Source: Thelonectria olida (taxonomy: Eukaryota > Ascomycota > Sordariomycetes > Hypocreales > Nectriaceae). From it: a stretch of 64,000 nucleotides of DNA. Below the pieces are notes generated by a model, which did not search any database, was not told where the DNA came from, and saw only the letters and a list, made by a program, of their open reading frames with translations. Positions within the stretch are counted from its first letter, which is position 1; every line of letters starts with the position of its first letter. Of the stretch, positions 1-64,000 are shown piece after piece. The DNA lies in assembly GCA_020736575.1 (NCBI GenBank), contig JAGPYM010000048.1:124001-188000 (forward strand). The letters are read 5' to 3'. Position numbers and translations under genes: made by a program.

Positions 1-534
1 CTTTGGCCGCTGGCGGATGTGTGGAATGGAATGGCCAGGTCTTCCAACAGGGCAAGCGATTGAAGGATTCCTACAAGGCAGCACCGAGCACGAAGAACGT
101 CAGGATTGAGAGTTGGTGGGAGCGTATGCTTCACGTCTCTTCCCGACAGTGGGTAGACTACTTTGGAGAGCTTGCTAGGGATGGGGACTTTGACGGCGAT
201 ATGCTTGAGCCTTGAGGACCAGATTGCCGTCTACGCTGTCTTCGAAGATGTACTGCGTCAAGAGCTCTTCGATTTCGTGGAGGCGTAGAATCTACACAAA
301 ATACGCCTCCAGAAGAACCGGCCTCATGTTGTCCACGGCCAACCCTGGATGAATTACCATTACCCTGACCCAAGCAAGGCTTGCAATTGGGGAATTCCCA
401 TCGATCGCACAGTTTTAGGTGAATTGGTACGACCATTGGCTAACATCAATATCAACACATGTCTAGAGCCGGAGACAAAGGGCTGGTGCCGCCAAGTTCT
501 TAGAGAAATGGGTTACGATAGTTATAGGTTTTAG
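1..534 (+). pseudogene. Decayed integrase-like (rve) gene, C-terminal part
   Basis: The first frame ends in a stretch containing RIESWWERM and then QWVDYFGELARDG. This matches the catalytic-Glu region (NQRIESWWEKL) of the integrase at 58475-60249. Homology continues in a second frame from about 218 (DQIAVYAVFEDVLRQEL; NWGIPIDRTVLGELV; KGWCRQVLREMGYD) to a TAG at 532-534. The gene is broken by a frameshift near 212 and an in-frame TAG near 286, where the other copy reads through. The 5' part with the first two catalytic Asp residues lies outside the window. The terminal block aligns with the C-terminal extension of the 58-kb copy, so both copies share the longer protein form. No inverted repeat is visible here. 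It abuts a truncated pogo element. Confidence 0.75.
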
Positions 535-547
535 GATGTTTGTACAC

Positions 548-1313
548 CTCTCATGCGCTAATACGCGAAAGCCAGGGAGGCGGGCATGAGGAAGGAGATT
601 ATCTTATCCGGTTGGAGATTTACTGGAAATTGGCCTATCAACCGTCACAAAGCTCTAACACATCCGGAAATTCAACCGGACAAAGAAAAACCGCTGGAAC
701 AGTTCCAGACACCGAGCCCTCCTCCACTGCACTCAGATGATACGCCGAAAACGAGCCGGCAAGTGAGGGATATGGCCAAACACCGAAGTCGTCCGACCAG
801 GCGGAAGTACAGTAAGATCGCAAAGGGTTTGGAAGCTTTAGAGATGAAGGTGGCCGTTCAGAATGCGCGGATTACTGGTCTCGAAGAGCAGATGGCCCAG
901 CTGCGGCGAGGGAAGAAAAGAAAGGCGGTACCGAACCCGAACCGACGATTCATGGCTCTGGCGGAGGCTCTAGCGGCTGGGGAAGCTCTTCCTGACTCAA
1001 AGGAGGTAGAAATAGAAGTGGATGTGGATGAGGAGGTCGAGTCGGTGATTGAGGTGGGTGTCAGGTCAGAGGACGAAAGTGAGGAATTTATGGTCGTAAC
1101 AAAGCACTGCCAGCGCACACGGAGCGGTCGGGAGGTCAAAAAACCACACAGAGAGTAAAATTCAAGCAATTCTCTATAGAAAATCCGAGTGGCTTCATTT
1201 TTAATGGACAAGGTGGTTGGTTTCTGCGTGCATCAAATATTGGATTTTGTATGGGGCGATGATTTTTTGTGCTATGCTTTAAGTGGTGTGATTCTTTAAG
1301 TGGTGGGGGATGG
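548..1313 (+). mobile_element. 3' fragment of a pogo/Fot1-like transposon
   Basis: The sequence from about 548 is a close relative of the 3' third of the pogo-like element at 29934-32158. It starts inside the transposase (shared block around GCGGGCATGAGGAAGGAG) and ends in a degenerate copy of the terminal repeat, with two decayed 'AAGTGGT' units and GGGATGG followed by TA at 1314-1315. The 5' two thirds are missing and the integrase remnant abuts directly. The terminal repeat differs from the 30-kb copy mostly by transitions, as expected of RIP. Confidence 0.8.
586..1158 (+). pseudogene. Pogo-like transposase, C-terminal remnant
   Basis: This is a 190-residue open frame equal to the transposase C-terminus. 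A linker (KTSRQVRDMAKHRSRPTRRK) is followed by a coiled-coil-like segment (ALEMKVAVQNARITGLEEQM), a basic patch (RRGKKRKAVPNPNRR) and an acidic tail (EVEIEVDVDEEVES). It is nearly identical to the C-terminus at 31536-32003. The helix-turn-helix and DDE domains are absent, so it cannot be a working transposase. The frame is open and begins with an ATG by chance. It could be expressed as a coiled-coil fragment, but nothing shows that. Confidence 0.7.
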
Positions 1314-1315
1314 TA

Positions 1316-1656
1316 TGTATTTATCTCGCCCTCAGCTTGATGCCACAATCGCTGCGTACTCTTTCAGTACAGCGATGAACCTCTTTGTGACGATAAACCT
1401 CTACACGCTTTATCTTCCAACTCGTCGAGAGCTTCCCGGGTCTTCTTCAAACTCCGTCATGTCGCTCCGCATGCGAAAGAGACGAACATTCCTAGCTGTT
1501 GCCATCGCTCAGCTCTTAGTCGCTACTGCGGTTGAGGCCGTCTTTTTTACTCTGTCCTTCGCCTTCGGGAAAAGACATGCATGGCCGATATTCTTGCTCA
1601 ACTCCATTGTTCCCATGAATATGTGGAGAGAAGTGAGTCAAGCTCCCGAGTCTTGA
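1316..1656 (+). other. Possible membrane-protein fragment, unidentified
   Basis: An open frame starts at the pogo 3' boundary and ends in TGA at 1654-1656. It contains a hydrophobic stretch (FLAVAIAQLLVATAVEAVFF) preceded by a basic cluster (SLRMRKRRT), like a transmembrane segment with its flank. I do not recognise the family. It is in the same frame as the DUF3435 remnant that follows, but its sequence does not look like that family, so it may be a separate gene fragment or a chance ORF. Confidence 0.2.
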
Positions 1657-1659
1657 TGG

Positions 1660-2496
1660 CAGCTAACAGACACAAGTCTTTTCCCTCCGGGCCGTGGGGA
1701 AAAGCGTTCTCGTCTTGGTTTGGTGGTGAATCTGGTGAACGTCAAGAAGTCAGCGGGAGTATCCGAAAAGAAGGTTTTCGGCTTTCACGAAGAAGACACT
1801 CTTCTGCATGATCCTATACTCCACATGCTATCTTTGGCGTTTGCCGACGGAGCATTCCGCAATGAGTTTTCCAGTCCTGAACAAATCTATGAGATGGTTG
1901 TTCCGGCGCACATGGATCGGGTGAAAATACCGTGGAAAGAGGAATGGCGAGGGCGACCGATTTTCCGCGATGTCGATGGCTTGAAGGTGTCTCTTGAGAA
2001 GGCTCTGAAGTATTGTAAAACAAGGGGGGATTTGATACGCCTTGGTCGAGCCTTAGGCTATGCTAAGAGGCTCGAGTTCTATGATATTCGCCGTGGGTCT
2101 GGCAAGAAGCTGAATGGTAAGGGAAGATTGTTAATACCTGAACTCTACTAACCCTTTATAGAGGCGCTCACCCCCGAGGAACGGAACAAGGCCATGGGCC
2201 ACCGGTTAGGAGACTCCTCTACTTTTGTGCGATATTACATGACCGATTTCATTGGTGCAGACACCCAAGCCATTGCATTCGGGAGCGACCCGCAGACAGA
2301 TTTCGTCAATTTGATGAGCCGGCTCGTCCGCCATGGGAATGCTCCAACAAAATTGACTGAACAGCAAAAAGACGAGATTGCCAATGATCCCAAATTAGTC
2401 AAGTATCTGCGGAAACGCTCCCAAGCCATGGCAAGATTCAAGAAGCAAGGTTATCCATCCTATACAGCTGCAAAAAAGGCTGGCGTTGGTAAGCGG
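1660..2496 (+). pseudogene. DUF3435 (captain-type tyrosine recombinase) remnant
   Basis: The frame reads LFPPGRGEKRSRLGLVVNLV, then FGFHEEDTLLHDPI and LSLAFADGAF, which are typical of fungal DUF3435 proteins. A 45-bp intron (2117-2161, GTAAGG...CTAACCCTTTATAG) removes cleanly and joins KKLN to EALTPEERNKAMGHRL. The region RRGSGKKLN plus GHRLGDSSTFVRYY corresponds to the recombinase C-terminal active-site region, followed by the family tail (LTEQQKDEIANDPKLVKYLRKR). The N-terminal half is missing (TGA at 1654-1656). The 3' side runs to the convergent ABC transporter stop at 2515. DUF3435 proteins include the captains of Starship giant elements; this copy is truncated and probably inactive. Confidence 0.72.
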
Positions 2497-2514
2497 TATG
2501 AGAAATATCCACAT

Positions 2515-5500
2515 TTACTCCTTCTTCTCCTTCTTGAGGCTCTTCTTGGGCATGCGCACAAGCCAGTAGAGGAAGGGGGCAGCAGCCATGTTGAAGATAA
2601 TGTACACCCAAAGGAGACCAAAGTTACGCCATCGGTCGCTGTAGTGATAGCCCACGGCGGCGAGGTAGGTGTTGGTGTCGCTGATAGTGCAGAACTTGCA
2701 GGTATCAGTGGCACCCTTGTCGACTAGATAGCCACCAACTTGATCGATATAGCTCTCCATGAACTCTCCGCATGTCTTGTTTGCGATGGGAGCGAAAGAG
2801 AGGAACTCGTTGCTGGCGCATGTGACATCGACGTTGGCGACCGCTGTTGATAGCATACCGCTCACGAGATATGAGAACGGTGACACCCGGTACATGAAGA
2901 TCCAGAAGCGGGGGAGAGTCTCAGAGGTGGCAAGAATACCACAGAAGATCAAGCAGAGCATGAACAACAAGTTGGCAATGTTGGCACCAGCCTCGGCAGT
3001 CTCGAACCCGGCAATAATAAAAGTCGAGAAAGTTCCGGTGAAGATGAGCAACATGAACAGGAACAGGAACATCAGGCCACCACGCTCAGTCAGCTGACCA
3101 GCCTCAGAGGCGTTGTTGTAAAGTCCGACAGGATAGTACCAGCAGAAGAACATGATGACGGCCATGAGAGCATTCCAGGGAAGTTCGACAATAAGCTGCG
3201 AAAGCATGAAAACCCTCCACGAGTAGACCTTGGAGGGTCTTTCGCGGGCCTCGTACAGAGAACGTTGAATAACAAACTGCGGCATTGACTGTTGAACGAG
3301 CTGACCGAAAATAGTGAGCAAGTTGAAGATGGCGAACATCTGGTTCTGAAGACCTTGGATACTGTTGGGAGCCTTGAAGAAGACGAAACCGATGAAGAGG
3401 GCGATGAGCGTGCACAGAGCGGCCTTGGAGTAGATGTAGACGGGGGAACGCCAGTACTGCTGGAAAACACGGTAGAGGACTTCCTTGAGCTGCTCCATGA
3501 AGGGAGCGGCGAACTCGCGGTACTTGCCAGGATCTTCATCAGTAAGGTTCGCAACATCCTTACCCTCGTGCTTGATCCTCTCCAACTCGGCCTGAACGGC
3601 GTTGTACTCGGGACTCGTACGCCAAGTGTTGAACCAATCGACATCAGAGTGAGAACCAGGAGCAGCACCAATGACCTCCAACATCCACTCGGCGGGGTTG
3701 GCCTCAGGGGGACAGGAATGGCCACTGTTGCGCTCAAAGTAGCTAGTCATGATCTTAGAGTGGTCGCCAATGTCACCAAAGTATACCGTCTTGCCACCCT
3801 TGGCAAGGAAGAGGAGTCGGTCAAATCGCTGGAACAGCATGGCAGAAGGCTGGTGAATGGTGCAAAGGACAGCCTGACCAGCCTTGGTAAGCTTCTCCAG
3901 AAGGTCAAGAATAGCCCAAGAAGTCTGCGAGTCAAGACCAGAAGTAGGCTCATCGACGAAGAGCAATAGAGGGGGCTTAGCAGCAAGCTCGACACCAATG
4001 GTAAGACGCTTTCGCTGTTCAACGTTAAGACCCTCACCAGGGACACCAACGATAGCATCGGCATATTCCTCCATGTCCAGAAGCTTGATAACCCGTTCAA
4101 CGTATTCGAGCTTCTCGGCCCTGGGGGTACTGGCGGGCTGGCGAAGAAGGGCACTGAAGTTGAGGGCCTCGCGGACAGTTGAAGTCTGCAAGTGAAGATC
4201 CTGCTGTTGAACGTAACCGGTATTGCGCTGGAAAGACATGTCTCGAGGCTTTCCATCAACCAACATCTGACCAGTGATGACACCCATAGACGTACGGTCA
4301 GCTAGGCAATCCAGGAGCGTGGTCTTGCCGGCGCCGCTCACACCCATCAACGCAGTCAAAGTACCGGGCTTAACCCAACCATCAACATTGTCCAGGATGC
4401 GACGAGTTTCGTCCTTGATCTTGACCTCGTAGCAGACATCATGCCACTGGAAGACGGAAGTCTGTTGCTGGAGCATACCACCGGTGTCCTTCTGGGTGCG
4501 GCTTCGGGTTCGCTCAGCGGTGACGACGGGGCCAATGTGCGCCATGGCAGCCTCGGGATCGCTGTGCTTCTTCTCGGCGTCGGCAACGGCAGCGGGCTTG
4601 TGGCCACGTCGGTAGACAAGAACCTCACCCTTGGACTTCTTCTCAGAAACTAGTTCGGCAGAAACCATATAGGTAATGCTAAAAAGAATGATCCAGGCAA
4701 TGACGATGCCAAAGTTGCGCCATCTGTTCTCCCACTTGTAGTCAAAGTTCGATTCGGCATAGCTATCACCACTGACAAAGTCGTCGCCCTCCACCGAGCC
4801 AACAGCGCTGCAGACTCGATTCGAAGCCGGGATGTTCTGATATCCGTCGACAGCCTGGCTCGGCACAAAGCTAACACACCTGAACTTTCGGCCATGGAAT
4901 TCGTTGACAATCAAGCTCTCGAATGCGTAGGCAAGCGGGTCAATGTAATACAGCCACTTGCACCAACGGAGCATGTAGCGCTTTGGAATAACGAAACCGG
5001 TGAAAATGACGAGATCCAAGATCAACACGGCCGTGGGAACGAGAGCCTGGAACAGAGTACGACAAGCCGAGGCGATAGTACGGAAGATCATCGACATGAC
5101 CAGGGCAGTGACGAAAGAGATGAGCAGGAAGAAGAAGAAGGAGCCGACCTCTCGTCGCAAATTAGTCATAAAGTAAAGCGACAAATTGAACACAATGGTA
5201 TTGGCGATTGTATACGGCATGTGGCAAAGCATCGAGGACACGGCTTCGGCAGAGGGGTGATAGAGTGCATATCGACTATGCTTCTCGACAATCGGGCGTT
5301 GGGAGTACAGGGTCAGAATCTGAGAGAGGTCAGCAGAGTTCAGGTTCGGTCGAGGAACAAACTCACCTCCAGAGCACTGGAGGCGGCATTCATCAAACAA
5401 GCAAAGAACAAGAGAGCACCACGTTGGAAGAAACTATCGGAATCGTCGTCCAGATTGTAGAAAATAGATCCGATGATTAAAGACATGCCGAAGTTACCAA

Positions 5501-7236
5501 TCAAGGCGCCAATAGTCAAACCGGGGTCACCTTTCAAGCGCTTCCAGCCACGCCAGAGGCAAAGCTGAATTTGCTGGGTAAAGGACAGAGTAAACGGGGA
5601 CTTGGCACGCTGACCCTTGGCCTGTTGGGCCTGCTTGGAGGCACGGAAGGCCTCGGCGTCGGGGCCGTTGATAGGGTGGGCAGCCTTGTAGGACTCGATT
5701 TCGCCCTGGAGGGCCTTGTACTCGTTGCTGTTCTTCCAGGCGGCGGCGAACTCGTCGGGGGTACGGGGCACTCTGCCCTCGAAACCAGGTCGCACGACAC
5801 GCTCCAGGGGTGCAGTCATAGAAGTCAGGAAATCGGGAGTGGTCTGGCGGGCAGGGCATTCGAATCCGAGGTTGACAAAGTACTGCTTAGCAGCATCGGC
5901 GCGTCCAAAGAAGATCTGGCGACCTTCGTAGATAACCGTCGCCTTATCGAAGAGATCGTAAGCGCTCTGGGGAGACTGATAAATGGACACCACGGCGGTG
6001 CTATTGAAGAGCTCGGTCTGAAGACGCAGGGTCTTACAAAACTCAATAGCATTGGCCGAGTCGAGACCTCGAGTAGAGTTATCCCAGCACTGGAGGGGAG
6101 CACCAGACAGCGCGGCCTCGGAAATGGTGACACGCTTACGCTCACCACCTGAGACACCTCGGATGTACTCGTTACCAACACGAGTGTTGACGGTGTGAGA
6201 GATGCCGAACATGGCCATGATAACGTCGCGAAGATGATCGGAAAACTCGTTCTTGCTGAGACCCGCAGGAAGATGGCGGGGCTGACGGGCGCGAGCGGCG
6301 AAAGTGAGGGTATCGCCAACGGAAAGCTCCGGGAAGTGGACATCAACCTCGGCGGTGTAAATGGCCTCGCCACGGTGGTGGGTGTGCATCTCCTTAGCCG
6401 TCATACCTGTGATTTCTGTATCAGCATTGTGTTGCAAAATTGCGTGTGGAACATGCATGCGACATTGAGTGTATTTGCAGTCTTACATGGGTCAACTCCC
6501 CATGATGTTCAATGAGGCACAAACGAGGGACTAGACTGAGAGACCTCCCACAAGGAGCTGTCGTGAAGCTCGACTTAAATCTGGGACTCGACTTACCCTG
6601 GTAGTTAAAATAGGAACCCTCGTCAACGTAGATTCCGTTGGTTTCACCGGCAATGGTCTTGAGCAGAGTGGAACAACCAGCACCAGGAGGACCCAGCACA
6701 ACGAGCATTTCACCCTGGTGCACAACACTGTCAAATTGGCGCAAGATGTCGATTCGCGTGCCCTTGTTTCCTGTCACGCGAGATAGAGCTTCACCAGCAG
6801 AGAGCCAGACATTGGCCACATCCTTCTGGTAGTCACTGGCCTGTCCGAAACCGTAAACATTGAGGTTCTGAAAGCAGACGCCGGCAGATCTGAAGGAAGC
6901 TCCCTGCTCCAGAACAAGGGCGACAATGGCCTTGGCCCACTCGCGACCGCTGAAATTGGGTGAGTTTGGGTTGAGAGGCGAGTTCTCATCAGCTGTAAAG
7001 GGATTGGTGACGGCGTAAGTTCTAGAAGCTCGAGAAACGGTTCTAGCTAGGGCCTGGACGAGTGAGGCACGGCGCTCCATTTCGGAATCGTCATCCTCCT
7101 CATCGTTGCCGAGAGTCGCAGCGGGAGAAGACGAGGGCCTCTCGTTTGTGAGTTCGACGGAACCTACATCGGTTACTGAGGCCTGTTTGATCGTCTTTTC
7201 ATCGTGGGGGGGAATCGTTCCAGGAGTCGTAGTCAT
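2515..7236 (-). CDS. PDR-type (ABCG) multidrug ABC transporter
   Basis: Full-size plasma-membrane drug efflux pump of the fungal PDR/CDR group, 1497 residues, order NBD1-TM-NBD2-TM. Exons are 7236-6597, 6415-5367 and 5319-2515. Introns are 181 bp (GTAAGT...ACAG) and 47 bp (GTGAGT...TCAG), and the phases join perfectly. The start is the ATG at 7236; the frame upstream has only a TTG. NBD1 has a degenerate Walker A (GPPGAGCST, Cys for Lys) and VSGGERKRV near residue 300. NBD2 has a canonical Walker A (GVSGAGKTT near residue 893) and [13 protein letters not shown]; its signature is the degenerate NVEQRKRLT. Both asymmetries are standard for the group. Six-helix blocks follow each NBD. It probably exports xenobiotics such as azoles or plant defence compounds, though the substrate is not visible. 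No lesion seen. Confidence 0.95.
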
Positions 7237-9896
7237 GGTGGGCGAGAGTTTGCGCCAAAAGGCGACTTTTGTCTGTTTGTGATCTCGCAATTAGGGGGGC
7301 CAGAGACAAAGTGAGACACCCTTTTTCTTGTGTCTGTCGCCGGTGGCCGCGAAACAGACTGGGTGTGATGTTGCGAAGAGTGAGTAAGTGGTGGTTAAGC
7401 CAGTTCGAGATAATAACAACCACAACACAGAAGAGGGGATGTTAAGAAGAAGGGAAGGAGAATTAGATGAAGGAAGAGGGGAAAGAAGGATCGACTGGAA
7501 ACGGTGTAGACACCAGAAAGGGAACAAGAAGAAACCTCTCGGGAGAAGAATGAGGGAGGAGACGAGAGGTTCTAATAAATCGTCGCCAATGGAGACGATA
7601 CTCTTGGGTTGGCCGCTCGCAGCTGTTTTGGGGGGGGGGGGTTGATTCCTTGCGTGCTGGGATCTAGCGCCAAATTTTTAGGGTCCCGAGCGCATGTACC
7701 TCGGGGGTCCACTGAGGCCCTCTGAGCCACTGTGAGGCGCCGCTGGGAGCCCTACATACGAGATATGTCCCAAAGTGGTGCTAGCGGATGACCCTCATGT
7801 TACGATTCAAGTTACATCATAAGGGAGTTGTATTTGATATACGATGGCTAGGCTCGCTTACCAATCTAACCTATGTCCATGTCGATGCTACTCCTATGCA
7901 ACACATAAGGAGTCACCTAGTTATCTATCATGCAGCCCTAAATAGCAAGCGGAATGCCTTATACACCTCATCTTTTCACAGAGTGCTGTAATTCATGTTC
8001 CCACCGGAGGCCAGTCTACCACCTAGGTCGGTAAAGTCAGGGAGATTGAGGAAATCGTATACCACTTGGGGTAATCGCTGCCAACTTCCAGTAAGTGCGT
8101 CTGCCGTGAGAGATTGGCCTTACGGTGTGGTTCTATAGTATTAGACGCAATCCAAATCCTGCTCTGGCAATCGCAAACCCCTCCCGCAGAAACACAGGGC
8201 GATATCCAAGGCTCCGCCGGCGCGGATCGGTGGAGAAGACACTTTCTGTAAGAGCGGAACGGAGCAGCGCCTTGTTGAGGAGTGGGATGAATACATACAA
8301 GAAGAGATCTTAGAGGCGATGCTCCTTGAGGTCGGTCAGCCTTAAGATCCGAAACACTGTCTGCTCACCAAAGAGGCCCAGCTCCGTCTCTCATCAATGA
8401 AGTCAATAAGTCTTAAGTTGATTTTCTGCACGGCTTCGGATGCTATTCTACGGCTCCGCCTAGTGAGCGGGATTTGGCCAAACCATAGATGGGTTTTAGA
8501 CGTTAATCCGGACGCCCCCACCATGTCAGCCTAAAGATGAGCTCATTAGTACATGTCACCTGTTTTTCATTAGCTCGATCTACTAAATAAAACCAGAGGA
8601 ACCATTGCTCTAGTTTTGCAGTGCATCCCAATGATATAAATAGACTTTATCACTCCAGCCACGATTCACATGTTAAAAATGTCTGACTGCGCCATTATAG
8701 CAATCGGGTGATTTGCACCGAGGTGCTTTAGCCCTATAGCCACGTAAACTCTAGGGGTGAACGATCTTAAGGTTGGCTTATCCCGGGAAAGTTGCTCTTA
8801 ATTTACCCAGAATAAGCCGCCTCCTTTACTAAAAATAATGTCAAACTTAATGAGGGGGCAAAGTTGAGGTCATGGAAGCTCTTAATTTCTTCAGTCGAAC
8901 GAGTGGCTTAGAGCCCTATTTTTATCTGTTCAGTGAGGGGTTGTTACAGCGCTGAGACAGCTCTCTGACCAGTAGTTCGGACCTCCAGCTGGCCGGTCTT
9001 ATCTTGACGGTCTTATCTTGACAAATAACACCTTGAAGTATGAATTCCAGCTCAGTAACAATGGTGCGGATTCTCATCTAGAGAGAGCATCTCCAAATCA
9101 CTACGTCTTCTAATCCTCTGGGGCTTTGGTGCACACTTTAACACAAAATTCCGACTCCAAGGCCCTTGGAGATGGGATGGCGCGGTCGACTTGTTTGTTT
9201 CGGAGGAATTCTGGCAAACATTTACAAGATGACCATTATTTTTCGGTGAAGACTAGCTTAGTGCACATGAAGATCCGTTTCTTATGAAAACAATAGGACA
9301 CTTTGCTGTATCGCTCCTTCCTATGATGATATTCGGACTGTTAAACCTAGTTACTTTTCTTTGGGTCACTATCCTGGGCTATGAATGAAATAACTGGAGT
9401 GGATTCCTGGAATAATCATAGGGGGATCCTTTGAAACGTCAATGTACCTAAAGCCGGACTTGCTACCGTAAACTAGCCGATCCGGAACACACACTGAGCA
9501 GCGCTCAGAAGCATTTATCAAGTACTAATACTCCCAATTTGTCTTGTTCTATGCCACTAGTTCTGCTATCTAGTTCATTTCTTTAGCAGCCGTAAATGCA
9601 TAAAGAGTTAATAATAATGTCTTGAAGTATATCTCATAGGTAATACCCCATGTGGATTGGCTGATCTTATGCGTGATGTTGACTGCCAGAAGGCTGTGGC
9701 CCCTATTGCAGCCAAATCACCCACCCAAGCTTAGATAGCCGTTAGGTAGACCAGATCCCGGGCACAGCAGCGAAAGAGCTCGTTCTTGGCAACGTCTTGT
9801 GCTATTCATCTATCTGCATCTACTCAACCTAACACGTTTCCTCTGCCACAGCCGAACTGATGTTTTCTGCCTAATAGTCGTCTTCTCTCCCCTGAT
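7237..9896. other. Gene-free stretch, ABC transporter promoter side
   Basis: 7237-7640 is the 5' flank of the ABC transporter, GA/CT-rich and ending in a run of 12 G at 7630-7641. Beyond it, to the hAT terminal repeat, I see only short ORFs without recognisable motifs and many stops on both strands. It looks like old degraded sequence. No RNA gene or repeat copy was recognised. Confidence 0.5.
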
Positions 9897-12800
9897 CAGG
9901 GTTCAAAGCCACTACACTCCACTACACATTCGAGGATATGGAATTGATGTGGATGATGACTAAGATCACGGCGGTGGAATGGATGGATATGGATCCATTA
10001 TGGATGTGAATCCACAATGTGGAAAGGATTTCCACATGACGAGCAAGGGATTTACTCCCTTGCATAACTCAACCCCTGGCATATCGCCATCATTCCCTCG
10101 AAGGTTCTGTCAGTATCTGATCCAACTGCCCGATCAATCCTGCACGTAGCCAACTGCGTAGGGTCTGGCACAGGCCTATAGTTGAAGCATCTAGCCGATT
10201 CCTAAGCCTCGTAACCATCTGCCCAGCCACTGAAAATAACCTCTCACACTCTGCTGACATAGGGACCACAGTCAGTAAATCCAGGGCCATCCTACTCAAT
10301 TTGGGGTACTTGAGCCGCCTGGTGTGCCAGTATTCGTATGGGTCAGTAACGAGGGCGTCAGAATCGTCGATATTGCGTTGCCACTGATCGTACTCATCGA
10401 GATTCAACCCTCTGTACAATGACGAAGGAGATGCCCCGGCAGACTCGTCAATAGCCTGATTCTGAAGAGTTAGCCCTCGTTTGCTGTTACGCCAGGCTGT
10501 AAACTTGTTCCTCGAGGATTTAAGACGTTTACTTGCAGGTAAATCAGAGTCTTGATCTTCAGAAAATAAGTCCTTGTATTCGCATTCCCACAGATCCTGA
10601 ATAATCGCTTTGGCTTTGATAATCCACATCTGCCGCTTAGCATCATCACCCCACAGATCGTCGAATAATGCCCAGCGGTAAGCAGGATGGAGAGCCGCCG
10701 CGCCGTAGATCACAGGACTGTCGTTGAGGTATTGATAATACTCATCGAGCTTCATCCAGCCTAGGTTAATATTAACGGCGAGATGCCCGGAGTCAGGGAG
10801 GCCAACGGCTATCTTTTTGGCAGATTCGAGGGACTCGAGAAGATATTCGTACGCGTGAAGAAGATCCCAGCTTGTACCTTCGAGTCGTGACTCGGTTAGC
10901 CATACCAATTACAGGCTGACTCCATCCAGCCAGGACTTACCGGATAATGGAAGCTCAATCTCATCTTCTTGACCTTGCTTTTGGTGTTTCCTCTGTCCAT
11001 CGCCCTCCAAGGCTTTGACTACTAGCTGAAAGTCTAGTAGGATATCGCGGAGCGCCTGGAGCACACGCCAGTCGCCGCTTGAAATCCGGTTCTCTTCCCT
11101 TCAAAAAGAACGGCACCCTGGCACCCTTCCTAACGGAGCCACTTTTCGTAAGATTCGCTTTGTTCCACTCACTCAACGCTCGCTGGATAAAAGGGTCGTA
11201 AAACGGCTGCAAAACAAGAGCCCGGTCGATCATGGCTAGCTGGGAAAGCCAACGGGTAGCGTTATCTAATACAACGCCAACAGGATCATGGATTTGGATC
11301 GCTGGATCGTCGGATAGTTGTGATTCGACCTGCTGGACTTTTTTAAGGACGTCGGTCCAGATATCGGATCTGTTAACCTCCTGCAAATGCACTTAAAATA
11401 AGCCGGAAAACAGGAAAGTTAGAAAACAAAATGTAGTAAAAATAAGAACAAAATCGGCTTACGACAGCGAAGTTATGCCATTTACCCACTGGTCCCCTTT
11501 TGCGCCACTGCTCATGTTCCCTCGCCGCCGTCAATTGGCCATCGTAGATCTGTTGCTCGAACGCGTTTGGATCTTGGCCAAATAGCATGTGTTTCACCAC
11601 TATATTGACAACATGGCCAATGCAGCGAACCCAGCGCTTCTTCCAGTCGAATCCTAGCTCACGGCCCAGCTCTTCCATCGTTGTTTTGTTATTCGAGGCG
11701 TTATCCAGCGTAAAGTAGCCCAGCTTATCCCCAATCTCGAACTCCCGGACGATGTCGAGTATCTGCTCAGCGATGTTCTCGCCTGTGTGCCGGCCTAGTA
11801 GCTCCGGAAGGCCGAGAACGCACTTCCGGGGCCTGTTATCCAGATTCCTGAATATACAAGTAACGCCGTAAAGAGCATGCCTGTTCCCGGATCGCCATCC
11901 ATCAAACTGGATATGGATCTGGCCTGGGCTCTTCCGAAGCGTCTCTCGTACAGCCAATTTATTCGCGTTGAATTCTCTTTCGGCGATCGCGCGCACCGTT
12001 ACATCGGATATGTGAGCTTCTGTAATGGAAACAGAAGGGTTGAGATATTCGAAGATCGCTCGCAGGTCAGGATCTTTCGCGGTGGTGAACGATCGATTCG
12101 TGTTGACGATCCAGTTGACGATCATCTGTTGAAACGCGGCTTTATTAAACCGCTTGATCAATAGATTCGTTATTTCTTGATCACGGGGGACCTCTGGATC
12201 CAATCGAAGTAACGTAGCAATTGAGCGGGCGGGTGTTGCAACTGTAGATTTCAGGGCCTGCCTTTTACCTGAAGGATCGACTATGCCGTTGTGATCCTTG
12301 AACAAGTGGCTCTCAGCGTTCTGCAGACCCTTATAGTTGTAATTCTTCGGCCTCGGATCCTTCCGTTTAATACACATACAACAGACCCAGCGGCGCTCCT
12401 TCGTTGCTGTATTCTGAATGTCGTACCCAAAGCGGTAGACCCATTGACGCGTTTGGCCATCTCTTTCGGACAAAGTCCAGCCTCTGAACAAGCGAAATAG
12501 CCGTTGTTCGTCTTCTTCTGTTCGTTCGGGGATCGCCGCCGTCGATTTCCCTTGCGCAGAGGGCTCGAGAGTAGGTGGTCGAGAATCGGGCTGATAGTTG
12601 GCCATTGTGATACGATATTTGCAGCTGAAGATTTGTCGCCAGTCAGAAATGAGCCAAGGTACCGGTAGTCAAACGCAGTAGCATTGTCGGACAAATAAGG
12701 TCCACATAGTCGGAGGTATAGTAGCATCAGCCAATTGATGAGGATTATCTGAGAAACGCGTCCTCCATGAGGAAATGCACGGGATCGTGCAGCTATTTAT

Positions 12801-13144
12801 TCTGCCAGCCAGGCAGCTGCGGTCGCGAGCAGCATCATAGGAACAGCTGAACAGCCATTCCAGATAGCTTGATACCGGCAGGGAACAGGTATGCGTTGTC
12901 TTAAACCTGGCATATTAGTTAGCAAATACTTTAAACTCAACCTATTAACTAGGGGTTCTGTGGTATTTGTAAACCTCCGCTAAGATTAAGGAAATATCCA
13001 CTGCATTGCACAATTTCCACATGTGGCCCGGCTCCCGTGGAGTGGTAGTAAATCCACAACTGGGTCTGATGGAATGGAGTGTATTTGATATGGATCCATA
13101 TGTGAGTCCATATGTGGGTTGTCGTGGAGTGGCTTTGAACCCTG
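9897..13144 (-). mobile_element. hAT transposon (broken)
   Basis: A 3.25-kb element is bounded by inverted repeats: CAGGGTTCAAAGCCACT at 9897-9913 and its complement at 13128-13144. Subterminal regions on both sides are rich in TCCACA/TGTGGA and TGGATATGGATCCAT-type motifs, like the transposase-binding repeats of hAT elements. The hAT transposase lies inside on the minus strand. An 8-bp target duplication is not recognisable beside these ends, so the exact boundary may differ by a few bases or one flank has changed. Confidence 0.75.
10090..12605 (-). pseudogene. hAT transposase, frameshifted
   Basis: Exon 1 (12605-11463, 381 codons) holds a BED-like zinc-binding N-terminus (VCCMCIKRKDPRP...HLFKDH) and the catalytic core start (IQFDGWRSGNRHALYG; YFTLDNASNN with RCIGHVVNIVV). 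An 82-bp intron (11381-11462, GTAAGC...TTGCAG) joins it to EVNRSDIWTDVL and DNATRWLSQL. Near 11100 the frame breaks: after VPFFLK, homology resumes in another frame (ENRISSGDWRVLQALRDIL). Another stop follows before VWLTESR. The last block (10908-10090) ends in the hAT dimerisation domain (YPKLSRMALDLLTVVPMSAECERL). It should bind the element's ends and cut DNA, but this copy needs at least one frame correction. Confidence 0.85.
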
Positions 13145-13532
13145 AATATACTCATATACGTTTGATTGTGTATAGCCGAGAATTTGAGGTGAGTCGCCAT
13201 GGGCGCAGAGATTGTTGGAGAATTGTAATAGTACGATGAATTTGGATTCGCAGTGGACATATATCGCTGACCGATCCCGTAGCCGTTGCAGAGGATTGCG
13301 TCGTAGAGTCTAGACTTGGTTGCTATAAAAACTACGAATTGAAATATTTGAGCTTTATTCTTGAGATTCTTAGTTTAGCCAGCTTATCACGCTGCAATTA
13401 CATCTCCAGCACCATATTGGATATTTCCAACCTTCAGATCAGCAACATTTGTCATCAAGCGTCCACACTCAGATATTCATATTCTTACCCCAACAAGCGC
13501 CGAATGAGATACTATTCCATTGCCCACGTTCC

Positions 13533-13712
13533 TTGATGGGCAGTGCCAACAACGCGACGGCTCTAAAACACTTCTCGACTGTGAGCGGGTTAGCACAGCA
13601 TCTTGAGAGCGGTGCTTGCTATGGAGGAAAGAAAGCACTGAGTCGTGCGGTCGAGTGCTTACAGGAAGAAATGATGGCCATGGGCATAGGTGGATTTAAA
13701 TTGTTCAATTAA
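13533..13712 (+). pseudogene. C2H2-finger protein C-terminal remnant
   Basis: The frame reads KHFSTVSGLAQHLESGACYG, GKKALSRAVECLQEEM, then MGIGGFKLFN and a stop. This resembles the last exon of a common fungal C2H2-type zinc-finger protein (F..VSGL.QH.ESG.C followed by a helical tail ending GG.KL). No upstream fingers are visible between the hAT end and this block, so it is a fragment. The call rests on this pattern alone. Confidence 0.35.
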
Positions 13713-13784
13713 GGTCTAAATTTCCTTGCGTCCGCTCTGTCTTTTAGTTGGTGGTTTAGGGTTGCGGAGTCCTAATTGAGAACG

Positions 13785-14235
13785 TTATTGTTCTCTGTGC
13801 TGTACATAGCTTTGGTCGCGGATGACCAAAGCCGGAATGTTACATTCCACAAAGATATCCTGTTCAGACTCAGAGCCATCGTCCTGTTCGATTTCCCAAG
13901 TCAAGGCATCAGGACGAACGCGACCGTTCATGAGGAACCACCCATTCGCCCAATCGGATGGATCGACTTGTTGGTTGTAGATAGATAAATTCACGCTGAG
14001 GAAGATGCAAGTTGTTGGGGTCCGACTGAAGGGTTATGTATTCTGTAGCCATTATCCATGATGGCAGGGGTATGCAGGCTCTGGCAATGGTCTCTGCGTT
14101 GAGGCCTTTGATGTGATGCTTGTCGGGGTAGGCAAACCCCGATGGACAGTCGGGTTGGACGATGACGGCCATGGACATATCACCGCCAGCGTTCTTTTTG
14201 GGTTTCGAGTGGTTGACAAGGAGAGAGTGGGCCAC
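13785..14235 (-). other. Hypothetical coding remnant in two overlapping frames
   Basis: The minus strand holds a 108-codon frame (14235-13909, with DMSMAVIVQPDCPSGFAYPD and ARACIPLPSWIMATEYITLQ) overlapping a 69-codon frame (13994-13785, with DPSDWANGWFLMNGRVRPD and TWEIEQDDGSESEQDIFVE). Both have protein-like composition. They could be one gene split by a frameshift or an unrecognised intron near 13990. I do not recognise the family. Confidence 0.3.
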
Positions 14236-14798
14236 TGCTTGTGGAAACGGAAACGGAAGCGGACAGCTTGTAGTTAGGCAGGTGTGTGGTAAGGTAGTTG
14301 CCCTCCCGTAACATCATGACTTCGGGAGACTAGTTGCAGAGGTGCAGCTACAGGGAGAGGGATGCAGCGAGAGTTCATGCATTGTGATAAGAGACTGGTT
14401 TCGAGAGAGTTGAGAGAATACGAGTTTACAGGTGTGAGCTGAGCAGGTTTACCACTAATTATTTGTTTTAGGAATTACGGGCTAAACCAGAGTCTCAACA
14501 TTAGACGAAATTTAGAAAAGCTGCAGAGCCGGAAGAAGAGAGTATGATGCTAGAGAAGCGGGGCAAGGACTGCAGCTGCCAGGTGAAATGTAGTAAGCAT
14601 GAGGAGAGGAAATGGAAAAGTCAGAGAAGAGGCTTTAGCATTAAGTAGACTGGTATGTATAATGAGGAGCGAAATCGGCCCCTCTTTAAGTAATCCCTTT
14701 AAAAAGCTAGACACACCATAGAGTACAACTTCAAGACGATATTGCTTTTTATACATAGCTACCTCATACCGACACATTGATGGCACAGACTCCATACA
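14236..14798. other. Gene-free stretch between two remnants
   Basis: AT-leaning sequence without a convincing ORF. An 81-codon minus frame at 14550-14795 has no recognisable motif. No repeat copy seen. Confidence 0.4.
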
Positions 14799-15544
14799 TC
14801 ATCTTTTTGCGCTCCATTTTGGAATTCGACGAACCTTGCGAGTGGACTCATGCCAAGGAAACCCCCTAGGCTCATTTCGAGCCAAGCCAGCCTCCTGCTG
14901 AAAGTCTATGGCAAATCGGCCCTGATAGTCCCGGCCGAAAAGAGATGGAGGTAAGACTAATCGATAATGAAACCGCGATGGCGCAGAGCGATGGTGCCAA
15001 ACATAGTCCAGCTCCATATCGCGAAGTCCCGACTCTTCGTCCCGGAAATATAAGACCTTTGTACAGAGATCTGGCCGATTGACAAACATGTCTAGGTTGT
15101 AAAGGCAATACTCCCCCTGTCCTCTTCTAGCACATGGAGGGTTATGTTTTTACCTTGGAGTTCCATTATAGGCAAGACCCCGATTTGAGATTTCGTATCT
15201 CTCAATAACTTTGAAGCATCCATAACAATTTTCCGAGGGCCTGATAAACAGCCAATTAAAAGGTTCAGGTGGGGCCTTTCGGCTGATTGTTGAGGATAAT
15301 TTTGGAATAAGTGGACAAGATCAAAGCCTACTAAGAAGACGTTCCCACCGTCCTCAAGAATGTGCCTCAGGTATGAAAAGTCATCAGCTGATATAATGCT
15401 AGACCATATACCCGCATGCCGAGCACGATCGAAGAGGGGTTTATTCACTCTAAGTCCTGCCTCAACAGCGTTCGACAATGTAAGAGGGTCGAGGTATTCG
15501 CCTACTTGCAGTTGTAGCTCCGGAGGAAGGCGCTCGGTAGTCAT
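14799..15544 (-). pseudogene. F-box-like protein gene with a one-base frameshift
   Basis: The N-terminus RLPPELQLQVGEYLDPLTLS has the F-box pattern, the part that would recruit a substrate receptor to an SCF ubiquitin ligase. The first frame runs 15544-15092. The second part (EYCLYNLDMFVNRPDL, LYFRDEESGLRDMELDYVW) lies in another frame to 14799. The switch falls at a run of five C on the plus strand (15113-15117). One more base there gives an uninterrupted 248-codon frame, since 746 + 1 nt is divisible by three. So this is either a young one-base deletion or an assembly error. The target is unknown; the C-terminal part resembles fungal F-box-associated sequence only loosely. Confidence 0.6.
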
Positions 15545-15707
15545 GTTTGATCACAGGCCGGAGCATACAATTAAACCCATGGTGTGATGCGATACAGTAG
15601 CGATTGTAGAGATTTATATCTTTATTTAGTGGCCCAGAATGAACTGCCGCCAGATACCCCCCAGGCATGTTTAGGATCTTTGACCAGAAAGCGTGTTATT
15701 ACATATA

Positions 15708-17552
15708 ACGTACTCCACTAGCGAGTGCAACAAACTAGCGAGTGCAACAAAAATGTCGACCCTCACGACAGAATATAGCAAAAAAAGCACAACAAAGCAT
15801 GTAATCAATTGAAACTAATTACTACGCTCTTCTCCAGACATTTCTACAACTATCTGGCATGTTCTTGCATTATGACCCGTCCTGCCGCATGTTCCGCAAC
15901 GCCTTTCATTCGCTAGCCCCGACCTTCCTCGACCGCCACTTCTCGACGATTCCGCCGCTATCTGCGCATCAATGTCCTTCTGATCAATTGCTTCCCTCCC
16001 CTCATCTACTGTCATCTTCCCTCTATTCTGTAGAAGTTTTCTTTTTGCTCTACGCCGCTTGCTAAGCACCTCATTTGACTGTCGAAGCATCTGGTTCTCA
16101 GACTTCAATAACGCCATCTGATGCATTATTGCCTTCGTTCCCTTAGAAAATGACTTGAGCGCCTCGAGAATAGAGGCTGGAGAGCTACTGTGATGTCGCC
16201 TGATTCGTCTTTCCAGGTATTCAGATTGAGAAGTGGCCTCAAGCACCGTCTTTGGCGTCTTGGGAACCCAAGGATCGGGGAGGCTGTCGTCCTCCTCAAC
16301 CGGCGTTGGAGTCCGTAGCTGCACATCAAGCTTCGATATGACACTTTCTGGGTCCAAAGGAACAAGCCCGGCCCCTCGGAAACCTCCCTCAATATTACTC
16401 CTTGTCATAGCGGCTTTATGGGCGGCATAAAAGGCTGAGAAGAACTCGGTCTTTGAAACATGGGTTATCGAGCACCTGATCAGGTGCTCAATTTCTCGAC
16501 CGTATGCCTTTTTGAGCGGCCCAAAGCACCCGACATCAAGAGGCTGGAGCAGATGAGACGAATGAGATGGCATGCAAAGCGTGACGATATTGTTATCCTG
16601 GCAATATTTCTCAAAGTCGACCGAGTGGTGACTATCGTGCCCATCGAGGATTAGAAGACGATAGCGACCGGTTGATCGGGCCTTGGTGTGTCGATCAAAG
16701 TGCTTGAGCCACTCAAGACCCGTATCATTGTCGGTCCAGCCATTGTGAGTCGTCGCAATAGCCCAATCGCCCGGGAGGTTGCTTTCTTGGTACCAGCTGG
16801 CGAGGTGATATTGACCCGCAACCACGACGAACGGCGCGATCGCCCAGCCTTCAGCGTTGATCGCCTGAATAACTGTAACCCATTCCCGGTTTCCAGGCTG
16901 CACTGATTTCGCCTTTCCACGTCTTTCTGCGCCCGTGACAACCATTCCGCTTGCAATAATGCCCATCATAAAGCCAGTCTCGTCGAAGTTGTAAATATCA
17001 GCTAGGTTGATGCCATATTTCGCGATTGTGTTCTCCACGAGCCTGAACCAATTGCGAATAATGGTCTGATCTTCGCATTTGGCCCTCTGATAGTCATATC
17101 TACGATTAAAACGCGTCATAAGCTCCGAGTGTCGTTTGACGAACTTGGAAGCCCAGTTCTTTCCGACAGGTGACGCGTCGCGGTCGGCGAGTAGTTGATT
17201 GGCCATTTCTTCAACACCACGTAGTCGCGGGGGAAACCCTCGCGAATCTAGGTCGAGAATGAACTGAATAACGATCTGTTCCTCTAGATCAGATAGCTTT
17301 CGAGATTTGGGGGTGGTATCGCGTTGAGAAAGAATGCCCTTCTGTCGGCGATATAAGGTCCAATAATGGACCTCGTAGATGCTTGCGGCGCGTCGCAGAC
17401 TTAATTTTCGGTCATTTTTAAGGGCTTGAAGAGCAAGAAGAATATTTCCCTCGTTATTAAACTGTGACATGGTTGGTGGTTGAGAAATACATGATTAGGT
17501 GAAAGGATGAGAGTTTGAGAAAGTTTTGTTGCACTCGCTAGTGGAGTACGTT
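15708..17552 (-). mobile_element. Fot1/pogo-like DNA transposon, structurally intact
   Basis: The element is 1845 bp, flanked by TA on both sides (15706-15707 and 17553-17554), the expected Tc1/mariner-pogo target duplication. It has perfect 27-bp terminal inverted repeats beginning ACGTACTCCACTAGCGAGTG. At the left end the 17-nt unit CTAGCGAGTGCAACAAA is repeated in tandem. The transposase fills most of the interior and is uninterrupted. Length and layout match Fot1-class elements (about 1.9 kb, one ORF). Confidence 0.93.
15815..17470 (-). CDS. Fot1/pogo-like DDE transposase
   Basis: 551-residue DD35D transposase that would cut out and insert its own element at TA. The N-terminal psq/CENP-B-type helix-turn-helix (LSLRRAASIYEVHYWTLYRR; KLSDLEEQIVIQFILDLDSR) binds the ends. 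Catalytic residues are D163 (NFDETGF), D276 (LILDGHDSH) and D312 (LLQPLDVGCFGPLKKAY), with exactly 35 residues between the last two. The C-terminus carries a CCHC zinc knuckle (CGTCGRTGHNARTC). There are no stops or frameshifts, in contrast to every other transposase here, so this may be a recent arrival. The start ATG lies 82 bp inside the right end. An uninterrupted frame does not prove activity. Confidence 0.93.
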   Translation of the reverse strand: MSQFNNEGNILLALQALKNDRKLSLRRAASIYEVHYWTLYRRQKGILSQRDTTPKSRKLSDLEEQIVIQFILDLDSRGFPPRLRGVEEMANQLLADRDASPVGKNWASKFVKRHSELMTRFNRRYDYQRAKCEDQTIIRNWFRLVENTIAKYGINLADIYNFDETGFMMGIIASGMVVTGAERRGKAKSVQPGNREWVTVIQAINAEGWAIAPFVVVAGQYHLASWYQESNLPGDWAIATTHNGWTDNDTGLEWLKHFDRHTKARSTGRYRLLILDGHDSHHSVDFEKYCQDNNIVTLCMPSHSSHLLQPLDVGCFGPLKKAYGREIEHLIRCSITHVSKTEFFSAFYAAHKAAMTRSNIEGGFRGAGLVPLDPESVISKLDVQLRTPTPVEEDDSLPDPWVPKTPKTVLEATSQSEYLERRIRRHHSSSPASILEALKSFSKGTKAIMHQMALLKSENQMLRQSNEVLSKRRRAKRKLLQNRGKMTVDEGREAIDQKDIDAQIAAESSRSGGRGRSGLANERRCGTCGRTGHNARTCQIVVEMSGEERSN

Positions 17553-17728
17553 ATCCGTAATATGCTGCTCACTCTCCCTAAATATGCTACTTCGAACTAG
17601 ATACGCACGCTTCTCAATCTCCTGCTCTAGACACTTGTTGAATGCTAATGGATGTTGACTCGGAAGGTAATAATCCTCATTGGGTCCATCGGATTGTTGT
17701 CGGTTCCCATCGGCCACATCGTGTAGTC

Positions 17729-18160
17729 TTAGTATTCGGTGGCGTTGGCGTACTCGGGGGTCTGGAAGTCGAGGTACTTGGTCCGCAGCTCCCAGGCCGT
17801 CTCCGGGTAGTCCCAGGCATAGACCGAGCCGGGACCATTGCGCTTGATCTTGCCAAACAGCTGCTCAAGGCCGGACTTGGCCGGCTCCGGGATGCTGTTC
17901 CAGGTGTCGACAGCGGTCAAGATGCTCTCGGGGAGTTTGGACACCCCGAAGGCGGCGCCGTTGTCGTACCAAGTCACCACGGCGATGGGCTTGGTGTCAT
18001 CGGGAGAGCGCTTGTTGAATTCGTCGGCGATCTCGACGCCAGTCATGACGAGCGAAGCTGCCTTTCCAGCAGCGTTGAGGAATCCACCAGCAGCAACGGG
18101 CTGGGCGAAGAAACCGCTGAGGGCCGTGATGGTAACGCTGGCAAAGGTGGTGGACTTCAT
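17729..18160 (-). CDS. Small secreted protein, effector candidate
   Basis: 143-residue protein with a clear signal peptide (MKSTTFASVTITALSGFFAQ, Ala-rich site near PVAAG). The mature part is about 120 residues, with no cysteine, several Trp/Tyr (VVTWYDNGAAFG, VYAWDYPETAWELR) and a C-terminus of FQTPEYANATEY. I recognise no family. Size, secretion signal and a transposon-rich setting fit a candidate effector, but that is inference. Its ATG overlaps the stop of an upstream open frame (ATGA), and a 162-bp minisatellite lies 143 bp upstream. A TATA-like sequence at 18507-18515 suggests that the repeat is transcribed in the 5' leader. Confidence 0.7.
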   Translation of the reverse strand: MKSTTFASVTITALSGFFAQPVAAGGFLNAAGKAASLVMTGVEIADEFNKRSPDDTKPIAVVTWYDNGAAFGVSKLPESILTAVDTWNSIPEPAKSGLEQLFGKIKRNGPGSVYAWDYPETAWELRTKYLDFQTPEYANATEY

Positions 18161-18302
18161 TTTTGTGGTGGGTAGATTGGGTCTAAAGACTTTGGCGAGG
18201 AAGAAGACTGGCGAGGAGAAGACTGGTGAAGAGGAGACTGGTGAGGAGAAGTTGGTGCTGGATGTAGGTGTTGGTGAGTTGAGAACTGTGAAAGACTCTG
18301 AA

Positions 18303-18464
18303 GATGGTGTTGATGGTGTTGATGGTGTTGATGGTGTTGATGCTGTTGATGCTGTTGATGCTGTTGATGCTGTTGATGCTGTTGATGCTGTTGATGCTGT
18401 TGATGCTGTTGATGCTGTTGATGCTGTTGATGCTGTTGATGCTGTTGATGCTGTTGATGCTGTT
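18303..18464. repeat. 9-bp minisatellite, 18 units
   Basis: Four units of GATGGTGTT (18303-18338) are followed by fourteen units of GATGCTGTT (18339-18464), all perfect. Because the unit is a multiple of three, several frames on both strands stay open and encode low-complexity peptides (QHQ, SIN, VDA, LLM). It lies between the TATA-like site and the ATG of the secreted-protein gene. Confidence 0.97.
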
Positions 18465-18506
18465 GGTGATGATAAAACAAAATGATGAAAGCCAACGGCG
18501 AGAACA

Positions 18507-18515
18507 TTTTATATA
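18507..18515 (-). promoter_or_regulatory. TATA-like box of the secreted-protein gene
   Basis: The minus strand reads TATATAAAA here, about 350 bp upstream of the ATG at 18160. If used, transcription starts near 18480 and the leader contains the whole minisatellite. Confidence 0.4.
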
Positions 18516-18521
18516 CATCAT

Positions 18522-19123
18522 CCGTTCAGAAAGCTGTTATAGCTCTGTCTCCCCTTCACGGGCTCTATTTCCAATAAGCTTATTTTCGTGAATCAGCTTA
18601 TTTTTTTTGTTGCCTCTATTTTGCTGAGTGTGGCTAGGTGCAGTTAGGGTGACTAGGTCTTAGTCATTTCTATCTATCTTTCCCCTAAGTCTCCAGCCAA
18701 CCATCGTCTTTTTTCTCACCCGTTTCTGTGTTTGGGTATCACTGCTGATGTGAGCGGGCACGCTCTTAACGGCATGCCTACAGTCGGAGAAGTAATAAAT
18801 TACCGACCGAATTAGAAATGCCTGACAAATTCGCCAAGACGCTATTCATTATTAGCACGGCGTGGCGGCGGCTGCTGCCGGATGCACCGTATTGTCGCTC
18901 AGAACTACCAAGGGTGTTCGGAATGCTGCGGTGCCGGTACTTGGGGGCGCTTCGCCGCCGGCTTCTTGCCTGCCGTCGGGGCGGAGTTTGGCTGACGGGT
19001 GAAGATGGGGGAAGTGAGGTACGGTGAAGCAAAATGTGGTGAAGTGAGAGGCGGCGGAGTGAGAAGCGCCGAAGTGAGATTGAGGGGACTGGCCCAGTCG
19101 GCGGCGTTTAATTGCTACATCTA
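18522..19123. other. Intergenic stretch between divergent genes
   Basis: Between the small secreted protein (minus) and the acyltransferase (plus). It contains a CTTAGTC-rich part and a GC-rich part near 18850-19030, with no ORF I believe. It should hold the promoters of both genes. Confidence 0.5.
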
Positions 19124-19130
19124 CATATAA
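19124..19130 (+). promoter_or_regulatory. TATA-like box of the acyltransferase gene
   Basis: CATATAA lies 72-78 bp upstream of the ATG at 19202. It supports that start rather than the in-frame codon at 19112, which is upstream of the box. Confidence 0.45.
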
Positions 19131-19201
19131 GCCTTCATGTTTGGGGTCTCTCTGATATTCCCATCTCCCGCTTCCCATCTCCCACCCCTCCGCCCACATC
19201 T

Positions 19202-20371
19202 ATGGCATCCTTCCTTTTGTCTCTAGTCTGCCTTGGAGTAGCATCCCTCCTCGGCATGGTTGGGCTTCAAACCCGCCACCAGACCTCGCGGCTGGGACTG
19301 CTGCCCATCATCTTCGCGTTCAGCGCCGCGGCCTTTTCAGGCATAAACAGCCTCCCATTTCCTCCCGCAGTTGCTCTCGCTCAGGGCTTGGTTATGGGCC
19401 AGTTCTTGGTCGTTTGGTTCGTCCACACGGTCTGCCTCCTGGCCCACGAGTCCGAGGTTCCACCAGGTCCGCCGTTTTCTCTGCGCGCATGGATCTCAGC
19501 GTACAGGATGATCTTCAACTCCAGGAACGCGCCAATCCACGTGGAACCAATCAAGAAGGCAGGGCAAGGGCACACTGGCAGTGGAATTGCTCCTTCTTCT
19601 ATGCCCAAGCCGGAACCCTCGACATTGCTGAGTAAGAGGGCTTCCTTCGCATTCAGACAAACGAGTCGCATCATGCTCTGTATTGGAATCTATCACTTTT
19701 GCAATAGCTTCCTACCTCTCGTAATTTACAAATCAATGGAACTCCTTGGCCCACCTACCGCCACCTTGGCCGAGCAGGCCGTTTTCCTACGCCGCCTCTC
19801 GCAAGTGTCGGCGTTCGAGGTAGCCCTGCGGGCGATTTCCGTCGTCGAGTTTGTTGCTACCAGCTGGGCGTTGGCCAACTTCACCCACAGCATACTCTCG
19901 CTGGTTGCTGTGTGTGTCTTGTGCCTGGACTCACCAGAGGAATGGCCCCCGATCTACGGCGATATCCGAGCTACATACACTATCCGCTCGTTCTGGAGCC
20001 GGTTTTGGCACCGCTTGGTCTCTGCCACCTGGGTGTCCCTTGCCACTCCCATAGTTCGACATATCTTCCAAGTGAAGTCTCGGGGACCTACCTCTAGGCT
20101 TCTAAGCACTGTGCTCGTGTTTCTGTTTTCTGGAGCGACCCATGGACTGGTCGCGTGGCAGCAGGGTTTTGTGTGTGGATGGTGGCATGAGACCGCATTC
20201 TTCACCCTAAACTCTGTAGCTATCTTAGTCGAGGATGTTGTCAAGAACGTAAAGACGACGGCGGTCCCGGCCTGGATGAAGGTCGCTGTGGGGTATTGTT
20301 GGACTTGGGGGTTCATGTTTTGGGCTGTTCCTAAGACGCAATATCCAAAAATCGAGTGCTCTTCTTCCTAA
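19202..20371 (+). CDS. MBOAT/wax-synthase-like membrane acyltransferase
   Basis: 389-residue single-exon integral membrane protein with about eight hydrophobic segments, starting at MASFLLSLVCLGVASLLG. The motif EEWPPIYGDI, then SFWSRFWHRL and a C-terminal SGATHGLVAW with the likely active-site His (about residue 314) place it in the wax synthase-like MBOAT_2 family. In fungi this family includes acetyltransferases that decorate terpenoids (Tri7-like) as well as lipid acyltransferases. It would act in the ER membrane using an acyl-CoA. No terpene synthase, P450 or other cluster gene is beside it, so the substrate cannot be inferred. The frame is intact. Confidence 0.82.
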   Translation: MASFLLSLVCLGVASLLGMVGLQTRHQTSRLGLLPIIFAFSAAAFSGINSLPFPPAVALAQGLVMGQFLVVWFVHTVCLLAHESEVPPGPPFSLRAWISAYRMIFNSRNAPIHVEPIKKAGQGHTGSGIAPSSMPKPEPSTLLSKRASFAFRQTSRIMLCIGIYHFCNSFLPLVIYKSMELLGPPTATLAEQAVFLRRLSQVSAFEVALRAISVVEFVATSWALANFTHSILSLVAVCVLCLDSPEEWPPIYGDIRATYTIRSFWSRFWHRLVSATWVSLATPIVRHIFQVKSRGPTSRLLSTVLVFLFSGATHGLVAWQQGFVCGWWHETAFFTLNSVAILVEDVVKNVKTTAVPAWMKVAVGYCWTWGFMFWAVPKTQYPKIECSSS

Positions 20372-20452
20372 GTATGCAGAGCCCATTAGAGGAAACGTGA
20401 TAGATTAAGACAATTTCCCAGGACATAGCATATCCCCATACATGGTCATTGT

Positions 20453-20550
20453 ATTGTAGAGGGAGCTCTACCCACTTCTCTACCCTACGCAGGTAGAGGG
20501 ATGGCCTCCTCTACCCTACCGGGTAGAGTGGGTAGAGCTCCCTCTACAAT
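20453..20550. repeat. 98-bp foldback (MITE-like) element
   Basis: A perfect 23-bp inverted repeat (ATTGTAGAGGGAGCTCTACC... at 20453-20475 and its complement at 20528-20550) encloses further GGTAGAG/CTCTACC repeats that can pair internally. Near the 3' end of the acyltransferase gene the transcript could form a long hairpin. No clear target duplication is seen. Confidence 0.8.
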
Positions 20551-21174
20551 GCCCAAGTATGAGTTGAATCATCCTACCACCTCAATAATCTAACATGCCT
20601 ATCACCACAGAGAGCAGGCAAGATGTCAATCGTCATAGAAATATTCCAGTAAAGGCAAGGATTGCCACTTCCCTGCAGCTTGCATGTGATGAGAAGGCTG
20701 CTCACGGAGACAGCCGTCTCCATGAGCATAACGTAGTCCCATCCACCAGCAGCAAGCCCAGACTGCGTGACACTGATTGTCTCTGGGGATCCAGACAATA
20801 GAACAGCACGACTTTTATGGAAAGTTACCTTAGCATTACATTAACACAATCTGACCTCAATCAAGATATACATATATGCTATTATTCAAAACCATGGCAT
20901 TTGTGACAGCAGAGGTTTGCCCTTTAGAATTGAGCGGACTCAAACATTAGGCAAGCGGGGCTTTCTAGAGAACCCAGCTCCTGGCCCCAGGCTGCCCGGT
21001 GGTTGGGAACAAGTTGTCAACACCCGAGCCAAGATGTTGAACCAATCCTCAATGTTCAGCTAATTTCTGTGGTAGGCGCTTGCTTCGGAAATTGCCGTTG
21101 CAAAGCCGTATGAGTGACACCTTGCTGACCGAATCGTGCATATGGAAAGTCTCGTGCACCCCGCTCGTGCTTAT
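20551..21174. other. Intergenic stretch without recognisable gene
   Basis: Two overlapping short ORFs (20574-20801, both strands) have no recognisable motif. Nothing else supported. Confidence 0.4.
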
Positions 21175-21475
21175 TCTTTTGGCGCCTCAATTAATCATTG
21201 TGTCACCAAGGTCCTGTAATCATGCAGGTTGAGCAATATAGTTTACCTCATGACGACGTGAATCAAAACCCTTACACTCGGGACGCCCCTCTGGCTAGCC
21301 ATATGCCTGAGGAAGCCCTCGAGAGGTGACAGGTTGTCAAACATCGAGTCATGATACGAAACGGGCTGCGGAGTGTCAGCGCTTGGGGCCTCAGGGGCTT
21401 GAGTCTATATGAGCTTATCAAAAGTCAAAACGCACGGGTAGACTGTAGACCAAGGACTACCGGTAGGCATGCCAG
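21175..21475 (+). repeat. Dispersed 0.3-kb repeat, copy A
   Basis: Shares about 300 bp with 57712-58003 in the same orientation, from GCCTC-ATTAATCAT through TACCTCATGA-GACGTGAATC to GGACCAAGGACTACCGGTAG and CATGCCAGC. Many differences are C/T or G/A. No protein is conserved between the copies, so it is probably a non-coding element or a solo terminal repeat. Confidence 0.75.
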
Positions 21476-21983
21476 CTTGCGGAAAGATGCCTATGCGTTG
21501 AGACATGATTGCAGAGCCTCTCCGACTCCGTCCCCGCCCCTGACAGTACTGGTCCCTAAGAAAGAGGAAAAGCTCACCATCTCCACTGACACTCTGAAGG
21601 CCTTCTTAGTGCAATTTTATCAAAATTCTCCCTTATTGATGCAAAGCAGAAAGGAAGGTACTTCCTGATGGCTCGGAGAGTATCGCTGAGGAGATCGTGG
21701 CTGCAGACTGTTGAAGGCAAGGGAACTCGCCTTTTGGTCGCGCATTACCACTGTATGCATTATGCCGTGTCCGATCCAAGCACCCATTGTAGCGAGTAAC
21801 CCGCTGAGGATTTGAAACATTGCTGTTCTGAGTTGTTCCGTTGTTGGTTAGAATTTCATCATATGATTATTCCTTGAACACGCGTCTAGAGAGCCTTAAG
21901 AGAGCCAGTCTTAACTTCAACTTTCTGATGTGCTCGCATACAGGGTTTCCATTCGATGAGTCCAAGTCGAGCTTACCGACTGA
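21476..21983. other. Intergenic stretch without recognisable gene
   Basis: No ORF with recognisable motifs. This is the flank between the dispersed repeat and the HET debris. Confidence 0.35.
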
Positions 21984-22290
21984 ATGACATTGCAGTTGAC
22001 GGCGAGCGTACCGGTCGCAGTCTCCGCACTAGCAAAAGAAGCACCTGAGGTTCTTGGAGATGATTATCTCGCTGGACTTTGGAGGCACCATCTCGGGTGG
22101 GAACTTGGATGTCAGGCTTCCGAAGACGGTAGCCAAATGCAATACCGTCCCTCCCTGGTTTCCGACACGCCTCATTGATCTTGGATTAGGGACGTATACC
22201 CACTTTCGACTTCTCGATACCAGCCGAACCCCTCCATCGGGTCGGTACATCACACTCAGTCATTGCTGGGGTTCTACCCATCCGGGTTGA
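21984..22290 (+). pseudogene. HET-domain gene fragments
   Basis: Two overlapping plus frames resemble heterokaryon-incompatibility (HET) proteins. The first (21984-22178) contains SALAKEAPEVLGDDYLAGLW, a pattern from the region after the HET domain. The second (22054-22290) contains WFPTRLIDLG, then GRYITLSHCWG, the start of the HET domain itself. In an intact gene the order would be reversed, so these look like shuffled pieces. HET proteins trigger cell death after fusion of unlike mycelia; nothing here could be functional. The second block is the safer call. Confidence 0.55.
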
Positions 22291-23100
22291 CTCGGACCGC
22301 CTGCTGGATCCGGCCCGGGTGAACTCCGAGTTTCCCGAAAAGGTGGGCCGCCCAGACGAAAACGGAGCATAGGCTTGGAAACTTACGAGGCGCAATTAAT
22401 TGGCGACATCATGATTCAATCATGATCAGTGAACGCGAAATTGGCGTTTAGCAGACGCTTGCGCATTGCGACGTTGCCGTCATTCTGCATTTAAATCTAC
22501 TGATATTCCCATTCCAGCCAGCCTCGTAGTACCTGCAGGACGGGATTTCCCGCCCTGGTGGACACTGGTGCAGCAATGTCAAAGTTAAATTATAATACAA
22601 GTTCTACGCAGGCTGGTAGGCACCGCTGATTTATCATATAATTCGGCCATTCGAAACGATTCCACCAGAGTGATCGAAGGTGGCTAAAGTTTTATAGTCA
22701 TATCTTAATATAGTTTTCCGCTATAGCCACATCGGGTAGTGGGAAACTTTCTCGCTCTGGCGAGAATGGGTTGCAGAATCCTATTAACGAGGCGATCCTC
22801 TGAGACAGTTGAAACGACTTAGGGTGTTAAAGTTAGCCCACAAGATCGCAGATGACGGGGCACCCTTTGGAGAGCCTCCTTCTGCAGGTGCTCACATACG
22901 CGGCGCAGAAGTATAGACAATAAATGCAACGCCATTGCATCGTTCTATCTCGGGCGATCACTCCAAGATATCTATTTCCATGACATGTGATACAGGTCCC
23001 CTCATAGACGAGTCAATTTAAAATAAAGGGGTGGTTGCCCCCGAGTCTAAAACCTATCATACATCTTGCCCCTTTGACAATCCTTTTTGACTTCCTTGAC
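22291..23100. other. Intergenic stretch upstream of the metalloprotease
   Basis: Stop-rich, with AT-rich pieces near 22560-22740. No gene seen. The last 150 bp should hold the protease promoter. Confidence 0.4.
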
Positions 23101-23108
23101 TATTTAAA
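23101..23108 (+). promoter_or_regulatory. TATA-like box of the metalloprotease gene
   Basis: TATTTAAA lies 52-59 bp upstream of the ATG at 23160. Confidence 0.45.
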
Positions 23109-23159
23109 CTGGATCCCAACATAGGAGACTGGTGTGGAACCACCGCAAGACCTGACACC

Positions 23160-23966
23160 ATGGTATCTACCGAACACCCGACCGGTCACAAGACTTCGCA
23201 GAAGAGGCAACTGCTAAAAGCCTTACATGCGAGGATTGGGAAGGAACGGTTGGAGACAGTCGGCACTCTGGAGGAGCTCAAAAGAGAATATGGCCGCCTC
23301 AAGCTAAGCGATGACATGTCACTGTCTGACTCAAAGTACGACTGTGCCACGCAAGTGTCAATGCCCGACCCTCCAATGGGACCGAAAGAGCAGAAGCCAG
23401 GCCCAGAAGACATCTGGGTTGGCCTATGGGGTGTGATCCCCCGTTGGAAATCCGGGGAAACTGTCAACTACACTGCATATAAGAATGGCTGGGCGTCCCC
23501 TAGCCATGCCTATTACGCCGCGTATAAGCTTTACGAAGCAGCCGAGAAGTGGAACAGCCTGAAAGTCGGCGTCAAGTTTCACTATGTGAGCCACCTTGAG
23601 GATGCCGCATTTGTTCTGGCCTACGGCGGTGATGGAGGCTCCACACTTGCAAAAGGCTTCTTCCCGAACTCGAATGACCTCAATACAGTCTTCGTATATC
23701 AGAGAGCCTTTCAGGCAGGCATGGCCAACAACATGGCCAATATCTTTCTGCACGAACTTGGGCATGTTTTGGGTCTCAGGCATGAGTTTGCGGCCCAAGA
23801 AGGGGGCGCTATCCAGTGGGGAAGCAACAATCCGCTCTCAGTCATGAGCTACAATTTCCCCCCACAGATTCAAGAGTCGGACAAAAAAGACGCGAGATCA
23901 TTCTATGATTTTAGAGGGACGAGTATGGGAGGATATCGGATTCAGGATGTAATCCCAGACAATTGA
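23160..23966 (+). CDS. Metzincin (matrixin-like) zinc metalloprotease
   Basis: 268-residue intronless protein. The zinc site HELGHVLGLRH (residues about 198-208) has all three His ligands and the catalytic Glu. The Met-turn SVMSYNF follows about 20 residues after the third His, as in matrixins (M10) and related metzincins. The catalytic domain begins near IWVGLWGVIPRWKSGETVNY, and a helix (HAYYAAYKLYEAAEKWNSL) precedes the FVLAYGGDGG strand. The N-terminus is polar (MVSTEHPTGHKTSQKRQLLK) with no signal peptide, so a cytosolic, leaderless-secreted or propeptide-bearing form must be considered. There is no cysteine-switch motif I can see, though one Cys lies near residue 62. Substrate unknown. 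Frame intact, between decayed genes. Confidence 0.88.
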   Translation: MVSTEHPTGHKTSQKRQLLKALHARIGKERLETVGTLEELKREYGRLKLSDDMSLSDSKYDCATQVSMPDPPMGPKEQKPGPEDIWVGLWGVIPRWKSGETVNYTAYKNGWASPSHAYYAAYKLYEAAEKWNSLKVGVKFHYVSHLEDAAFVLAYGGDGGSTLAKGFFPNSNDLNTVFVYQRAFQAGMANNMANIFLHELGHVLGLRHEFAAQEGGAIQWGSNNPLSVMSYNFPPQIQESDKKDARSFYDFRGTSMGGYRIQDVIPDN

Positions 23967-25087
23967 TCCGTTGCGCTTGACGATGTGTAGGGAGTGTATT
24001 GGGATGTTGGCGGTCACCATAAAATACCATTTTACGTTATCGTTATCGATGACTGTGGGCTAGGGATTGCTCTTTAACTTGCTTTTAGGTTCCGGTTAAG
24101 GTAGTCAGCGAATCTTGATAGTCATGAAGCCCCTCGGCATTGGTTTTCCCACTGGGTTTTCCCAATGCCGTGACGCAAATGCGGAGAGGACTAGGCTAGT
24201 GTTCATTGTCACTCATTTCGAGTATATTTCTACACTTCGCAACCATACAATAGTTGCCCACCGTATCACAGGATTACGGTAAAATTAGAGTGGTGGGCAC
24301 GGACGAGCGCGTGCTGAGTTCTATAAGTAACTCATCTACAACAATCATCAACCCTTCAGTACCATCCATTATAGCTCTTGGTTTCAAATAGCCTCTTCCT
24401 GTATACTTAGATCTTGGTCGTGCTAAATTCCTGGGGTATGGGGCCTCCAGACTTCCTAGGGCGGGGGAGGCCGGGTGGTTCCACTTAAACATATCACAGT
24501 ACATTCAGTATCACAGCACATTCTATATCACAGTCCATGCTGGTCATGAGGGCCTGAAGGATTACTGATTCCTGATGGTGGTCCACGGGATGATCGGTGG
24601 AGGACCGGTCGGGAGCGCTGGTTGTATCGGAACGGTCGGTTACCACTTTGAGAGCAAGGCTGAGCGCACGGCATGTTTCAAGGTAAGGGTTGACTGTCGT
24701 GACAGAGGTTGCGGTGCGCTTGCACGCTCTTTAGTTTCTTCGCGATGTCATTGTCCTTTGAGAGTGCGATACCGTACAAACAAGCAAACCAAGTAACAAA
24801 AGCGCCGAAGCCCATCAGTGCGCTAATTCACTGTTGTAATGAGAAGATTTTTATGTTGCTTAATTCATACTGAATGTGCAGTAGGGGAACCACTATTTAT
24901 GTACAGGCACGATCTCTTGCAGAATGTTCCTCCTTCTTCCGCACCTTGCCACCGACTTGGTCGCCTCACACTTGTGATCTCCAACATTCACCAAGTCGTG
25001 CGTGCTCACTTCACCTAGAGGAGAGATCCGCTGTGGCTAATATGGTACCCATGAGTTAGCCACATTAACGATTGTAGCAGTGCCACA
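23967..25087. other. Gene-free stretch after the metalloprotease
   Basis: Contains a small hairpin (CGGCATTGG / CCAATGCCG near 24136-24171) that could act in 3'-end formation. Short ORFs at 24274-24504 and 24575-24796 lack recognisable motifs. Confidence 0.4.
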
Positions 25088-25695
25088 TTGCACAGGTTGA
25101 CGCGTTTGAACAGCGAACGAACCGCGTCAGTCCGGCACAAACTTTCGACGTCCGAGACGCGACGGGAAGTCCACTCCTGGCTCGGCCGCTGGTCCCCAAA
25201 CGAACGCTACCATAACTCCGTCCAGAAGAGGCTCGTCGGCACCTGCGATTGGATCTTCCACCAGACCGCATTCCAGAACTGGCTCGACCAAGAATTCCCC
25301 GCAGGCGCAAAGTTGCTGTGGATCAATGGACCAGCGGGGTTCGGCAAGACGATTCTCTGCGCGCACGTCGTCGAACACCTCTCGTCCACCCTTGAGACAC
25401 CGGTCGCCCATTTCTTCTTCTCATCCGACCTTGAGAGCCGCGAAGACCCTTTCGTAGCTGTAAGATCATGGATTTCCCAGGTCGTGTCGCAGCACGAGGG
25501 CGGGTTCGAGCACGTCCGCCAGAGATGGGAGGCTGATTCGGATCCCGTCGCGACCCGTGCGGATGTCGTCATGCTCTTCACACAGCTCCTCCACATTGTC
25601 CCGGCTGTACATTCATTATCGACGGCCTAGACGAATGCACCTACTTGGGCAACAGCAGCACGTCGGTTACCAGATTCCTCCACACTGACGGCGTG
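25088..25695 (+). pseudogene. NACHT (NLR-like) NTPase fragment
   Basis: The first frame carries WSPNERYHNSVQKRLVGTCD and FQNWLDQEF, then Walker A NGPAGFGKTILCAHV and VAHFFFSSDLESREDP, typical of the start of fungal NACHT domains. The frame breaks near 25602 (one base short). Walker B and its context (CTFIIDGLDECTYLGNSS) continue in the next frame. The remainder of the NACHT domain, a repeat domain and any N-terminal effector domain are missing. Intact relatives are NLR-like sensors in allorecognition and cell death. Confidence 0.75.
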
Positions 25696-26070
25696 GTCAT
25701 CACACGTAATCGTAAAGCAGGTTCGGGCCACCTTGAAGGACTCGCAGCGGACGTTCCACGACGTGGCAGTTTCCAACCTGGACTCGAGCCTGTGGGATTG
25801 GCCGCCTTCGGATCGTCTCATGTGGATTGTTGACGACGCCCAAGGCCTCAGGGTGTAGCAGGAGTGTCGGCAACGCCCTTACCTCGGCGATGAGGTGTCG
25901 GAGCAGGAGGTCAAGGAGATCAAGGAGGTATTCGGATGCCACGAGTGCGGGGGCGGGAGTTCATATTTGGCGGTTCGGTGGGAAGGCTACGAGGGTCCTA
26001 CGTGGGAGCTCGAGTCGCGACTCGCCGGCTCTTGTGCCCTGCTTGGAGGCAAGTGGGCTCCAGGGGTATG
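25696..26070 (+). pseudogene. Chromodomain-like remnant
   Basis: The plus frame reads SSLWDWPPSDRLMWIVDDAQ, a TAG at about 25857, then PYLGDEVSEQEVKEIKEVFG and SSYLAVRWEGYEGPTWELES before a TGA near 26069. The block YLAVRWEGY-EGPTWE-ES-L fits a chromodomain with its aromatic cage residues. Chromodomains end many fungal gypsy elements and also occur in host chromatin proteins, and I cannot tell which this was. It follows the NACHT fragment directly but in its own frame. Confidence 0.4.
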
Positions 26071-26581
26071 ATCAACAGAATGGCTGCACCGGCTGCGGCA
26101 CTCAGCCACTCGTTTCACCACTCATTACATCTCACTCGGGGCTTGGGGGCGCATAGCCAGGTGGCTCTATGGCAGGGAGCGATGCCTCAGGAACCGTTGT
26201 CCCGGCAGAGGAAACGAAAACCGTTCGTCCGGCCGTAAAACAAGTTGACCATCGGTGGAATCTTTCACAAATCGAGAACTATATGCTTGTTGTAGATGCG
26301 CTGCCGTAGAGATGATCTGAACAGGGCGAAAAGACGATGGTCTGGTGTTGGCACATGATCAGTATCCGATAAACGGTGTAATTACTCCGATTGAGAAAGC
26401 CTCAGACTGGCCTCTTGGCCCTCCCGCCAATGAGTAGCACAGTAGTAGGATATTTATGTATCACCTTTATGAGTATGCCTCGGCTCTCCCTCTGAGATGG
26501 ATTACCACCACCTGCCCGCCGTTCCGCTCCTCCACGAGCGCTGGTTGCTCCTGGCAGCTCCTGGCAATACTGGATCTCCCT
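26071..26581. other. Intergenic stretch without recognisable gene
   Basis: No ORF with recognisable motifs between the chromodomain-like remnant and the convergent hypothetical gene. Confidence 0.35.
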
Positions 26582-27458
26582 CTAAACTCTCGAAGAGGGT
26601 TTATTTCTCTTGGACCTCCTGGGATGTTTCTTTTGGATTCTTGCTGACCTTCGGAGCTCTCCATTAGCCTGCGCCGACTCTCGGGCCCTGCCTCTGCCCC
26701 GGCCCTGCCGGGCTGAACCAGTGCCATGTTGGAAATCCTGCGGAGGCTTTGGTTGGATATTTGAGATGAAATACTCGAAACTCGTGTTGCTCATCATCTC
26801 AGTTGGAGCCTCGGAGTTCTCGCGGTTTAAGAAGAACTTGGAGTCCTGTTCTGTCTCGCTGCAGTGTTTGTCTTTTGGAGACTGTTGGTTACGGCTAGGG
26901 CCCTGAGTGGATGTGGTGTGGTCTGCACCCTCCGTTAGAAAGTGTTTTAACTTAGCGGGAGAGTGATGGCCCTTACTGTCATCATAGCTGGGAACGACTG
27001 AGTTCGTGCCTTTGGAGGTGTTCCTCAGGGAACCCGTATCTTGCTTCTTGGAGGGCGATGCTTCCGATTTCGTTCTCCAAGAGCACTCGCGCAAAGAGGG
27101 GGAGTCACCTAGGATAGGAGAAGACATTGTGGTTAAATTCAGTCTGGGAGGCGACAAGATGCAGCGTCAGGAGGTGTGGGCGGACACCGAGAATTTATAT
27201 TCATTGCGTCAGAATCGGACTCCTCACTCGAACAGTACCAACGGCACCCAGGTTACTCACCTCGGCTCTTTCATTTAGATAGTAATCCCTGGGCTCTGGG
27301 GATGGCGCTGCCGATCTGCGAAAGCTGAGAGCGCTCGACTCGTTCTCTGACAGTTCTTCCGGAGAGTCGTAGTCTTCTGTTGAGGCGACAGGCAGTGAAC
27401 TAGTTGTCCCAGCCTCACGCTCGACGTCGATTGGTGCTGCGCAGCAGTTACCAGACAT
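26582..27458 (-). CDS. Hypothetical low-complexity basic protein, probably two exons
   Basis: Exon 1 starts at the ATG at 27458 (MSGNCCAAPIDVEREAGTTS, then an acidic/Ser-rich STEDYDSPEELSENESSALS). It meets a GTGAGT splice donor after YYLNERAE. The second open block (27157-26582) is Ser/Lys/Glu-rich and ends in a strongly basic tail with an RG run (GRGRGRARESAQANGELRR, KKHPRRSKRNK), likely a nuclear localisation or nucleic-acid-binding tail. The exact acceptor is uncertain; a CAG lies near 27141. No family recognised. It may be a repeat-derived gene. Confidence 0.4.
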
Positions 27459-27654
27459 AATATTGCGCGACAGAATCAACATAGAAATTAACTAGTTATT
27501 TATGATAGAGTGCGGTACAGTAGCTAGCTGTTCACTCCATTTTCTTTTCTTTTTTTTTTCCCCAACGATCCTTATGAGCCTCTACCGCAATGCCGTGACG
27601 TGCCGGAACCGGCCGAACAGGACCGTTTTGATCCAGATCTGTCCGCGGCATTGA

Positions 27655-27852
27655 CTACTTTTTCCCATCGTTGTTCTGGCCACCATCCTTCTTCATCAAC
27701 GCAGCCCATGTCTCCGCCACGTTATCGTACAACGGTCGCAGTCTCGAGTCTGGCATGGGCTGAAGCTGGGGCGGTTTGTTCGTCGCCGTGCTGTTGGTTT
27801 GGTCCAAGCAGGTTCGCCCTGGGTTCGCAGGTTTGGAATTGTTTGGCTGCAT
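27655..27852 (-). CDS. Hypothetical small protein
   Basis: A 65-codon frame from the ATG at 27852 (MQPNNSKPANPGRTCLDQTN...) ends in PLYDNVAETWAALMKKDGG. The same frame is open to an ATG at 27972. Composition is protein-like, with an N/P/T-rich start and a short helix. There is no known family and no support beyond the open frame. Confidence 0.25.
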   Translation of the reverse strand: MQPNNSKPANPGRTCLDQTNSTATNKPPQLQPMPDSRLRPLYDNVAETWAALMKKDGGQNNDGKK

Positions 27853-28241
27853 TGTGGAGGTAGAGCGATTTGGGTAAAAACGGGATGCGGGTTGGGTGTA
27901 ATGGCTGTTTGGCAAAACAGACACCGAGTACTGCACAGTGGTGTAGAGTGCGCGCGGCACTTCTCTCAGCAATCCCTCTTTATAAGGCTTATTCGACTAT
28001 AATACTGTACAGCAACGCAAGCCGAGCCTACGGCCAGCAATCGCACCGTTCGGCCACTTCTTGCTCTCGAACAACGAAACCAATACAAACTACAAAACCA
28101 AGAGAAAGAAATGGACAATACACACGAACCGGCAAACAAAAACCAACGCCTTCAATCGGAGGTGTCCTGATCACTCAACTAACTGGCTTGTCCGAATCTC
28201 TTCCCTCCCCCGCCTTTAGCCCTCTTGGCATAGAAAAAGCG

Positions 28242-28562
28242 TCAGAGAAGTATCACTATCGCAGCCGTGAGTGGCAGAGCCGTCGTCCTCGTAGTTGTAC
28301 ACCGCGGAGCGGTTCCCTGGCAGTCGGGAGGGCACAACACCGACGGGCATTCTGAGCGGTCCGCCTTCAGCGCCAGGCCGTACTCGCAGAATTGGCGGGG
28401 GAAAGCATCGTTGATGTCGGAGGCGTCGTAGTACAGGTCGGCCCCGGGATGCAGCGTGGGGTTGTAGGCGTACTCGAACAGCGTGACCACGCTTGAATAC
28501 ACTCTCACCGTCGCTTGCCGCCTGAGACAGTCGCTGGTCCGTGGTGATCTCGATGGATGCAC
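28242..28562 (-). pseudogene. Bys1/thaumatin-like secreted protein, C-terminal fragment
   Basis: The frame contains TLFEYAYNPTLHPGADLYYD, ASDINDAFPRQFCEYGLALK and the Cys-rich end CPSVLCPPDCQGTAPRC. This pattern resembles the C-terminal part of fungal Bys1/thaumatin-like secreted proteins (D.YYD.S.IN...P..F..YG followed by CPS..CP..C). No signal peptide or N-terminal strands are found upstream in any frame, so the 5' part is lost or in an unrecognised exon. Length is well below the family norm. Confidence 0.4.
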
Positions 28563-29933
28563 ATGCTGTGTGCCTTGTCTTGTTCATGGTTTGATGATGG
28601 GCAAGCCTGCTTTACTGGAGGTCTGCCACAACGATTGTTCATATAATAATGGGCCCAGGTGCTGGCTACCTGAGACAAAGGATCGTTACATAAAAACAGG
28701 AGCAATTAATAACTACGTATTCCAACCTCTCCGTGGCGATGTCCACCGCAAGCCCCGAATCTGCTGCCGACTCCAACCTAACAGCCATCTGTAAAAGAAC
28801 TCTTCTTGAGTTCTTACTTAAAGGAAGAAATTAGCCAATACATGGGCACCCGGGCGTGCCACCCACAAACTATCCAGCGTCCCATTGGCCCATGCAACAC
28901 GCAACACGCGCTCTGCAACTGTAACCTGAACCGCGACAAACACCTCGGGTCCAGGAGAAACAACGGATCAGACGACATTTGTTGATGATGCCCTGCCGCC
29001 GGAGGGCATATATGAATCACGCGAATCTCTGCTCACAGCCATCAATTCTTGAGCGAAACCTCGAGGTTATGCATTCACGACGGGAAAAATCCACGAAGAC
29101 CCCAAACGGTCGAATCAAAGTCGTGTTTGCATGCGATCGGAATAAGTCGCCACCGAGTACATCTATCGTACGAAAACGCCGCACTTGTAGCCGGAGAACT
29201 GGATGCAAGTTCTCAGTACTGGCCAAACAGTCACTGGATGGAAGTACATGGGTCCTAAGCCATCGACCAGACAAGGAGTGTGCCCAGCACAATCACCCAC
29301 CGAGTGAAGATGCATCTGCACACCCGGCGCATCGCCAGCTTAACGAGAGAGATGCTGCCATTATTTCAAATCTGAGGACCGCTGGTACTGCTCCTCGAGA
29401 TATCAGAACCTACCTCTATAACAATTCCGATAGCCTCGCGACTCAGCAAGACGTCTATAACCGAATTGCGGCAACCAGGAGAGATCTACGTGAAGGGCAA
29501 AGCAGTATCCAAGCGCTGGTTGACCAATTATACGAAGAGGGCTTCTGGTGTCGAGTTCGACTGGATTCAGACCATCGGCTCACAGCCATCTTTTTCGCCC
29601 ATCCGGACTCTTTTACCTACCTCCAATGCAGCCCAGACGTCTTATTGTTAGACTGCACCTACAAGACGAACAAGCACGCCATGCCGCTCCTTGACATGGT
29701 TGAAGTTGATTCTTGCCAGCGTTCGTTCTGCATCGCATTTGCCTTCCTATCAAGGGAATCGGAAGAAGAGACTATTCGTGGGCACTTCATCTCAAATCAC
29801 TCTATCAGCATGAGCTTCCTTCTGTGGTCTTGACTGACTGATGTCTCGCTGCGATAAATGCGGCTGCAACCTGGTTCCCTTCCTCCAAGGCACTTCTTTG
29901 CCTCTGGCATGTCAACAAGGCAGTTCTGCAGTA

Positions 29934-32158
29934 CCATCCAGGACCACCTAATGGATAACCCCACCTAATGGATAACCAAAATTTCGCTCCTCCCATACAA
30001 AATCCAAATTTTCAATTGCACCGTATTCGGCCAGGAATGAAGGTACTTGCAAACTAAGACCTGTACTATATTGCCTTTTTGTAGAATTTTCATATCGGCT
30101 TAAATTTTCCCCGTTCCGCCTCGTGGCCTGGTTCTCTAGCCCTTTGAAACTTTTTGCATTTCACCTCATGTACCCTCGGCGACTCCATCCACTCAAGCCG
30201 AGTGTTCACCTAATTTACTCGACGGAATTCCCTCCGCAATGGTTCGTCGTAATTATACCGAAGATGACGTAGCTGAGGCTATATTAGATACCACTGATAG
30301 AGGCCTCTCACAGAATGAGGCGGCTCAGAAACGTGGAGTGCCTCAGTCAACCCTTTTTGGACGACTTTCCGGTCAAGCGAGCAGGAATGAACGTATCTAG
30401 GCCCATTAGCGTATTTCCAAGAGCCAGGAGGAGACCCTCATTCGTTGGGTGTTGCGACAAGAGTCTCTGGGCTATGCTCTCTCGCATAGCTAACTCCGTG
30501 CCTGTGTCGAGGCCATCCTCAAACAACAAGGCGATAACAAGCCTCTGGGCAAGCACTGGACCACTAGGTTCGTCAAGCGTTACCTACAACTATCTACCAA
30601 GCTTGGGAAACGCTAGGAAGCCGCCAGGTTTAACAGATTTACTCCAAAGGTGGTCAATTGGTACTTCGATATTCGGGAGACAGAATACGGCTGGATCAAG
30701 CCTGAGAATACGGTTAACGTGGACGAGGGCGGCATAATGGCGGGTTTCGGTAAGCCTTCTACAAGTACTCTATGGGTTTCCATAGGTCATAACTAATTGG
30801 TTGTCCATGAGGCTTGGACAGCCTCGTAATCGGGAGCTCTGACCCGAAGAAGAAGGCGATGTTGAAAGGCGTCCAGTCACGCACTTGGACCTCGTTTATT
30901 GAGGCTATTACCGCAACTGGTCGCGCTTTAAAACCGGGCATTATCTTTAAAAGAAAAGAGCTACAGAAGCAGTAGTTTCTTAACGAATTCGAATTAATAG
31001 CGGACTGGCACTACATCACATCACCAAATGGCTGGACCGACAACCACATAGCTCTCGAGTAGTTGAAAGACGTCTATCTACCTTAAACAGAGCTTTGTAA
31101 TGCATCAGATGCGAGACTCATTATCCTTAATGGTCACGGAAGCCATGCACAGGTGAGTATTTTGGGGTTTTCACCGCAAAGTCTCCCGCTATAAGATCAC
31201 TAACGAGCATCTAGGATGAGTGGATGGCTACATGCTTTCTGAATAACATTTACTGCTATTACCTACCAGCACATTGTTCCTATAGTTTATAACCGTTAGG
31301 TAATAGAATTTTTAACATTATTAAAGGTGCGTATCGGAAAGAACTCTAAAAGCTGGCTAATTTGACCGATTTTGCGCCAGTTGACAAAATCAACTTTATT
31401 CGGGCATACGCAAAAGCTAGAGAGGCGGGCATGAGGAAGGAGATTATCTTATCCGGCTGAATATTTACTGGAAATTGGCCTATAAATCGTCACAAGGCTG
31501 TAACACATCCTGAAATTCAACCGGACAAAGAAAACGTGGTGGAACGGTTCAAGACGCCGAGCCCTCCTCAGTTGCACTCAGATAATACGCCGAAAACGAG
31601 CCGCCAGGTGAGAGATTTGGCCAAACACCGAAGTCGTCCGACCAGGCGGAAGTACAGTAAGATCGCAAGGGGGTTGGAAGCTTTAGAGATGAAGGTGGCC
31701 GTTCAGAATGCGCGGATTACTGGCCTCAAGGAGCAGATGGCCCAGCTGCGGCGAGGGAAGAAAAGAAAGGCGGTACCGAACCCGAACCGACGATTCATGG
31801 CTCTGGCGGAGGCTCTAGCGGCTGGAGAAGCTTTTCTTGACTCAAAGGAGGCAGAAATAGAGGTGGATGTGGACGAGGAGGTCGAGTCGGTGATTGAGGT
31901 GGGTGTCAGGTCAGAGGACGAAAGTAACGACTTTAAGGTCGCAATAAAGCACTGCCAGCGCACACGGAGCGGTCGGGAGGTCAAAAAACCACGCAGAGAG
32001 TAAAAATTGATCAATTTTCTAGAGTTTCTCTCCAAAGCTTCGCTTTTTAATTGACGACCTGGTGTTTTATGCACGCGTCAAAATTTGGATTTTGTGTGGG
32101 CGGAGCGAAATTTTGGTTATCCATTAGGTGGGGTTATCCATTAGGTGGTCCTGGATGG
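29934..32158 (+). mobile_element. Pogo-like transposon nested in the MULE
   Basis: 2225 bp, flanked by TA duplications (29932-29933 and 32159-32160). The 79-bp terminal inverted repeats differ at two positions and begin CCATCCAGGACCACC. Each repeat holds two tandem copies of CCACCTAATGGATAACC. Removing the element with one TA restores the MULE reading frame (LQY-CKPD), which proves insertion into a pre-existing gene. The interior is a decayed transposase with many stops. Confidence 0.95.
30239..32003 (+). pseudogene. Pogo-like transposase with RIP-type stops
   Basis: Starts MVRRNYTEDDVAEAILDTTD (psq helix-turn-helix, RGLSQNEAAQKRGVPQSTLF). Homology continues through WIKPENTVNVDEGGIMAGF (first catalytic Asp), GRALKPGIIFKRKELQKQ, NGWTDNHIALE and LIILNGHGSHAQ, where an Asp is expected and Asn stands. 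Numerous TAG/TAA codons replace Gln or Trp, and there is at least one frameshift. The C-terminal third (31536-32003) stays open: basic linker, coiled coil, RRGKKRKAVPNPNRR and an acidic tail. The decay pattern fits C-to-T/G-to-A mutation. Confidence 0.88.
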
Positions 32159-33672
32159 TACTGTAAACCTGACTTTGTAGTGAAGAGTAGCCAATCGAGC
32201 GGTCAAGCAGAGGAAGCATGGAACGAATTCTACCGATTTTGGCACTCAATTGTGGATTCGCCAACCGAAGTGATGTTCAAAGAGCGGTTGGCCAAGTTTG
32301 AGCTCAAGTATGCCAATAGCTACCCCCGGGCTGTTGGGTATATTAAGTTATACTGGCTTGAGCCGCACAAAGAGAGAATCGTTAAAGCATGGGTGGATAA
32401 GCACTTGCATTTTGGCAATGTGGCCACTTCGAGGTCCTCAGCCAGGGTTTACATCAATATTGAAAGCTAATTAACGTTTGCCTCCTAGGGCCGAAGGAAT
32501 CCACTCGTTGATCAAATCGTATATCAACACATCCACATTCAACCTCTTCGACTCTTGGCAGGCCATGCGCCACGCGGTCACCAACCAACTAAAAGAGCTG
32601 AATCACATACGAGCCTCTCAACAGACCCGGACGCCTCTAGATGTCTCGGGACACCAGGCCCTGCGCAAAGTGCAAGAGCAGCGGAAGTTACTTCTGGCGC
32701 CTCTCAAAGCTCCTTGCAGTCAGTCTTTCACTTCCTCACATGGACTGCCATGTTCTCACACGTTGAAGAAACTTGAGGAGGAAAAGCAGAGTCTTTTGCT
32801 TGAGCATTTTCATCCTCATTGGGCCTTGAAACGGAATGTGGACCGGCCGCGGCCCATGCTGGAACCGCGTAGAGTCCCAAGGTAAGGTATCCAGACAACT
32901 AGCCAGCCCACAACGAGCACCAGACGAGAACCCTCTGGATTTGAAATCGTCCAGTCGGGCAAGAAAGAGCCCCCGTACGTGCAGTAGACGTCACGCAGTC
33001 GGTCACATAAAGTCCTCGAGAGCATGTCCTCTGAGGCTCCAGGAGTTGCTCACACACACAGCACCAGCTTCGAAGTCAGTCCCGCAGCCGGATGCAACAC
33101 CAGTCGCCATTCTAGCTCTATTGGCCGGAGCTACACTAGAACGCCCTGCGGAAGCTGTTCGACGCTCTTACTCTCCTGCTGCTATACTAACCCAATTTGT
33201 CCCGCCTTTGCCTACTATACAAGATTCCCCTATAGGCCCCCACTATCTTATCGTTTCAGACGGTCGGGCAGGAACTGTGCCAAGCTCCGTCAGTGGAGAG
33301 TCTATAGTGCAATAACCGTGCCATTTGCGCGAGCCCCTCCTATATTTACTACTGAGGTATGACTTGCCATAAGCTATATATGGAAGGTATGTTACCGCGA
33401 GAAGCGCGTGGTATGCAGGCAGCCCACCGGCAGCATTAAGACCAACCAGCAATATCGTAGGGCGATGGGGCTGCCACAAAGGTACGACAAGCAGTGTTGG
33501 AAGTCGCGGGTGTTAGACGATCAAGTCGGTGGCAGAGCCCTAGAACATTCTACAGCTACCCATACCTATATATAGATGGTGGCCCTTCCACCTCTCACTT
33601 GTAAGAATTAAGCAATCTGAATCTTCTCATTTCAACAAGCAGAGCTATGAGTGGTGTCTGGACTACAAGCAG

Positions 33673-33930
33673 ATGTCCAAGCGCTACATGACTTCAATAG
33701 GATCAAGAGAATGGACGAAACAAGAGATGATGGCGTATTTGGATTGGAGTAAGGCGGAGGATGAACGCATTGAGGCCCAAGTCGTTCATGAGATGGGAGA
33801 CAATCCGCTGGCAAACAAGAGAAGAGGTGTGAAAGACATCTGGAAGAGCGTTGAAAGAGACAGCAAGAAGCAGCAAGCCTTGCATTCGACTGCTGGCTCG
33901 GTAGATCAGTATATTGTCGTCAAACCGTAG
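33673..33930 (+). CDS. Small accessory ORF inside the MULE
   Basis: 85 codons between the transposase and the 3' terminal repeat: WTKQEMMAYLDWSKAEDERI, then EMGDNPLANKRRGVKDIWKS and VERDSKKQQALHS. The same frame is open upstream (SYEWCLDYKQ) but has no ATG before 33673. A TATA-like ATATATAGATGG lies near 33571. The protein is polar, helical and Lys/Glu-rich, without a domain I recognise. Its intact state beside a broken transposase suggests it was, or is, an element-encoded accessory protein. Confidence 0.5.
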   Translation: MSKRYMTSIGSREWTKQEMMAYLDWSKAEDERIEAQVVHEMGDNPLANKRRGVKDIWKSVERDSKKQQALHSTAGSVDQYIVVKP

Positions 33931-34056
33931 CCGATTATACTTTACTGTTGTCAAATGAGGACATAGTAACTTCAGACTGTGCATGTGAGTTTGCAGGCGT
34001 GTTGCATGGGCCAATGGGACGCTGGACAGTTTGTGGGTGGCGCGCCCGGGCGCGCA

Positions 34057-34639
34057 ATTTTATTTGGGCGCCCTCAAGGCACTGTCTCCCCTTCTTTGCT
34101 TATGCTGTCTCATTTGCTCTTCCTCTCTGCGGATTCCCGTGGTTTAGTAGTGTTGTTTGCGAACTAACTTGAAGCCTATTCTCCAAGTGTTCAGTGTCCT
34201 ATTGTCGCAGGCCAGGCATGATCTCAACCAGCCTCAGGAAACAACAGCACTTAGTAATCAACCTGTGTGCTTCAAGTAAAATCTGTGGGCTGGAGTACCC
34301 CGCGCTTTAGACAACAATCAATCAACACAATTGCTGCTGCTCATCATATTCACTTTAACCCTTTAAGCACGCTCAGTGCGACAGTACAATAGCAACTAGT
34401 GCCCTATTGGTTGAAAGCCACCGGGCGAAATAAATTGTGTGTGTGTGTGTGTGTAATCCTTGGTCCTCGCTGAAGAAGTGAGAAAAGCATTAGCTTAGTT
34501 TCCTCCCAATTAGTCAGAGTTACAGTACCGCACCATTACATCAGAATAAAAAGAACAACAACAAAATGAAAAAGGGGATAGTTTTATTGGGGTTGCCTCA
34601 CGTGATGACCACACTGCAGAATAGGCTCCCCGCCTTGGA
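34057..34639. other. Intergenic stretch with a (GT)9 microsatellite
   Basis: A pure GT run lies at 34437-34454. No gene recognised between the MULE end and the dispersed repeat. Confidence 0.6.
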
Positions 34640-34940
34640 GGGCTTACTGAGGGGTTCTTCCCCTCCTGCAACTGCCTCATGGGAGTCAATTGCTCGCCTC
34701 TGCAAGTAGCTCGTCATCTCTCACGCAGTCAAGACTCGATTCTTCCCTCCCACCTTCCCTTTGTATATAGAACCACTGCAATATACAGACACTTGCCTCC
34801 CTACAGGGGAGCGCGGACGGGGCTCTCTCTGACGCTACGGTTTAACGCGTTTACGCATAAGACCACAGCGACAGGTGACCCGTTACGGCCAAACCACATA
34901 CACTCTGTCCCTCTTGACTGCGTGAGGTCACCAATAAAAG
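34640..34940 (+). repeat. Dispersed 0.3-kb repeat, copy 1
   Basis: About 300 bp shared with 45574-45864 in the same orientation, from GGGCTTACTGAG to GTCAC-AATAAA. The shared middle includes CTCGCCTCTGCAAGTAGCTC, ACCACTGCAATATACA and TTACGCATAAGACCACAGCG. A TATA-like stretch (TATATAGAACC) and the AATAAA at the end suggest a solo LTR or another small transcribed element. No internal retroelement genes lie between the two copies. Confidence 0.8.
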
Positions 34941-37797
34941 ACACGTTTGACACCGCGCTCTGATCTCCAGCCAATTCTGGATCGCTCAGTCCGTGCGCCC
35001 TGGGGATGGGGTGGGGTGGGTCGACGAGGGCAACTTTGATCGGACTGTTGCAGCACCAAAGTGGCCACGGCCAATGAGGAAAGTGCCATGTGGGGGGAGA
35101 GTACGCTGGCGAAGCTAACTGACGCTCAGACCAACAAAACCCTCTTTCAGGGTCGTTCAGTAGCGGCCGAAATCAAGTTCCGCTTTTAGTTATAAAAATT
35201 TCCAAACTAGGGCCAATATTTGACAGTTGTGGCTGATTATCGGTGTGGGTTTTAGTTTACGGTGTACCCATGCAATGGTGGCTTAACCACCTGTGTTCAC
35301 GGTTGACTGCTACTAGCGATTACCCTAATGGCAACTTTTGTCCGTCTCTGGAGCGAAAGCTCGTCGCCTTGATTTGTGAAAGGGCTGTAAGCATCAACTC
35401 TTATCTTAACTCTAAAAAATATCATATAGTAAGACAGGCACTAACGATACAGTATTTGGAACAATGAACGGGATTGTTACTGAGCCAGGCAGCAGAATTA
35501 GCGCCCACCCGCTGGGGACAAAAAAGCGGCACATTCTGGCCTTGCTGCGCCGCAGTGACATCTAGGAGTGGTCGGAACATTCCGATGACGGGCGCTATGG
35601 ATCGACACCTAAGTACAAGATGAAGCTCACGCAATTTTTGGTTACGCAATTGGCGGTACGTGGTGGATGGACTCCTTGCAAGGTGATCTATGCCTTATCA
35701 ATGAAGGTGACCGACGTAATCAAAGCCTTGCCTAGGACGGGGATGGTTAATTTAAAGCCTGGTCTTAGCGGGGAGTGGGTCGGCTAGGCCGAAGGAGCGG
35801 CCTTGGTTGGAGCTTTGTCACCGTCCAAACTCGAAAGCGGCAGGGTTGGCATCGGCTCGCTGGCATGTGATTCGGTAATTGGATAAGTACCTTCATTTGG
35901 ATTCCCAGCAGCCATCCCTGGGCGGCCCACCGGCGTGTACCGCAAGCTAATCTTCCCCCTGTCAGCCCTATAGGACCGCAAAGTCGAGGTTACACAAGTG
36001 GATCGAGAATCGGGCGCTTGATTGAGCCATCTCGCGGACAATCGTATCATTAGTTTGATATTGATGTTGAGCTACACTGCAGCTTCGTTGTTATGGCACA
36101 CCCGGTCAAGTTGAACGCATTCATGTAGATGAGTGCCGCGATCAGGCTCGAACAAAACAGCCCTATCAATCCCACATCCACACTACTCACCTGGATAACT
36201 TCTAAAACTGAGACATACATAAGCTATCGAGGCTCTTGACCGTAAGCAGGGTAGCCTTTATCAGTACACCGTTCAGCTAGATGAATTATTGAGGTCTAGA
36301 CGGGCACTTGAGTAGATACTATTGACGAGTTACAACCCCTATAATGTGAGAGTTGGGACGACTGCCACACATTGTAGGTTGCTAACTGTAGCTCGTGGTA
36401 AGAAGCATGGCACCTGATGAGGTAAATGGAATAGTAATAGCGACGAGGCCCAAGGCAGGTCTAGTAGATATCAGACGACATGTCACAAATTGCTCACTTT
36501 TTGGCTAGCAAGAACGCCCTTCTTTATATTCAATGCCGCCACTTAGCCGAATGACCTCTGCACATGCCTTGAGAGGGCGCTCCCACAAGTTACTAATATC
36601 TCCTGGGGGAGTGCCAAACGCCACAATAATAAAGCGACTCGCTCGCTGGATGAATACCTTGTCGCAATCTCCCCCAGCTCAGCACGGCACGTTTGATTAC
36701 TTGACGGTCGTCGCCGTTAGAACTAGAAAGCTTCGCTACGTTTCATGCCTTTCTGGACCTGCACTTAATTCCTTGTTTCTTCTTGAAGTTCAGCCATCAT
36801 GTGCAACTACATCTACGTAGGTGTAATAATCAGCACTGCCCTTGCAAGCTAACAGCAATCCAGAAAGAGCTCAGCTGCCGGCACCACTACCACCTGGTGG
36901 AGTCGTGGTGCTCCAAGTATATCGAGACTGAACGACGGTGCTCGCCCACTATCGTGAGCAAGCAATTCTGGTGAGACTCTTACATCCACTCCTGATTATT
37001 GTTATTAACTATTCGTAAGGGAAGGTGACATCTGTGGTATGTCTGAGCTAAATGATCCGGTAGAAGAGTGACCAAGGACTGACAACTTTTAGCCACTTGT
37101 CGAGAGCGTCAGCAGCCCAGCAACCACCCCTGGGCGAAATTGATCAGAGGCCGGAATCAAGAAGGTCGTACACTCAGCAACTTTCAGCCCGAATGAAGGG
37201 CCTTTTTACTGTCAATTAAAATTCTACGTGCTTGCAAGAAATTCAAATGCTTTGCCCAAGTGCGCGGGTGGTTTTTCTTCCGCGTTGGTTACATGCCCTC
37301 ATGCAGCCTCACCAAGAGCACCACTTCCCAGACCAGGGAGGTTCATGTTAACTCCAGAGGCAATGGTCGAACACGGAATAGAGAAGGAGAGGAGTTTCGT
37401 GGCCATATAATCGACCACAGCAAGACCGACTTCCCTAAATTAGCTTATCTACTCCAAATCGAGCAACTCAGTAAATATAAGAAGAGCTTAACAACCCAAC
37501 CAGACGAATCCGGCAGACTGTTCCCATCATATATCCGCTACCTTGGGTGAACTACCTATAACTACGATCAATATGCACGCATTCCATAGAGGATATTGTG
37601 CAGAATCATCAGTCTACTATTTACTTTATATCGGCGACCTACCACAGTTTAGGCGTGTAAAGCGCGGGTAAGACGGTGCGTCCCAGCCAGTTCTCACACA
37701 ATAGATGTCAAGACGTATAGGCTGGGACGCAGAAAGAGAGGTGAAGGATTATACCTACTCTCTGGATTAGTCAGGTCATTTTCAACATGAACTTTCC
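34941..37797. other. Long gene-free stretch
   Basis: Only short ORFs without recognisable motifs. A GC-rich part (34990-35100) is followed by mixed-composition sequence. I could not place any transposon protein here. The region just upstream of 37798 may hold unrecognisable LINE sequence. Confidence 0.4.
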
Positions 37798-38918
37798 ATG
37801 GATAATATCCACAGGCTGCCCGATACCAACCCGCTTCGCAGGATGACGTCTCGCATACGAGCGTTCAGAAAGTCTCACCGGTCACCACTCGACCAGGCAG
37901 CGACAACACTCAAGGGTGCACCAATAGAGCAGCTGGAAACCATTCAACCACTCACGCTAACACCATGCGAAGAACGAGGGGCAGCCGTCACCGACGAGGC
38001 AGCAGCAAGAGAGGTGGAAGCAGGCTGGGCCATACACATCGCAGTGAGCAGCTCTGCGCGGAACAATGTATTTGGCGTCGGCGAGCAATTCAGATTCCGA
38101 TGTCTATGCGAGGCGGTCCGAAGCTCGAGACCTTTTCGTTTACTTTTGGCGTAAGGACGGAGCAGAACCCATATAGCGCAGAACTCGCGGCGATGGCATA
38201 TGCCCTAAGGCGAACCGTACTAAGTGTAGATATTGCAGCGTAGCACTGATGACAAGCAGCAAAGCTGCTGCGCTCACACTCAAGCAACCCCGTCAGCAGT
38301 CTGGTCAGGAATATATACACTGTATCTACAATTCGATTGAAGAGCAGCTGGAAGACGGAAACGTTGTGAGGGTCCTGTGGATACCCTCGAGCGACAAGAA
38401 TAAACTTCTGAAGACTGCCAAGGCAGAGGCAGGGAAGGCAATAGGGGAGGGGGCCGTCCCTCAAAAGCGGTTTCCCGGAATGCAATTGACAGCACTCAAT
38501 ATTGCACAATCAAACCCAATACCCAGAGCTCGTTGCCAGAAAAGGTTGGAAGGCACTCCCAGAGAGTCGATGCGGCACTACCAGGCAAACACAGAAGACA
38601 ACTCTACCACCGGCTGTCATGGAAGGAAGCTAGTGTGATCGCCCAGCTCAGGACTGGCATAGGGAGATTGAACGCATACCTCTTCCACATCAAAGCGACA
38701 CCGTCGGACCAGTGCGATTGCGGACAAACGAGAGAGACAGTTGAGCATTTCCACTTCCGATGCTAAAGTGGATAGCATACCGTACGGAAATGCTTCAATG
38801 CACTAACACCCAGAGGGGTAACATCTCCCTCTTTCTTGGAGGGAAGTCACTGGCAGATGACCAAAAATGGATGCCAAACTTGGCAGCTGTCTGGGGTGGT
38901 TTGCCAAAGACGTGTAAT
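37798..38918 (+). pseudogene. Tad1-type LINE, RNase H/C-terminal remnant
   Basis: Three frames in succession carry the 3' end of a LINE ORF2. They read HRLPDTNPLRRMTSRIRAF; a RNase H-like block (AIQIPMSMRGGPKLETFSFT, RTEQNPYSAELAAMAYALRR, SNKAAALTLKQPRQQSGQEY, VLWIPSSDKNKLL); then KVGKHS-like RVDAALPGKHRRQLYHRLSW and EASVIAQLRTGIGRLNAYLF; and the zinc-type end CDCGQTRETVEHFHFRC with WIAYRTEMLQCTNTQRGN. The pieces are separated by frameshifts and stops. The reverse transcriptase and endonuclease parts are not visible upstream. Truncation of the 5' side is usual for LINEs. Confidence 0.8.
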
Positions 38919-41900
38919 TAGCCGATACCCACAGAAACCTAGCTGAAAACTATTGCCTGCATGTCTGGCAAAGCTGGGTAAAGTTGGATCCCTGCCGTGC
39001 TGACCGCTAAGACATGGATGACTTGTTGTTCGCCCCGGAAAACAGTGGCTGGCGCCTCAGGCATGGAGAGAAGAAGCTGGATGCAACCTCCAAATCGTCC
39101 CGAATACCAACGGGCACAGAGATTGGAGGATGCGCCCTGCAACCCAGGTGTTATCGCATCCTCATCCCGCTCGTGTCTGATCAATCACCGAGTCTCGTCG
39201 GAATCTCGGGCGACATGTTCACGTACATGAAATTCTGATCAACAGTCGGAGAGACCAATCCATGATCAGATTGCATACGCCACAAATTGGCATTTCCTGC
39301 AGGAAGTGGGAGGTCAAACCGTCGTGACGGCCGCAGAGTTGATATTCCGCCAAGCGGTGAATGGCGCTCGCCTGCTCCTCACTGGGGAAAAAAGCACCAA
39401 CGTCGGAGCACTGATGAGGTTTGGATGTGTCGGCAGCCTTTCTACAGTTCATTATTGTGTGCCACGACCGTCTTTGGACATTATGGCACCCAGCGAAAGC
39501 TGATTTTCATATTTGGAATTGGTGGGCGGAATGTGGCTCGCTGTGGAGGCCTGTGGAGGCGACAGTTTCAATGCGACGACGGGCGGGACGGACCGGGTGT
39601 GCGGGAAGAGAGGAGATGGTGCGAGGAGACTCTGGGTTGTCGTGTGAGGAGGGAAACGAAGAGTGTGTTTGTTTGGGGCTAGTGCATCTCATCATCCATT
39701 CTATTTTCAAGTCCCGGAGAGGCATTAATTGATTGCCTTTGCTGGAGGGCTGTGGTAGCGCCAGTTGAAAGTGAAGGAGCGGAGGGTAAACAATGGGCTA
39801 GGGGAGAGAATCCGCCAATGGCAAGACGGTATCACGACTCCAGCTCGGCGTGGTCACCTCGAAAGAAGTGGACTTGTCACTTTGTGGAGGAATGGTACGA
39901 ATGCGGTCCGACTCAAGAGAAGAGCAATTATTTCCACGGGCTGATGACTAGTTCGTGTCTCAACATCCAGCATGCTCATTAAAGCTGGTCTTTCGGTCGG
40001 ACAGCCGGCTTTCTGCCGTTCGAGTCTCGCCAGCCCCATCCAATAATAGTATAGGCGGGGCAACTCTCGGACGGGCAAATTACCAGACGTCGCACATCAC
40101 ACCCGCTCAAGAACTGGTGGCATGCATAGTTTCTTTTTCTCAGCTGAGGCAGACTGAGATGTGCATGGATTTGGACGCCATCATTGACTTGTCCGCGTAA
40201 TACCAGTGACCGAACAGCCGAAACCCTGCATTCCAATCCAACAAGTGTGTGGCTCACCCCAATTAAGGCCGGGGTGATGGCCATTCACCGTTTGCAGTTT
40301 CAGTCTGCCTCCCCCACGTCTCGCACTAACTGCTATTCCCTACTTGGGTTTCTGGGTGCAGCAAAAGGAGCAATTCCCAGCGCTTTGGTCAACCACATAA
40401 CAAGGATCAATGAGCCACGCAGCGCACATCCTGCCTTTCTCGGAAGAGCACATGTGACGAACGCACAGTTCTTTTTTCAGGGATGTGATGAAATTGTCGC
40501 ATTTCAATGGATGCATATTGACAAAGCCTGTTTCATTCATGTTGTCTCTTCTCTCAGTCACCCTGCTTCTGTAGTCCCCAAGAAATCGATGAGTCGCAAA
40601 ACTTCACTCGGCGACCGAGGACGCACTGGGGAAAACAAGAAAACAATCAGCAGAAATAACAGCAGATTCGGCGCTTAAAAAGAGGCAGTGCCCGTGGTTC
40701 CCACATCCTAGGGTTGTGTAATCTTTCATATTACAGACTAGACGAACCCTGTGATTTTAGACCATGAAAATCTTAAAATCCAATCTTGTCACGCATCGTG
40801 GGATCGGATGCTTCAAGCGCGAACAGCATAACAAGCTTGATCGATCATCACTCCTTTCCGCCCCCCACCGGTTTACACTACCCCTCCAAGCCAAGACGCG
40901 GCCTGGGAAATAGTCCATGTTCTAGCCGATGATTTGCCGTGGAAAAGTTTGCTACATTAAAGCATTCAAGGTGACAAGTGTGGTGTCACGGGCGCCATGT
41001 GGGCTTTGGGTCGTCCAGTGGACCCCAACCTCTCGCAACAGCCTGCTATCACTCTCGGCTATACTGATATTGTCTATGATTTAGCATATATCGTGAGCAG
41101 GACCGGCAACAGACCTCAGCCGCCAGACGCGGCATCCTCACCCCCCGGCCTCTTCCTATACACAGTTCCCAAAATGCTCTCAAGTGGCCTTGCACAATTT
41201 GCGGGACATTTATATTGTGGCCGACATCTTGACTGTGTCCGAGGTGCAAGTCGATCCCCGACCCACTCACTCCCTTCAGCTAGACGTCAGCTAGGCGTCA
41301 ACTAGAGGACCTAATGCACACATATTCACATTGTCCAGCCAAAACCTGACTGGTCTTCCGCATCCAGTCACTAAACATTGCTGATCAAGGCCCCAACGAC
41401 TATTATTGGCGGGGCCAAGACCGGGCCAGGAGGTCATCTGCATAGGGCAGACTTCCAGCCCCCATTACGATGCGTACTGTAAATGGACAATTGGCGGTCC
41501 TCCGAGACGGTGAGACATGCGTCCAAGTAGCTACCGCATTCCAAACGTCCAAACGGCACTGAGCACAGGGCCTTTTGTTCGCGGATGATATATCATTCTG
41601 GCAGCGAGCAGGCGACCAATGAGGACCTTGGAACGTTTCCATTATGAAAAGGGGCTTACAATGATGCGTACACTCGAACGTAGGTCCACCATCCGATGCC
41701 ACCACGCAATCATAGATAGTCGGAAAACAAGTAAGGTGAGCGAGTGAGGATAAACGCAGCTGTGCCGTCCACCTATCGTCTGAGGCGTCTCGTGAATCTC
41801 GTGAATCTCTGTGAGACTATCCCCAGTTTGGCTCGCACTTCTACTCGCTGATTCGCTCTTCAACCCCAACAACACACGCATCCTGCACCCAGTAAAAAGG

Positions 41901-42100
41901 GAATTCTCTGTTACATTACACCTCATCTCTCGGCAAATACGAGTTGCGCTCTCTTCAACAGCAGTCTCAGCTCTGCTGCATGTTGCAGCTCGTTATCCCT
42001 CCTCTAATATCCACATAAGATCAACAACCCAGCGGCCTGCTACCGGTAGCACAAAATAAGCAATACTCCTCTTTCCTCCCTTCATCAATAGCCGAAACAC
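38919..42100. other. Long gene-free stretch before the kinase gene
   Basis: Scattered ORFs up to 165 codons (40184-40678) with no recognisable motif or biased composition. It probably holds old non-coding or fully decayed sequence. The last few hundred bases should contain the kinase promoter. Confidence 0.4.
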
Positions 42101-43022
42101 ATGATTCGAAGGGCAATGGAGTCAACTAACGTAGCTTTCGTGAGCTCCACCTCGATCCTGCACCGAGTCGGGGATGGCATGATCATGAAGTGTCCTGCCA
42201 ATCTCAGCAAGGAGATGTGCACTGCCTATGAAAAGCAGGTAGAGGATATTGTTCGCAACTTCGAAGTCGAGCGGAAGATCCTGGAGCTCCTAGGAGATCA
42301 TCCCCGAACTGTCAAGTCAGTGTGCCCCAGCTTCGATGATCGATATACCATTCCGTGTCCAACACTCCTTTAGGTATCGTGGATGGCAGGAAGACAAGAA
42401 AGCCTTGCTCTTCGTCGAAGCGAGCCATAGCAGTCTCCAGCTATATCTCGATCATCACGGCGTCCCATCGCAGAACAATCAGCGGAAATGGTCCCGTCAG
42501 GTCATCAAATGCCTCGAATACATCCATCGTCGGGGCGTCATCCACTGCGATATTCGTCCCGAGAATTTCCTTGTCCATGCCACCTCTGAGACGTCACTAG
42601 ATGTCTGCCTCTGTGACTTTGGTGGATCGTCGTGTGAAGAACTTGGGTTAGATGGCCTAGCACTTCCGACTCCTGCCTTCCTCGATCCCGCCGCCTTGGA
42701 CAAACGCGAGGCATCAGTAGCCACAGACATCTTCAGCCTCGGATTCGTTCTCTATTTCATCCAGACGGGGCACTGGCCCTTCAGAGGAGCTGGGTTTACA
42801 TGGGACACTCGTGAAGAGGCAGATGAGTACGAGCAGAGAGTCCAGCGCCTTTACAGACAAGGCAAATTCCCCGATGTGGACCACCTTTTTGCCGGACGAG
42901 TCATGGTGGGATGTTGGACCAAGAGGTACATGAGTGCTGAAGAAGCCCTTTGTGATTGGGATTTTGAGGTCGATATGGAACGTTTTGAAATGTTGTGTCC
43001 CGCTGCAGATGGCCAAAATTAG
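42101..43022 (+). CDS. Small fungal-type protein kinase-like protein
   Basis: Two exons (42101-42315 and 42374-43022) around a 58-bp intron (GTCAGT...CCTTTAG) give 287 residues. The join HPRTV-K-YRGWQEDKK is in frame. Kinase features are VIHCDIRPENFLV (catalytic Asp near residue 129), CLCDFGG (metal-binding Asp near 151) and VATDIFSLGFVLYF with WPF. The N-lobe is short; MIMKCP may hold the ATP Lys and FEVERKILELL the C-helix Glu. There is no Gly-rich loop. HRD is HCD, and the usual Lys of DxKPEN is Arg, so activity could be reduced or absent. This divergent class is expanded in plant-associated ascomycetes. An ATG at 42116 is an alternative start. Confidence 0.78.
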
Positions 43023-45573
43023 GCAGATGCTAGCCCTTCACCACGCTTCTGATCGGAAGTCGCTCGAAACGCTTCTCCATATCGTCCCGCTTGTTTCCCT
43101 CAGAGAAGATGTACAATCGGCTATTCTGAATCCGCCAATCTCCAGCTGACATCAGGGTATTCTCCCATATTTATAATACAGCTCTTATTCCTTCGCTAGG
43201 CATGTTTCTCTCCGTTATTGAGGAGATAAACCATTATCAAACAGCTCAGGTGACTTACGCTTGCACTGCTATCGTTCAGATTTCTCTTCTCGTCAGTTGA
43301 TCCAATATGTCCGATGTAGGTTGTCTTGTTGTGGAGCTGTATCGAGTTCGACTTTCCGCTGTAAATCCATACCTCAAATTCCAACACCGGGAACAGGTAT
43401 TATAACGGCTGCCTTCTTTAATCGACGGCCTCCATGATAGTACACTTGTCGCATTCCCAGCACGTTACTTGAAGCATCTCTGGCGCTCGTCGAGTTGTAA
43501 GCTTGGAGTTGTTCCGCCAGAACTCAACGGTCAGTCATTCCAGCTGTTGCTTCATTTCATTCTGATTCAGCTGCGAGACATTTCCTAGGCGGGGATGTAA
43601 GATTCACCTGTGTATAATCTTGGATGATAGGCAATCACCTAGGCACTCTGCGGTGGGACGGTTCACTCCAATTCCTATATAGACCCACATCTCTCGGGAC
43701 GATGAATCACTCAAGTGGGATAGGAAATAAATAATCAAGGGATATGTCAGTCTGAGAGAATCAATCGGCAGGCCCCTGTTCGGGCTCCGACTTCGGCTCC
43801 AGCTCCGGCGCTGCCCGCAGTCACAACTACAGCACGAACTGAAGCCCTAGATGCGCGACTCAGGGCACCCCTCAGGCTCATGCGAAGGTCCGTCAGCAAG
43901 AAGACCTACCCTATAGCCCACAGGCCAAGACTTTTTCCATGGCTTCAAACAACCATCTTTCTTGTATTATTACTTTCTTGGCATGCAAATGTTCAGAAAG
44001 TAGCCTAATTTACACCTTTTCCCCTAACAATTGCACTGTTAACTGTCCAAAACTATACTCCGTACAGCCCTCGGCGGCTGCGATGGCATCGGCAACCAAT
44101 CTTTGGTTCCATGCGTCTTCGACTGGCAGGGCCATTTTAGGCATGAGCATAGAATACAAGATAGAACAGATTCAAATCGTTCTAAGGCAAACTATCTGTA
44201 TTACTTTCTGTTACAATCCTATTCTTACGGTATGCGGGTGCTTTGAGAGATATACGTCCGAATCTATGGATAGTAGAAAGAGTGGGACACCAACCTTGCC
44301 TCTTTACAACGCGGAATTTTGTCTTTAGTATCGGCGACTTTTGCTGAGTAACTTTACGCATCTTGTGGAATGCCTTCTCCGTCCAAACGAATATATTGCC
44401 ATACTTAAAGCCATTGGAAATAAATGGGCGGGAAGCTTAGCGAGACCCGGGCACAACTGTGCATTTATTCTTTATTGTCTGATCTCCCATGCTCGTATTC
44501 ATCTTCCTCTGACCCCGGCTGGTCAGTCATTGGATTGGGATTGATTGGCAGGGCTGTGCTAGCCCGGGACTACTGGAAGCTCGCTGGTTCCCCTAACAGC
44601 CAATGGATATGCTTGCTCCTAAGAGAGTTAGCGAACAGCAAGTGCCTGGGATGGGTTTCCTCACAATCCCAATAAGAGGAGTGGGATCGCTCAACTGGTC
44701 ACATCTACGCATGAGATACTGAGTGGCCCTAGCGAAATTCTCCTTGGTTCTGTCACGTTTCTGAGGTAATCGAAGGTAAAGCAGTCATGTTCCAAAGCAT
44801 ATGGTTAATGCCTTGATGGAAGGCTGGAAGGGTGCTGTATTTGTAAACACTTAGCTTACCTCCAGCCTCTCAAGCAAATGTTGTATTGGGTCCTCCCAGG
44901 ATGATCTCGGAAGAATGCGAGCTCTTGAGTTCGGAAAATTAGCTGGCTCCCGCTCATCCTTACTGTCCCCATCAGACAGCCGCTCTTTGAGCGTTGGGAC
45001 GATTTCCTCTGGCAGCTGAATTGGCTTCTCTGCTTGGTTACATTTTCACAACACATCGATATTAATCGAGGGGTTCATACAGGGCCTTTTGCTCCTCGTT
45101 CGAAAGCCGCGTTGGCTATCCAGTTAGCCGTGCGAATTGCGACGGCGACCCAGACATCCACAGACCTCAACATCCGGGACTTGCGTGCCGGGAAATCAGC
45201 AACCGTTTTGACGTCACGCTGACACTCGCCAGAGACACCGACCGAGTGGCTCCTCCGTGGCGTCCAAGGTCCAAAAATCGCGACCTCCTGTCGACAGCAT
45301 GCATCGGTCGCATGACTGATGTACAATACATATGAGAGCGAAGGGCCGTTTACTGTTTTGTTGAGCAGATGACTGGTGGGGAGGGGTCAGCTCGGCCTGC
45401 GGGAACGGTGAGCGGATGCGGCAAAAAAAATTAGAAGACACGGGATAGCAAGATGGCAGGTTATTGGCTGTGAATTAAAGGCGAAGCCCGAAAAAAAAAA
45501 GCGTCGAGTGGCTGGACTTGTCACGCAAGGGATGTGTTTGTGACATGAAGAGGCGAGCTTTTAGTGGAGTAAA
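43023..45573. other. Long gene-free stretch after the kinase gene
   Basis: No ORF with recognisable motifs on either strand; ORFs are under 130 codons. No repeat copy identified until 45574. Confidence 0.4.
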
Positions 45574-45864
45574 GGGCTTACTGAGCGCCCACTTGCAACT
45601 GCCTCACGGGAGTCAATTGCTCGCCTCTGCAAGTAGCTCGTCATCTCTCACGCAGTCAAGGCTCGATTCTTCCCTCTCACCTTCCCTCTGAATATAAAAC
45701 CACTGCAATATACACACTCGCCTCCCTACAGGGGACCACGGACGGGGCTCTCTCTGACGCTCCGGTTTAACGCATTTACGCATAAGACCACAGCGACAGG
45801 TGACCCGTTGCGACCAAACCATATACACTCTGTGCCTCTTGGCTGCATGAGGTCACTAATAAAG
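45574..45864 (+). repeat. Dispersed 0.3-kb repeat, copy 2
   Basis: Same unit and orientation as 34640-34940, about 11 kb apart. It ends in CACTAATAAAG against CACCAATAAAAG. Differences are mostly transitions plus a few short indels. Flanks on both sides differ between the copies, which defines the unit's ends to within a few bases. Confidence 0.8.
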
Positions 45865-48494
45865 TTTTGGTTTAATTGTCCCGTGGTGGAGCTGCGATTG
45901 ATTGGAAGCCTAAGGTTGCGTGTTGGCCCCCATAGTAAGGCAACCAAAACAGAAGGTGAAGTTAAGGCAAGTAAACAAGCAAACAGTCGCTGATCAGTAT
46001 ACGGATAGAGATCAATAATGGAAGTAGGTGATTAAAAGCCATTATGCCACACGCACGGTATTATTTGGACCCGAGTCAACTCTGGGGAGACGGAGAGTTG
46101 ACAGGTCATATCCGTCCATCCATCCACGGAATGGTCTAGAAGAGGGAAGGTAGCCCCCTAGAAAGTCTAGACCTAGGTCCCTGTGTCGTTCAGTGGCTTA
46201 AATGATGCAGTTATTAGCGTACACTACTTTGTACTATATCTCTTTCTGTGACGGCCGTATCCGTGCGTTTATCCTCATTAAATTCAATTGCTCCCGCCCC
46301 CGGGGGGCGCAATGACTTTCCGCGGCCGGCTCATGCTAATTTAGTTTGAAAAGTAAAGTGACAACATTTGTGTCCATGTGTGCACTGAACCCAAAACGGC
46401 CTATCCAATTCGCAAAAGGGATGAGATGCATGTCTTCCTTTGGCATAGGACTAGCAACAAAACATACATATATCAAGGCCAGCAACTCCTGGACGATCCA
46501 CAGTGACCCACAAGTGGAAAGACACGGTAAACTCGAGCTTGGCTGAGTTGGGCCACACTGACATGCTTGATCCGACGGCATCTTCTCAACTCGATATGAT
46601 AGCGAACCATTTGATTAGAAAGCAAAAAAAAAAAAACGAGAAAAAGAAATACCAACACAAAAGACAGGAATACGATGCGCCTCCAGGCACGAGCCGACTC
46701 CACATCACATCGTGTGTCATATCATACTTTCCATCTTGACAGCCCGTTTCTTCTCTCTGATTGCCAGTGCGCAAGGTGACTATCACCAATAGTATCATCC
46801 ATTACTATAATTTTGCTTCTTCTCATACAGTCTTTCATTCGCAATCCAAGGCAAATCATGCATTCCAATAAATAACCACCAACCAACCAACCTATTTCCC
46901 AACCCCTGTACATAACAGGGCAAAAGCGCTCGCATAGCAGATCCCAAAACACGCTGATACTTTCTTGAGGGCCCCCCTCCATTGAAAAAAAGAAACGAAA
47001 GGGCCAGTCCACGCCGCACCTCTTTCCCCACCACTCGCGCCATTTCAGCGTCAGCTCCATGGTTACTTTTAGTCTCGCAACGAATGCACTCCCGTGGGAA
47101 AAATAGGGATCTCCTCTTTTTTGTCTTACCCGCACGCCTTTTATCTGGCCTACTGAAATGACTCCTGTCTAGTTCCAGTCTTCTCACCTCGTCTCTCGTT
47201 TTCTAGGCCGTGTCTGTCGTGACTTGTTTCGCTCAAAGGCAAGAAGGATTCAGAATATCGGTTTTTGTGCCTCTCTCCCTACATTAACATAGACCTTTTG
47301 GCTACGTGATTTTCTTCTTCCTGTTTACTAAATATGCATGTCTCTCTTATTCGGTGCCTTTTCGGCTTTCTCAATGACAATGATTCTCAACTCCCTGCTT
47401 CGACCGGCATCTCAATCAGCTGGGATGTGCCAACCCCTTCCCCTCCCCTCCCTTCTCCCCCACTCCCTTGTTCCCCACTCGTCGTAAAAAGGGCCTGTGC
47501 AACCACGAGAAAGGGCCTCTGCTAAACTGGGGACACTCGAGATCTCGCGCGGCGGCGGCATCCGCAGAGTTCCCCCTCCCTTACCGAGCTTTGTGTTACC
47601 GTGAGATCTTGCGGCCCGCACACCTTAGCTCCACGGTTCTCCACAGTTTGACGCTCAGTGTAGCCCGCCCCCGTCCCGTCAACTTGGATGCTAGAGCTTG
47701 CCCCCCGTCCCCGTCTCTTTTTTGGCCCGGACATGCATTTCGCTTCTCTTTGCTCTCCCCAAACGTCCCTTGTTCCTAGACTCTTCTCTCTTCTCCCCCT
47801 TCGATATTCTTCCCATTCTCAGTTGTACTGTACCCCGTCGGGGCCATGTTTGCGTCTTCGGTCCTGCTTCCCCACCCGGCTCCATTTTGTCCCGCTTTCT
47901 GTCTTGCATCGAATAGCACCGCATCGCTTTTAGACCAAGCGTGTTATGTTTCAGAGGCCTTGTGTCCTCCGCCCATCAATAGCGTGTGGACGTACGTACT
48001 GTATGTACCTCTCACGTATGCGTGTGCCCGTGTGTGGTCGAACAGGGAACCTATTCTTGCTAGGTAGTACAGTGAGTCAAGTCAATGTGTGAGTGAGGCC
48101 CTGTGCGTGAATGGCCTTCCGGTACAAGAGTTGTCCACGGTGTTGCTTTTGCAGGCTCACTGCCCAAAGGTGCATATAAGGGCCTCGCCGCTTTCGGCAT
48201 TCAGCATGTGCAGCTGTCTTCTTTTCTCATCCTCATCCTCAATCCCATTCTTTCATCGAGCCTCCATCTGACATTCTTCTTTGATCTTCTTTGACGTCAC
48301 CCATACAACACACCGTCTTCCACCACTTTCATCAATCACTGCCTACCTAGAACTACTTTAGCCCTACCACCTCGTCTGTTTTGCTACAACACTTGCCTTG
48401 CCGCTTGCCTGTTAGCCTCTCATTGCGGCTCAGTTTCGGCGACGACATCTCTGCACTCCGGACCAACATCACCGTTGCCGCCCTACTATCAACC
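45865..48494. other. Long non-coding stretch upstream of the mPARG-like gene
   Basis: Contains an A12 run (about 46625-46636) and strongly pyrimidine-rich stretches from 47440 to 48480, as often seen in fungal promoters and 5' leaders. A CATATAAGGG motif lies near 48173. ORFs on both strands in the skewed part are low-complexity and not believable. Confidence 0.5.
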
Positions 48495-49538
48495 ATGGGC
48501 CCCTCTAGATCCAACCGGGTCAGGCCCTCAGAAGTGGCAGCCGAGACCAAGAAAAACTTCATCCCGCTAATCAAGAAGAGCTACGGCAAAATGTTCCCTC
48601 CCTACTCGTACCTTTACCGCCAGCCCATCACCCAGCTCACCATCCAGCGCCCGAAGGCCAGCACTCATCCTCCGCGCTTCCGCATCGAGGTGGGCGACCC
48701 CGTCATGAAGGCCTTGAGCTACGCAAGCTCCGATTCGCAAACCAACGAGGCTATCGGCGAGCCACGGGTCCGGATCCCCTTCATCTGCGCTGCCAACGAG
48801 AGGCGCGCTGGAGGGGACTGGGAGACGGGCTGCATGGGATACGAGGAGAAGCTCTGCCGGCGCAGCAACCTCTCGGCCACGCTCAACACGCCGTGGCCTG
48901 GCTCGCCGGAAGCCAGCAACTACCCGATCCCCTTGCAGGGCGGGATTCTATCTGATTTCGTCATCGTCTGCCGGGGTCCTCACGGCCGGTACGAGCGGCT
49001 GAAGAGCTGGTACGACCTCCCTGTGGTCTCGGTGCCTCCCACGCGCCGGCCGAAGCTCAAGGACGGCGGCATGAAGTATTCGTTTGCGGAGGAGCGCGAG
49101 ATAATGCGGGACAAGCTCCGCGGGGCGTTGCGCATCTGCCTATACAATGGCTATGACCGAGTTGTCATTGGCGACTTTGGGCTGGGCAACGGCTACCGGA
49201 ACCCGCCCCAGGAGCTGGCGGAGCTCTGGCGCGAAGTTTTCTTGTTCGACCCGGACCTGCGGGGACAGTTTGCCTACGTGGTCTTCGTGTTTGAGGACTC
49301 TGTTCAGAGCACGACCCGTCACATCCTTGATGAAATCGGCAAGAAGGAACATGGACGCAAGGGGAAATCGCGAGGCTATTCTTCTTCGTCGAGGTCTTCT
49401 TTCTCGTCGTCATCTCGAAGCCATGGCTCCGTCCCGACTGACCGACAAATCTTCGAGCACGTCTTCAGCACCGCCGAGATCGACCGAGTCCTCCATCAGC
49501 CCGACCCGCGGTACGGACTCGGCATGATCACGTCGTGA
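48495..49538 (+). CDS. TIGR02452/DUF2263 family, microbial-type PARG-like protein
   Basis: 347 residues in a single exon, starting at the ATG at 48495; the frame upstream offers only a TTG. The signature VRIPFICAANERRAGGDWET, then GCMGYEEKLCRRSNLSATLN corresponds to the AN...GG...EE catalytic loop of TIGR02452 (microbial-type poly(ADP-ribose) glycohydrolase) proteins. It is followed by GGILSDFVIVCRGPHGRYE, DLPVVSVPPTRRPKLKDGG and VVIGDFGLGNGYRNPPQELA, a macrodomain-like core. Intact relatives remove ADP-ribose from proteins. The loop differs from the bacterial GGG form (GGDWETGC), so activity needs care. The tail has a long Ser run (SSSSRSSFSSSSRSHGS) and ends ITS. Likely nuclear or cytosolic. 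Confidence 0.85.
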   Translation: MGPSRSNRVRPSEVAAETKKNFIPLIKKSYGKMFPPYSYLYRQPITQLTIQRPKASTHPPRFRIEVGDPVMKALSYASSDSQTNEAIGEPRVRIPFICAANERRAGGDWETGCMGYEEKLCRRSNLSATLNTPWPGSPEASNYPIPLQGGILSDFVIVCRGPHGRYERLKSWYDLPVVSVPPTRRPKLKDGGMKYSFAEEREIMRDKLRGALRICLYNGYDRVVIGDFGLGNGYRNPPQELAELWREVFLFDPDLRGQFAYVVFVFEDSVQSTTRHILDEIGKKEHGRKGKSRGYSSSSRSSFSSSSRSHGSVPTDRQIFEHVFSTAEIDRVLHQPDPRYGLGMITS

Positions 49539-52054
49539 TTCGCTTGGAGCTCCATCAAAGTCCCGGTGTGTGGGGACACGAGTGGGCATAAATGCCCTAT
49601 AAGCTGGGAGAAGGTCTTTGTCTTTCTGACCGACCGGGATCGCAGTCTTCCGGGGGGGTGGGGGGGTTGAAATACATGTGTCAAACCCCTCCACAATCAA
49701 AAACCAAGATGACAAACCAGCATGGTGTCGGCCGGACTGACGATTTTTTTTTTTTTTGTGTATGTGTATGAGATAACTTCTGTTGCTGGAGTTGTCCGCT
49801 CTCTGGAGAGCGGCGGCCAAACCACAGCCGATGTTTTATCTTGTTTGTTGGACGCTTATTATCATTAGAGGGATGGATACCGCATGACGCAAGCTACCGG
49901 GTTTCAAAGGCCCTAGTGGGAGACGAGGAGCCGGCGGGTGTGTACCTTTTTGTTTTGTTTTGTTTTGTTTGCTAGATGTGTACCTCTAGGTACTTTCGTT
50001 GACCCCTCTTTCCCTCATTTCCTTTCGACGAGCGGACATTTTGTTGGCTGCCTCGGGGCTGGTTGCGAGCACCATTTCACCTTCACCATCTATTTGGCGA
50101 TTTTGTTTTGAATATTCCCTTTTAGCTAAACTGGTCGGGTGGGATTGGGGGAAAACTAAACATGGGGCGCCTTGGACTTGGGTGTATGAGAACTGTGTCG
50201 GGCCGCCAATTACACCAGAGATAGGGAGGGGCCCCAGCTCTTCCAAGAACCACTGGGACTTCTGAAGGAGCAGAACAAGAGACGGTTAGAGGCGAACCAG
50301 GAAAAAAAAAAATCTTAGAAGAACTAGATGTCTTGACTAGAAGTTATGCAACCAAGACGAACTCCGCCTTCATGTCCGCCGCCCCAGATAGGTGCAGTAT
50401 GTTAGATTCTACCATTACGTTATTCCTTTATCGTAGAACTTAGAGGACACATTCTAATACCTACAGTAATTACCCATGAGAAAATCGTCATGGTTCAGGG
50501 TTAATAAAGGGACGCGGCTCAGGGGGTTCCCGCCAAGGGCTCCGCTTTAAGGCTTAGGGCTGGATGGCAAACAACGCCCGAGGGTAACTGTCAGACAGTA
50601 CGTGTATTCGGTCCATTGATCCAAATCAGTGTATTCATGTTGTGTGTTCTCGTTAAGTGTCTGCCCCTGAAAGATCTGCTGTTCATCATAAGACCCTTGA
50701 CCCGCACGTGACACCCCAGCATATGCCTTCTGTTCAACAGTAACATCCAAGGAGACTGTCTACTCTGTAGAGCGAAAGGGTTATCCAGAACACATGGGCA
50801 TAATCGTCCGCGATGCCCTATTGTACCTGTGCCGTCTTGTATTTCGGCCAAATCCGCACAAACAGGCTTGTGTGTAAGTTTCTGTCCCCCCAAGTTCATG
50901 CTTCCTGTCAAAAAATGGCAGTTCTCGTTTGTGCACGGGGTGCTGACGAGACGCAACAGAGCACATGTAGCGCGCACTGACGCGAGGGCGGATGAGCTCC
51001 AGCTGGCCTCATACAGGCGGTCATAGCGACGGGCATCTCGGCACACTTTTGCGTGTGATAGGGCTAATTAGTGGCTGCAGGACGGATGAAAATCCGACGT
51101 ATTGAACGATCAGACAGCATCGTGGGATGTCAACTCCTGGTTCATGTCGGCTGCTCTGCCTTTGGAAACCCCACAGGGCTGTCCACGCTTCGTCTTGAAA
51201 AGGAAAAAGCGCGCAGATTAGAACTAGTCACGGACCGCTTTACCCTGTCAAAAGGCAGTATGTCGGCGGAGGCTACAGGGTCAAAGTTCACGCTATACTC
51301 TAGAGAGCTGGTGGCTCAGCTCGTGCGACGTTGGGAAACAATTCAAAGTTACGACAGCATGACGACATTATTTATCGGCCGATCAGTGCTGGTATCTTAC
51401 TGATGCTATTTTCCGGGCCCAAGGTCAAGCGTGTGCGTCTTGCCAAGTAACCACTGGGACAGAGTGACCTTGATCAGAAATAGTGACTGCTATTTGTACA
51501 TCTCGGACGAGTAGCAGTATCTCCGCAGGGAGCTGCTTTCCGCATCGACCCACGACCATTTTTCCTTTGGTCCCCTGTGACCCTCCCCGTGAGAGTACGG
51601 GTGCTTGCTGAGTCGCTGTACTGTATCCCGAGGTTGAACGGCTCACGATTGGGGCAAAGACGAAGAGATTCTCTTCGCAATAACTAGAGACCATGCCCCG
51701 GTAGCATGTGGGAAAAGTCTCTCTTCTGTCAGGGCGATCCCGGAACCTTATCATCCATGATGGTGGCTTTTTTACTCGCCATTTACGAGGCCCACGCACC
51801 AGGAGAGCTGGAGCCGCCCCTGATAAAGTTGATGGTGTGGCTGACATCCAGGCCTCGTGGGATGATAAGCCAGGGGGCCCGTTTTTTTGAAAAGAGGCAG
51901 GATCATTTGCACCATGAGAGCCTAGGGTGATGAGGCCCCGGGGGATCAGCATCCTGACTGGGTTAGTAGTTTTTTTGCCAAGTGCTAGTGATTTTTCACT
52001 GCAAGTCGGTGGTGTTCAAGTTTCTCAGACCTCTTGGACCCCGTGGTAACCAGA
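49539..52054. other. Intergenic stretch between the mPARG-like and RGS genes
   Basis: Contains a T-run near 49744-49758 and short TTTTG repeats at about 49947-49970, probably in or near the 3' UTR. ORFs at 50591-51046 and 51425-51952 (minus) have no recognisable motif and no introns or signals that would support them. Confidence 0.45.
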
Positions 52055-52063
52055 TATATAAAA
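52055..52063 (+). promoter_or_regulatory. TATA box of the RGS/7TM gene
   Basis: TATATAAAA lies about 130 bp upstream of the ATG at 52189, a common fungal spacing with a short leader. Confidence 0.55.
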
Positions 52064-52188
52064 CCCTTCATCTCCATCTCTGCTTCCAGGCCACATAATC
52101 TGATCAAGTTCATTGCTTACCTCTCCCCTTTCAGAGAAACCTCGTTAGCTCTTTGATTTCCACTTGCCACATTTCTTCGCTCGCAAAT

Positions 52189-54083
52189 ATGGCGGAGTCA
52201 GGCTCGACAGAGGCCAATGCCAAACCCCAGCCGAACCTCAACACCCTCGGCATCTTTTGGATGGCGTTTGCCGTCTCTTGGACAATGATCGTCGCAGGCG
52301 GCATGCTCTTTCTATGGTGTCGTCGCGATATGCCCATATTGAGGATTCGAGGCCTACCGCTATCATTCCTTGCTATCACGTTGCTCCATCTCTACTGGGG
52401 CGCGGTCCAGACCGGGTATGTCTGGTTCCCTCTCGCTGCGCCCGAGGTCGAGTACTGGATCATGAGCATCTACCTCCCCTGCGGTATAGCTCTATTCCAC
52501 GCCTCCAACAGCCGGTTTCTCCATGTCGCCAAGGCCCAGAAGGAACTCTTCGCTTCAGACTCTGCCTCGATCAAGAGCAAGCCTGCCAAGTCCAAGTCCT
52601 TGTTCTGCCGCTTTCGATCGCTCAACTACACCAGAAAGATTCTCGTCCTTGTGGGCGCCGGCATGATCTTTCAGGTAATACAGCTTGCAAACTGATGTTA
52701 CCATTTCAATTTCTGACACGAAAACCAGCTCTTGCTTACGATCTTCATGTACCTCATTTCGAGAAAGTTTCATCCTTCCTTTGGCATCCCAGGCACCGAG
52801 GTTACGGGAACGGAGGACGTTCAGAAGTCTCAAATGCGCAGAGGCTGGGAATGGTAGTGCCGACTATTCCTGGAGTAACCCAGTACTGATGTATTTCTCT
52901 AGGTGGCCATCTGTCTTTTGGCAGTTCTTCTGGGCATGGATAGTCGCTCCCTACATTCTCTGGCAAGCTCGCGGAATCAACGATACCCAGGGATGGAGGA
53001 CCCAAACTATTGCTTGCTGCCTTTCGAGGTTAGTATCCCCTAACATGAAATGGTTGACTCTATACTAACGGCTTATGCAGTCTCCATGCTACTCCTCTGT
53101 GGCTGATTGCTTTGTATGTTCCTGCCATGTCTGCCGTTGATAACTTCTGGATTCCTCCTCAATGGTAAGCTATCCCAGTATCTATGTGAGCAAGGGAGGA
53201 TATGCCGAGCTCACTCAATTCAAGGATTGCCCTCTCGATCATGATGCTTGAGATCTTCACTATCTTCCTTCCATGCTGGGAAGTCTTTAGATACCAGGCT
53301 CTGCGCCAAGAGGCCCTCGAGTCAATCGCTCAATGGCAAATCAATAGGAATGTCGGTAAAGCCTCAAGGTCAATTACCACAGACTCCACATCGGCGGCTG
53401 GCTCATTTTTGACCGCATGGTCTAAGGATGGCTCTACCAAGAGCGGCTCCACCACCAGCGGCTCCGGTGTGAGTATCCTCACCATGGAAGCTCTTGAGTA
53501 CGTCCTTGAGCGAAACCCTGGGCCTCTTCAGCAATTCTCTGCCCTCCGGGATTTCTCTGGAGAGAACATCGCCTTCCTGAGAGCCGTCGCTGAGTGGAAG
53601 TCTTCGCTTCCTCCGACGGTTCGCGACCCAACGAAGCTTAAGGATAACGACGTCCAGGAACTTGTCCACGAACGATTTAACAGCGCTCTCCGAATCTACA
53701 TCGACTTCGTCAGCTCTCGGGATGCCAAATTTCAAATCAATCTTTCCTCTCAAGACCTCAAGAGGCTTGAGTCTATTTTCGAGCCGTCCGCCCGCGTCCT
53801 CTATGGCGACAGGCACGAGGTTGATCCCGCTACGCCCTTCGACTCCTTCCCTATGACTAGTGTCAGGCGGCCTTCTGCGTCATCTCACGGTTCTGAGACT
53901 GGTATCATAACCGAGTCGATTAACGACACGGAAGTCATTAGAGACAAGGCCTTATACTGGGGTGATATCCCCGACGGCTTTGATGCTACCGTTTTCCATG
54001 ATGCTGAAGCAAGCATCAAATACCTTGTCTTTACTAACACTTGGCCAAAGTTTGTTAAAGATCATCAAGGCCATAATTCATGA
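52189..54083 (+). CDS. RGS-domain protein with N-terminal transmembrane helices
   Basis: Five exons (52189-52674, 52729-52853, 52903-53028, 53081-53164, 53225-54083) give 559 residues; all four introns are GT-AG and in phase. The N-terminal half has about seven hydrophobic segments ([80 protein letters not shown]). The RGS domain spans about residues 360-475 ([20 protein letters not shown] ... [15 protein letters not shown] ... [11 protein letters not shown]). This is the GPCR/RGS hybrid layout known from fungi (GprK-like). It would sit in a membrane, may sense a ligand, and speed GTP hydrolysis on a G-alpha subunit. A Ser/Thr-rich linker ([14 protein letters not shown]) separates the halves. 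Ligand unknown. Confidence 0.9.
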
Positions 54084-54399
54084 TGAATTTGGAGAATAGG
54101 GGACCAAAACTTTCGGTCCCTCTAAGGAATGAAAATAAGTCAGTTCTTAAACATAGGATCAATTGGCCCTTACGGCAGCCTTTTCACAGCGAGCAAAAGG
54201 AATTAAGTAAGTCAGCTGCCCTACTTTTCGCGTCACCAACTTCTCGCGGAGCCTCACTTACACGAGCCAATAACCAACAGCCAACTTCAAGTATATAAAA
54301 CAATAACCAATTGGTTCGTTTTTGGTGTTTTCTAATAGAGGAAATTAGGCTAATTATAAATATTTCAAAATTATATAATAATAATTAAAAGCCAACCAG

Positions 54400-54836
54400 C
54401 TATTCTGAATCTTCTAATTCGTCACATTCAACCCGTCTCGTTGTTGTCCTGACATTTGCAATCGATGCAAAGAGCTTATTTGGATCTTTTTCAACAGCAG
54501 CTCTTTTCCTCTTTTTTAATTGGGCTCATAGCCTCCCACGGCGGCATACCATAGCGGCGTCCGACTGTAAGTGTCCTTCGCGTCGGTTTCGACTGTGTTC
54601 TGAAGGAGGCAATTAGTCGCTTCCTCAACTCCGAAGTATGTCGCCAAATGAAGTCCCGTCATTTGCCTCGGAACTTGTTGGCTGTACTGTCGATACCATA
54701 GGTGCTTTGAGTACCCCTCGTTTGGGATTAATACTTCGCTCGATGCCTCGACTTGAGCTTTTTCCTCGAGAAATTTCACGACGTCCGGACAAGAAGTCGG
54801 AGCATCGCGAGCTTGATGTCCCCAGTCACGCGCAGA
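54400..54836 (-). pseudogene. Ankyrin-repeat protein, 3' remnant truncated by the hAT end
   Basis: The minus frame has ARDAPTSCPDVVKFLEEKAQ, then QMTGLHLATYFGVEEATNCL and DTYSRTPLWYAAVGGYE, which are ankyrin repeats. A shift near 54516 leads to a basic, NLS-like tail (LKKRKRAAVEKDPNKLFASI, ending ECDELEDSE) and a stop at 54400. The 5' side runs straight into the hAT terminal repeat at 54832, so everything upstream is lost from this locus. Fungal ankyrin proteins of this type often carry NACHT or nucleoside-phosphorylase N-termini, but none is visible. Confidence 0.65.
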
Positions 54837-57660
54837 CTTGCCCATCCTGATATCATATCCGATATGATAAATTATCCTGATATCGGGATAACACACTATC
54901 CTGATATGATATCAGCATAGCAGCTTTAGCAGCTTTAGCAGACATGATATAATAGAAGATACATAGTTTTGAAGGGATCGTTTCGGGTATTATTAATCTA
55001 GATCATCATCCGAATCAACCCGAACTCCACTGTTGAGTTCGCCATCCACAACAAGCCCTCTACCACCACGTGATGATGGTATAATAAGTTCTTCACGTAG
55101 CCAGTTGCCGATGCATTCGACCTTCTCCAGGTTGGCACATGACATCCTTTCGCGATCCCATGATAAGGTACGTCTCCCTCCACTGAATACTGACTCAGGG
55201 TCAGCGGAACCAGGTGGAACAGATAGAACATCGATGGCCATTCGACTGAGACGCGGGTATGTCCGAATCTGGTCTCTCAAGCACCACCAAGTGAGTGGAG
55301 AACCTTCAATTTTGACGGGCTGAGCACGGATAAATTTTTCGAAATCATCTACATCCCTGGTCAGGTCCTCAGCGACCATCATCTCGTTTAAGAGCCGATG
55401 AAGCTCGTTCGGCTGTGCCTGCCTCGGACTGGATGTCCCGCCCGGCGACGAAGGTCCAAGGCCGGGTGCCATCTTATATTCTTTCTCCCATATTGCACGT
55501 GCGTGTCGAATAGCAGTTGTTGCCCACTCCTCCTTCCAGTGTATCTCGAGGTAGCGAGCTCGCTTTGACGGGTCGAGAAGGAGAGCAGTTGCATAGATAG
55601 GCGACTCTTCGGACAGGGTATAATACTTATCAAGCACGAACCAACCCATATCAATCGAGTGTAGCATGAGAGGGTCATATGTCTGCTCTGCTTGATAGAG
55701 TTCCTACGGCGAAGATGAAAAGGCTGGCTTAGTGGTTTTGGATCAGATGGAAATGGGGGTGAGACTATTTACCTTCTTCTGTTCGTAATGTCGAAGTAGT
55801 ATATCCATGATCATAAGGTTCTGAGAGAGTGTTGTTGTTGCGCCTTGAGCCCATAAAGTCGTAGACGTGAAGGGCTGGAGGAATGCATGCATCTTTTCTA
55901 GGTAATCCCAATCCGAAGAGGTAAGAATATCATCACCCAAAGCCTTATCATGGTCAAGCAGGAACTGCTTAACACATTGCTTTTTCCTCATCAGATTATC
56001 GATCATTCTATACCATGAATTCCAGCGTGTGTCATTATCGATGCCAAGTCGTAACTGAATTCGTTCATCCCATGCATCACTGTGGACGGCCGAGTTGCGT
56101 AGCCATGACGCGATCCGGTGCAATTTGCGTAGGGCGGGAATCATAAACCGGACCTTCCTATCAGCAGCGCTCTCCAATCTATTATTACCTGGCCCTGGAG
56201 GAGAATTCCCCTTTGAGGCTGACACCTTCTGGGGAGCAAAATCCCTGGAGCATTTCGTTCGAGCTATATTTTGATCCGGCTTGTTTGGTGCGTCATCACT
56301 AGATGCGCCGTACGCAACGGGATAAATTCGTCCATACAGGTCATCACCGGTGGCGCCGCTGGCGACATCGAGGGCCGCCCGAAGTGCTTCGCGTGAAGAT
56401 GCGAAAAGCGCGGCTTGAAGGGATAGGTTGATGATATGAAGGATGCAGCGGATACAGTGATGTTTTGGATCCCAGTCCATCTACACAGGGTCAGATCTAG
56501 AAAGGACAAATAAGGCAGGATGCCACGTACTTGATGTTCCTGCTTAAGTCTGATTGATAAATTGTCCAAGCACGTGTCGTTGGATGTTGCATTATCGCCA
56601 GTATGGCAGCCAAGTTGATCCGTAATACCATAATGGACTAGTGTAGAGAAGATCAGTCGAGACTGATGCTCACCGGAGTGGCTGTGTCGAATCTCTCGTA
56701 GGCCAAGGAGGGCTCTCCTGAGTTGGTAATCCTTGTCAACCCACCGTGCACACACTGCTAGCATTCCATGGCGATGTGGTGACGTCCAAAGATCAGATGA
56801 GATGTGGACCTTCAAAACGGCGCTTTGTAGCATAGCTTTCAACTGCGACTGGTACAGGCTAAATTTTGCCGTTATGTGATGCATTGCTTCATGTCGTGAA
56901 GTCATGATCAGGTCCTCGATCGCGGGATTACAGGCCAGCATGACATCCTGCATCTCATCCCACGTAACCGCTGAGAAGGGTAGTCGACGCCGTGTGAGGA
57001 GAGCGACCATGCTCTCGGTATAACGCTGGGAATTGAAAACGCTACGCAGAGCTGATTCTGATGGATCTTGCCGCATAGTAATCATTAAGCCTAGCTTGCT
57101 TTAACGGAGGACCGGTGTCCGATGACCGCTCGAGTATTGTGCGATCCGAAGAGTGGATGGCGTTGCCGTGTTTGCGCTTCGCATGGTACAGGGCGTTATC
57201 GCGTTTCGGATTTGACCAGGTTTGATCTGGGGAACAGAGAAGGCATTCATAGACTACTGCACCCTTCGTCCTACGCTTCCCCGATGGTCCTAGTTGGCCC
57301 TTATTCGGATATGTCGCGCGGAATATGCAGTCGAAGTTCAGGATCTCAGATGGCACTGATTCTGCATCAACAACAGAATCATTGGCCATCGGAGAATGTG
57401 AAGTATAGTCTGTAGGCTGGTGTGATGGCGAGGCCATACTTGGGATACTTGGAAGAATAAAGAAAGTTGTGTCGACTGGTCGACATACTTGAATCAGGCG
57501 GTGAGACTTTAACCAATATAATAAAACCTGAACAATCAGGGTTGGCAGTTTATCCTGATATCTATCTTGATATCAGGATAAGAGAGCCTAGCTTTATCCG
57601 ATATCCGATATATATCATATCGGATATATCAGGATAGCATATCAGGATAGGCAAGTCTGC
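54832..57660 (-). mobile_element. hAT transposon with palindrome-rich ends
   Basis: About 2.83 kb between inverted ends GCAGACTTGCC-ATCCTGATAT at 54832 and its complement ending at 57660. Both subterminal regions carry repeated TATCCTGATATC, ATATCCGATAT and ATCAGGATA motifs in both orientations. The transposase fills the interior on the minus strand. No 8-bp target duplication is recognisable with these ends (AGTCACGC against ATAACCGC), so one flank may have been rearranged. Confidence 0.78.
54993..57437 (-). pseudogene. hAT transposase with one frameshift
   Basis: Exon A (57437 to about 57070) has a BED-type zinc finger (YECLLCSPDQTWSNPKR...HAKRKHG) and ends QARLNDYYA. The following block is one frame off (SESALRSVFNSQRYTESMVA), which implies a single indel near 57060-57080. 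The rest is clean: exon B to 56531 (HISSDLWTSPHRHGMLAV; HTGDNATSND), a 50-bp intron, exon C 56480-55773 (RCILHIINLSLQAAL; NDTRWNSWYRMIDNLM), a 69-bp intron and exon D 55703-54993. Exon D ends in the dimerisation domain (YPRLSRMAIDVLSVPPGSAD, FSGGRRTLSWDRERMS). Nearly whole; it is inactive only if the frameshift is real. Confidence 0.85.
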
Positions 57661-57711
57661 ATAACCGCAGTCTCGTTGCGTATTACTGTCCTTCTTAGTT
57701 GATTCTTGTTC

Positions 57712-58003
57712 TGATGGAGCCTCGATTAATCATCATGTCATCAAGGTTATGTAATTATACAGGTTGAGCTACATATTTTACCTCATGAGGACGTGAATCA
57801 AAAACTTTATGCTCGGGCCCCCTCTCTGGCTAGCCATATACCTGGGGAAAGCCTCAAGTGGTGATAGATAGTCAAACATGATTAGAGAGAGAATGCAGAG
57901 CCTGTCATGGCTTGGGTTCTTAAGGGCTGGAGGCTATACGAGTTTGTCAGAAGCCAAAACACACAAGTGGACGGTGGACCAAGGACTACCGGTAGACATG
58001 CCA
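57712..58003 (+). repeat. Dispersed 0.3-kb repeat, copy B
   Basis: Partner of 21175-21475 in the same orientation. Compared with copy A it has more T and A at variable C/G sites, consistent with heavier RIP-like mutation. It lies between the hAT end and the integrase element. Confidence 0.75.
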
Positions 58004-58179
58004 GCGCTCTGCATATTGCATATTGATCACGGGCTGCATTACACACCAAGTACAGGGTGACGGGAAATCGACCTCTATGTTTGGAGGTTGAGGATGCATT
58101 TCTTGGATGTTCATGGTGCCGCTTTTAGAGGCCATTTTCCCTGCCGTACCTCGACGCTGACCCGCTCCCCGTGCCCCTC

Positions 58180-58213
58180 TACGGTCGCACATTACCACAT
58201 GGGTGACAAAACC
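58180..58213 (+). repeat. Left terminal inverted repeat of the integrase element
   Basis: Starts TACGGTCGCACATTACCACA and ends GACAAAACC. It pairs with 61710-61743 with one mismatch (A against T in GACA-AACC). Confidence 0.9.
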
Positions 58214-58474
58214 ATGTACGACAATGACTGGAGCTATTTCGCACATAGGCTTTCGGCGTTTTTATATGGGGCTACAGTATTGATATGATAGCGCACTGTT
58301 TTCAATGTAGCAGAGCTGATGCAATACCAAGCGGTGCTGATGCCATTCCATCGGCGCCGAAGCTCCGATAATGCCGGTTCAGAGGGGCCGGGATATTGCA
58401 GCTGGGAGCCTTGGAAGGAGGTATGAACTCCGACCTCTACCACGATCTCGAATCCCTGGTCTGCGTCTCGCACA

Positions 58475-60249
58475 ATGCCGAGACCCCGTAAGGACTTGGA
58501 GCGCGTCAAGGACTGGATCCTCGAGCAGCGGCGAGAAGGACTATCCATTGACACTATATGTGCCCATCTCCGCGACGATGGGCACGTACTCGACGTCAGA
58601 ACCCTGAAAAGGAGGTTAGCGGAATGGGGTGCCCAGGAGTACTCCCCCTTCACTCAAAGATTGATACCAACACCTTCGTCGAGCTGATCAAAGGCTACTT
58701 CTACCGATACGGATATAGCGACACTTCCATCGTCCGTGATCTCAAGCGACGCGGCATCGAGATCTCCGAGCGGACTGTACAGGAGTATCGTCTGAAGCAT
58801 GGCATGAAGCGGCGCTTCCGAGATCTGGCTGAACGACAGGAGGCTATTCAAAAAGCAAGAGAGTTCCTCTTCCAAGACGACCGTCAGTCTTCAAGCATCA
58901 GAGGATTTGGCAGGGGGTATCTATACAACTACGTCCGCATCCGTGCCGGCGTCCTTGTCGGCCAGAATACCTTATATCGCGAGTACCAAACGAACCCAGA
59001 GTGGAAGAAGCGGGCCGAACAAAGACGCCTTGCTGATTGGAAGCACCGGAAGAACTTCCAGGTTCCTGGGCCTAACTTCATGTGGTCTCTCGATGGGTAT
59101 GAGAAGCTCAAGAACTTCGGCTTCTCTATCTACGCCTGTATCGACACGTACTCGAGAGCCATCATCTGGATATATGTCGGCAGGGAGAACATGACTGCGC
59201 TGAGTTCACTCAAACAGTTTCTACGGACCGTGTCGTACTCAGGGGTCCGCCCCCTTTTCACCCGCTCGGATCATGGTATCGAGACTCCTCTTTGGGCCGG
59301 AGCCCAGGCGATCCTCGCCGACCTTGATCAGACAGAATTTCGGTATACCACCGAGGATAACGACCAACGAGTCCACAGGCAGGGAGCGAGACTGAACTCC
59401 TGTCATATCTGGGGCCCAAGCACATCGAACCAACGGATCGAGTCTTGGTGGGAAAAGCTACTCAAAGGTGTCAGTCAGCGCTGGATCGCGTTCTCACACG
59501 AGCTGATTGATAGCGGCCTCTTCCAACCAAACCGTCTTGCTCACCAGATCGCGGTGTATGCTCTCTATGGACCCATGATCCGTCAAGAGGTTGCGGACTT
59601 CACGGAGATGTGGAACGGCCATCGCATCCGGCCACAGAAGAATAGGGAGCATCTCGTCGCCGGGATCCCGATGGATCTGTATAATACAAGCGAAGTGGAC
59701 TCGTGGAGAACTGGGCAGTCCATCTAGGGCCTGCAGCTCGAGATGGGCTTGCCCAGATGATGGCCGCTGTTGATTCTATCGATATAGACGATCTTCTTGA
59801 CCCAACAACAACGGACTGGTGTGATCAACAGCTCCGGGATCTTCAGTTCGATGGCCAGCTAGATGGGGAGCTTGATCATAAGCGACCACACCTCGCGATC
59901 TACTTACGGCTTAGAGACAAGATTCAGGTTCGTCTCGACTGCGGGGCAAGTCCGGTGCTGAGCATCCCAGAGAGTCCAGTTGGAAGGCAAGAGAGACTCG
60001 TACGTAAAAAGGTACTCCACCGCACTCAAAAGCTAGCTGACAATGCTTTAGCTTCAGCTCCTCGAGCAGAACTACCTTGAGCCTATTAACAATGGCCTCT
60101 CCGGAACTGAGCTACCTGGCGATATTATCAATAGTGTGGACGAGCTGATGGGGGACCTGGGTCACCTTGAGCTAGAGTACGAGGATGCCGACTACTTGAC
60201 CTCCTCGTATCAACTCCTAGGGTTCCAGCAGCGGGACCATGGGCAGTAA
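58475..60249 (+). pseudogene. rve-type D,D,E integrase-like protein (two frameshifts, one intron)
   Basis: MPRPRKDLERVKDWILEQRR starts a helical, HTH-like N-terminus (IDTICAHLRDDG; LKRRLAEWG). After a shift at a C5 run (58644-58648) a second HTH-like part follows (FYRYGYSDTSIVRDLKRRGI), then the rve core. Catalytic residues are Asp (FMWSLDGYEKLK, codon 59092), Asp (FTRSDHGIE, 59269) and Glu (NQRIESWWEKL, 59440), giving D-58-D-56-E. A second shift near 59700 leads to NWAVHLGPAARDGLAQMMAA. A 52-bp intron (60000-60051, GTACGT...CTTTAG) precedes the last 65 residues and TAA at 60249. It should join element ends to target DNA. All catalytic residues remain, so errors in the assembly could explain the shifts. 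Confidence 0.8.
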
Positions 60250-61422
60250 AGGCAGGGCCAGCCGAGAGCTCTTATCCTCTGCCTCTACCGAGAGTGCTGA
60301 GCTTATAGAGTCTCGAGCTCGTTTCTGACCCGCGCGGGTCTCGTCCACGTCGCTAGTAATAACCTCGATCTGGTCTTCTGCGCTAGCTCTCGAAGGAGGT
60401 AGAACTGGGCTCAGAGAGGGGCTCAAGGAGGGCGAGTTGAACTCGCTCCCGATTAACAAGGCTGGCTGTACCTTCACCTCGGTCTTGACTAACTCTTTCT
60501 TGATTACCATCTCCTTTTTGAACGGCTTTACGGCTGACCTCGGTGTCTTGATATGACGAGGGGCCGGGACTTGTGGTCGAGGAGGCAATGGCTCATAGAA
60601 AACAAGGAAAAGGAGATATCTGCCCTCTGTTTTACTGAAACGAAAAGGGCAGTCCTCGCCGAAAAGCTCTGCGACTGTCTGTCTCTCCCAGTCGAGGTCG
60701 CTCAGCTCCGTGATACCCTCTTTAATATGGGCGTTCTGAACGAGTCTCTTGTCGAATTGAAGAACAGAAGAGAGGGCAGGCTTGTCCTTGAACTGAGGGA
60801 AGAAGATGCTGTCGAACCAGAAGTGGACAGGTAAAGATGGTTCCTCGTCGACGAAGGGGCGCAAAGCGACCTTCAGCAGCTCTCTGGCCAAAGACCACTG
60901 AGGCTCCTCGTCTTCGTCTAGTATTTCCCATGGGTCAGGCCTCGCAAGGAAGACGGTGAGGCGCATCGAGATCTTCCGTCTGCTCTTGTTTTGGCTCTGT
61001 TTAGCCACAGCCTCACTGAGTTGCGACGAGCTCGCCCTCATACCCCTCGCGATCCGACTCTGGGTAAGTTTGGCATCTCGATACACGGCGGAGGGCCGCG
61101 ATGCTGCGAGGATACGGCCAGGGCCGTCTCCAGAGCCGGTGAAGATCGTCTGTGAGGGCGTGGAACGATCAGAGGCTGTTAGGTCGATAGACTCTATAGC
61201 GGAGGAGGTGGAAGCTGTCTCAACGTCTCGAAACGGGACTGGCGAGCTGTCGAGGATGGAGATACTCGTGGGCCAACGTCTCCCGCAATATGGACACAGA
61301 TTCGACCCTGGGTAGCTATCGCGGATGAAATCGTGGCTCCGTTGGTACGATTTAGGGGCCACGGTCTTCGGAACATCGGGACATGTCTGCGATAGGACGT
61401 GATCGGGCATATCTACGTACAA
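60217..61422 (-). CDS. Unknown partner gene of the integrase element
   Basis: 401-residue intact frame, convergent with the integrase gene and overlapping its last 33 bp. Near the N-terminus NLCPYCGRRW suggests half of a zinc site (with HDF nearby). ESIDLTASD resembles a SUMO-interacting motif. A basic stretch (KQSQNKSRRKISMRLTVFLA) precedes a folded-looking middle (DPWEILDEDEEPQWSLAREL; LPVHFWFDSIFFPQFKDKP; DCPFRFSKTEGRYLLFLVFY), and the C-terminus is low complexity with Lys/Glu and Ser/Pro runs. No family recognised. Location between the terminal repeats implies a role in transposition or its control, which is inference. An ATG at 61410 (MPDHV) is an alternative start. Confidence 0.65.
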   Translation of the reverse strand: MYVDMPDHVLSQTCPDVPKTVAPKSYQRSHDFIRDSYPGSNLCPYCGRRWPTSISILDSSPVPFRDVETASTSSAIESIDLTASDRSTPSQTIFTGSGDGPGRILAASRPSAVYRDAKLTQSRIARGMRASSSQLSEAVAKQSQNKSRRKISMRLTVFLARPDPWEILDEDEEPQWSLARELLKVALRPFVDEEPSLPVHFWFDSIFFPQFKDKPALSSVLQFDKRLVQNAHIKEGITELSDLDWERQTVAELFGEDCPFRFSKTEGRYLLFLVFYEPLPPRPQVPAPRHIKTPRSAVKPFKKEMVIKKELVKTEVKVQPALLIGSEFNSPSLSPSLSPVLPPSRASAEDQIEVITSDVDETRAGQKRARDSISSALSVEAEDKSSRLALPLLPMVPLLEP

Positions 61423-61709
61423 GACAAGGTCAGTCGCACAATCTCATGATGGATAGACCCGAGCTTACTTAGGGAATGGATGGGGATAGCCCATAACAGC
61501 TATGGGGTGGCGATGGGCTGGGTATTGACGCTGGTGTGGATGTGTGAGTGGAAGAATTGTGACGCGTCACCAGGAATTATCACGACATATTCCCTGGTGG
61601 AGATGCCACCTAAATGAAGAGATACCTTCCGTATAGTGTGCGGTACTGTAGTCTTGCAAGGGGGCACAAAGTTACTAAGTATTTCCACATGGTTGAGGCT
61701 TCCCAAAAG

Positions 61710-61743
61710 GGTTATGTCACCCATGTGGTAATGTGCGACCGTA
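61710..61743 (-). repeat. Right terminal inverted repeat of the integrase element
   Basis: Complement of 58180-58213 with one mismatch; the outer edge reads ...GTGCGACCGTA. Confidence 0.9.
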
Positions 61744-61777
61744 TCTCTATGCAGAAATCGGCTGGCAGCAACGCCGG

Positions 61778-62209
61778 ATGAACCACCCTCAGCACCTGGC
61801 AGCGCTTGACCTTGTAGCGACAACACATGCCTCTTCCGCTCATCAAAAGGCTCTCTACCGAGCGCTTCCCCATGCCGGAGAGTTTCAACTGCTTCACTCG
61901 CACTTGCGCGACATCACCCTTGGCGAGAGCGGTTTGGTCCAGGTCCTTCAAGGCTACGCAGTCGAATTTTCACGCGGTGCGATTGAGACAGTCTTTGAAA
62001 AACGCCCCAGCTTTCTCCGGGAGATTCAGTTTGCTAGAGTGGTAGACGAGACGTGTGTGGCAGGGCAAGAGTTCGACTGGGTCAGATGTCTCATCGGCGA
62101 TCTCTCGGCATGGGGGTACACACTGGATCTTGCCGGTGTGCGGAAGCTGCTGCTTCGGAGTCCAAGAGAGATTTCCCAGGAGTTTAGGTTTCGGGACTAC
62201 TCTGCATAG
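61778..62209 (+). CDS. Hypothetical protein beside the integrase element
   Basis: 143 codons from the ATG at 61778 (MNHPQHLAALDLVATTHASS), ending EISQEFRFRDYSA. The frame is also open back into the element's right terminal repeat (61733). Composition is that of a soluble helical protein (FSRGAIETVFEKRPSFLREI; DWVRCLIGDLSAWGYTLDLA). No family recognised. It could be the 3' part of a gene cut by the insertion, but no matching 5' part is visible left of 58180. Confidence 0.4.
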   Translation: MNHPQHLAALDLVATTHASSAHQKALYRALPHAGEFQLLHSHLRDITLGESGLVQVLQGYAVEFSRGAIETVFEKRPSFLREIQFARVVDETCVAGQEFDWVRCLIGDLSAWGYTLDLAGVRKLLLRSPREISQEFRFRDYSA

Positions 62210-63581
62210 CGGGACGAACGAGGCTGAGAACATACGGTGCGGTGAATGCGATCTCGCGGCTGAGCGTGGAATGATTTTGAGCGCCCAGCTAATTCCCTGG
62301 TTTCCAAATCATTAGTGTCAATTCCGACTACATTCCCACTATGCACTTGAGCGACCTCATCCCTAGTCTAGAATGACCAGGCGAAGCTCTCTGCCGATGC
62401 GGCACACGACATCAACAGATAGGGACGGCAAGAAAAGATACTCTAGACTAACTCAGCTCCGTTTATCCTATGCAGCACGTTCCATCCCCGTCTGTTGCCG
62501 GTTTGGCTATTCCGTGTCGTCGGAGGCTACATCCCGTCTCGGTGCCAAGGACGACGAGAAGCTGATGGGCAAGGACAAGGCCCTCTGGGTCCAGTGACAT
62601 GGGTTCTTGGCCAAGAACTAGGACACGAGTAGTCGTAGCCTTGCCGTCTTCCCGCGAATGAGAGACCTTTTCAATGGTGGATGAAGTTGTGGCGCGACTC
62701 ATTTCCTCGGAGACAGCAATCGCTTATATCTAGTACAGAACAATCTTTTGGCGAAGTTCGGGCGGTAACCTAGGGAATAGCTGAAACCTGGCTGTAGGAC
62801 GATATATACCCTCAGAGTGTGGAATTGTAGACGCCATCTTTGTGTGTGTTGATATTGAGTCAATGTGGAGTAAAAGAGCATGGGTCTGTAGATTCGTATA
62901 AAGAAGCTTGAGCCTGACGATTATAATTGAGAAGCGCTTTGGCTATACTTGTACCTAAAACGAGCGGGTCCCCGGTTCTCAAGCTGTGATAGGGGTGGCC
63001 AATAGGAAAGGGAATCCATATAGGCAAGGGAGCATGTCCGCCTGCTCGAACAGAATATCCTTGGCCCATGCGAACCGTTCAAGCGCCCAAGTAAGCGTTC
63101 TTTCCGGGGAGGTCGGTAGCTAGATCAGACGTTGGCGGCTCAGAGAGTCAACTCATCGGTGCTCGCCGACCTGAAAAGTCTGTTGGTGAAGTTGATCTCA
63201 ATGCAGGTAGAGCTGCTCAGGCAGCCAGTTGCGCACCTAGACGGAAGGCTCATCTGCAGCTCTGAGATGATGTACAGTATGGATCTAAGAGCAGAACCCC
63301 GTAGGAAGCCTTTTTGACAACTAGCGGGCGAATGCAGATTCCTAGGACTGGCCTGAACAGATGCAGTAGTGTCAACTAGTTGCACGGCCTTTTGTTGATC
63401 TCTCATGTCTACATAAAACCATCCCAAGGCTACCCGTGACTGATCAGCGGTCAGATCAGAACTGACCTCTGGTGCGCTGGAATGATCCGGTCGCAGGCTG
63501 TATCGCATTTGGATGTAGACCTCAGATCATTTCTGGGCGACACCCTCCAAGCCACAGGGAAAAAAATGTGGCCATTGGGAA
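62210..63581. other. Intergenic stretch without recognisable gene
   Basis: Short ORFs on both strands (for example 62463-62702 and 63140-63508, minus) have no recognisable motif. The last part is the promoter of the gene starting at 63652. Confidence 0.4.
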
Positions 63582-63588
63582 TATAAAG
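63582..63588 (+). promoter_or_regulatory. TATA box of the gene leaving the window
   Basis: TATAAAG lies 64-70 bp upstream of the ATG at 63652. Confidence 0.5.
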
Positions 63589-63651
63589 GGGCAATGGCAT
63601 CTCTCCAAGGAAGAGGAAAGAAACCAAACTCTATCGAACCATCGAGCTATT

Positions 63652-64000
63652 ATGCCAGTAACCAGACGTCAAGTAAAGTCAGGCGCCTCCGCCGCGGTAC
63701 CAGACCTCTGGCCCCAGACCCCAAAGCGAATTGGAAAAACTACAACAAAAGCTGCCAAAAGTCTGGTGGGAGCTAGAGCAACGGCGCTGAGTGAGGCGTT
63801 TGATAACGCCGAGAGTCCTGAAGCCAAGCAAAGAATCCAGGCGATCCTAGACGAGAATGCTCGTTTAAAGCATAACCTTGGCAAAATTATCGAGTCAATG
63901 GAAGTAGACGATGAGAACGTAGCTGAGGGATCCTCATCAAGTCCCGAGTCGCGAGGAGAGGAGAGCCTCTTCGTGTCCAGCACGCGCGACACCACCCCAG
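63652..64000 (+). CDS. 5' end of an unidentified gene (continues past the window)
   Basis: The ATG at 63652 opens a frame of 116 codons without a stop to the last base. It reads MPVTRRQVKSGASAAVPDLW, then a basic stretch (KRIGKTTTKAAKS), a helical coiled-coil-like segment (ESPEAKQRIQAILDENARLK HNLGKIIESME) and an acidic/Ser-rich part (DDENVAEGSSSSPESRGEES). There is a TATA box at the right distance. The family cannot be named from this part. Confidence 0.5.
   Translation, partial: MPVTRRQVKSGASAAVPDLWPQTPKRIGKTTTKAAKSLVGARATALSEAFDNAESPEAKQRIQAILDENARLKHNLGKIIESMEVDDENVAEGSSSSPESRGEESLFVSSTRDTTP

What the first reader, a model, noticed from the sequence alone, without database searches (positions are those of the whole stretch)
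58180..61743. Candidate undescribed DNA transposon built around a retroviral-type integrase and a convergent partner gene
Seen: 34-bp inverted repeats (33/34 identical) enclose exactly two genes. One encodes an rve-fold protein with Asp, Asp and Glu at 59092, 59269 and 59440; the other is an intact unknown gene running convergently and overlapping it by 33 bp. Known: rve integrases usually work in retroelements, Polintons and Ginger-type elements; fungal proteins with this RIESWW pattern are normally annotated only as 'integrase core domain'. Inferred: this is the mobile unit of that family. The near-identical ends imply recent movement.
Basis: partly seen in the sequence, partly recalled or inferred. 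Interest (0 to 1): 0.88.

Follow-up and report, generated by a model that had tools for sequence, protein, structure and literature searches.

The report
Two-gene IS3EU transposon in a fungus
This is a real cut-and-paste jumping gene of an already known group (IS3EU) in a Fusarium-like fungus; the copy seen here is damaged, and its second gene belongs to an uncharacterised protein family that probably helps the element move or persist.

Summary
The inverted repeats, the D-D-E integrase and the convergent gene are real. In the window's own 52.5-Mb genome the same ends occur at nine places on six contigs (reversed control 0), including a 968-bp internal-deletion derivative at another locus, so this is a mobile family (A). 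A second family (B, 39% transposase identity) has matching TACGG..CCGTA ends, the same transposase/convergent-partner layout, and perfect 6-bp target duplications in 3 of 5 two-ended candidates. These are published features of the IS3EU superfamily, already known in fungi. So the kind is not new. The window copy is defective: its transposase frame is broken twice and the partner's C-terminus is shifted. It shows no target duplication, and the near-identical copy on C56 shares its flanks, so recent movement is not shown. The open point is the partner: an orphan with relatives in Hypocreales and Colletotrichum, under purifying selection in family B (dN/dS 0.24-0.25), with a CxxC motif, a possible beta-grasp domain (weak) and a tail rich in SUMO-type motifs.

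The parts
58180..58213 (+). Left terminal inverted repeat, TACGG... end
61710..61743 (-). Right terminal inverted repeat, ...CCGTA end
58475..58687 (+). N-terminal transposase piece (weak Clr5-like helix-turn-helix match, below cut-off), separated from the core by a frameshift near 58644
   Evidence: alignment with full-length relative P0093
58558..59727 (+). Transposase ORF with the rva_4 integrase core; D 59092, D 59269, E 59440
   Evidence: (rva_4 E 5.3e-29)
59703..60249 (+). Displaced C-terminal part of the transposase in another frame; the end at 60249 and the intron near 60000-60052 are inferred
   Evidence: resemblance to the C-terminus of P0093 read by eye
60217..61422 (-). Convergent partner gene, 401-aa ORF; C-terminal ~20 residues shifted relative to relatives

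Best explanation
A decayed copy of a two-gene cut-and-paste DNA transposon of the IS3EU (IS3EU/GingerRoot) superfamily. Shown here: the ends, copies at other loci, the conserved catalytic triad, a sister family with the same layout and 6-bp target duplications, and selection on the sister family's partner protein. Inferred from established integrase/transposase chemistry: N-terminal helix-turn-helix domains bind the TACGG..CCGTA ends, the DDE core cuts them and joins them to target DNA with a 6-bp stagger that repair turns into the duplication. Inferred with less certainty (about 0.6): the partner is an accessory protein of the element that assists transposition or counters host silencing, perhaps through the host SUMO pathway. 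The window copy cannot make an intact transposase and could move only with protein from another copy.
For: Same ends at 9 sites on 6 contigs, control 0; deletion derivative with both ends at another locus on C101. Triad invariant in 22 of 22. Family B on C83: 36-nt TIR with TACGG..CCGTA, transposase and convergent partner, 6-bp duplication GCTGTG; GCTACG at C101:247018-248035 and GGTAGC at C118:82070-83359. Published IS3EU features: TA..TA termini, usually 6-bp TSD, no HHCC motif (PMC10045372); fungal ends TAYGG..CCRTA with TIRs over 30 bp (PMC12730594). Partner B dN/dS 0.24 and 0.25 at dS 0.25.
Against: Family A itself shows no 6-bp duplication in either of its two two-ended loci (window/C56 and C101:191812); for the window the right flank does not continue the repeat of the left flank, for C101 it is unexplained. 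Two further two-ended B-type candidates, C98:29260 and C126:107597, with degenerate second ends, have none. No transposase from Repbase IS3EU could be compared. Partners A and B are linked only by a short N-terminal motif.
Confidence: 0.88

Rival explanations
1. A TA-duplicating element (Tc1/mariner- or ESTA-like): the outer TA of each end would be the target duplication and the element proper would be CGGTCG..CGACCG.
For: Each family A two-ended locus has TA at both outer edges and no longer duplication.
Against: In family B, TACGG..CCGTA lies inside perfect 6-bp duplications in three copies, so TA is part of the end; the transposase is integrase-type rva_4.
Confidence: 0.03
2. A Ginger1/Ginger2 or Polinton-type element, the usual homes of rve integrases outside retroelements.
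For: Weak rve match (E 0.00088, below cut-off).
Against: Ginger has TGTNR ends, 4-5 bp TSD and an H2C2 finger (PMC2836005 passages); ends here are TACGG, TSD 6 bp in family B, and no finger appears. The 3.6-5.3 kb elements carry only two main genes.
Confidence: 0.02
3. Chance inverted repeats around host genes, not a mobile unit.
For: The most similar copy, C56, has the same flanks.
Against: Copies with the same ends on C98, C101, C108 and C125 have other flanks; 9 end sites against 0 in the control.
Confidence: 0.01
4. The element is IS3EU, but the partner is a passenger or a regulator that is not needed for movement (like the captured TET/JBP genes of rust IS3EU).
For: Other fungal IS3EU elements carry varied extra genes: alpha-kinase and TET/JBP; GATA, CCHC and DUF3577 proteins in Styx. 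Partners A and B are barely alike.
Against: Same position and convergent orientation in two families with 39% transposase identity; purifying selection in family B; shared N-terminal motif.
Confidence: 0.3

Closest known systems
IS3EU / GingerRoot superfamily (PMC10045372, parts 1-3 of 5 seen)
   Same: TA..TA termini, integrase-type DDE transposase, no HHCC finger found; 6-bp target duplications in sister family B
   Different: Family A shows no target duplication in 2 of 2 two-ended loci; protein-level grouping could not be tested
Fungal TET+ IS3EU of Pucciniales and Tuber (PMC12730594, passages)
   Same: TAYGG..CCRTA ends, TIRs over 30 bp, second gene in opposite orientation to the transposase
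   Different: Their second gene is an alpha-kinase, with a TET/JBP gene between; no alpha-kinase match in the partners here
Styx of Zymoseptoria (PMC10853768, passages)
   Same: IS3EU-related integrase, 6-bp duplications, accessory genes; defective copies moved by protein of others
   Different: Styx is 7927 bp with four ORFs (transposase, GATA, CCHC, DUF3577); here two main genes in 3.6-5.3 kb. Homology of the accessory genes was not tested
Ginger1 / Ginger2 (PMC2836005, passages)
   Same: Integrase-type transposase in a DNA transposon
   Different: TGTNR ends, 4-5 bp TSD and H2C2 finger, not seen here

Membership tests
IS3EU / GingerRoot | TA..TA termini; in fungi TAYGG..CCRTA | tested here: met
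   TACGG..CCGTA in families A and B
IS3EU / GingerRoot | 6-bp target site duplication | tested here: inconclusive
   3 of 5 two-ended B-type candidates; 0 of 2 two-ended family A loci, the window among them, with a rearranged flank in the window
IS3EU / GingerRoot | TIRs longer than 30 bp (as in fungal TET+ families) | tested here: met
   34 nt in the window, 36 nt in C83
IS3EU / GingerRoot | Integrase-like DDE transposase without an HHCC finger | tested here: met
   rva_4 5.3e-29 and triad 22 of 22; no H2C2 family listed by hmmscan for the window ORF, P0093 or P0055
IS3EU / GingerRoot | Transposase groups with Repbase IS3EU proteins in a tree | not testable with these tools
   Repbase and the papers' supplements were not available
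Ginger1 / Ginger2 | TGTNR termini and 4-5 bp TSD | tested here: not met
   TACGG termini; 6-bp TSD in family B
Ginger1 / Ginger2 | H2C2 zinc finger before the core | tested here: not met
   None listed at E up to 1 for the window ORF or up to 0.1 for P0055 and P0093
Tc1/mariner | Pfam Tc1/mariner-type DDE transposase | tested here: not met
   Only rva_4, rve and Sigma54_DBD listed
Tc1/mariner | TA target duplication | tested here: inconclusive
   TA flanks every complete end, but family B duplications are 6 bp and lie outside TA; no empty site found

The most novel reading that the evidence does not exclude
The convergent partner founds an undescribed family of transposon accessory proteins that tie an IS3EU transposase to the host SUMO system: an N-terminal CxxC motif, a beta-grasp (ubiquitin/PB1-like) domain and a disordered tail holding a motif of the phosphorylation-dependent sumoylation type (psi-K-x-E-x-x-[ST]-P in 22 of 22 family B homologues), used to place the transpososome or to escape silencing.
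Probability: 0.2. Interest if true: 0.65.

Novelty: new member of a known kind. Interest (0 to 1): 0.4.

Why it matters
It ties fungal proteins annotated only as 'integrase core domain' (Pfam rva_4) to complete two-gene transposons with defined ends in Hypocreales, so they can be taken out of host gene lists. It also isolates a conserved orphan partner gene whose role in transposition can be tested directly.

Full report
Setting. Named relatives of the partner proteins come from Fusarium, Ilyonectria, Dactylonectria, Metarhizium, Colletotrichum and others, so the host is probably a Fusarium-like fungus of the Hypocreales (inference). The inverted repeats 58180-58213 and 61710-61743 are 97% complementary over 34 nt.

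Family A, the window's element. A DNA search found it on six contigs: the window itself; C56:7643-11207, full length with one 1-bp indel; C98:143867-147536, about 97-98%, right end lost; C108, 93%, truncated; C101:191812-192779, a 968-bp internal-deletion derivative with both ends; C125, a left end of about 110 bp. The flanks of C98, C101, C108 and C125 differ from the window's, those of C56 are the same, and C56 aligns with the window at 99.4% over 9.5 kb, so C56 does not count as an insertion of its own. The 29-base end pattern, with up to 3 mismatches, hit 9 sites (8 perfect, one with one mismatch) against 0 for the reversed control.

State of the window copy. Relative to C98 and C108 it lacks one base near 58644 and has 8 extra bases near 59695, each breaking the transposase frame, and it lacks 23 bases near 60177. 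The piece from 58475 gives a weak Clr5 match (E 0.0022) and the core gives rva_4 at 5.3e-29. The partner's C-terminus is shifted relative to P0050 and C98. C56 has an additional 1-bp insertion in the partner. The C98 and C108 transposases have in-frame stops, and C98 carries an AT-rich insertion of about 220 bp. I saw no intact family A copy. dN/dS between family A copies is 0.52-0.88 on few changes, as expected for decay after insertion.

Family B. A transposase search found relatives at 35-39% identity on C83, C118, C109 and C110. C83:268341-273597 is a 5257-bp element with 36-nt TIRs (86%), a transposase ORF (581 aa from a GTG, 513 aa from the ATG that I used) and a convergent ORF of 458 aa, with GCTGTG on both sides. 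Short B-type derivatives at C101:247018-248035 (GCTACG) and C118:82070-83359 (GGTAGC) also have perfect 6-bp duplications. Two further two-ended candidates do not: C98:29260-30387, whose right end is degenerate, and C126:107597-108989, whose second arm matches 19 of 26 bases. So 3 of 5 show it; a chance match of six bases has probability 0.00024 per copy. The B-end pattern with up to 3 mismatches hit 11 sites, control 0.

Transposase. The triad is invariant in 22 of 22 aligned sequences: the window's ORF and 21 chosen from the 73 homologues. In one search, 72 of 73 homologues carry the rva_4 label (P0092 has none). A profile of the 22 matches the sigma-54 DNA-binding helix-turn-helix weakly (E 0.0025), in line with the sub-cut-off Pfam hit. 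That this region binds the ends is inferred.

Partner. Family B partner: 49 homologues at E up to 0.01, none with a Pfam label in that listing. hmmscan of 28 members gave five families, each in one member only, best E 0.02; the profile matched no PDB sequence at E up to 1. Two diverged copies, on C83:555614-557452 and C118:37282-39121 and close relatives of each other, give dN/dS 0.24 and 0.25 against C83:268341 at dS 0.25, without stops or frameshifts. Other pairs: C110 0.65 at dS 0.02 with a stop and a frameshift; C122 0.26 over only 61 codons with two frameshift indels. The transposase of C118 against C83 gives 0.09 at dS 0.66 with one frameshift indel; C109 0.35 and C110 0.43 at low dS with stops. 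Family A partner: 5 homologues, three of them named, all Fusarium. Partners A and B share a short N-terminal motif around HD..Y-x-G-x-N-x-C-x-x-C-G (BLASTP 5e-4 for the single comparison; hhalign P-value 0.003 but probability only 10%); the rest could not be aligned. My regular expression for the motif matched 17 of 22 B homologues and not P0050.

Tail motifs. The tails of 22 B homologues (22 of the 49) hold 90 psi-K-x-E motifs against 10.8 expected from shuffles; the homologues are related, so the counts are not independent. Psi-K-x-E-x-x-[ST]-P occurs in 22 of 22. The window partner has 3 psi-K-x-E against 0.48 expected (reached by 1% of shuffles), P0052 3 (1.7%), P0050 and P0051 2 each (6-8%), so for family A the excess is weak. 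That these are SUMO-acceptor and phosphorylation-dependent sumoylation motifs is recalled. The beta-grasp hint rests on a poor model and non-significant matches.

Do the two genes travel together? In this genome the window, C56 and C83 carry both, C98 carries both in damaged form, and C110 covers bases 540-5257 of the B element, hence both. On C118 the transposase and partner lie about 4.5 kb apart with a Tle1-like phospholipase-domain gene between them. The C109 copy at the window's left edge is cut off before the partner. The partner region at C83:555614 has no transposase match within the 9.5 kb fetched. In public proteins, 5 of 49 partner clusters have the same longest-contig length as one of the 73 transposase clusters (5442, 5558, 236966, 1222346 and 12525496 bp, read off); I take these as shared contigs. 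The other 44 could not be judged.

Missing duplication in the window. The left flank 58038-58178 is a piece of a repeat also found on C81 and C21; there it runs on past the point where the element begins, into sequence unlike the window's right flank. So the right side was exchanged or deleted, or the insertion was not simple. C101:191812 also lacks a duplication, unexplained.

Comparison. PMC10045372 (parts 1-3 of 5): IS3EU families have TA..TA termini, TSDs usually of 6 bp, no HHCC motif. PMC12730594 (passages): fungal TET+ IS3EU end TAYGG..CCRTA, TIRs over 30 bp, 6-bp TSDs, transposase and alpha-kinase genes in opposite orientations. PMC10853768 (passages): Styx, IS3EU-related, 6-bp duplications, extra genes, a copy with a non-functional integrase moved. 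PMC11645255 (passages): IS3EU the most abundant DNA transposon of Colletotrichum lupini. PMC2836005 (passages): Ginger features, not met here. On structure I file the element as a member of IS3EU; its own target duplication is not seen and the protein tree could not be made.

Noticed in passing
window 1-520 (C109:121727-124520): A truncated family B element lies across the window's left edge; it has the left end (one mismatch) and most of a damaged transposase.
   Followed up: partly
C56 against window 54376-64000: Contig C56 (15.8 kb) repeats this stretch at 99.4% over 9.5 kb: a duplicate contig, another haplotype or a segmental duplication.
   Followed up: partly
window 57001-58043 and 58038-58178: The left flank consists of two interspersed repeats with copies on C82, C106, C81 and C21; they meet at about 58038-58043.
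   Followed up: partly
L036:6903-8066 (C118): A gene with a T6SS Tle1-like phospholipase catalytic domain (E 1e-44) sits between transposase and partner of a family B relative; captured gene or nested insertion.
   Followed up: partly
L044:2402-5047 (C83:552401-555046): An 881-residue MULE transposase gene lies between a family B end and a partner copy, apparently a nested insertion.
   Followed up: partly
L011 about 3467-3692 (C98): An AT-rich insertion of about 220 bp interrupts the C98 copy of the transposase gene.
   Followed up: no
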